Source of the DNA: Clostridia bacterium
GTDB taxonomy: Bacteria > Bacillota > Clostridia > Oscillospirales > Acutalibacteraceae
Direction: 5' to 3'
NCBI GenBank assembly: GCA_017624735.1
Contig: JAGAMK010000011.1
Span: 1 to 33,486, forward strand
Length of the DNA: 33,486 nucleotides
The notes below the pieces were generated by a model, which worked only from the letters and a program-made list of their open reading frames with translations, was not told the DNA's origin and searched no databases. Made by a program: the position numbers and the translations under genes. This document shows positions 1-33,486 of this stretch, in pieces (the stretch's first letter is position 1; each line of letters opens with the position of its first letter).

Positions 1-136
1 ACGGAGTGACAGAGGGGTTACGAAAAAAGCCTCAGTTAGTAAGGTGTAAAACGAACAAACCCCTCAGTCAAATGCTACGCATTTGCCAGCTCCCCTTTCA
101 GGGGAGCCGAGAATAACTCAATTAAACATCCCGACA
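1..136. repeat. Partial palindromic intergenic repeat element (truncated at window start)
   Basis: The right-hand part of this element matches the complete copy at 10206-10364. Both contain the run GTGACAGAGGGGTTA, then AACCCC, CAGTC, a short hairpin, the palindrome CTCCCCTTTCAGGGGAG, CCGAGAATAACTCAAT, and a terminal CCCGACA (130-136 here). The left end is cut off by the window. The small hairpin is AAATGC-TAC-GCATTT here but TTGCC-TTC-GGCAA in the other copy, so the fold is kept while the bases differ. No ORF is present. It is probably a non-autonomous, REP/MITE-like element; the mobilising enzyme is unknown. Confidence 0.8.
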
Positions 137-177
137 AACTCAAATTTGTTGTGATGAAGTTTATTATCCGTATAATG

Positions 178-223
178 CAAAAAAAGATGACTGCCAAGGT
201 TTTGACAGCCATCTTTTTTTATG
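178..223 (-). terminator. Strong terminator hairpin, probably bidirectional
   Basis: The arms AAAAAAGATG and CATCTTTTTTT pair across an imperfect inner stem (CTG/CAG). On the minus strand this gives an A-rich hairpin ending in a run of seven T, which would end the transcript of the small ORF at 419-529. The plus strand also ends in a T run, so it may also stop transcription arriving from the left edge. Confidence 0.75.
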
Positions 224-285
224 AGAAAAATTATTATGAAAAACTAATTAAGCGACTTGCCGACTGCAAGTCTATATATTAAAAA

Positions 286-382
286 TTTCTGTGTAGCGGG
301 AAAAATAGGGATTGGTGTTATACTTTATGAAAAAGGAAAGGGAAAATTTGTTGGGGATTGGGAAAAACCCACCACACAGAAA
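286..382 (-). ncRNA. Long-range stem with C-rich loop in the 3' part of the small-ORF transcript (putative)
   Basis: Bases 382-368 and 300-286, read on the minus strand, can form a 15-bp stem. It has 13 Watson-Crick pairs and two G-U pairs. On the plus strand the same two positions become A-C mismatches, so the fold favours a minus-strand RNA. The 67-nt loop is pyrimidine-rich, with several CCC or CCCC clusters and two copies of CCAATCCC. C-rich unpaired loops are how several Firmicutes sRNAs contact Shine-Dalgarno sequences; applying that here is inference. A further perfect 7-bp hairpin (GACTTGC/GCAAGTC) lies at 254-272. Confidence 0.4.
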
Positions 383-418
383 TATTAAACAAACTAAAGG
401 AAACATTTTGTTCAGCTT

Positions 419-529
419 TTATGCTGCGAAGCCAAGTAACTGAACAACCTTGAGAAGCGACTTGATTGAGAACTCTTCGTGAATTAACTCAACAGCAAGT
501 TTCATCTGCTCGTTTTCGGCGTTATACAC
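419..529 (-). CDS. Putative 36-residue small protein (unannotated-type sORF)
   Basis: A GTG at 529-527 opens a 36-codon frame ending in TAA at 421-419. An exact AGGAGG lies at 542-537, seven bases upstream, as good a ribosome binding site as any in the window, and a -35/-10 pair (589-561) sits just before it. The predicted peptide begins (M)YNAENEQMK and ends VVQLLGFAA. It is acidic at the N-terminus and amphipathic in the second half, with no obvious membrane segment or signal peptide. The last codons fall in a hairpin (TTGTTCAG/CTGAACAA, 408-415 with 440-447). I do not recognise the family. It could be a true small protein, the coding part of a dual-function RNA, or a leader peptide, although no long gene follows before the terminator at 178-223. 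Confidence 0.6.
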   Translation of the reverse strand: MYNAENEQMKLAVELIHEEFSIKSLLKVVQLLGFAA

Positions 530-560
530 TTTACCGCCTCCTTTATTCTGTTGTGGCTAT

Positions 561-589
561 ATGATAACATTTAAAAAGCAAAAAGTCAA
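561..589 (-). promoter_or_regulatory. Sigma-A-type promoter for the small ORF
   Basis: On the minus strand a TTGACT -35 (589-584) and TATCAT -10 (566-561) are separated by 17 bp. This predicts a start near 554 and a 5' UTR of about 25 nt that contains the AGGAGG site. The transcript to the terminator near 178 would be about 375 nt. Confidence 0.7.
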
Positions 590-593
590 GTGT

Positions 594-629
594 TTTTGCA
601 CAATAAAATCATATAATATTTGTGCAAAA
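594..629. promoter_or_regulatory. Palindromic candidate operator upstream of the small-ORF promoter
   Basis: A perfect 10-bp inverted repeat, TTTTGCACAA (594-603) and TTGTGCAAAA (620-629), is separated by 16 bp and lies just upstream of the -35 at 584-589. A related half-site (TTTGTGCAAC) occurs at 782-791. The longer half-site GTTTTTGCAC (592-601) also occurs in the operator at 33012-33039. From 630 to 808 the DNA is very AT-rich and I see no gene in it. Confidence 0.5.
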
Positions 630-808
630 TATACAAATATAAGCAAAGGTCAGGTATTTGCAGAGTGTGTAATAATTTTTTATTTAAAAACGACTTTTTG
701 TATATTATGTACAAATAACTGACAAATATATGTAAAAATAAACCAAAATAAGGTGTTCGATAAGCGATAATGGTCGAAAAGTTTGTGCAACTTTTTTAAA
801 TAATTTTA

Positions 809-842
809 AAAACAAAAAATGGGGTTGATTTTCTCAACCCCA
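809..842 (-). terminator. Rho-independent terminator of the GPH symporter gene
   Basis: On the minus strand GGGGTTGA and TCAACCCC form a perfect 8-bp stem around a GAAAA-type loop, followed by ATTTTTTGTTTTT. It lies just past the stop codon at 858. Confidence 0.85.
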
Positions 843-857
843 AAACTTAAATTTATA

Positions 858-2348
858 TTATTTTGTTTGTTCGCTTTCCATTTCTGCACGTTTCTGAAGA
901 AGTGCTTCGTGGTATTCTTCCTTTGTTTTACCTGTAAGCTTATAGAAGAAGAAAGGAACACCTGCAAGGAACATCATAATACCGTGCATGATTGTGTAGA
1001 AGAAAAGGAGTGTAACCTTTGTATCAAGACTCTGAACAGGGGTTGGCACAAGGTCAGTTGGCTGAATGTAGCCAATAATTGAGTTGTCACCATAGAGAAT
1101 GAGTGGAGCAACTGTACTTGCGATTGTACCACTGATGAGTGTACCTATACCGATAACAAATGGGAAGGATGCGTCAAGACGTTTGCCTGTTTTAAGTTCA
1201 ATTACTTCAAGGACGTCAGCCTGGAACATACTTGGAAGAAGATTTGATGCGCCAAATTGCAAGCCAATAAGGAAAAGGAATATAATAAATACTATCTGTA
1301 AAACTGAATTTCCGGTTGTGAAATAGAGATAGCCAATACCGAATGCCGCACAGTTAGCAATAAGTGAATAGATACCACTTGCAATATAAAGTTGTCTTGC
1401 ATCAAATTTCTTTAAAAGGAAGTTGATTACAAGCATACCAACTGCAGTACCGATACCAACGGGAAGAACAAAGAGAATTTTCTTTGAGATATCACCAAGA
1501 ACAGCAGCTGCGATAAATGCTTCCATATATGTAGCTATGCCACGGAAACTCTTTAAGAATTCTGAAATTATAATTGTCCAAGCATATTTGTTGGAGATAA
1601 TATCAATAAATCCAACAAGTGGATTTTTCTTTTCTGCAGTATAAACTGTTCTTTCACGAACCATCTTCATACCAAAAAGAACAGTAATAATACCAACAAC
1701 ACTGCAAAGGGCTGCAGAAATAATATACTGAAGACCCTCAACACTGCGAATACTTGTGCCTGTAACTGCTTTAATAAGTTCAGGATTGTCTTTATGCCAG
1801 ATAAGACCAATAACAAGCACAATAACAACTGGTGCAGAGTTACCAACTGCACTTGAAATTGAACGGAATGAAAGGACTTGGTCACGTTCTTTAAGGTTTG
1901 GTGTCATAACATTGGCAACCATATTGATTGAGTTACCGAATGTACAGAAAACACCCCATAAAACTGCGATAGTAACAATGTAGATAAAAAGAATTGTACC
2001 TGAAAGTCCGGGAGGTGCCCAGAAGGAAAGCATCATAACTATTGCCATAGGCACTGCCACAAGCATCGCAATAGGTCTGAATTTACCGCCTTTGCCCATT
2101 CTTCTACCGTCAATATACATAACGATAAAGAAGTTGAGAACAAACGGGATGATGCCTGTCAATAAATTAAAAAATGATGTTTGTTCTTCAGGTAAACGAA
2201 GAACGTTAACAAGATATGCATTTCGGTTGCCACCAACCATACCTGTCATTGTTGTGTAAAAGAAAACACCCATCAAGTACATGATGAATTCACTTTTTCC
2301 AACGTGTTTTTGCTCGTTTTGAGTTTGGATAGCATTTGTGTTGGTCAT
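858..2348 (-). CDS. GPH-family (MelB-like) sugar:cation symporter, MFS superfamily
   Basis: This 496-residue polytopic membrane protein shows about twelve hydrophobic segments. The N-terminal pattern (YTTMTGMVGGNRNAYL), the cytoplasmic loop following INMVANVMTPNLKERDQVLSFRS and the mid-protein loop MVRERTVYTAEKK are typical of glycoside-pentoside-hexuronide:cation symporters. It would import a sugar or glycoside with H+ or Na+ across the inner membrane. The substrate cannot be read from the sequence. No glycosidase is adjacent, although a GH30/GH43 pair lies 11 kb away. A GGAAGG ribosome binding site precedes the ATG. It is preceded by the terminator of the trmB operon and followed by its own, so it is probably monocistronic. 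Confidence 0.85.
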   Translation of the reverse strand: MTNTNAIQTQNEQKHVGKSEFIMYLMGVFFYTTMTGMVGGNRNAYLVNVLRLPEEQTSFFNLLTGIIPFVLNFFIVMYIDGRRMGKGGKFRPIAMLVAVPMAIVMMLSFWAPPGLSGTILFIYIVTIAVLWGVFCTFGNSINMVANVMTPNLKERDQVLSFRSISSAVGNSAPVVIVLVIGLIWHKDNPELIKAVTGTSIRSVEGLQYIISAALCSVVGIITVLFGMKMVRERTVYTAEKKNPLVGFIDIISNKYAWTIIISEFLKSFRGIATYMEAFIAAAVLGDISKKILFVLPVGIGTAVGMLVINFLLKKFDARQLYIASGIYSLIANCAAFGIGYLYFTTGNSVLQIVFIIFLFLIGLQFGASNLLPSMFQADVLEVIELKTGKRLDASFPFVIGIGTLISGTIASTVAPLILYGDNSIIGYIQPTDLVPTPVQSLDTKVTLLFFYTIMHGIMMFLAGVPFFFYKLTGKTKEEYHEALLQKRAEMESEQTK

Positions 2349-2378
2349 AGAACCCTTCCTTCACTATAAAGATATTTT

Positions 2379-2384
2379 ATTATA
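2379..2384 (-). promoter_or_regulatory. -10 element of the GPH symporter promoter
   Basis: A perfect TATAAT lies on the minus strand about 30 bp upstream of the ATG at 2348. No good -35 is seen at the 17-bp distance, where there is only a T run belonging to the preceding terminator. The promoter is therefore either weak or activator dependent. Confidence 0.5.
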
Positions 2385-2396
2385 ACATACATGATG

Positions 2397-2438
2397 AAAA
2401 CAAAAAAGACTGCTAATTTCACGAAAAAATCAACAGTC
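2397..2438 (-). terminator. Terminator of the tmk-to-trmB operon
   Basis: On the minus strand GACTGTTGATTT pairs with the AAATTAGCAGTC side around a TTCG-like loop, with a few G-U pairs, and is followed by TTTTTTGTTTT. It lies about 20 bp after the trmB stop. Confidence 0.8.
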
Positions 2439-2458
2439 TGTTGTGTATTTTAACTATT

Positions 2459-3130
2459 TTATTTGAGTTTTGCAACAAGACGATGGATTGGAAGTCCCAT
2501 ATCCACGAATTTCTGCTCATATTCTGTAACGATGTTTCCTTCAAAATCGCTCTTATGTAAATCAAGTGATATTTCGGAAAGCACAAATCCATTTTGTGAA
2601 AAACTTTCAAGAGAATATTCAAAGAATCCTTGACTGTCAGTTTTCTGTGCAATAAAACCGTCGTCACAGAGAAGTTTCTTGTAAATATCCAAAAAGCCTT
2701 TACTTGTAAGTCTGTGACTCTCATGGCGTGATTTCGGGAATGGAGTGCTGAAATTAAGATAGATTTCGCAGATGGTCTTTTCTCTAATGAAAAGTGGAAG
2801 ATATTCTGCTTTCATTTCAAGGAAACGAATATTTTCTATGCCTTCCTTTTGAACTCTCTCACAAGCCTCAACCAAAACAGTTGGCACACATTCAATGGCA
2901 ATAATGTTTTTGTCAGGGTTACGTTTTGCATATTCACAGGCGAATTGCCCTTTACCACAACCGATTTCCATTACAACGGGAGCTTGTCTTCCAAAGATTT
3001 CTGGGATGTCAAAGAATTTTTCATTTTCTTCGTCTGTACGGAAATCGAAAGATTCCAAAGTGTATGGAATGCGCAAGTCACTGCAATTCTCACGTCTTGA
3101 TGTAAGATTTCTGATTTTTCTTGGTCTCAT
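2459..3130 (-). CDS. trmB: tRNA (guanine-N7-)-methyltransferase
   Basis: This enzyme uses S-adenosylmethionine to methylate G46 in the tRNA variable loop, in the cytoplasm. At 223 residues it is the usual length. The SAM-binding motif VMEIGCGKGQFACEYA and the family segment around YLNFSTPFPKSRHESHRL (the PDPWPKKRHxKRR region of TrmB, here with FSTPFPKSRH) are visible, followed by a C-terminal TEYEQKF segment that matches family members. An AGAGGCGG ribosome binding site precedes the ATG. It is the last gene of the nine-gene minus-strand operon, 15 bp after the YhhN-family gene. Confidence 0.9.
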   Translation of the reverse strand: MRPRKIRNLTSRRENCSDLRIPYTLESFDFRTDEENEKFFDIPEIFGRQAPVVMEIGCGKGQFACEYAKRNPDKNIIAIECVPTVLVEACERVQKEGIENIRFLEMKAEYLPLFIREKTICEIYLNFSTPFPKSRHESHRLTSKGFLDIYKKLLCDDGFIAQKTDSQGFFEYSLESFSQNGFVLSEISLDLHKSDFEGNIVTEYEQKFVDMGLPIHRLVAKLK

Positions 3131-3145
3131 AATGTGTTCCGCCTC

Positions 3146-3895
3146 TTATGCCTTGATAAATAAAATTGATGTTGATAAAAGTAATTGTGCAAGAAAATAG
3201 GCATATAAACTAACTGTTTTAATTGTCTTGTTGCCCTTGCCACTGCCTAAAAGTCTTATTCCAAGAGTCAGGTCAGATACAAAGAAGAAAACTCCACCAA
3301 CAAGGAGAATTATCATACCTATTAATCCGTTTTCTGCACCTGCCATATAATATGTAATACCAAAAACGCAGGACTTAATAAGCATTACAATAAGAAACAT
3401 ACTGTATATGTACAACGCAATCTGCATGAATAGGTTTTTGTATTCAAACTTGAAAACAGGTTTGAGCATAAGTGCAAATGCTATAAAAAGAATAAAGAAA
3501 GTTATAATTTCAGGGACTGTAAAGAAACTATAACTTGTTACTAATGAAGCAGTTGTTTTTACAAAGGCAGTCACATAAAAAATATGACCTACCAAAAAGC
3601 CTGCAGCACCTATGTAAACCACGGACATTCGTGGATTTCCGGGTGGGTGGGGAATGTGCATGAACAAATCACCAAACCAACCTAAAAGCAAACCAACAAT
3701 CATAAGATTTGCATATTGCGAACTGTTGTCCGTAATGAGCATTCCTAAAACACCAATACCAACAAATGCTGTTGCGGCAACCATTTTACAAGAAAGTGAT
3801 TTCTTTGACGGCTCAGGCCAGTATGCCTTATCATATAATGGCACGAAAATAAAGAAGAGAATATAACATATCCCCAATAAAACTTTTAATCCCAT
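3146..3895 (-). CDS. YhhN-family membrane protein (lysoplasmalogenase-like)
   Basis: This 249-residue integral membrane protein has about eight hydrophobic segments and hydrophilic motifs (GLLLGWFGDLFM, GHIFYVTAF, FFVSDLTLG) characteristic of the YhhN/TMEM86 family. Members of that family include lysoplasmalogenases, which cleave the vinyl ether bond of lysoplasmalogens. Plasmalogens occur in many anaerobic Clostridia, so the activity is plausible but not shown by sequence alone. The ribosome binding site AAGGA follows directly on the stop of the upstream U32 gene. The gap is 9 bp, which supports co-translation. Confidence 0.75.
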   Translation of the reverse strand: MGLKVLLGICYILFFIFVPLYDKAYWPEPSKKSLSCKMVAATAFVGIGVLGMLITDNSSQYANLMIVGLLLGWFGDLFMHIPHPPGNPRMSVVYIGAAGFLVGHIFYVTAFVKTTASLVTSYSFFTVPEIITFFILFIAFALMLKPVFKFEYKNLFMQIALYIYSMFLIVMLIKSCVFGITYYMAGAENGLIGMIILLVGGVFFFVSDLTLGIRLLGSGKGNKTIKTVSLYAYFLAQLLLSTSILFIKA

Positions 3896-3904
3896 AAATA
3901 ATCC

Positions 3905-5125
3905 TTATTTCTCTTTTCTTAACAATGTCCCTGCGGGGAAGACTAAATCACTCTTAATTTTAACTGTCATCATTGGATGTGGTGCAGATTCAATTTCGTT
4001 ATCGTCTTTGTCAAAAAGTTGTTCTGCTGTAAAAACAACGGGTTCAGTTGATGGTTGAAGTGCATCAAGTACATCACCTTTTGAGAATTTATTTCTCTGT
4101 TCGGCAATAATATAACCGTCACGGCAATCTTTAACTTCTGCCATAACATCATAGTGACGCTTGTAGCCACCCTCAAAACTGATGTTTGCATCTTCATTAG
4201 GTGCGTTAAAGTAAAAGCCTGTGCAATAATCACGGTAACTGACTTTATACACTTCGTCGATTGCCCATTGTGGTGCTTTAAAATCATCCGACGGATTTTT
4301 AAGGTACGCGTCAATGGCTACACGATAAGCATTTGTGATAACCGCTGCATAATATGCAGATTTTGCTCTGCCCTCAATTTTGAAGCTTGAAATTCCTGCC
4401 TTAACCATTTCAGGAATATGTTCAATCATACACATATCCTTTGAGTTAAGGATGTATGTTCCTTCTTTGCTGTCCTGAATAGGGAAATACATTCCGTCAC
4501 GTTTAACTTCCATGATAGCGTATTCCCAACGACATGGCTGAGCACATTCGCCACGATTAGCATCGCGATTAACAAGATAGTTTGAAAGTAAACATCTGCC
4601 AGAGAAAGAAACACACATAGCACCGTGAACGAAACATTCAATTTCAAGGTCCTTTGGTACTTTTGCTCTGATTTCTGCAAGTTCTGTCATAGACAATTCA
4701 CGAGCAGTAACAACACGGGATGCACCCATATTGTAAAACTCATTTGCGGTAACATAGTTAACAATTCCAGCCTGAGTTGAGATGTGGACAGGCACCTTTG
4801 GTGCATACTTTTTGCACAGTGAAAGTACACCTATATCGGCAACGATAAATGCGTCAACACCAATGTCTGCCCATTTTTCAAGATAAGATGGTAATTTTAA
4901 AATCTCGTCATTTCGAGCAAGAGTGTTACAAGTAAGATATACTTTAACACCTTTTGCGTGACAATGTTTAACAGCTTCTTCTAACTGTTCAAAATTGAAA
5001 TTCTGTGGCGCTGCTCTCATGCCAAAAGCATCACCACCAAGGTAAACCGCATCGGCACCGTACATTAAAGCGGCATCGAGTCGCTCACGGTCACCTGCAG
5101 GAGAGAGTAATTCGGGTATAATCAT
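3905..5125 (-). CDS. trhP: Peptidase U32 family protein, TrhP-type tRNA hydroxylation protein
   Basis: This 406-residue protein carries the U32 signature near residues 165-200: ECFVHGAMCVSFSGRC, then NRDANRGECAQPCRW. The conserved cysteines are iron-sulfur ligands in characterised members. Despite the name, bacterial U32 proteins such as E. coli TrhP and B. subtilis TrhP1/TrhP2 act in prephenate-dependent tRNA U34 hydroxylation. The B. subtilis homologues sit close to mltG (yrrL), as here, which supports the assignment. The N-terminus (ELLSPAGDRERLDAAL) is also typical. The start follows the mltG stop by 5 bp, with the AAGAAGGA ribosome binding site overlapping that stop. A protease role is less likely. 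Confidence 0.85.
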   Translation of the reverse strand: MIIPELLSPAGDRERLDAALMYGADAVYLGGDAFGMRAAPQNFNFEQLEEAVKHCHAKGVKVYLTCNTLARNDEILKLPSYLEKWADIGVDAFIVADIGVLSLCKKYAPKVPVHISTQAGIVNYVTANEFYNMGASRVVTARELSMTELAEIRAKVPKDLEIECFVHGAMCVSFSGRCLLSNYLVNRDANRGECAQPCRWEYAIMEVKRDGMYFPIQDSKEGTYILNSKDMCMIEHIPEMVKAGISSFKIEGRAKSAYYAAVITNAYRVAIDAYLKNPSDDFKAPQWAIDEVYKVSYRDYCTGFYFNAPNEDANISFEGGYKRHYDVMAEVKDCRDGYIIAEQRNKFSKGDVLDALQPSTEPVVFTAEQLFDKDDNEIESAPHPMMTVKIKSDLVFPAGTLLRKEK

Positions 5126-5130
5126 TTAAT

Positions 5131-6696
5131 TTATCCTTCTTTGTTTGCTTTTTCAACTAATTTACCATTTGCCTGATGCTTTTCATAAGTGTCAGCAAGA
5201 TAAATTTGTCCTTTATTGTCATGTCTGAAATAATAGTTTTTAGATGCTGTTGGGTAAAGAGCAGCATCTATTGCAGCCTTACCCGGATTACAGATGGCAC
5301 CGGCAGGGAGTCCTGCACATTGATATGTCCAGTAATTGTCCTCATATTTGTCGCGTTCAACATTTGATGGTACTCTTGGGTGAATGTAATTTTCAATATA
5401 ATCCCATGTTGAGTCACAGTCAAGAGTAGGATATACGCCGGGACGATTAAGTCTGTTGTGAAGAACAGAGGAAATCTGGAAGAACTGAGCTTTTCCATTA
5501 CCTTCTTTTTCGATAACGGAAGCGAGTCTGATTATTTCATCAGTTGTCATACCCAATTCGGTTGCCTTTGCAGCATATTCGTCAGTCCAAACAGTATCAA
5601 ATTTATCAAGGAATTTTCTGATAACTGATGCAGGGTCAGCGCCCTGTTCAAATTCGTAGGTTGCAGGATACATATACCCTTCAAGAACAAGGTAACGGTC
5701 TTCTTTGTTTTTAATTTTTGCAATAAAGTCATATTCCTCGGAGAAATCAACTGTATCAAGAGCTTTATAAAGAGAGTCCGAAGAGCAAACCTTGTTTTTC
5801 TCAAGACGTTCAAAAATTTGGTCAATTGTAAAGCCTTCAGGAATGACAATGCTGATAAGCATACCACGGGTTGCCGTTGTTTGAAGTCGAGTAAGCATTT
5901 TTTCAACACCCATATCGGGAGTGAGATAATATACACCAGGAAGATACTTGTCGTCGTCAAACCCCATAGCTTTTGCAAAAATATTACAGAAGATACTGTT
6001 TTTTATAAGTCCGGATTTATCAAGAAGCTTAATGGCATCCCATGTATCTGCATCATTTGGCAAAACAATCTCAATTGGCTCGGCAGTAGGTTCACGGTTT
6101 ATTGCAAGAACATCGTTAACACAACTGAGAGCAAAAATTGATATGATAATAGAAACAACCACACAAACAGCACAAGCAATAATACCCTTTGAACTTGATA
6201 CTATAAAAGTTTGAAGAGCATCTGTGTCAACCTTTAATTTGCCATCAGTAACAGCAAATATTTTGTTTTGCTTAGATGTATTTTGTTGAGTTTCTTTATT
6301 CGCTTTTTGATTTTCATTGTTTTCTACAACGTTATCAGTGCCATAATCGGCATTGGTGTAATCAATATTCACATGAAAACGTTTGCCACGGCGGAAACTG
6401 TCACCAGTACTGTGTGTTGGCGAATTGCCTTCTGAATATCCCTGCGTAAAAGATGTTCTGTTTTTATCACGGAAAGCATTTTTTAAATCTACATCAAAGG
6501 AATTGTCAGTATTTCTGTTCGCACTTGTTGTCTGGTTAGTCTTTTTCTGTGCGAAAGGTTTTCTTTGAGGCTTTTGTGTTGGTGGGGTCTGTGCAGGTTG
6601 GCTGTTTGGCGATTTGCTTTGAACTGCACCACCTGCATATTCTTCTAAAAGGTCGTCATAAGAACTATTGGAAAAACCGTCCTGGAATTTATTCAT
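5131..6696 (-). CDS. mltG: Endolytic transglycosylase MltG (YceG-like)
   Basis: MltG cuts nascent peptidoglycan glycan strands and is thought to set their length. The 521-residue protein has a long polar, Q/N/P-rich cytoplasmic N-terminus (about 1-165). One membrane segment follows (about 170-192, IIACAVCVVVSIIISIFAL), then the extracytoplasmic LysM-like and YceG catalytic domains. The catalytic glutamate is in LASVIEKEG, and the family segment LEGYMYPATYEF is present. The N-terminal extension is longer than in E. coli but common in Firmicutes. The ATG overlaps the cyclo-ligase stop by 4 bp (ATGA) and has an AAGGAGGT site. Confidence 0.93.
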   Translation of the reverse strand: MNKFQDGFSNSSYDDLLEEYAGGAVQSKSPNSQPAQTPPTQKPQRKPFAQKKTNQTTSANRNTDNSFDVDLKNAFRDKNRTSFTQGYSEGNSPTHSTGDSFRRGKRFHVNIDYTNADYGTDNVVENNENQKANKETQQNTSKQNKIFAVTDGKLKVDTDALQTFIVSSSKGIIACAVCVVVSIIISIFALSCVNDVLAINREPTAEPIEIVLPNDADTWDAIKLLDKSGLIKNSIFCNIFAKAMGFDDDKYLPGVYYLTPDMGVEKMLTRLQTTATRGMLISIVIPEGFTIDQIFERLEKNKVCSSDSLYKALDTVDFSEEYDFIAKIKNKEDRYLVLEGYMYPATYEFEQGADPASVIRKFLDKFDTVWTDEYAAKATELGMTTDEIIRLASVIEKEGNGKAQFFQISSVLHNRLNRPGVYPTLDCDSTWDYIENYIHPRVPSNVERDKYEDNYWTYQCAGLPAGAICNPGKAAIDAALYPTASKNYYFRHDNKGQIYLADTYEKHQANGKLVEKANKEG

Positions 6697-7256
6697 AGGA
6701 TTACCTCCTTAAGAATGTTTTGTGTTACTAAAATATTTATTTTCATATCAAATTTATCGGTGGGCAGTGTGTCACTCAATAATTCATCATAACAAGGACA
6801 AATGCTTACACCGTTAAAATTCTTTAAAAATCTGTCGTAATAGCCTTTTCCATATCCAATTCGATAACCAAACTTATCAATAGAAAGGCAAGGTACAATT
6901 ATAATATCGTTTTCACTTGGGTTGTAATCTTTGCAATAAGATTTTGGTTCAAGAATGTTATACATTCCATATGCTAAATCGTTTAGTGAATTGACCTCTT
7001 TAAATTCCATTCTTCCCGAATTATCAATGCAAATGGGAGAGAATATTTTTTTACCATCAATTCTGCATTGCTCAACGAGTAGGCTTGTGTCAAATTCATC
7101 ATCTGTGGATGCAAAAACCAAAACTTGATTAGCATTTTTATAGAAATCAGACTCGATAATCTTTTTGCTGATTTCTTCATCATATATTATTTTTTTATCT
7201 TTTGGTATATCTTTACGCTTTTGCAAAAGCAGTTTGCGTGTTTCTTTCTTATCCAT
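6693..7256 (-). CDS. 5-formyltetrahydrofolate cyclo-ligase
   Basis: The enzyme converts 5-formyl-THF to 5,10-methenyl-THF with ATP, returning the storage form of folate to the one-carbon pool. The C-terminal ATP/Mg motif GYGKGYYDRFL is present and the length (187 residues) is normal. I chose the ATG at 7256 (MDKKETRK), which lies inside the last codons of the DJ-1 gene (ATGGATAA overlap) and suggests translational coupling. An in-frame ATG at 7277 would add seven residues unlike the family. The gene fits the one-carbon theme of the window: ThyX and Tmk upstream, and the PFL/Fhs operon to the right. Confidence 0.9.
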   Translation of the reverse strand: MDKKETRKLLLQKRKDIPKDKKIIYDEEISKKIIESDFYKNANQVLVFASTDDEFDTSLLVEQCRIDGKKIFSPICIDNSGRMEFKEVNSLNDLAYGMYNILEPKSYCKDYNPSENDIIIVPCLSIDKFGYRIGYGKGYYDRFLKNFNGVSICPCYDELLSDTLPTDKFDMKINILVTQNILKEVIL

Positions 7257-7797
7257 TATATATCTGTAATGATGCACGTATTTTTTTTACTTCAAGTGGG
7301 TTTGTGAGAATTTCAGCAATCTGCAAACCGAATTCAATGGCACTACCCATACCTTTGGCTGTGATGAAGTTGCCGTCTTTGACAACGAAATCCTTTGAAA
7401 CTTCTGCACCAAAAAGTTCTTCCTCAAAGCCGGGGAAACAAGTTGCTTTTTTACCTTCTAAAAGTCCTTTGTGACCTAAGATGGACGGTGCAGCACAAAT
7501 TGCACAAACTAATTTATTATTCTGGACTGCCCAGTCAATAGCCTTTTGTACAACAGGACTTTTTTCAAGATTTAATGTGCCTGGCATACCACCGGGAAGA
7601 ACAATAGCTTCAACTTTTTCGTCAAGAATTAAATCTCTTTCGTAAATATCTGTGGCAACAGGAATTTGATGTGAACCCACAACAAAATCTTCACCAATGC
7701 CAACGGTGAGTACATCTAATTCTGCACGACGTAATACGTCAACAACGGCAAGTGCTTCAATTTCTTCAAATCCGGGTGCTAAAAATACATAAATCAT
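7249..7797 (-). CDS. DJ-1/PfpI (YajL/ThiJ-like) family protein
   Basis: This 182-residue class I glutamine amidotransferase-like protein has the conserved acidic residue in PGFEEIEALAVVD and the nucleophile-elbow cysteine in VCAICAAPSILG. Both are hallmarks of the DJ-1 clade. Members are implicated in oxidative or carbonyl stress protection, and the exact reaction is debated. The gene sits mid-operon with a GGAGTGAG site 4 bp after the upstream GNAT gene, and its 3' end overlaps the cyclo-ligase start. Confidence 0.88.
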   Translation of the reverse strand: MIYVFLAPGFEEIEALAVVDVLRRAELDVLTVGIGEDFVVGSHQIPVATDIYERDLILDEKVEAIVLPGGMPGTLNLEKSPVVQKAIDWAVQNNKLVCAICAAPSILGHKGLLEGKKATCFPGFEEELFGAEVSKDFVVKDGNFITAKGMGSAIEFGLQIAEILTNPLEVKKIRASLQIYNG

Positions 7798-7801
7798 AAT
7801 C

Positions 7802-8521
7802 TCACTCCAATGTAATACCTATATAACAATTCAAATTTCTTAATTCTTCATTTTCTGTTTTAATCATAGATGGGGTGTAGTCATTTCCAAAATATATATC
7901 ACCTTTAATGATTGTTCCTGACTTTTTATATTTTTCAGAAATTTTATCAAAACTACCTTTTGCATTTCGGATTATAATTTCGTCATCGTCAAAAACAAGT
8001 CCAAAATCTGTGATTTCCCCACCATAAACAATACAAGAGTTTTTCCAATAATCAATTATTGACTTATCAAATTCTAAATCATATTGATAATTGAGTTTTT
8101 CTTTGTTTTCAGGTGATGTGCCGTCAAAGGTGTACGTTCTTGCAACTCCAAATTTCTCAAACCCACATTTTGCATAGTAATCAAAAAGGGAAAACTCTGC
8201 AGGGACTAAAAAGAGAAAATCAAAACCATTCTTTTTACAATAATCATAAGAAAAGTCAAGCAAATCTTTCATATACCCTTTGCCACGATGTGAATACTTT
8301 GTCATAGCACAATAAACGCATTTGCCCTCATAATCGCCAATCTTACAAGGTAAAAGGAAAAGGGAAGATGCAATCTCACCATTAATTTTTATAATGGGAG
8401 TTACTGTATTCTTGAAAATATTATCAAAAAAATACTCTATAACTTGATTATCTTCTAAAAAGGTCATCTGCCAAAGAGAGGAGAGTTCTTTTTTGTCATT
8501 TATACTTGCAAATTCAATCAT
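7802..8521 (-). CDS. GNAT-family N-acetyltransferase
   Basis: This 239-residue protein carries a GNAT core in its first half. The acetyl-CoA binding loop is seen in YSHRGKGYMKDLL (R/Q-x-x-G-x-G/A pattern), followed by YDYCKKNGFDFLFLVP and a YYAKCGFEKFG segment typical of motif B. The C-terminal half is less conserved and may resemble the second domain of Eis-like proteins. The substrate is unknown. It follows the DUF2156 gene after 2 bp, so two GNAT-fold acyltransferases are adjacent in this operon. Confidence 0.8.
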   Translation of the reverse strand: MIEFASINDKKELSSLWQMTFLEDNQVIEYFFDNIFKNTVTPIIKINGEIASSLFLLPCKIGDYEGKCVYCAMTKYSHRGKGYMKDLLDFSYDYCKKNGFDFLFLVPAEFSLFDYYAKCGFEKFGVARTYTFDGTSPENKEKLNYQYDLEFDKSIIDYWKNSCIVYGGEITDFGLVFDDDEIIIRNAKGSFDKISEKYKKSGTIIKGDIYFGNDYTPSMIKTENEELRNLNCYIGITLE

Positions 8522-8523
8522 AA

Positions 8524-9408
8524 TTATCCCTTGTAAATAGCAGAGTATTTAATAACTAATCTGTGTGGTTGGTAAGAGAGTTTTGCTCTGCGAAGTCCCT
8601 CGCTACCAGTATCTTCCTCACGATTTATAAATTCATATCTGTCTTGCAACTGACGTGCAAATTCACGGTTAATCATTTGGTAAGCACCACGGATGTTTCC
8701 GTATGCTTTTTCTACGTGGGTACAGAAAGTGTTATCGTTTAATCTCTCACCAAAGGTGAAAGCAACAATTTCACCTTGAATAGTAAGCACTCCGCCCTCA
8801 AAATCTAAATCAAAGTAATTGTTCAAAGCCTTTTTGATTGCTTTGTTTTCATCACTGATTTCTTCGGGATTTTTCTGCTTGTTAAGTCCTTCCCAATGGT
8901 CGTTGAGAAGAAGACATTGTTCAATATTGTTTTTACTTATAGGCTCATATTTCCAATCAAAAGTCTTTTCAAAATAGGAAATATGATTTTTCTTGCTGTG
9001 GTATTTTCTGCCAACAAGATTTGCCAAATCTTCAGATTTATAAAGATAGTCAAAAAATTCCCTTGTTTCTTGAATGTCAAATTGATTTGGAAAAAGATAA
9101 TTTAACTCATCTCTGTCTTTTTCTGTAAGCCCAAAGAATTCTAGATTAACATTCAAGGTTTTTGCAAACTCAATAAGCTTTAATATGGTGGACTTTTTGT
9201 CGCCATTTCCGATAGGGTAACAGAAAACAGGCGCATCTGTGAAATCGGCAGAAACAAAAATTCCGTTATCATTACATATTTTGTTGTCATAAATATCCGA
9301 CCACATATAAATATTGCCAAAACAGTATTCGCAACAGTCGGTCTGACCTTCAAGAAAGGCTTTCGTGACCCATTCTTTGTCTTGGAGGGTAGGTGAATGG
9401 AAATTCAT
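8524..9408 (-). CDS. DUF2156 (LPG_synthase_C-like) domain protein
   Basis: This 294-residue soluble protein resembles the catalytic domain of MprF-type aminoacyl-tRNA-dependent lipid aminoacyltransferases (PF09924), but it lacks the membrane part. Typical segments are GRKYHSKKNHISYF, the GGVLTIQGEIVAFTFGE strand pair, and the C-terminal INREEDTGSEGLRRAKLSY followed by P-x-R. Such stand-alone proteins are common in Clostridia and their acceptor is not known. The ATG overlaps the tmk stop by one base (TAATG), so the genes are translationally coupled. Confidence 0.75.
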   Translation of the reverse strand: MNFHSPTLQDKEWVTKAFLEGQTDCCEYCFGNIYMWSDIYDNKICNDNGIFVSADFTDAPVFCYPIGNGDKKSTILKLIEFAKTLNVNLEFFGLTEKDRDELNYLFPNQFDIQETREFFDYLYKSEDLANLVGRKYHSKKNHISYFEKTFDWKYEPISKNNIEQCLLLNDHWEGLNKQKNPEEISDENKAIKKALNNYFDLDFEGGVLTIQGEIVAFTFGERLNDNTFCTHVEKAYGNIRGAYQMINREFARQLQDRYEFINREEDTGSEGLRRAKLSYQPHRLVIKYSAIYKG

Positions 9409-10073
9409 TAAATAATCTCCTTAACTATATCAAAGATAGTATTTCCGATTTCTTCAATTGATAAAGGCTGGTCGCCTTCAAAGCATTTAACTACATTCCA
9501 GTTAAATCTGTCTGCTGTGTAAAGTGCAGCTTCACGGCAGGATTTAAGATATTCAACATTTGCCTCGTGAACATCCTTTTTAGCTTCCACACCATTATAT
9601 CTCTTTGACATAAGACGTTGTGAAATATCAACATCCATATCTAGATAAATAACTGCGTCGGGCTTTGGAATTTCCATCATTTCATATTCTGTATGGAAAA
9701 GCCAGTCAAGATACTTGTCCCATTCTTCCTTTGGAAGTTTAACTGTCTGATGTACTGCATTTGATGTTGTGTAACGGTCAGCAAGAATAAGAGTGCCATT
9801 GTTGTAGTCGTCACCCCAGATATTCTTGTAACTTGCGTATCTGTCAACTGCATAGAAAAGTGATGCAGAATAAATGTTGACATCTGCAGGATTACTGCCA
9901 AATTCACCATTCAAATACATCTTAACAAGTGTGCTTGACTTGTTGTCATAGTCAGGGAGTTTAATCTGACGAAGCTCCACATTATTATCAATAAGTTTTT
10001 GTTTTAAGAGTTCAACCTGAGTGGATTTTCCGCTTCCGTCAAGACCCTCAATTACAATCATTTTCTTTTTCAT
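9408..10073 (-). CDS. tmk: Thymidylate kinase (dTMP kinase)
   Basis: Tmk phosphorylates dTMP to dTDP with ATP. The 221-residue protein has the P-loop EGLDGSGKSTQ at residues 9-19, the DRYTTSNAVHQ motif of the dTMP site, and a lid region with SKRYNGVEAKKD. It is the first gene of the nine-gene minus-strand operon. It lies divergently to thyX, which makes the substrate of this enzyme, so the intergenic region joins two consecutive steps of the dTTP pathway. A TGAGGA site precedes the ATG. Confidence 0.92.
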   Translation of the reverse strand: MKKKMIVIEGLDGSGKSTQVELLKQKLIDNNVELRQIKLPDYDNKSSTLVKMYLNGEFGSNPADVNIYSASLFYAVDRYASYKNIWGDDYNNGTLILADRYTTSNAVHQTVKLPKEEWDKYLDWLFHTEYEMMEIPKPDAVIYLDMDVDISQRLMSKRYNGVEAKKDVHEANVEYLKSCREAALYTADRFNWNVVKCFEGDQPLSIEEIGNTIFDIVKEII

Positions 10074-10111
10074 TTAAAAATCCTCATTATTCACCTAATT
10101 ATACAGAATAT

Positions 10112-10140
10112 ATTATAGCAAATTATTTTTAATAATACAA
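10112..10140 (-). promoter_or_regulatory. Promoter of the tmk operon
   Basis: On the minus strand TTGTAT (10140-10135) and TATAAT (10117-10112) are 17 bp apart, about 40 bp upstream of the tmk start. A second TATAAT lies slightly downstream (near 10098-10103) and could be an alternative -10. Confidence 0.55.
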
Positions 10141-10205
10141 TATTAAATAAAAATAAAACGAAAGATTGCATGCAAAAAAATATAATTGTTATACAAATTT
10201 GAATC

Positions 10206-10364
10206 TGTCGGGCTCATCTGATTTCTTGTCTCCCCTGAAAGGGGAGATGTCACGAAGTGACAGAGGGGTTATAATAATGTGCAAATAAACCCCACAGTCT
10301 TGCCTTCGGCAATCCAGCTCCCCTTTCAGGGGAGCCGAGAATAACTCAATCAATCACCCCGACA
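10206..10364. repeat. Complete 159-bp palindromic intergenic element with TGTCGGG/CCCGACA ends
   Basis: The element starts with TGTCGGG (10206-10212) and ends with its reverse complement CCCGACA (10358-10364). Inside, CTCCCCTGAAAGGGGAG and CTCCCCTTTCAGGGGAG lie near the two ends, a TGTCAC-GAA-GTGACA hairpin follows the left one, and AGGGGTT and AACCCC face each other in the middle. A second, partial copy begins the window. It has no ORF. It lies between divergent tmk and thyX without touching the thyX promoter at 10413. Mechanism and function are unknown. Confidence 0.85.
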
Positions 10365-10412
10365 ACCCCCAAATTGCTGAATAAACATACATATGGGCAT
10401 CTTCACTTTATC

Positions 10413-10440
10413 TTGATTTAATTATTGCATAGTGTATAAT
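10413..10440 (+). promoter_or_regulatory. Promoter of thyX-amidase
   Basis: TTGATT (10413-10418) and TATAAT (10435-10440) are separated by 16 bp, about 50 bp upstream of the thyX ATG. Confidence 0.6.
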
Positions 10441-10490
10441 TTTATGGTAAAATCATTTAGAATAAAGTATTTCGTGAAAAGGGGATATTT

Positions 10491-11864
10491 ATGGCATACG
10501 ATTATAATAAAAGTACAGCATTAATTATTGGTATGACTGATACTGATGAGAAGGTTACTGCTGCAAGTGGCAGAATCTCAACTCAGGAGGGCACAGCACT
10601 TTCTATTTGGGATAAATCTCAGGACAGAGAAAAGAATGCTAACCTTATCGGTAAGGTTACTGCGTCAGGTCATACAAGTACTGTTGAACATACATATTTC
10701 CAACTTGCATTCCAAAATGTTACCGCGGTTGTTGAACAGTTTATTATTGAATTCCGTCTTGCTTCATACACAGTTAAGTCAAGACGTTATGTAAATTTCA
10801 GCGATGCAGGTTTCTATGTACCTGAATTCAATGATGCAGAAATTGAAAAATCATACAAAGCACATATGAGCAAAATGTTCGCACTCTATGATGAACTTTG
10901 CGAGAATGGTGTTCTCCGCGAAGATGCTCGTTTTGTATTGCCATACTGTCTTTATAGTAATTTCTTCTGTTCAGTAAATGGCAGAGAATTTTTAAATATG
11001 CTTTCTGCTATGATTTGTGGTAGGGGTGCAAAATATCCCGAAATTAAAAAACTTGGTCTTGAACTTTACGAACAGGCAAAGGAAAAAGCACCTGGAATTA
11101 TGTCAAGTTTTAACCCTGATAAGAATGTAAACGATGTTCTTGACCTTTCATTTGTCGAGGTTGAGCCTGAACACACAGAAACACCTGTTGAACTTTTGGC
11201 ATATACTTCTGATGCTGCAAAATGCGTTGCAAGAAATGCTCTTATTTCAAATAAAAATTGCTCGTCTGAACAGATTGAAAAAATAATTGCTGACGACGAA
11301 ATGACAACAAAAATCGTTGAAGCAGTTGTTAAATGTAAACGTCCAAGACCTCTTGAATGTGCAAACTACACTTTCCGTTTCAACAATGTTTCACTTTCTT
11401 GCATTACTCACTTTGCACGTCACAGAATTCAGTCAATTGAAATTCCTGAACTTACAAAAACAGACAGAACGAGCTTTATTATTCCACCTGTTTTGAAGGA
11501 TAAACCTGAACTTCTTGAAAAATACAAGAATGCATTCAAAGAAACTGCAGATGAATACGCAAGACTTAAAAAACTTGGTGTAGCTGAAGAACTTTTGGTA
11601 TATTATCAGCTCAGCGGTAATACACTTGATATAGTAACAACTATGAATGCAAGACAACTCCTTTTATTCCTTCGTCTTCGCTCTTGCACACGTGCACAGT
11701 GGGAAATTCAGGAGTATGCAGTCGATGCACTTAAACAGCTTCGTAAGGTTGAGCCAACAATCTTTAAATTTTATGGTCCAAGCTGTTTCGTAGGTGCTTG
11801 TCCTGAAGGTAGAATGACATGTGGCAGAGCTGCAGAAATCAAGGAGAAGTTCTCTAACCTTTAA
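10491..11864 (+). CDS. thyX: FAD-dependent thymidylate synthase, tandem two-domain form
   Basis: ThyX makes dTMP from dUMP using methylene-THF, FAD and NADPH. The usual length is about 220-250 residues; this protein has 457 and looks like two ThyX domains in one chain. Half 1 (about 1-225) has GHTSTVEHTYF (60-70) and EFRLASYTVKSRRYV (87-101), aligning with the RHR-x7-S motif but with the first R and the H replaced. Half 2 (about 235-457) has an intact RHR (310-312) in THFARHRIQS, but lacks the motif serine and the GHxSxxEH histidines. It keeps the C-terminal MNARQLLLFLRLR...AQWEIQEYA segment. Each half therefore seems to supply different catalytic parts. An AAGGGGA site precedes the ATG. It is divergent to tmk. 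Confidence 0.88.
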   Translation: MAYDYNKSTALIIGMTDTDEKVTAASGRISTQEGTALSIWDKSQDREKNANLIGKVTASGHTSTVEHTYFQLAFQNVTAVVEQFIIEFRLASYTVKSRRYVNFSDAGFYVPEFNDAEIEKSYKAHMSKMFALYDELCENGVLREDARFVLPYCLYSNFFCSVNGREFLNMLSAMICGRGAKYPEIKKLGLELYEQAKEKAPGIMSSFNPDKNVNDVLDLSFVEVEPEHTETPVELLAYTSDAAKCVARNALISNKNCSSEQIEKIIADDEMTTKIVEAVVKCKRPRPLECANYTFRFNNVSLSCITHFARHRIQSIEIPELTKTDRTSFIIPPVLKDKPELLEKYKNAFKETADEYARLKKLGVAEELLVYYQLSGNTLDIVTTMNARQLLLFLRLRSCTRAQWEIQEYAVDALKQLRKVEPTIFKFYGPSCFVGACPEGRMTCGRAAEIKEKFSNL

Positions 11865-11873
11865 TATAAGAAT

Positions 11874-12590
11874 ATGATAAAATCCAGAGAAACAAACAAC
11901 AGAAAATCCTTTCTATTTCCCATAATCGCACTTTTTTCACTTACTTTCAGTGCTGTTTTGGCTTTGATTGTAGTTGGTGGCGAGGAAGCAATTTATAAAC
12001 TGCAACAGTTGAACTTTATTCCCGATGAAAAGACAATTTGCATTGACCCCGGTCACGGAGGAGAGAGTTCAGGGGCTGTTTATGGAAATAGGTATGAAGA
12101 AGACGACAATTTAAGGTTGTCTCTTTTGGTGAGAGATATATTGACCGATAGGGGATATACTGTTGTTATGACTCGTGATAATGATAGCGACGTGTCCCTT
12201 GCAGAACGATGTAAAATTGCAAACAAGGCGAGAGCGTCGCTTTTTGTTTCTATCCATCGCAATTCAAGTTCATCAGAGAAAGCAACTGGAATGGAAATGT
12301 GGGTACATTCCTCAAAGCCGACTGACGATACACTTTTGGCACAGAATATTCTCGATTCTCTCGAAACTGTTGGAATATCCGAAAACAGAGGGATACATTC
12401 GGGATATCGTGATGGTGCGGATAAGAATTATTACATAAATCGAAATACAAAAATGCCTTCCGTACTTGCCGAAATCGGATTTATTTCTAACGAAAAAGAT
12501 AATAAAGATTTCGATGAAAACATTGAAAAATATGCAAAAGCAATAGCTGATGGAATTGAACTGACACTTAAAGAAATGAATGGACAGTAA
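11874..12590 (+). CDS. N-acetylmuramoyl-L-alanine amidase (Amidase_3, CwlD-like)
   Basis: This enzyme cleaves the bond between muramic acid and the stem peptide of peptidoglycan. The 238-residue protein has a basic N-terminus and one membrane anchor or signal segment (about 15-37). The zinc-dependent Amidase_3 domain follows, with ICIDPGHGG (first His), the conserved Glu in GNRYEEDDN, SIHRNSS (third ligand) and the catalytic Glu in VLAEIGFISN. The length fits CwlD-type germination or cortex amidases, but the same architecture serves in vegetative cells, so the role is open. It starts 9 bp after thyX with a weak ribosome binding site and is probably co-transcribed. No clear terminator is seen before the tRNA promoter. 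Confidence 0.87.
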   Translation: MIKSRETNNRKSFLFPIIALFSLTFSAVLALIVVGGEEAIYKLQQLNFIPDEKTICIDPGHGGESSGAVYGNRYEEDDNLRLSLLVRDILTDRGYTVVMTRDNDSDVSLAERCKIANKARASLFVSIHRNSSSSEKATGMEMWVHSSKPTDDTLLAQNILDSLETVGISENRGIHSGYRDGADKNYYINRNTKMPSVLAEIGFISNEKDNKDFDENIEKYAKAIADGIELTLKEMNGQ

Positions 12591-12626
12591 GTTGAGAATA
12601 ATCATAAAAGATTTTATAAAAAACTC

Positions 12627-12655
12627 TTGACAAATGTGAATTGTTGATATATAAT
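12627..12655 (+). promoter_or_regulatory. Consensus promoter of tRNA-Gln
   Basis: A perfect TTGACA (12627-12632) and a perfect TATAAT (12650-12655) are separated by 17 bp, and the tRNA begins 13 bp downstream. Confidence 0.85.
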
Positions 12656-12668
12656 TGCTTTTGCTCGT

Positions 12669-12742
12669 TGGGGAATAGTGTAACGGTAGCACGACAGACT
12701 CTGACTCTGTTTGTTGGGGTTCGAATCCCTATTCCCCAGCCA
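12669..12742 (+). tRNA. tRNA-Gln (anticodon CTG)
   Basis: A full cloverleaf can be drawn. The acceptor stem TGGGGAA/TTCCCCA is at 12669-12675 and 12732-12738. The D arm is GTGT/GCAC. The anticodon stem ACAGA/TCTGT encloses loop CTCTGAC, which places anticodon CTG at 12701-12703. The T arm has loop TTCGAAT, and a G discriminator is followed by an encoded CCA. Anticodon CUG reads the glutamine codon CAG. The weak first pair (U-A) is characteristic of bacterial tRNA-Gln. Confidence 0.95.
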
Positions 12743-12745
12743 TAG

Positions 12746-12779
12746 AAAAAGACAAGTTTCGACAGAAACTTGTCTTTTT
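12746..12779 (+). terminator. Terminator of tRNA-Gln
   Basis: AAAAAGACAAGTTTC and GAAACTTGTCTTTTT form a perfect 15-bp stem with loop GACA, ending in a T run, four bases after the tRNA CCA end. Confidence 0.92.
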
Positions 12780-12782
12780 CAG

Positions 12783-12951
12783 TTTTATTCGCCTTACGGC
12801 GAGTTATATTGCTTCGCAGTTTTATTGTGCTTCGCACAGTGTTATTCGCTTTGCGAGTTTTGTGGGCGAATAAAATATCACTGAAACCGCAGGTTTCAAT
12901 ATCACTTTTACGATAGTGAAAATATCACTCTGCCGAAGGCAGAATATCACT
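12783..12951. repeat. Array of mini-hairpins spaced by an 8-mer (ATATCACT)
   Basis: The right half has four exact copies of ATATCACT (12875-12882, 12899-12906, 12922-12929, 12944-12951). They are spaced 22-24 bp apart, and each pair brackets a different hairpin: GAAACC-GCA-GGTTTC, TTTTAC-GATA-GTGAAA, CTGCC-GAA-GGCAG. The left half has hairpins TCGCC-TTAC-GGCGA, TGC-TTC-GCA, TGTGC-TTC-GCACA and TCGC-TTT-GCGA. Their spacers (GTTTTAT, GTTATAT, GTGTTAT) look like decayed reverse complements of the 8-mer. The outer 11-mers TTTTATTCGCC and GGCGAATAAAA (12783-12793, 12865-12875) are inverted. There is no ORF. It is not a CRISPR array because the spacers are palindromes of unequal, very short length. 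Confidence 0.75.
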
Positions 12952-13025
12952 AAATCTTATGTTGCAGAATTAGGCATTAAATACTTAAACGACCATTGGA
13001 ACTATCCGATGGTCTTTATTTTTTG

Positions 13026-13054
13026 TTTACATATTAGTTTTCTATTGATATAAT
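13026..13054 (+). promoter_or_regulatory. Promoter of the GH30-GH43 operon
   Basis: TTTACA (13026-13031) and a perfect TATAAT (13049-13054) are separated by 17 bp, upstream of the ATG at 13089. No obvious operator palindrome flanks it. Confidence 0.75.
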
Positions 13055-13088
13055 TTAATAAAGACTTTTCATAAAAGTGGGGATTGTT

Positions 13089-14456
13089 ATGAAAATAAAT
13101 TTAAACGAATCAAAGAAAATGCAAACACTCAAAGGTTGGGGAACATCTGCATGCTGGTGGAGTCAGTATTGTGCCGACGAGAAAGCTGCTGAAGAAATTG
13201 CAGAATTATTATATGGCAACAGTGGTCTTGGACTTAACATTTACCGTTATAATATCGGTGGTGGTACAGACCCCCAGAATTGCCGTGTAGCAAATCCATG
13301 GCGAGTAACCGAAAGTTTTTATAAATATGACCGTGAAAGTGCAACAGGTGAATATGACTATACTGCTGACAAAACTGCAATAAGTATGATGAAACGTTGC
13401 CTTGACAAAGGTAATGTTGATACTCTTATCGTGTTTGCAAATTCTCCACATTATTCGCTTACTTCAACAGGACAAGCATCGGGTAGTTTAATCAACCACA
13501 CCTGCAACCTGCCAATGTCAAATTACAGAAAATTTGCGGACTATTTCTTGACTTGTACACAGGCACTCATTGATATGGGATTTCCTGTAAAATATGTAAG
13601 TCCTATAAACGAACCACAATGGAAATGGGGCGGAAGTTATGTGTGGCAGGAGGGCTGTCACTATGAAACCGAAGAAATGGTTGCAGTTTACCATGTCTTT
13701 GCCGAAGAAATCATCAAAAGGGGAATGAATGTTAAACTCTATGGACCTGAAAGTGGCGAAATGATGGGCCTTACTCCCGAATACATAAAAGCAATTACTG
13801 CTGACGAAACCATTATGAAGGTAATGGATGTTTTTGCCTACCATTCATACCACGACGACAATAATCCTGCAATTCGTCTTGAATTCAAAAAGGAAATTGT
13901 TGAGAAATATCCACAATTTCGTTTTGATATGAGTGAATGGTGTGAATTGCCCAATAAGAGCCACACAAAGAATTTCAAAGGTGCATTAATAACTGCTCGA
14001 ATTATCGGTCAGGACTTAATCTATGCAGGGGCAGAAAGCTGGACATCATGGGTTGCTGTTAATCAGTTTTCAATTAAGGAAGACGGCAACGATTATTCTG
14101 ATGCTACAATTACCGCAACGAACGATTTTAGTGAGTGGTATGTTGCTCGTCGTTATTGGGGATTTGCACATTTTGCAAAGTATATTCCGGTAGGTTCAGT
14201 TTGTCTTGATAACGGATTTTTCCCCCAAGAAAATAACGATTTCAACGCATTTTCATTCTTAACACCAAAAGGTGAAACTGTAACAGTTGTTGTAAATGAG
14301 GGTGAAGAAAGAGAGTTTGAAATCAGCGGAAATTATACTGAAATGAAAGTGATTCAATCCCTTGACGAAGACTATCTTAACGAGATTTATAATGGTGAAT
14401 ATAAAGATAAAATTACAGTAAAACAAAACAGTATTTTAACCGTAATCTGCAAATAA
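13089..14456 (+). CDS. Glycoside hydrolase family 30 enzyme (possible endo-beta-1,6-galactanase type)
   Basis: This 455-residue protein has a GH30-type (beta/alpha)8 barrel. The N-terminal KGWGTSACWWSQ matches the family GxGxS/A-type opening. The acid/base glutamate is probably E175 in YVSPINEPQWKW, and the nucleophile E283 in FRFDMSEWCE. A beta-sandwich-like C-terminal part follows. The INEPQW...QEGCHY pattern is reminiscent of the subfamily containing endo-beta-1,6-galactanases, but the substrate is inference. No signal peptide is visible, so it should act in the cytoplasm on imported oligosaccharides. I chose the ATG at 13089, with GTGGGGA upstream, over a GTG at 13077. A GH43 gene follows after 13 bp. 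Confidence 0.83.
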   Translation: MKINLNESKKMQTLKGWGTSACWWSQYCADEKAAEEIAELLYGNSGLGLNIYRYNIGGGTDPQNCRVANPWRVTESFYKYDRESATGEYDYTADKTAISMMKRCLDKGNVDTLIVFANSPHYSLTSTGQASGSLINHTCNLPMSNYRKFADYFLTCTQALIDMGFPVKYVSPINEPQWKWGGSYVWQEGCHYETEEMVAVYHVFAEEIIKRGMNVKLYGPESGEMMGLTPEYIKAITADETIMKVMDVFAYHSYHDDNNPAIRLEFKKEIVEKYPQFRFDMSEWCELPNKSHTKNFKGALITARIIGQDLIYAGAESWTSWVAVNQFSIKEDGNDYSDATITATNDFSEWYVARRYWGFAHFAKYIPVGSVCLDNGFFPQENNDFNAFSFLTPKGETVTVVVNEGEEREFEISGNYTEMKVIQSLDEDYLNEIYNGEYKDKITVKQNSILTVICK

Positions 14457-14469
14457 CAAGGAGAAAATT

Positions 14470-15438
14470 ATGAATTATCCCAATCCTTTTATACCCGAGC
14501 GTGCAGACCCTTATGTTACAAAAGGTCCTGACGGAAATTATTACTTTACAGCATCTTATCCTGCATTTATGAATGTTGACGCAGGTTATGACAGAATAAT
14601 TCTGAGAAAATGTGATACTGTAATTGGCTTGGCGGACGCTGAAGAACATACAATCTGGAAAGCCCATAGTGAGGGCGTAATGTCAAAACATATATGGGCA
14701 CCCGAAATCCACTATATCGCAGGAAAATGGTATATTTTCTTTGCTGCAGGTGAAAAAGAAAATGTATGGAATATCCGTCCCTTTGTTCTTATGTGTAAGG
14801 GACAAAACCCAATTAATGACGAGTGGGTTGAGATGGGCAAAATGCAGGCAAGTGAAGGTGACGAGCACTCTTTTACTGAGTTTTCACTTGATATGACATA
14901 CTTTGAAAATAACGGAAAACATTATCTCGTTTGGGCAGAAAAGCTTGGGGACTCATCACTCTTTATGGCAGAAATCAATTCACAAGAGCCATGGAAACTA
15001 ACAAGCAAACCAATTCTTCTTACAAAGCCTGAATATGACTGGGAAAAAGTGCGTTTCAGCGTAAATGAAGGCCCTGCTGTGCTTAAAACTGAAGATAAAG
15101 TCTATGTCTTCTTCTCTGCTTCAGGAACAGGTGCCGAGTATTGTATGGGCAAGGTTTTTGCTGACAGAAATGCAGATTTAATGGATATAAATAATTGGAC
15201 CAAATCCCCTGAGCCTGCTTTACAGACAGCAGATTTAGTAGACCAAGCAGGACCGGGACATAACAGCTTTGTCGTTGACGAAAATGGAGATTTGCTAATC
15301 GTTTATCATGCAAGACCGTTTTCTCATTTTGATAAAAACTGTGGCTCATATTGTGACGAGCCTCTTTATGACCCATGTCGTCATGCAAGGATAAAATTGG
15401 TCAATTTCGACGAAAAAGGCACCCCAAACCTAAAGTAA
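14470..15438 (+). CDS. Glycoside hydrolase family 43 protein (arabinofuranosidase/xylosidase type)
   Basis: This 322-residue protein has a five-bladed beta-propeller pattern of GH43. The general base Asp is in ERADPYVTKGPDGNYYFTAS, the pKa-modulating region in HIWAPEIHYI, and the catalytic acid Glu in SVNEGPAVLK. The C-terminal histidine region (GPGHNSFVVD, VYHARP) is also typical. It would release arabinose, xylose or galactose side residues. No signal peptide is visible, so it is cytoplasmic. Paired with GH30, it suggests trimming of branched plant oligosaccharides, perhaps arabinogalactan-derived (inference). An AAGGAG site precedes the ATG. No terminator separates it from the next promoter, so read-through would meet the riboswitch terminator. 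Confidence 0.88.
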   Translation: MNYPNPFIPERADPYVTKGPDGNYYFTASYPAFMNVDAGYDRIILRKCDTVIGLADAEEHTIWKAHSEGVMSKHIWAPEIHYIAGKWYIFFAAGEKENVWNIRPFVLMCKGQNPINDEWVEMGKMQASEGDEHSFTEFSLDMTYFENNGKHYLVWAEKLGDSSLFMAEINSQEPWKLTSKPILLTKPEYDWEKVRFSVNEGPAVLKTEDKVYVFFSASGTGAEYCMGKVFADRNADLMDINNWTKSPEPALQTADLVDQAGPGHNSFVVDENGDLLIVYHARPFSHFDKNCGSYCDEPLYDPCRHARIKLVNFDEKGTPNLK

Positions 15439-15444
15439 TTTTAC

Positions 15445-15473
15445 TTGACAAAATATTGTGCTGAATGTATAAT
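15445..15473 (+). promoter_or_regulatory. Promoter of the riboswitch-pflB-pflA-fhs operon
   Basis: Perfect TTGACA (15445-15450) and perfect TATAAT (15468-15473) hexamers are 17 bp apart, placing the start near 15480, just upstream of the riboswitch. Confidence 0.85.
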
Positions 15474-15493
15474 TTAATCACAAGATATAGTTG

Positions 15494-15565
15494 GTTTGCG
15501 TAACTGACGGATTTTGTGGATTACCACAAGGGAACGCGAACTGCATTAAGCCGACCGTCTGGGCA
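15494..15565 (+). promoter_or_regulatory. ZTP riboswitch (pfl motif)
   Basis: The sequence matches the pfl-motif layout. P1 is GCGT/ACGC (15498-15501 with 15534-15537). P2 is TTGTGG-ATTA-CCACAA (15514-15529). AAGGGAACGC is the conserved junction. The 3' domain is GCCGACCGTCTGGGCA (15550-15565), with a short GCC/GGC stem. GACGG (15506-15510) pairs with CCGTC (15555-15559) as the pseudoknot. This class binds ZTP/ZMP, which accumulates when 10-formyl-THF is short. The 3' strand of P3 overlaps the 5' arm of the terminator (from 15563), so ligand binding should favour read-through (an ON switch). The downstream genes make formate and 10-formyl-THF. Confidence 0.92.
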
Positions 15566-15608
15566 ATTCAACTTATGATTTTTGAGTTGAATTGCTCTTT
15601 TTGTTTTT
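15563..15608 (+). terminator. Riboswitch-controlled intrinsic terminator
   Basis: GCAATTCAACT (15563-15573) and AGTTGAATTGC (15585-15595) form a perfect 11-bp stem followed by TCTTTTTGTTTTT. Its first bases are the conserved GGGCA end of the ZTP aptamer, so the two structures exclude each other. Confidence 0.92.
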
Positions 15609-15687
15609 ATTGTGACCATTGATAATTGCAAATACGATTTAATCAACGGTTACTTTCTGCTGATGTATTTGATATAGGAGGAGAATT

Positions 15688-17919
15688 ATGGAACATAACA
15701 ATTGGAACGGATTTAATAAAGGTGTATGGCAGGATGAAATCAATGTTCGTGACTTCATTCAGCAAAACTATAAAGAATATAAGGGTGATGATAGTTTCCT
15801 TGCAGGTGCAACACCTCGTACAGATGCTATGATGAAGAAACTCAACTCACTTTTTGCTCTTGAAAGACAATACGGCGGTGTGCTTGATATTGACACAACA
15901 ACAGTATCATCACTTACAAGTTACTTGCCGGGTTATATTGATAAGGCAAATGAGCTTATCGTTGGTATGCAGACAAACCGTCCTTTAAAGCGTGGTGTTA
16001 ACCCATTCGGTGGTATGAGAATGGTGCGTCAGGCTTGTGAGGCTTATGGCTATAAGCTCAGCGATAAGGTTGAAGAAGAATTTAAATTCAGAACAACTCA
16101 TAATGATGGTGTTTTCCGTGCCTATACTGACGAAATGCGTGCTGCTCGTAAGTGTCACGTAATTACAGGTCTTCCTGATGCTTATGGTCGTGGTAGAATT
16201 ATCGGTGACTACCGTAGAGTTGCTCTTTACGGTGTTGACCGTCTTATTGAAGAAAAGAAAAAAGATAAAGCAGCTTGTGGATTAGGTGATTTACAGACAA
16301 ATAACATCCGTTTGTCAGAAGAACTTTTCCAGCAGATTGCCTTTTTAGGCTATCTCAAAGAAATGGCTGCAATGTACGGATTTGACATCAGCGGACCTGC
16401 AAAAAATGCTCGTGAAGCAATTCAGTGGACATATTTTGCATACCTTGCAGCAATTAAAGAACAGAACGGTGCAGCTATGTCATTGGGAAGAGTAAGTACA
16501 TTTTTTGATATTTACATTGAAAGAGATATTGCAAGAGGTGTGCTTACAGAAGAAAGTGCTCAGGAGCTTATGGATGATTTTGTTATGAAACTCCGTATTG
16601 CACGTCATCTTCGTACTCCTGAATATAACGAGCTTTTCGGTGGCGACCCAATGTGGATTACTGAGGCAGTTGGTGGTATGGGTGAGGACGGAAGAACTCT
16701 TGTTACAAAGAACAGCTTCAGAATGCTCAATACTCTTTATACTCTCGGCTCATCACCGGAACCAAATCTTACAATTCTTTGGTCAACTTCTCTTCCCGAA
16801 AACTTCAAGAGATTCTGTGCAAAGGTTTCAAAAGATACTGATTCAATCCAGTATGAAAATGATGATGTAATGAGACCAATTTATGGCGATGACTATGCTA
16901 TTGCGTGTTGTGTTTCTGCTATGAAAATTGGTAAACAGATGCAGTTCTTCGGCGCTCGTTGTAACCTTGCAAAACTCTTGCTTATTGCAATTAACGGTGG
17001 TTACGACACAACAAGCCAGATGCATATAGGTCCACAGATGCCTGTTATGGACGGTGAAAAACTCGATTTTGATGAACTTATGGAACGTTTTCAGGTTTAT
17101 ATCGAATGGCTCAGCCATCTCTATGTAAATACAATGAACGTTATCCACTATATGCACGATAAATATGCTTACGAGAAAATTCAGATGGCTCTTCACGACA
17201 CAGATGTTGAAAGATTTATGGCATTTGGTATTGCAGGCCTTTCAGTTGTTGCAGACTCACTCAGTGCAATTAAATTCGCAGAAGTTAAGCCTGTTAAGGA
17301 TGAAAACGGATTTATCACAGAATTTAAAACTGTTGGTGAGTTCCCTAAATATGGTAATGATGATGACCGTGTTGACCTTATTGCAAAGGATATGGCACAT
17401 CGTGTAATTACTGCTCTTCGTCAGACACCTACATACAGAAACGCAATTCATACACTTTCTGTACTTACAATCACATCAAATGTTATGTACGGTAAAAACA
17501 CTGGTGCAACACCTGACGGAAGAAAGAATGCAGAGCCATTTGCCCCCGGTGCTAACCCAATGCATAACCGTGAAGAGAATGGTGCGTTGGCATCTCTTAA
17601 CTCTGTTGCAAAAATCAGCTATGACGACTGCCGTGACGGTATTTCAAATACATTCTCAATTACTCCTGAAGCACTTGGCAGAGACGATGATGAAAGAGTA
17701 ACAAACCTTGTTGCAATTCTTGACGGATATTTCGCAAAGAAAGCACATCATATCAATGTAAATGTTCTTAATCGTGAGACACTCATGGATGCTTATGAAA
17801 ATCCTGAAAAATATCCAAACCTTACAATCCGTGTTTCAGGTTACGCAGTTAACTTCAATAAACTCTCAAAGGCACAGCAGAGAGAGGTTATCAGCAGAAC
17901 ATTCCACGAGGCAATGTAA
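15688..17919 (+). CDS. pflB: Formate C-acetyltransferase (pyruvate formate-lyase)
   Basis: PFL converts pyruvate and CoA to acetyl-CoA and formate using a glycyl radical. The 743-residue protein has the catalytic cysteine pair (C407-C408 in [13 protein letters not shown]) and the C-terminal radical site [13 protein letters not shown] (G718). The length matches the family. An AGGAGGAG site lies close to the ATG. The gene follows a ZTP riboswitch and is 2 bp ahead of its activase. The codon pattern (many AAA, GTT and CTT codons, few rare ones) suggests high expression. In this operon its formate would feed Fhs directly. Confidence 0.97.
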
Positions 17920-17921
17920 TT

Positions 17922-18635
17922 ATGAATTCTGTTGTAGGACAAGTTCATTCAATTCAGAGCCTTGGTACTGTTGATGGTCCGGGATTGCGATTCGTAGTTT
18001 TTCTTCAGGGTTGCAATCTCCGTTGTGGATGCTGCCATAATCCCGATACTTGGGAAATGCAGAGTGATAAGCAGTTTACAGCCGAGGAAATCGTAGAGAA
18101 AGCCTTGCATTATAAAGAATATTTTGGTGAAAAAGGTGGTATAACCCTTTCAGGTGGTGAGCCACTTTTACAAGCCGAATTTTGCTACGAAATATTTAAG
18201 CTTTGTCACGAAAATGGTATCAACACCTGTCTTGATACATCGGGTAGTATTCTCAACGATAAGGTTAAAACCTTATTGACTGAAGCCGACCGAGTTCTGC
18301 TTGATATTAAATATACGGACAATGATTTGTATATAAAAAATGTTGGTTGCTCGCTTGAAAAACCATTGGAATTTTTGTATTATTTAAATGAGCAGAATAT
18401 TCCTGTTACATTAAGACAGGTTATTATTCCAACGCTTAATGATAACGAGGAGAACATTCAAAAACTCAACGAAATTATTAAAAACCATTCTTGTATTGAT
18501 AAAGTTGAACTTTTACCATTCAAGAAAATTTGTCAGACTAAATATGACAATATGCAGATTCCTTTTCCTATGGCAAATATTCCCGTTCCCACAAAGGATG
18601 GGATGAATATGTTAAATAAATTACTGATAATATAA
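17922..18635 (+). CDS. pflA: Pyruvate formate-lyase activating enzyme (radical SAM)
   Basis: PflA uses a [4Fe-4S] cluster and SAM to install the glycyl radical on PFL. The 237-residue protein has the radical SAM cluster motif C31-x3-C35-x2-C38 in [20 protein letters not shown]-binding [11 protein letters not shown] segment and the [19 protein letters not shown]-terminus of the family are also present. It starts 2 bp after pflB and is surely co-translated. The segment between the second and third cluster cysteines is G-C, giving an extra adjacent cysteine, which does not disturb the spacing. Confidence 0.96.
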
Positions 18636-18654
18636 ATTCAGGAGGAAAATTATT

Positions 18655-20325
18655 ATGCTTTCAGACATTCAAATCGCACAACAAACACCTTGCTTACCAA
18701 TTACAGAAATTGCAAAAAAACTCAACATTGACGCTGATGACCTTGAACTCTACGGCAAGTACAAGGCAAAACTCCCACTTTCTCTTAATAAAAAATACGC
18801 AGACAGAGAAAACGGAAAACTTATCCTTGTAACTGCTATTAACCCAACACCCGCAGGTGAGGGTAAAACAACTATTACAGTTGGTCTTGGTCAGGCTATG
18901 AACAAAATCGGCAAAAATGCTTGTATCGCACTTCGTGAGCCATCAATGGGACCTGTTTTCGGTGTTAAAGGTGGTGCAGCAGGTGGCGGATATTCACAGG
19001 TTATCCCTATGGAAGATATCAATCTTCATTTTACAGGTGATATGCACGCAATTACTGCTGCAAACAATCTTCTTTGTGCTATTATCGACAACCATATGCA
19101 ACAGGGTAACGATTTGAGAATCGACCAGAGAAGAATTCTTTTTAAACGTTGTCTTGATATGAATGACCGTGCTCTTCGTAATGTAATTGTTGGTCTTGGT
19201 GGTAAAGTTAACGGTGTTCCTCGTGAAGATGGATTTATGATTACTGTTGCAAGTGAAATTATGGCTATTCTCTGTCTTGCAACAGATATCCCTGACCTTA
19301 AAACAAGACTTGGTAACATTCTTGTTGCTTATACTCTTGATAATACACCTGTTTATGCAAAGGATTTGAATGCAGTTGGCGCTATGGCAGCACTTCTCAA
19401 AGATGCAATCAAGCCAAACCTTGTGCAGACTCTTGAAAATACACCTGCAATTATGCACGGTGGACCATTTGCAAATATTGCTCACGGTTGTAACTCTGTT
19501 ACTGCTACAAAACTCGCTCTTAAACTTGCTGATTACTGTATTACAGAAGCAGGTTTCGGTGCAGACCTTGGTGCTGAAAAATTCCTTGACATCAAGTGCC
19601 GTTATGCAGGTCTTAAGCCTGAATGTATTGTTGTTGTTGCCACAATTCGTGCTCTTAAATATAATGGTGGTGTTGCTCGTGCAGATTTACAGAACGAAAA
19701 TGTTGACGCACTTAAAAAGGGTATCGTAAACCTTAAAACTCATATAGAAAATATGAGAAAATACAATGTACCTGTTGTTGTTGCAATTAACAAATTCCAC
19801 ACAGATACAGATGCAGAAATTGCATACATCAAAGAATTCTGTGAAGAAATGCAAGTTCCTGTATCTCTTGCAGAAGTTTTCGCAAAGGGTGGCGAAGGTG
19901 GTATGGACCTTGCCGAAAAAGTTTGTGCAGTTATCGACGAAGGCAAAGCAGATTTCGCACCACTCTATGATGAAAAACTTTCAATCAAAGAAAAACTTAA
20001 CACAATTGCAAAAGAGATTTACCGTGCAGATGGCGTAATCTTTACAGCAGCCGCAGAAAAGGCAATTAAGGATATTGAGGCTCTTGGTCAGGATAAACTT
20101 CCTGTTTGTGTTGCGAAGACACAGTATTCACTTTCAGACGACCCGACAAAGCTTGGTAAACCTGAAAACTTTATGATGACTGTCCGTGAAGTAAAACTCA
20201 GTGCAGGTGCAGGCTTCATCGTTTGCCTTACAGGTGACATCATGACAATGCCCGGACTTCCAAAAGTACCTGCAGCATATAAAATTGATGTGGATGCTGA
20301 CGGCAAAATTGATGGATTATTCTAA
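18655..20325 (+). CDS. fhs: Formate-tetrahydrofolate ligase (10-formyl-THF synthetase)
   Basis: Fhs joins formate to THF with ATP to give 10-formyl-THF, needed for purines and initiator fMet-tRNA. The 556-residue protein has the P-loop TPAGEGKTT (65-73), and the family segments [19 protein letters not shown] and [20 protein letters not shown] are visible. The length is normal. A strong AGGAGGAAAA site precedes the ATG, 19 bp after pflA. As the third gene behind the ZTP riboswitch, it makes the operon a pyruvate-to-formyl-folate module. A bidirectional terminator follows. Confidence 0.97.
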
Positions 20326-20375
20326 AAATCAAATAATAATCGGTATGTCGGGGTCTTGACCCAGACATTGTTATA

Positions 20376-20419
20376 TAAAAATATCCACCCTCAATTTGAG
20401 AGTGGATATTTTTGTTTTT
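20376..20419 (+). terminator. Terminator between convergent fhs and the LRR-dockerin gene
   Basis: AAAAATATCCAC pairs with GTGGATATTTTT around an inner CTCAA/TTGAG stem and is followed by a T-rich tail (GTTTTTAGTTTT). The minus strand also ends in a T run, so it probably serves both genes. A separate small hairpin (GGGTC/GACCC inside TGTC/GACA) lies at 20346-20367. Confidence 0.88.
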
Positions 20420-20423
20420 AGTT

Positions 20424-22769
20424 TTAAATCATTTCATTCATATACAAATCTGCATAAATTGCATCAAATCCATCGACAGCACCATCACAAGTCATATCGG
20501 CAGCGATTGACTGTTCTTTTGTTGGTTGTGATGTTGTGTTTGTAATATTTGTCATAGTTGTATAGTCACTATCACTTACGGATACATCACCATTCATATC
20601 ACCCATTTGAACAAATGGGAATTTAAGAGAATTAGCAGTTGTTTCAGCCATTGAACCTTTATATCCGTAAATTGTAACATAAGCTTCAGAATCAAAAACA
20701 TTTGAAAAGTCAGCGGTTACAGTTCTTGGAACAACCATTGATTCAAGGCTTGTGCAACCATAAAATACATAAGAAGCAAATTTTTGGAATCCCTCTTGAA
20801 GCACAATATGTTTCAGGTTCGTACAGTTTTGGAAAGCATAGCCATAGATATTTGTTACTGTATTTGGAACATCGATTTTTTCAAGAGATTTACAATTATA
20901 AAAACTTTGATATCCTATGTAAGTCAAACCTTGGTTCAATTTGATATTTTGCAAGGATGTGCAACCATAAAACGCATAGTTACCCATTGTAGTAATAGAG
21001 TCAGGACAAGAATAACTTTTGAGAGCTGTACAATTATAAAAGAGGTTAGAAGCAATATCAGTTACCTGCGAGTCTGAGCTATATTCGATTCCTTCAAGGT
21101 TTTTACAAGTTGTAAAAGCACTGCTGTATATGTATAGCACATTTTCAGGAATGATAATTTTCTTCAGATTAGAACAGTTTTCAAAGGCGTTGGAAGAAAT
21201 TGTCTTTACTGTATCTGGGACTTCAAAAACATCATATTGGTCCAGAATGTTTTTATAAAGAGAGGTTTTCTCTGCATTGTACAGAATACCATCTTCTGCA
21301 CTGTATGTTGTATTTCCTTCATCAAACACAAAGTTTTCCATAGCAGTACAGCCAGTGAATATGTCATATTGAATAGAAGAAACACTTGCAGGGAATTTAA
21401 CTTCTTTTAAACTTGTACAGTTTTTAAATACTCCGGAATTAAGAGTTCTAACACCATCACCCATAATAACATCTGTCAATGAAGAACATCCCGTAAAGGC
21501 CTCATTTCCAATAGTCTTGACAGACCCCGGAATAACAACTCTTTCAAGAGCAGTGTTATGCATAAACGCCCATTCTATAATTTCAGTTGCACCATATTCA
21601 ATAATGATTTCCTTAAGTTTTGGTGAATTGGAGAATGTACCTTGATTTATAATTTTAACTGTACCCGGTATTGTAACCCTTTCTAAATTGCTACATTCGT
21701 TAAATGCTCGAACAGAAATCTCGGTTAATGTTGCCGGAAAAGATACAGTTTTGATATAATCATTATATTCAAATGCTTTCCACCCAATTGTTGTAACGGT
21801 ATATCCGTCGATTTCGGATGGGATAATCAAGTGTTCGGCAGTAGACTTTGTTCCTGTGATTTCAATTGTTTTTTTTGTTTCTGAAATAACAGAATATTCA
21901 TATCTGATATTAGCGGGGATTGATACAAAAGGATTACCATTTGTGGTAGCATATGTTTCAGCCCATGAACCTGCACAACCGTAAATTGTTGATGTTGTAG
22001 GGAAGGCACCATTATCAAGTATTGTTACATCTTGTTCAATAACAACTTTTGATAGGTTAGTACAATCTTTAAAAGCATCCTTTTCAACTGCTATGTAGTC
22101 GCGGATTGTAATTTCTGTCAAAGCAGAACAACCTTGAAAAGCACCGGTTTCAATTCGCTGTGTACCATATCTCAAAGAAACGGAAACCAGATTTTTGCAA
22201 TCTGCAAAGGCATATTTTGAAATAGTGCTTATTGAGGCAGGGATTAGAATAGAAGTGATACCTGTGTTTCTGAAAGCATTGGCATCGATGGTTGCAATTT
22301 TACTGGGAAACACCACATCGGTAAGAGATTTACAGTTTTCGAAAGCACTGTACCCGATATATGTTGTATTAGACGGAATGTCACAATCATACAGATTGAT
22401 GCAATCCTTAAACGCAGAAATATCAATGGTTTCTATTGTGTATGGCAGACTTGCTTTTTTTAGGTTTGTACAACCTTCAAAGGCTGAAATACCAATATGT
22501 TTTATACCGCTTTTCAATGTTACTTGTTCGAGAGTTTCGTTGCCGTAAAAGGCACTGCTGCCAACTTCAATAACGTCATAACCATCAATAGTATAAGGAA
22601 CGGTAACAGATGTTTCATTACCATTGTAGCTAGTGATAGTTGCCTGATTATCTTCGTTCAGTGTGTAATCAAATTCGGTTTCGGAAGCATATGCTGTAAT
22701 TTCCGATAAAGGAAAAACAGAGACAAATACGAGTATAGCAAGTAAAAATGACAGTATTTTCCTCGTCAT
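20424..22769 (-). CDS. Secreted BspA-type leucine-rich repeat protein with C-terminal dockerin
   Basis: This 781-residue protein starts with a signal peptide (about 1-28; cleavage likely after AYA). About two long blocks of LRR_5/BspA-type repeats follow. Each unit is about 23 residues, built on a pattern like I-x-x-x-A-F-x-x-C-x-x-L-x-x-V-x-L-P. Spacer segments such as YEYSVISETKKTIEITG separate the blocks. The last 60 residues form a type I dockerin-like module with two calcium-loop repeats: GDMNGDVSVSDSDY and ADMTCDGAVDGFDA. BspA repeats mediate binding or adhesion, and a dockerin would attach the protein to a cohesin-bearing scaffold. No cohesin is in the window. AAGGAG lies 8 bp before the ATG. 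Confidence 0.9.
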   Translation of the reverse strand: MTRKILSFLLAILVFVSVFPLSEITAYASETEFDYTLNEDNQATITSYNGNETSVTVPYTIDGYDVIEVGSSAFYGNETLEQVTLKSGIKHIGISAFEGCTNLKKASLPYTIETIDISAFKDCINLYDCDIPSNTTYIGYSAFENCKSLTDVVFPSKIATIDANAFRNTGITSILIPASISTISKYAFADCKNLVSVSLRYGTQRIETGAFQGCSALTEITIRDYIAVEKDAFKDCTNLSKVVIEQDVTILDNGAFPTTSTIYGCAGSWAETYATTNGNPFVSIPANIRYEYSVISETKKTIEITGTKSTAEHLIIPSEIDGYTVTTIGWKAFEYNDYIKTVSFPATLTEISVRAFNECSNLERVTIPGTVKIINQGTFSNSPKLKEIIIEYGATEIIEWAFMHNTALERVVIPGSVKTIGNEAFTGCSSLTDVIMGDGVRTLNSGVFKNCTSLKEVKFPASVSSIQYDIFTGCTAMENFVFDEGNTTYSAEDGILYNAEKTSLYKNILDQYDVFEVPDTVKTISSNAFENCSNLKKIIIPENVLYIYSSAFTTCKNLEGIEYSSDSQVTDIASNLFYNCTALKSYSCPDSITTMGNYAFYGCTSLQNIKLNQGLTYIGYQSFYNCKSLEKIDVPNTVTNIYGYAFQNCTNLKHIVLQEGFQKFASYVFYGCTSLESMVVPRTVTADFSNVFDSEAYVTIYGYKGSMAETTANSLKFPFVQMGDMNGDVSVSDSDYTTMTNITNTTSQPTKEQSIAADMTCDGAVDGFDAIYADLYMNEMI

Positions 22770-22800
22770 ACATAAGACTCCTTTTTATTATTATAAATAT

Positions 22801-22829
22801 ATTATAGTGATAAAAAATTAACAATTCAA
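22801..22829 (-). promoter_or_regulatory. Promoter of the LRR-dockerin gene
   Basis: On the minus strand TTGAAT (22829-22824) and TATAAT (22806-22801) are 17 bp apart, with the start expected about 25 bp upstream of the ATG at 22769. Confidence 0.7.
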
Positions 22830-22902
22830 TGGAACAAATTCACAAATTAATTGTAGACGGTTTGTGCAGATTTATTTACACATTTGTGCTTTGCATTTTT
22901 TA

Positions 22903-22931
22903 TTGACATCTTCGCTTTATAATTGTATAAT
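22903..22931 (+). promoter_or_regulatory. Promoter of the alaS operon
   Basis: Perfect TTGACA (22903-22908) and TATAAT (22926-22931) hexamers are 17 bp apart. Only about 30 nt of leader separates the predicted start from the alaS ATG, too short for a T-box. Confidence 0.85.
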
Positions 22932-22967
22932 TTATAGGATAATTTTTATATAATAGGAGTAGTCTGT

Positions 22968-25601
22968 ATGAAATGGACAGGTCTTAATGAATTAAGAGAA
23001 AAATACCTTGCATTCTTTGAAAGCAAAGACCATTTGCGTCTTCCAAGCTTTTCACTTGTGCCACAGGGTGACAAGAGCATTTTGCTTATCAATGCAGGTA
23101 TGACACCAATGAAAAAATACTTTACAGGTGAGGTAACACCTCCTAAAAAGCGTGTTACAACTTGTCAGAAATGTATCCGTACACCCGATATTGAGAATGT
23201 TGGTAAAACGGCACGTCACGGAACATATTTCGAGATGCTCGGCAACTTCTCATTCGGTGATTATTTCAAACATGAAGCAACTGCATGGGCTTGGGAATTC
23301 TTCACAAAAGTTCTTGAAATCCCCGAAGAATTGCTTTATGTAAGTGTTTACCTTGAAGATGATGAGGCTTATGACATCTGGACTAAAGAAGTAGGCGTTG
23401 ACCCATCACACATGGTTCGTTTCGGTAAAGAAGATAACTTCTGGGAACACGGTGCAGGTCCTTGCGGTCCTTGTTCAGAAATCTATTTTGACCGTGGACC
23501 TGATAAAGGGTGTGGCAGTCCTGACTGTAAGGTTGGTTGCGAATGTGACCGCTTTATCGAAGTTTGGAACCTTGTTTTCACGCAGTTTGAAAACGACGGT
23601 AATAACAACTATACTCGCCTTGCAAATCCTAATATTGATACAGGTATGGGACTTGAACGTCTTGCTTGTATTATGCAGGATGTTGACAATCTCTTTGAGG
23701 TTGACACAGTTCAGAATATTATGAAGCATATTATTGATATTTCAGGTATTGAATATCATAAGGATGCTAAAAAAGATATATCACTCCGTGTTATTACTGA
23801 CCATATCCGTAGCACAACATTTATGGTTGGTGACGGTGTTCTTCCGTCAAACAGCGGTCGTGGTTATGTCCTTCGTCGTCTTCTTCGCCGTGCAGCTCGT
23901 CATGGAAGACTTATTGGTATTGACCGTCCATTCCTCGCTGAAGTTTGCGAAACAGTAATCAAGGAAAATGCGACTGCATATCCAAACCTTGTTGAAAAGC
24001 AGGATTACATCAAGAAAGTTATCGCTATGGAAGAAGAAAGCTTCTACAAGACTATCGATAGTGGTCTTGGTTTGCTTAACGAAATGATGGCAAACTCAAA
24101 GGACGGAGTTCTTTCAGGTGAAGATGCTTTCAAACTTCAGGATACTTTCGGTTTTCCAATTGATTTGACAAAAGAAATCGTTGCAGAAAACAATATGACA
24201 GTTGACGAAGAAAAGTTCAGAGTTCTTGTGGAAGAAGCAAGAATGAAAGCAAAATCAGTTAAACGCGACGGTGCTGAAACTGACTGGAGAAATACAGGAG
24301 TTTCATTCAAAGACATTACAAAAACAGAGTTTACTGGTTATACAGAAAATAACACAAATTCAACTGTTGTCGCTCTTGTTGCAAATGGTGAAAGAGTAGA
24401 TTTTGTTGAGTCAGGTGATGCAATTCTTGTTCTTGACAAAACATCTTTCTATGCAGAAAGTGGCGGACAAGCAGGGGATAAGGGTGTTATCACAATTGGC
24501 GACAGCACATTTGAAGTTGCCAACACCACAAAGGATGCTGACGGTGTTGTTCTTCATCACGGTACACTTACAGGTGATGCAATTAAAGTTGGCGATAGTG
24601 CAGTTTCTTCTTATGATGAAGAAAACAGAAAAGCTACAATGCGTAACCATACTTCTGCACACCTTCTTCAGGCAGCTTTGCGTTCAGTACTCGGCACTCA
24701 TGTTGAGCAGGCTGGTCAGCTTGTAGATGCTAACGAAGTTCGCTTCGACTTCACTCACTTTACCGGTATGACAGGGGATGAACTCAAAAAGGTTGAAGAC
24801 CTTGTTAATGAAGAAATCCTTAACGCAACAGAAATGCTTATCAAGGAAATGCATATTGATGAGGCAAAGGCTATGGGTGCTATGGCACTCTTCGGTGAAA
24901 AATACGGTGATGTTGTTCGTGTGGTTAAAGCAGGGGATTTCTCAACTGAACTCTGTGGTGGTACTCACGTTGACAATACAGGCAAAATTGGTCTTTTCAA
25001 GATTGTTTCTGAATCTTCAGTTGCAGCAGGTGTTCGTAGAATTCAGGCAGTAACAGGTAAAAACGTTCTTAAATACATTGAAGAAAAGAATAATCTTCTT
25101 TATGCAACAGCCGATGCTTTTAAAGTAGGTAATGTTTCTGCACTTCCACAGAAGGCAGTTGCAGTAGCAAATGACCTTAAAGCAAAGGATAAGGAAATAA
25201 CAAGTCTTAAAGCAGAAATCAACTCATTCAAAACTGCAGGAATTATGGCAGGTGCAGTTGATGTTAATGGTGTTCAGCTTGTAGTTTACTATGCAGGTGA
25301 ACTCGATGCAAACGGACTTCGCTCTATGGCTGAAACAGCAAGAGATTCTGCACCTAACACAGTTGCCGTTATTGCAGGTTCAAATGCAGAAAAAGGAACT
25401 TGCTCATTTGCTTGTGCTTGTGGTAAGGATGCGATTAGCCGTGGTGCTCACGCAGGAAATATTGTTCGTGAAGTTGCTAAAGTTGCCGGCGGTAGCGGTG
25501 GCGGTAAGCCCGATATGGCTATGGCAGGCGGCAAGGAAATCGCAAAGATTGACGATGCATTGATGTCAGCAAATGAAATCCTTAAATCAATGATTAAATA
25601 A
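22968..25601 (+). CDS. alaS: Alanyl-tRNA synthetase
   Basis: AlaS charges tRNA-Ala. The 877-residue protein has the class II catalytic core, with the N-terminal LREKYLAFFESKDH, NAGMTPMKKYFTG and RTPDIENVGKTARHGTYFEM segments. A cysteine-rich insert follows (GSPDCKVGCECDRF). The editing domain carries the zinc-binding HTSAH (H561, H565) and CGGTH (C663, H667). The C-terminal oligomerisation/C-Ala domain ends GGSGGGKPDMAMAGG. All expected domains are present at the usual length. It heads the alaS-HIT-comEC-holA-rnmV operon. Confidence 0.97.
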   Translation: MKWTGLNELREKYLAFFESKDHLRLPSFSLVPQGDKSILLINAGMTPMKKYFTGEVTPPKKRVTTCQKCIRTPDIENVGKTARHGTYFEMLGNFSFGDYFKHEATAWAWEFFTKVLEIPEELLYVSVYLEDDEAYDIWTKEVGVDPSHMVRFGKEDNFWEHGAGPCGPCSEIYFDRGPDKGCGSPDCKVGCECDRFIEVWNLVFTQFENDGNNNYTRLANPNIDTGMGLERLACIMQDVDNLFEVDTVQNIMKHIIDISGIEYHKDAKKDISLRVITDHIRSTTFMVGDGVLPSNSGRGYVLRRLLRRAARHGRLIGIDRPFLAEVCETVIKENATAYPNLVEKQDYIKKVIAMEEESFYKTIDSGLGLLNEMMANSKDGVLSGEDAFKLQDTFGFPIDLTKEIVAENNMTVDEEKFRVLVEEARMKAKSVKRDGAETDWRNTGVSFKDITKTEFTGYTENNTNSTVVALVANGERVDFVESGDAILVLDKTSFYAESGGQAGDKGVITIGDSTFEVANTTKDADGVVLHHGTLTGDAIKVGDSAVSSYDEENRKATMRNHTSAHLLQAALRSVLGTHVEQAGQLVDANEVRFDFTHFTGMTGDELKKVEDLVNEEILNATEMLIKEMHIDEAKAMGAMALFGEKYGDVVRVVKAGDFSTELCGGTHVDNTGKIGLFKIVSESSVAAGVRRIQAVTGKNVLKYIEEKNNLLYATADAFKVGNVSALPQKAVAVANDLKAKDKEITSLKAEINSFKTAGIMAGAVDVNGVQLVVYYAGELDANGLRSMAETARDSAPNTVAVIAGSNAEKGTCSFACACGKDAISRGAHAGNIVREVAKVAGGSGGGKPDMAMAGGKEIAKIDDALMSANEILKSMIK

Positions 25602-25613
25602 GAGGTGAATATT

Positions 25614-25952
25614 ATGGATTGTCTTTTTTGTAAAATAGCAAATGGTGAAATTCCATCAAATAAGGTTTACGAGGACGAAAAAATCCTTGCATTCCGTGAT
25701 ATCGCTCCTCAGGCTGAAACTCATGTGCTTGTAATTCCCAAGGACCACGTGGCAAGTAGTGCAAATGATATTACAATGGAAAACTGTGAAATCGTAGGAT
25801 ACATCTTCGCAAAAATTCCTGAAATTGCTCGTCTTGCAGGTGTTGACAGTTACAGAGTAATCAACAACTGTGGCGAAAAAGCAGGCCAGACTGTTATGCA
25901 CATTCATTTCCACATTTTAAGTGGGGATAATCTTTCAGAAAAATTGGTGTAA
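25614..25952 (+). CDS. HIT (histidine triad) family nucleotide hydrolase, Hint-like
   Basis: This 112-residue protein opens with DCLFCKIANGEIPSNKVYED, typical of HinT/PKCI-type proteins, and ends with the triad MHIHFHILSGD (His-x-His-x-His) that cleaves AMP-lysine or AMP-amine phosphoramidates. CLFC is a candidate zinc pair. I start at the ATG at 25614, with AGAGGTGA six bases upstream, not the GTG at 25605. It lies 12 bp after alaS. The link with an aminoacyl-tRNA synthetase is plausible because HinT can hydrolyse aminoacyl-adenylates, but this is inference. Confidence 0.93.
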   Translation: MDCLFCKIANGEIPSNKVYEDEKILAFRDIAPQAETHVLVIPKDHVASSANDITMENCEIVGYIFAKIPEIARLAGVDSYRVINNCGEKAGQTVMHIHFHILSGDNLSEKLV

Positions 25953-25964
25953 GGAGAGTTCAGC

Positions 25965-28046
25965 ATGAAAAGACCATTCGCAGTAATTGGCTTTTCAATG
26001 CTCGTTGGTTCACTTCTTATAATAAATTTAAGTTTTAAAATGACTATTGCTCTGATTTTAGGAGCAATAGTCATTTTTTTTGTTTTTCTGTTATTTAAAA
26101 GACTGAGAAAATATGGAGTTATTATTTTTAGTCTTGTGGCAATTGTGCTTTATACGGTTTCTTTTCAGTTTGCTCAATTCCACTATTATGATGCAAAAGA
26201 AAATTTGCAAAACACAAAGGAATTTACGGGTGTAGTTTGTCAGACACCTACAATGTCGGACTATGCTTTTACATACATAGTTAAATGTGACGAAAATTAT
26301 AAAATAAGATATGTAACAAAGGATGATAAATTCTTGCTTGAGGGTGATAGGGTAAAGATTAACTTTAACACAAGTGAGGAAAATTTTAATGATTACTTTT
26401 TTGAATGTTCCCTATCTTCAAAAGTATATTTCACTGTTTTTGAAAACGAAGAAACTACAATAAAACCATTGAATATCAAAGACGGATATTACAGTAATAT
26501 AGGGAAAATCAAAAACTATTTTTCATCCGTTGTGGACGATTATCTGCCAAGTGAAGCAGGTGCTATGGCAAAGGCGATGACCATTGGTGATAGGTCACAA
26601 TTGAATGATAGAACAGTTGACTATTTCAATTATTCGGGCACATCCCATTTGTTAGTGATTTCAGGTCTTCATATTACAATGTGGTCGTTGGGAATATTGA
26701 AAATTCTTGAAAGATTTATAAAGTCTAAAAAGTTATTAGTAGTGTTAAGCCTTTTAACTTTGCTTGGGTATTCTGCAATAACGGGCTTTGGTGTGTCAGT
26801 TATCCGTGCAAGTCTGCTTGTGGGAATGGTGATAATCAGTAAACTCTTTGACAGGGATGCAGATAGTCTCAATTCCATTGGACTAGCATTAGTAATTATT
26901 TTAGTAAGCAATCCTTTTGCAGTGTATTCCGTTGCCCTTTGGTTAACTGTACTTTCAACTGTTGGAATTCTAGTGCTTTCAAGGCCTCTTAATCAGTTTT
27001 TACAAAAATTCTGCGAGAAAAAGCATATCCCAACTAATGGCCTTATAAGTTTTATTATTGACTCTGTGTCAATTAGTTTGTCAACCACAATTTGCACTTT
27101 GCCCGTCTTTATAGTTAAATTGAAATTATTGCCGATTGGCTCGATTTTTGCAAATGTAATCATGGTTGATATTGCTATGCTATTGATGGTTTTGACAGTA
27201 ACGGGAGCAGTGCTACATTTATTAAGCATTTCTTTCTTTGCAAGACCTATATTTATAATTGTTGGTGTGTTATCTGATTTTCTTACAACGGTGGCACAAA
27301 AGATTGGTATGGCAAGTTGGTCAACAATTTCGGTTTCACATAAATATTTTGAGTATTTCCTTGTTGCTTTGGTGGTCGGTGTAATACTTGGTGTTTTTCT
27401 AAAGAAATACAATAAAAATATAGTGAAGCATATTGCAGTTGTTTTGTCTGTGACATTTGTTCTGCTGACCTGCTACACTTCCAGTTATGATTATAATAAC
27501 CCTTGTGTTAAAATTGTTTTTACTGACGATAAACCTGTGATTATTGTAAAATCAGAGGATAAAAGTCTTCTCATCGGTACTCCAAAAAAACAGCATCTTG
27601 CGGATGTGAAAGTAATGCTTAATAATCACAATGAGAAGGCACTTGATGGTATTGTTGTTACAGATAATGGTGATGAAATTATCTCACAACTATTGGCAGT
27701 TTACGATAATTTTGGTGTTGCACAGACATATTTCTGTGAGAATGCCCCTGAAATATTTAAATCGCATTCCTATGGCTTCGTGGATAAGATAACTTTAAAC
27801 GGAAAAGTTATGATAGATTTGTACAATCCTGAAAAAAAGATTGGAATAAGCACCAAAAGCAAAAGAATGGTTTTCATTGAGTGCGAAGATGAAGAAAAAA
27901 TCTTTGAATTTGCAGAAAAGTATGATATAATAATTTTGTATGGTAAGAAGTCCTTGAAATGTCTAGAGATAGTTAAACAAAGCAATCCAGAGTCTGAAAT
28001 AATTGTCTCTGATGTGAACAAACAAATGACTATTTATATTGAGTAA
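25965..28046 (+). CDS. comEC: ComEC/Rec2-family DNA-uptake membrane channel protein
   Basis: ComEC forms the inner-membrane channel for transforming DNA. The 693-residue protein has two N-terminal membrane helices, an OB-like soluble DUF4131 part, and then the Competence domain. The hallmark GTSHLLVISGLHITMW is seen, with about ten membrane segments (about 230-490). The C-terminal soluble region (about 505-693) corresponds in position to the metallo-beta-lactamase-like domain. However, the TH-x-D-x-DH metal motif is replaced by VVTDNGDEI, and the GQGD motif is replaced by FTDDKP. Nuclease activity from this domain is therefore unlikely. It starts 12 bp after the HIT gene with a GGAGAG site. 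Confidence 0.88.
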   Translation: MKRPFAVIGFSMLVGSLLIINLSFKMTIALILGAIVIFFVFLLFKRLRKYGVIIFSLVAIVLYTVSFQFAQFHYYDAKENLQNTKEFTGVVCQTPTMSDYAFTYIVKCDENYKIRYVTKDDKFLLEGDRVKINFNTSEENFNDYFFECSLSSKVYFTVFENEETTIKPLNIKDGYYSNIGKIKNYFSSVVDDYLPSEAGAMAKAMTIGDRSQLNDRTVDYFNYSGTSHLLVISGLHITMWSLGILKILERFIKSKKLLVVLSLLTLLGYSAITGFGVSVIRASLLVGMVIISKLFDRDADSLNSIGLALVIILVSNPFAVYSVALWLTVLSTVGILVLSRPLNQFLQKFCEKKHIPTNGLISFIIDSVSISLSTTICTLPVFIVKLKLLPIGSIFANVIMVDIAMLLMVLTVTGAVLHLLSISFFARPIFIIVGVLSDFLTTVAQKIGMASWSTISVSHKYFEYFLVALVVGVILGVFLKKYNKNIVKHIAVVLSVTFVLLTCYTSSYDYNNPCVKIVFTDDKPVIIVKSEDKSLLIGTPKKQHLADVKVMLNNHNEKALDGIVVTDNGDEIISQLLAVYDNFGVAQTYFCENAPEIFKSHSYGFVDKITLNGKVMIDLYNPEKKIGISTKSKRMVFIECEDEEKIFEFAEKYDIIILYGKKSLKCLEIVKQSNPESEIIVSDVNKQMTIYIE

Positions 28047-28061
28047 TGGGTGGTGAAAGTT

Positions 28062-29102
28062 ATGGCATTGATTTATGAATCTGACCTTAAAAAACAGATA
28101 AAAGAAAAGAATATGTATAACTGCTACTTGTTTTATGGTAATGAAGATTATTTAAAGCAGTTTTACGCTGAAAGAATCTGCAAAATCTTTGTAACAGAAG
28201 GTAGTGAAACATTTTGTCTTCGCAAGTATGATGGCAAAGAAAATACTCTCGACGATGTGCTTGAGGGTGCAGAATCCATGCCATTTATGAGCGAATATTG
28301 TGTTGTTGTTGCCCGTGATTTTTCACTTGATACATTGGCGAGTGATGAAAAAGATAAGCTTATTGCATTTTTGGAAAATCAACCTGACACATCCATAACG
28401 ATTTTCTGGATGGATGGCATAGAAGTTCAACCAAAGACATCTAAATGGGATTGGGTTGTATCCAATTTCACAAAATATGCAACTGCAGTTAATTTCGAAA
28501 AGCCTGAGGGAAGAAATCTTTTAAAACTTTTGTGTGCTTATGCTTCAAAACAAGGATGTATGATGAATGAAAATACTGCGTCATATTTAGTTGAGGTTTC
28601 AGGAGATAGTTTGAACGTTTTATTCAATGAAATACAGAAAGCAGTAAATTTTGCGGGTCAGGGTAATGAGATTACTCGTGAATGTATTGATAGTGTTGCT
28701 GTCCGCTCACTTGAAGCTAAGATTTTTGATTTGTCAAAGCTTATTCTTAATGGCAACTCACAGGGTGCGTTGGAGTTGTTGCATATTCTTATGATGCAAA
28801 AAACAGAAGCTCTTGATATTTTGGGTGTTATTCTCACATCTTTCGTTGATATTTACCGAGTGAAAACTGCTGTCTCAGGCGGAGAAAGTAGCATGTATCC
28901 TGCAAAGATTTTCAATTACAAGAATAAAGAATTCCGTTTGAGAAATGCCGATAGATTTGCAAAAAAACTCTCTGTTGAGCAAATTAGAGAGTGCTTTGAT
29001 TACTTTGCAGAAAGCGATTTTGCCCTTAAAAGTACAGCACAGAATTCGGAAATGATTCTTGAAAGACTTATTGTTAAGATTTCACTTATTCTGGCAAGGT
29101 GA
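28062..29102 (+). CDS. holA: DNA polymerase III subunit delta
   Basis: HolA is the clamp-loader subunit that opens the beta ring. The 346-residue protein fits the family. The N-terminal NCYLFYGNEDYLKQFYAE matches the typical F-x-G-x-x-x-x-L opening. DGIEVQPKTSKW and YLVEVSGDSLNVLFNEIQK fall in the lid and linker regions, and a C-terminal helical domain follows (LELLHILMMQKTEALDILG). I take the ATG at 28062 (MALIYESD) with the GGTGGTGAAAG site, rather than the GTG at 28050. The comEC-holA order is common in Firmicutes. Confidence 0.9.
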   Translation: MALIYESDLKKQIKEKNMYNCYLFYGNEDYLKQFYAERICKIFVTEGSETFCLRKYDGKENTLDDVLEGAESMPFMSEYCVVVARDFSLDTLASDEKDKLIAFLENQPDTSITIFWMDGIEVQPKTSKWDWVVSNFTKYATAVNFEKPEGRNLLKLLCAYASKQGCMMNENTASYLVEVSGDSLNVLFNEIQKAVNFAGQGNEITRECIDSVAVRSLEAKIFDLSKLILNGNSQGALELLHILMMQKTEALDILGVILTSFVDIYRVKTAVSGGESSMYPAKIFNYKNKEFRLRNADRFAKKLSVEQIRECFDYFAESDFALKSTAQNSEMILERLIVKISLILAR

Positions 29103-29106
29103 TTTT

Positions 29107-29721
29107 ATGATAAAAATTAAAGAAGCTGTAATTGTTGAAGGCAAGTACGATAAAATCAAACTGTCCGGAATTCTTGACGCAGTTATTATTGAAACCGACG
29201 GGTTTGGTATATTTAAAGATAAAGAAAAACAAAAATTAATTCGCTTTTTAGCCGAAAAAAGGGGAATTATAATTATGACTGACTCTGATTCGGCAGGATT
29301 TAAAATTCGCTCGTTTATACAGAATATAACGAAGTCAGAAAGTATAAAGAACGTGTTTATGCCAGATATTTACGGTAAGGAAAAAAGAAAGACTGAAGCA
29401 TCTAAGGAAGGTAAATTAGGTGTTGAGGGGATAAAGAAAGAAATCATATTGGATGCACTCGAAAAAGCAGGTGTTTTCTGTGACGAAACTCAACAAACCG
29501 AGAGAAAAGAAATCACTCATACTGACTTTTTTGAAGATAATGTAAGTGGTGGCGAGAATAGTAGTTTAATCCGTAAGGCATTGGCAAAGGAATTGGATTT
29601 GCCCGAAAGAATAAGTTCATCGTCTTTGTTGAAACTTATTAACTCATATATGACTTATGATGAGTATAAAAAAGCAGTCCAAAAGGCAAAAAGCAGAGTG
29701 GATAATGTGTCTGAAGTGTAA
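29107..29721 (+). CDS. rnmV: Ribonuclease M5 (Toprim domain)
   Basis: RNase M5 cleaves 5S rRNA precursors to mature ends. The 204-residue protein has the Toprim motifs VEGKYDK (catalytic Glu) and MTDSDSAGFKIR (the D-x-D pair), a basic linker, and a C-terminal DUF4093-like domain with YMTYDEYKKAVQ. I choose the ATG at 29107, whose AAGGTGA site overlaps the holA stop. An upstream ATG at 29059 would overlap holA by 44 bp without a ribosome binding site. The usual neighbour ksgA/rsmA is absent here. Confidence 0.9.
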   Translation: MIKIKEAVIVEGKYDKIKLSGILDAVIIETDGFGIFKDKEKQKLIRFLAEKRGIIIMTDSDSAGFKIRSFIQNITKSESIKNVFMPDIYGKEKRKTEASKEGKLGVEGIKKEIILDALEKAGVFCDETQQTERKEITHTDFFEDNVSGGENSSLIRKALAKELDLPERISSSSLLKLINSYMTYDEYKKAVQKAKSRVDNVSEV

Positions 29722-29736
29722 ATTTTAAAAAAATGT

Positions 29737-29765
29737 TTCACAAACAGATGTTTTTATGATATAAT
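29737..29765 (+). promoter_or_regulatory. Promoter of the acyl-CoA synthetase-flavodoxin-trxA operon
   Basis: TTCACA (29737-29742, one mismatch to TTGACA) and TATAAT (29760-29765) are separated by 17 bp, about 40 bp upstream of the ATG. Confidence 0.7.
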
Positions 29766-29807
29766 TAAAAAGTTAACAATCTTTTATAGTTATTAAGAGG
29801 TACAAAT

Positions 29808-31583
29808 ATGAATGTAAAAAGTCGTTTTCCGGTTAATAATCCTTTTTATGATGTTCGTTATATAAGGGACTTCAAAGATTTAATTAACCAGAGTGAAAAT
29901 CTTTTTTCAGAGCGCCCGGCATATAAATTAAGAAATAGGGATGGAATATACTATGAGGTTACTTATAGTAGTTTCCGTCATTCAATATATTATCTTGCAA
30001 ACAGTTTGGTAAACGATAACTATTCAAGAACTCATATTGCAGTTGTTGGTGCAAATTCATATAATTGGTCAGTAACTTATCTTGCAGTTACATGTAGTGA
30101 TAATGTCATAGTGCCAATTGATAAAGAGTTGACACCTGACAATATGATGGATGTTATCAAGGATTCCGATTCAACTATACTTTTTGGTGATAAAAAGTAT
30201 ATTACATCAATCGAGGCACGAAAAGACGAATTACCAGATGGTTTCCGTTTCATTTGTTTTGATGATGTTGAAATTGATGGTGTTGAATATTTCGAAGATT
30301 ATCTTGATATTGGCAGAAATTTATATAGAAGTGGTGTCAAGCATCTCGATAATATTACCGTTGACCCAGAGGCTACAACAGCAATTCTTTTCACATCTGG
30401 TACAACAGGTGTTTCAAAGGGTGTTTGTCTTAGCCAGAAAAATATCTGCTCAGTTGTAATGGGTGCAGCAGGATGCATTAAGGTTACAGAAGAAGACCAG
30501 CTATTGTCCGTTCTTCCTATTCACCATACTTATGAATGTACGGTTGGTTTCCTTTATATTATTTATTCAGGTGCTTGTATTTCCTTTAATCAGGGACTTC
30601 GTTACATTACAAGAGATTTTAAAGAAGTAAAACCAACTTGCTTTATTACAGTTCCTCTTCTTATTGAAAAAGTTCATGCAAAAATCATGAAGAAGATGGA
30701 AGAAAAAACTGCAGGTAAGCTAATTTTCAAAATTGGTAAGTATGCTTCAAAATTTAGTAAAGCAATGGGAATTAAAGACCTTGACAGAAAGATTTTCTCC
30801 GAGGTGCTTGAAACATTTGGTGGTAAGTTGCGTCTTATCGTAACTGGTGCCGCTGCAATTGACCCACGTGTTGCTGAAGATTTTATGCACATGGGTATTG
30901 ACCTTTATATCGGATACGGACTTACAGAATGTGCACCACTTGTTGCTTGTAATAATGACCGTCTTATGCTCCCCGACTCAATCGGTACTCCAATGCCTGG
31001 CGCAGAGGTTGCAATTTATAATCCCGACGATTTGGGTGTTGGCGAAATTTGGGTTCGTGGACCAATGGTTATGAACGGATACTATAAAAATCAGGAGGCA
31101 ACTGATGAGGTAATCACTCCTGACGGATGGTTCAGAACAGGTGACCTTGGTACTTGTGACCGTCATAACTGCTACAAGATTACAGGTCGTTGCAAGAATG
31201 TTATTGTTACTAAAAATGGTAAAAATATTTTTCCTGAAGAAGTTGAGTTGTATCTTAACACTAACCCTGTAATCGAGGAAAGCATTGTTTATGCTGACGA
31301 TGTTGACGATGAAACATTGGTTAGCGTTCAGATTTATCCTAACTACGAGCAGATTAAGAATAATCTTAAACGTCAGGATATCACGAAGGAAGATGTTCAG
31401 AAATCTGTTGAAGAAGCAGTTAAGGATGTTAACAAAAAGCTTCCTAAATACAAGAAAATCAGAAATATCGAAATCAGTGAGCAGGAATTTGAAAAGACAA
31501 CAACAAAGAAAATCAAACGACATGCAAATCTGAAAAACAAGAAAGAAAACACAGAAACAACAAAGGTTGAAATAGAGGAATAA
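29808..31583 (+). CDS. AMP-dependent synthetase/ligase (long-chain acyl-CoA synthetase-like)
   Basis: This 591-residue member of the ANL superfamily would activate a carboxylic acid to an acyl-adenylate and usually to an acyl-CoA. The P-loop-like ILFTSGTTGVSKGV (about 196-209), the A5 motif YIGYGLTECAP and the hinge region GWFRTGDLG are visible. So is the A10 lysine region, here TTTKKIKRH near the C-terminus. No transmembrane segment is evident. The order of motifs resembles FadD15/long-chain ligases, so a fatty acid is the most likely substrate, but this is family inference. An AAGAGGT site precedes the ATG, and a flavodoxin-family gene starts 4 bp later. Confidence 0.88.
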   Translation: MNVKSRFPVNNPFYDVRYIRDFKDLINQSENLFSERPAYKLRNRDGIYYEVTYSSFRHSIYYLANSLVNDNYSRTHIAVVGANSYNWSVTYLAVTCSDNVIVPIDKELTPDNMMDVIKDSDSTILFGDKKYITSIEARKDELPDGFRFICFDDVEIDGVEYFEDYLDIGRNLYRSGVKHLDNITVDPEATTAILFTSGTTGVSKGVCLSQKNICSVVMGAAGCIKVTEEDQLLSVLPIHHTYECTVGFLYIIYSGACISFNQGLRYITRDFKEVKPTCFITVPLLIEKVHAKIMKKMEEKTAGKLIFKIGKYASKFSKAMGIKDLDRKIFSEVLETFGGKLRLIVTGAAAIDPRVAEDFMHMGIDLYIGYGLTECAPLVACNNDRLMLPDSIGTPMPGAEVAIYNPDDLGVGEIWVRGPMVMNGYYKNQEATDEVITPDGWFRTGDLGTCDRHNCYKITGRCKNVIVTKNGKNIFPEEVELYLNTNPVIEESIVYADDVDDETLVSVQIYPNYEQIKNNLKRQDITKEDVQKSVEEAVKDVNKKLPKYKKIRNIEISEQEFEKTTTKKIKRHANLKNKKENTETTKVEIEE

Positions 31584-31587
31584 TAAG

Positions 31588-32178
31588 ATGTTTTTGGAAT
31601 ATGATAACATTGAAAACAATGCAAACGGACTTTCCGTTTTGGCTGTTATGGCATCCCCAAGAAAATCGGGATTTACAGCAAAACTTTTAGGTAGTCTTTT
31701 GCGTGAATTTCCAAAAGGAACTAATATTGAAATTGTAAATCTTTATGACCTTAATCCTGTGCCTTGTAATGCTTGCGGTTATTGTAAGGCAGGTAACGGA
31801 TGCTCAAAAAAAGATTTGGAAGATTTCTTCAAAAAATTTGAAACAACTGATATAATTATTTTCGCAACACCTATCTATTTTATGGGTGTGCCTGCTCCGT
31901 TTAAGGCTTTAATTGACCGTTTCCAACGCTATTACGAGGCTCGTTTCCGTCGCAATATGAAAAATCCTATTGAAAAACACCGCAAGGCAGCACTTATAGT
32001 TACAAGTGGCAGTGATGGTGAAATCGGATACGAGGTAATCAAACATCAGTTGTTACAAGCATTTACAGTACTTAACATTGAACTCTGTGGAGCAACACTT
32101 GCACGAAATACAGATAAGTGTGGAGTTGACAAAACAGATGTTGATAAAGCACGTGCATTATATTGGAAGGTGAGATAA
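31588..32178 (+). CDS. Flavodoxin/NADPH-dependent FMN reductase-family protein (iron-sulfur flavoprotein-like)
   Basis: This 196-residue protein has the FMN phosphate-binding loop in MASPRKSGFTAKLL and the TPIYFMGVPAPFKALIDR segment of the family. The cysteines in CNACGYCKAGNGCSKKD (C-x2-C-x2-C-x5-C) match the compact [4Fe-4S] motif of iron-sulfur flavoproteins or multimeric flavodoxin-like reductases. It may shuttle electrons. The electron partner could be the thioredoxin whose ATG follows by 1 bp, but this is inference. A GAGGA site lies upstream. Confidence 0.85.
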   Translation: MFLEYDNIENNANGLSVLAVMASPRKSGFTAKLLGSLLREFPKGTNIEIVNLYDLNPVPCNACGYCKAGNGCSKKDLEDFFKKFETTDIIIFATPIYFMGVPAPFKALIDRFQRYYEARFRRNMKNPIEKHRKAALIVTSGSDGEIGYEVIKHQLLQAFTVLNIELCGATLARNTDKCGVDKTDVDKARALYWKVR

Positions 32179-32179
32179 A

Positions 32180-32491
32180 ATGGCAGTAATTAAAGTTGAT
32201 GTAAATAATTTTGCACAAGAAGTTTTAAAATCAGAAAAACCGGTGCTTCTCGATATGTACGCAGACTGGTGTGGCCCATGTATGATGATGGCACCTGAAA
32301 TTGAAGCTTTTGCAGAAGAAACAGATAAGGTTAAAGTTTGTAAACTCAATGTTGATGAAGCAACAGAGTTGGCAATCACATTCGGTGTAATGAGCATCCC
32401 AACAGTCCTTTTGTTTGAGAACGGACAAGAAGTAAAACGCTTTGTCGGAGCAAAAGAAAAACACCAGATTGCAGAATTTGTAGGAGAATAA
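32180..32491 (+). CDS. trxA: Thioredoxin
   Basis: This 103-residue cytoplasmic disulfide reductase has the active-site motif DWCGPC (C31/C34) and the cis-proline loop VMSIPTVLLFENG, with the LDMYADW and KLNVDEA strands of the family. It starts one base after the upstream flavoprotein gene, with AAGGTGAG inside that gene's end, so the two are translationally coupled. A strong terminator follows the stop at once. Confidence 0.96.
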   Translation: MAVIKVDVNNFAQEVLKSEKPVLLDMYADWCGPCMMMAPEIEAFAEETDKVKVCKLNVDEATELAITFGVMSIPTVLLFENGQEVKRFVGAKEKHQIAEFVGE

Positions 32492-32495
32492 AAGA

Positions 32496-32527
32496 AAATC
32501 CCAAGGAAATAATCCTTGGGATTTTTT
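32496..32527 (+). terminator. Terminator of the trxA operon
   Basis: AAATCCCAAGGA and TCCTTGGGATTT form a 12-bp stem followed by a T run. The core stem (AATCCCAAGG) recurs in the terminator at 33335. Confidence 0.92.
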
Positions 32528-32529
32528 GG

Positions 32530-32556
32530 TGAATAATGAATAGTGAATAATGAATA
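32530..32556. repeat. Short AATAATGAAT-type tandem repeat
   Basis: The unit GAATAATGAATA(G)T is repeated twice (GAATAATGAATAG, then TGAATAATGAATAA). It is low-complexity DNA just after the trxA terminator and before the GC-rich element. Confidence 0.5.
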
Positions 32557-32589
32557 ATTTCGGAACTGCGTTGCGATTATAATGCCTTC

Positions 32590-32740
32590 CTCTGACGAGG
32601 GGAGAGAATGTAGGGTCGGGTAAGTCTCACCTGCCGGCTCGGTCGGTGCTTCTGCTTCGCAGAGGTGTCCACCGGACACCCGCACCTGTGCCCGACCGTA
32701 GGTAACATACTAATTAGCTTATTTCAGGGGCTGACGACCC
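32590..32740. repeat. GC-rich hairpin-rich intergenic repeat-like element
   Basis: The core runs from GGTCGGG (32614-32620) to its reverse complement CCCGACC (32691-32697). It contains the hairpins TCTGC-TTC-GCAGA and GTGTCC-ACC-GGACAC. A CCTC-TGAC-GAGG hairpin lies to the left, and AGGGG-CTGACGA-CCCCT to the right. It is much richer in G+C than the flanking genes and shows no credible ORF. Its palindromic build resembles a MITE or REP-like insertion, but only one copy is in this window. Confidence 0.6.
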
Positions 32741-32983
32741 CTACTTGTCTTGCTCTTTTTCGGTGTTACTTGTTTGTAAATGAGTATACTTGCCTGTACT
32801 TGGATTAAACTTTATTTTGCAATCAAGAAAAACTTGAGTATACAATTTGTGTGAGCGTATAGTTTTTTGAGGAAAATAGATGTTTTGCATATTTTCGCAG
32901 TTGCCACGCCAATCCATGCTAATTTCTTGTAATTCACATACTTTGCCAAAATTGTGAATACATAAATCATTGTTACATTTCAT
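32741..32983 (-). CDS. Small cysteine-containing hypothetical protein
   Basis: This 80-residue frame starts with MKCNNDLCIHNFGKVCEL and has four cysteines (positions 3, 8, 16 and about 29) in the first third, followed by a polar tail. The CxxxxC...C...C layout suggests a small metal-binding or zinc-ribbon-like fold, but I cannot name a family. It has a good AAGGA site about 10 bases upstream and a near-consensus promoter on the minus strand (33068-33040). It is divergent to an XRE regulator and shares a palindromic operator with it, which makes it a likely target of that regulator. The 3' end abuts the GC-rich element. Confidence 0.65.
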   Translation of the reverse strand: MKCNNDLCIHNFGKVCELQEISMDWRGNCENMQNIYFPQKTIRSHKLYTQVFLDCKIKFNPSTGKYTHLQTSNTEKEQDK

Positions 32984-33011
32984 AATTATATATCCTTATA
33001 AGAATATTTTT

Positions 33012-33039
33012 GTTTTTGCACTTATACAAGTGCAAAAAC
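33012..33039. promoter_or_regulatory. Palindromic operator candidate for the XRE regulator
   Basis: GTTTTTGCACTT (33012-33023) and AAGTGCAAAAAC (33028-33039) are perfect 12-bp inverted arms separated by 4 bp. The palindrome overlaps the predicted start of the minus-strand promoter and abuts its -10. A further half-site AAGTGCAA (33086-33093) overlaps the start of the XRE ribosome binding site. The layout fits a repressor controlling both divergent genes. Confidence 0.65.
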
Positions 33040-33068
33040 ATCATATCACAAGGGTAAAATACTGTCAA
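33040..33068 (-). promoter_or_regulatory. Promoter of the small cysteine protein gene
   Basis: On the minus strand a perfect TTGACA (33068-33063) and TATGAT (33045-33040) are separated by 17 bp, placing the start near 33033, inside the palindrome. Confidence 0.7.
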
Positions 33069-33103
33069 GATAATTGTTCTTATTTAAGTGCAAGGTGACG
33101 GAT

Positions 33104-33334
33104 ATGAATATAGAGTATGAAAAAGAAATTGGTAACAGAATAAGGGATTATAGGGAAAGCAAGAATTATACACAGGAACAGTTAGCAGCTAAGCTTCAAA
33201 CACTTGGTTGCGATATAACAAGAAGTGCTGTGGCGAAAATTGAAGTTGGTCAACGACATATATATCCTGATGAATTAAAAGCCATTAAAGAGATTTTGAA
33301 TATTACATTTGATGAATTGTTTTATGATAAATAA
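33104..33334 (+). CDS. XRE-family helix-turn-helix transcriptional regulator
   Basis: This 76-residue protein consists almost wholly of an HTH_3/Cro-CI domain: IGNRIRDYRESKNYTQEQLA, then the recognition helix region TRSAVAKIEVGQRHIYPDEL, and the C-terminal IKEILNITFDELFYDK. It is a single-domain DNA-binding protein without an effector or peptidase domain. I choose the ATG at 33104 because AAGGTGA lies 5 bases upstream; the frame is open ten codons further. It probably represses the divergent small gene and itself through the palindrome at 33012-33039 and the half-site at 33086. It could also be an orphan antitoxin-like regulator, but the neighbour does not look like a known toxin. Confidence 0.88.
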   Translation: MNIEYEKEIGNRIRDYRESKNYTQEQLAAKLQTLGCDITRSAVAKIEVGQRHIYPDELKAIKEILNITFDELFYDK

Positions 33335-33367
33335 AATCCCAAGGAAAAGCCCTTGGGATTCTTTTTA
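33335..33367 (+). terminator. Terminator after the XRE gene (convergent, probably bidirectional)
   Basis: AATCCCAAGG and CCTTGGGATT form a perfect 10-bp stem with loop AAAAGC and a CTTTTTATT tail. The minus strand ends in TTTTAT, so it can also end the gene arriving from the right. Confidence 0.88.
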
Positions 33368-33486
33368 TTCTTCCGCAACAACTTTTACAATCTCTCCCAC
33401 ATAAACTCTGTGGAAATCGTTGTTGGCATAATTCTTCATAATTGTTTCGTCAAGAAAACCGTCAGGTTTCATATCCTGATATGCCA
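33365..33486 (-). CDS. 3' end of an unidentified minus-strand gene (partial)
   Basis: An open frame enters from the right edge and ends at TAA (33367-33365). It gives about 40 codons, with segments such as QDMKPDGFLDETIMKNY and HRVYVGEIVKVVAEE. The frame is open to the edge of the window and ends exactly at a terminator, which supports a real gene. I do not recognise the family from this short C-terminus. Confidence 0.7.
   Translation of the reverse strand, partial: AYQDMKPDGFLDETIMKNYANNDFHRVYVGEIVKVVAEE

Follow-up and report, generated by a model that had tools for sequence, protein, structure and literature searches.

A conserved small-protein gene of the Clostridia and the structured RNA in its 3' tail

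On the minus strand of the window, by which we mean the whole 33,486-nucleotide stretch of DNA analysed here, an open reading frame (ORF) of only 36 codons stands between a promoter-like sequence and a terminator-like hairpin, with some 200 nt of non-coding sequence behind its stop codon. The question raised by this arrangement is whether the locus serves a small protein, an RNA or both. From the comparisons given below, we regard it as probable that the unit has a dual function, being a small-protein mRNA in which the 3' end has, within one clade, turned into a regulatory RNA.

All parts of the proposed unit lie on the minus strand. The -35 hexamer TTGACT (589-584), seen in the sequence as well as in a scan, and the -10 hexamer TATCAT (566-561), which is preceded by TG, are 17 bp apart and make up a predicted sigma-70-type promoter (561..589). 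A 5' UTR of about 24 nt (530..553, counted from a putative transcription start) contains CAACAGAATAAAGGA and the Shine-Dalgarno (SD) sequence AGGAGG (542-537), 7 nt before the GTG start at 529. The ORF (419..529) encodes 36 amino acids, predicted to form a small helical-hairpin protein, and ends with TAA (421-419); about 200 nt further on, a hairpin followed by a U run (179..220) was read as an intrinsic terminator. Promoter, SD, 36 sense codons, stop and terminator had all been proposed in the initial annotation and were found at the same places, though the terminator was read from the sequence by eye and is absent from the output of the consensus scan; its U run can base-pair with a stretch of A. 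The promoter hexamers by themselves are at chance level, with three sites in 100-760 versus 2.6 in shuffles, one on the minus strand (that of the ORF) and two on the plus strand, but TTGAC is kept in relatives. It is therefore because of conservation, and not because of the hexamers or the terminator scan, that the unit is credible above chance. The two plus-strand promoter-like sites (149-176 and 202-231) are near the terminator and face the RNA element, their number being that of chance. Beyond what had been described before, the unit includes a bipartite element at 627-596 and a covarying RNA structure at 383-254.

A tblastn search with the peptide matched its own genome and, at E ≤1, 19 of 59 genomes (own included), all of them from the window's genus. 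Profile A1 detected the ORF in 29 of the 39 genus genomes, at a single place in each, with one additional weak match in G017. These 29 ORFs have 34-42 codons and no internal stops were found in the matches, which are open frames by construction since they were found through the protein; a GGAG-containing SD is present before all 29 aligned starts. In 10 disjoint pairs, 77 synonymous and 51 nonsynonymous differences were counted over 238.5 and 868.5 sites, giving a pooled pN/pS of 0.18 (binomial P ~4e-21 versus neutral). Values of single pairs ranged from 0.05 to 0.78 (18 pairs printed), the highest being that of L006/L009, a pair with few differences. Conservation of the frame, an excess of synonymous over nonsynonymous change and a conserved SD, which the initial annotation had named among the checks to make, were thus all observed, and the sequence comparison indicates that the ORF is under selection at the protein level.

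Within the order, three genomes out of the 295 searched matched profile A2, each from the window's genus, and the idea of a genus-only protein drawn from it was overturned by the richer profile A4 and by the promoter pattern described below. At the level of the taxonomic family, A4 had matches in 15 of 300 genomes, representing 10 of 135 genera including the window's own; divergent relatives of the protein are thus present in nine other genera, the 11 foreign genomes being matched at E 1e-6 to 0.008. Most genomes carry the small gene as a single copy. Two copies, each with its own bipartite promoter, were found in G597 (L158, L204) and G339 (L163, L141), and these pairs are possibly paralogs. 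At L199, a second similar short frame appears to stand directly behind the first, perhaps as the result of a tandem duplication.

The peptide had been said to match nothing known, and this holds for Pfam, NCBIfam, PHROGs, PADLOC and PDB; the protein occurs beyond a single genome, with relatives in other genera of the taxonomic family. The ORF itself has no Pfam match at the cut-off, and no convincing family was obtained for 26 A2 members in Pfam, NCBIfam and PHROGs or for 42 A6 members in Pfam, NCBIfam and PADLOC, PHROGs being searched with the A2 members only and PADLOC with the A6 members only. The lowest E-values were 0.00031 in Pfam, 0.009 in PADLOC, 0.013 in NCBIfam, 0.02 in PHROGs and 0.59 in PDB, where the profiles gave nothing below this value against the sequences. 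The Pfam value belongs to HTH_SUN2, a eukaryotic helix-turn-helix domain matched by 3 of the 42 members, and was taken as chance. AlphaFold2 predicts a two-helix hairpin (helices 2-17 and 22-35, of 16 and 14 residues) with a pTM of 0.45 and a mean pLDDT of 80.8 in the best of five models, the others reaching 63-77; a Foldseek search of PDB with this predicted fold gave a best E of 5.0. In the sequence, the N-terminal half is charged and no long hydrophobic membrane segment is present. Two short helices, predicted in our case, are also found in SinI, Sda and Spo0E, small helical-hairpin regulators that bind and inhibit regulators; the likeness is a lead only, and neither the sequence searches of Pfam, NCBIfam and PDB nor the fold search of PDB brought up any of the three. 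The single family member compared with phage and plasmid records had no match there. By the criteria of sequence comparison, the ORF represents a real small-protein family that no annotated family covers. Many annotations drop off sharply at around 50 residues, as reported in PMC5521070, which fits with such a small gene being missed.

Upstream of the ORF, the layout TTGCACAA-N16-TTGTGCAA-N5-CTTGAC is exact in the window at 585-627, its bipartite inverted element TTGCACAA-N16-TTGTGCAA occupying 596..627 of the minus strand, 5 bp upstream of CTTGAC. This layout was written down after reading 11 foreign loci found through the protein. Allowing ≤3 mismatches, it is present in 25 of 40 protein-found units (16 of 29 in the genus and 9 of 11 foreign ones) versus 0 of 1118 control positions; four of the foreign units were entered under the loci found through the promoter. 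Of the 29 units in the genus, 10 have a degenerate version with ≥6 mismatches. Used alone on 398 family genomes, the layout gave 84 matches with ≤3 mismatches, distributed over 74 genomes and 33 of 135 genera, versus one match for a reversed-control pattern. Exact matches numbered 20, with ~0.0001 expected, and all 20, as well as all 18 one-mismatch matches, precede a short ORF of this size. We read 67 of the 84 matches (62 + 5 loci), the 17 unread ones all having three mismatches. A short ORF lies downstream in 47 of the 62 loci (46 by script, L198 by eye); L193 is doubtful, and of the 14 without an ORF, 12 are three-mismatch matches. A profile built from 36 protein-found units recognised 37 of 41 further promoter-found ORFs at E ≤0.01; when the 41 sequences were reversed it recognised none, and of the 459 other short ORFs present at these loci it picked up 4. 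L176, L177, L196 and L193 were left unconfirmed by this profile, the first three being among the exact-match loci. As judged from these genomes, the promoter element is widespread and partly decayed within the genus, and TTGCACAA-N16-TTGTGCAA is likely to be the binding site of a putative transcription factor. It replaced an earlier operator candidate, the 17-bp palindrome TTGTGCA-N3-TGCACAA (28 sites in the own genome versus 8 for the reversed control), which was dropped after 12 of 15 sites read were seen to be in coding DNA. Promoter-pattern matches with 2-3 mismatches were also found before genes that read like TIR-domain proteins (L174, L175) and before a gene that reads like a membrane pyrophosphatase (L194, L195); these genes are possibly further targets of the same putative regulator, or chance matches.

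Behind the stop codon, an alignment of 17 sequences yielded two helices, P1 with 14 pairs and P2 with 7. In the window, P1 (285..383) is formed by 383-368 with 300-285 and closes a 67-nt loop (367-301), and P2 is the hairpin GACTTGCAGTCGGCAAGTC (254..272), with AATATATA ahead of it. Terminator-like hairpins of different sequence come after P2 in the relatives. Changes on both sides were seen in 11 of the 21 pairs, including 5 of the 7 in P2; 96.0% of cells are paired, whereas shuffles reach 86.3% and sliding gives 37-55%; the covariation score of 0.394 compares with 0.215. All these values refer to a structure derived from the same alignment as tested and to covariation statistics that ignore relatedness. 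One of five covariation measures, further pair types, was not above shuffles (389/500). Single-sided changes in the stems correspond to G-U pairs on the minus strand, and TTTCTGTG/CACAGAAA is visibly swapped for ATTCTTGTG/CACAAGAAT, an exchange shown by both loop types. The loop of P1 is C/U-rich and nearly free of G, with 1 G in 70 bases counted for the window and 0 in 67 for L005. Comparative evidence of this kind identifies the 3' tail as a structured RNA in the window's clade.

A covariance model of this RNA, R1, gave one strong match (E ≤1.1e-20) in 17 of the 39 genus genomes; two more genus genomes were matched at E 0.48-0.49 only, and weaker second matches began at E 0.01. Among 200 family genomes, searched with stricter filters, the window's own genome was the sole match. 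R1 does not extend beyond part of one genus, and therefore a role of the RNA, if any, would be recent and local. With Rfam, no match at the locus reached the gathering score, the whole window giving only a ZTP riboswitch and tRNA elsewhere; at E ≤5, 12 sub-threshold matches were obtained at the locus, the lowest E being 0.04. Our literature search found no paper that could be tied to this unit. PMC8040213 describes candidate structured RNAs of human microbiomes by the thousand, and the 3' RNA of the unit may be among them.

The RNA is also present where the protein is missing. When GTDB was searched with a loop-derived pattern, each species being represented by one genome, 20 contigs matched, 16 of which are in Clostridia, Ruminococcaceae or Oscillospiraceae records; L051, L057, L065 and L066 were discarded as unrelated by their surroundings. 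At L055, L056, L062 and L064, the loci of genus genomes G013, G004, G020 and G030, the ORF is gone from a unit that still has its promoter, CACAACAGAA leader, P1, loop, P2 and terminator; no A4 protein match at E ≤5 was found in these four genomes. Over a 68-nt slice of the loop, the four ORF-less loci and their six closest ORF-bearing relatives share 94% identity (24 pairs), compared with 50% upstream of the promoter and 75% in the core promoter; the loop is as conserved in ORF-less genomes as it is among the ORF-bearing relatives. Selection on the RNA is thus independent of the ORF. Protein and R1 occur together in 13 of the 39 genus genomes, while 16 have only the protein, four only the RNA and six neither, after the ten genomes without an A1 protein match had been searched again with A4 and with 'neither' defined at the thresholds used. 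Incompleteness of metagenome-assembled genomes may explain part of these six, and the four ORF losses may represent one or two events only. The retention of promoter and RNA without ORF in four genomes favours the dual-function reading. The initial proposal, which left the choice between a small RNA of dual function and a small protein under regulation, is supported by the conserved frame and SD and by the RNA retained without ORF.

A third, long-range helix, P0, is a candidate only. Its 5' strand would be CAACAGAATAAAGGA in the 5' UTR and its 3' strand TTTCCTTTAGTTTGTTT (387..403, minus strand), so that in the window's clade the 5' UTR would pair with the stretch ahead of P1 and cover the SD. 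The predicted duplex has -17.2 kcal/mol (shuffle p 0.011) in the window, and p was ≤0.05 in 9 of 13 relatives with short windows; with a wider 3' window the signal was weak (group mean z -0.72, 2 of 13 below -1.5), and no trend was seen in other genera. Many units without R1 have a short GC hairpin followed by UUUAYAUA after the stop. This motif, chosen after the sequences were read, occurs in 21 of 50 foreign units versus 0.8 expected, and in 20 of the 44 units that carry the motif (2.1 expected) it comes right after a stem of 5 bp or more. To judge by these sequences, R1 looks like the family-wide short 3' hairpin with a large loop.

Possible RNA targets and the gene neighbourhood were also inspected. 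In the own genome, two long, near-perfect complements of the loop had a mismatch-free match at the locus of the unit only. The numbers of matches were 6 and 7 (own locus included) versus 3 and 2 for reversed controls, and the sole match at a ribosome-binding site, L107, has three mismatches and was rejected as a target, being at chance level. Flanking genes vary between clades, and the downstream neighbour is often convergent. In translations read by eye, this convergent gene looks like rnfB at 9 of the 17 loci of the window's clade (L050, L052, L054, L055, L061, L063, L064, L067 and L068), where it would mark the end of an rnf operon; at L054 it comes only after other genes. The other loci of the neighbourhood comparison have no member of this rnfB-like cluster, and the window's contig stops before the corresponding place. 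A redox role suggested by this neighbour was not adopted.

A single mechanism could accommodate these observations. The unit would be a vertically inherited single-gene transcription unit, controlled by a transcription factor that reads TTGCACAA-N16-TTGTGCAA beside the -35, and its transcript would direct the synthesis of a protein of some 35-55 residues with two helices, whose most likely mode of action is to bind another protein. The family-wide short hairpin of the 3' UTR would, in the window's clade, have turned into a 130-nt structured RNA, in which the P1 stem keeps the 67-nt, almost G-free C/U-rich loop open. Such an open loop would be able to base-pair with other mRNAs at purine-rich ribosome-binding sites, in which case targets would carry GGGGAUU or GGAAAGGG near their SD. 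Pairing of the 5' UTR with the 3' UTR in P0 may also repress translation of the ORF, and in four relatives the RNA alone would remain. A conserved folded RNA that outlasts the protein in some relatives from the gut suggests one transcript with two jobs. More tentatively, we see here an mRNA turning into a regulatory RNA, a step that is possible though somewhat doubtful: a gene with its own regulator, present in many genera of the family, would in one clade have gained a structured RNA with a nearly G-free loop within its 3' hairpin, and some species would have dropped the protein and kept the RNA and the promoter. If true, the order of protein first and RNA second would be the reverse of the usual discoveries of an ORF inside a regulatory RNA.

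The unit could instead be a small-protein mRNA and nothing else, its 3' structure acting in cis on stability, termination or translation control and having no targets in trans. The presence of hairpin and UUUAYAUA downstream of the ORF in units without R1, a P0 that could tie the 3' UTR to the SD and a target search that gave none in the own genome all agree with this, but the four genomes in which promoter, P1 loop, P2 and terminator are kept have no ORF left to regulate, and we consider a purely cis-acting structure unlikely, if worth keeping in mind. Those same four genomes, out of 17 bearing the RNA, are what might be expected of a pure regulatory RNA with an accidental ORF, as is a loop that within the clade is more conserved than the ORF. 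Such an accident is nevertheless barely credible given the pN/pS of 0.18, the conserved SD and the conservation of the protein in genomes and genera that lack R1.

A type I toxin-antitoxin system, with a small amphipathic toxin encoded by an mRNA inhibited by its own fold-back, would account for the short ORF and for a possible sequestration of the SD by the 3' UTR, and opposite-strand promoter-like sites (149-176, 202-231) are available, though three sites in total is the level of shuffles. We find this quite improbable, since the protein sequence lacks a long hydrophobic membrane segment, most genomes have one copy and only G597 and G339 two, no phage or plasmid match was found for the member tried, and the RNA is retained without the ORF. 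A short ORF with hairpins and a terminator behind it could also belong to a leader peptide or attenuator that controls the next gene; this is extremely improbable, as the downstream neighbour varies by clade, is often convergent and includes no conserved co-directional gene. Finally, the P1 arms might be the termini of a MITE-like mobile element beside an unrelated ORF, their inverted repeat ATTTCTGTGTGGTGGG/CCCGCTACACAGAAAT being flanked on both sides by ATTAAA; this is next to inconceivable for a sequence that has a single strong copy per genome, the same promoter ahead of it in the 17 loci read, and arms that covary as an RNA stem.

If the dual-function reading is right, the unit resembles SgrS/SgrT of enteric bacteria, in which a short ORF lies upstream of a conserved regulatory RNA in one transcript and is found in only a subset of the species bearing the RNA, SgrS keeping the pairing sequence and sgrT being present in a subset (PMC8672173). 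Here, however, it is the protein that is wider and apparently older, and the RNA that is narrower; no Rfam family, that of SgrS included, matched at the locus. In VcdRP of Vibrio cholerae, a 29-aa protein and a base-pairing sequence are likewise combined in one RNA, but according to PMC8672173 ORF and pairing sequence are conserved together in all tested species, whereas here they separate. SR1/SR1P of Bacillus subtilis is likewise a small RNA of a Gram-positive bacterium with a small protein encoded in it (PMC8501984); unlike it, our unit matches none of the Rfam or protein families searched. The loop also recalls the C-rich small RNAs RsaE/RoxS of Firmicutes, whose multiple C-rich regions can potentially pair with G-rich SD sequences, according to PMC4409812. 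RoxS has a validated target (PMC4409812), whereas the search of the own genome gave none here, and no Rfam match exists at this locus.

The small protein, seen by profile in ten genera and by its promoter pattern in 33 of 135 genera of the taxonomic family, has no model in the annotation libraries searched. With its mostly single-copy layout and fixed regulatory element, the unit lends itself to direct tests of the regulator, the protein partner and the RNA targets, and the natural deletions in the clade (RNA without protein, protein without RNA) allow both functions to be separated by species comparison. Two minor observations concern the rest of the window. A palindromic stretch at 60-116, just behind the terminator, has the arms AAATGCGTAGCATTT and GGCTCCCC...GGGGAGC on the minus strand and is present as a single copy within the window; palindromes of this kind are known as dispersed repeats in gut Clostridia. 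On the plus strand, a ZMP/ZTP riboswitch was detected at 15490-15571 with 64.9 bits, above its gathering score.
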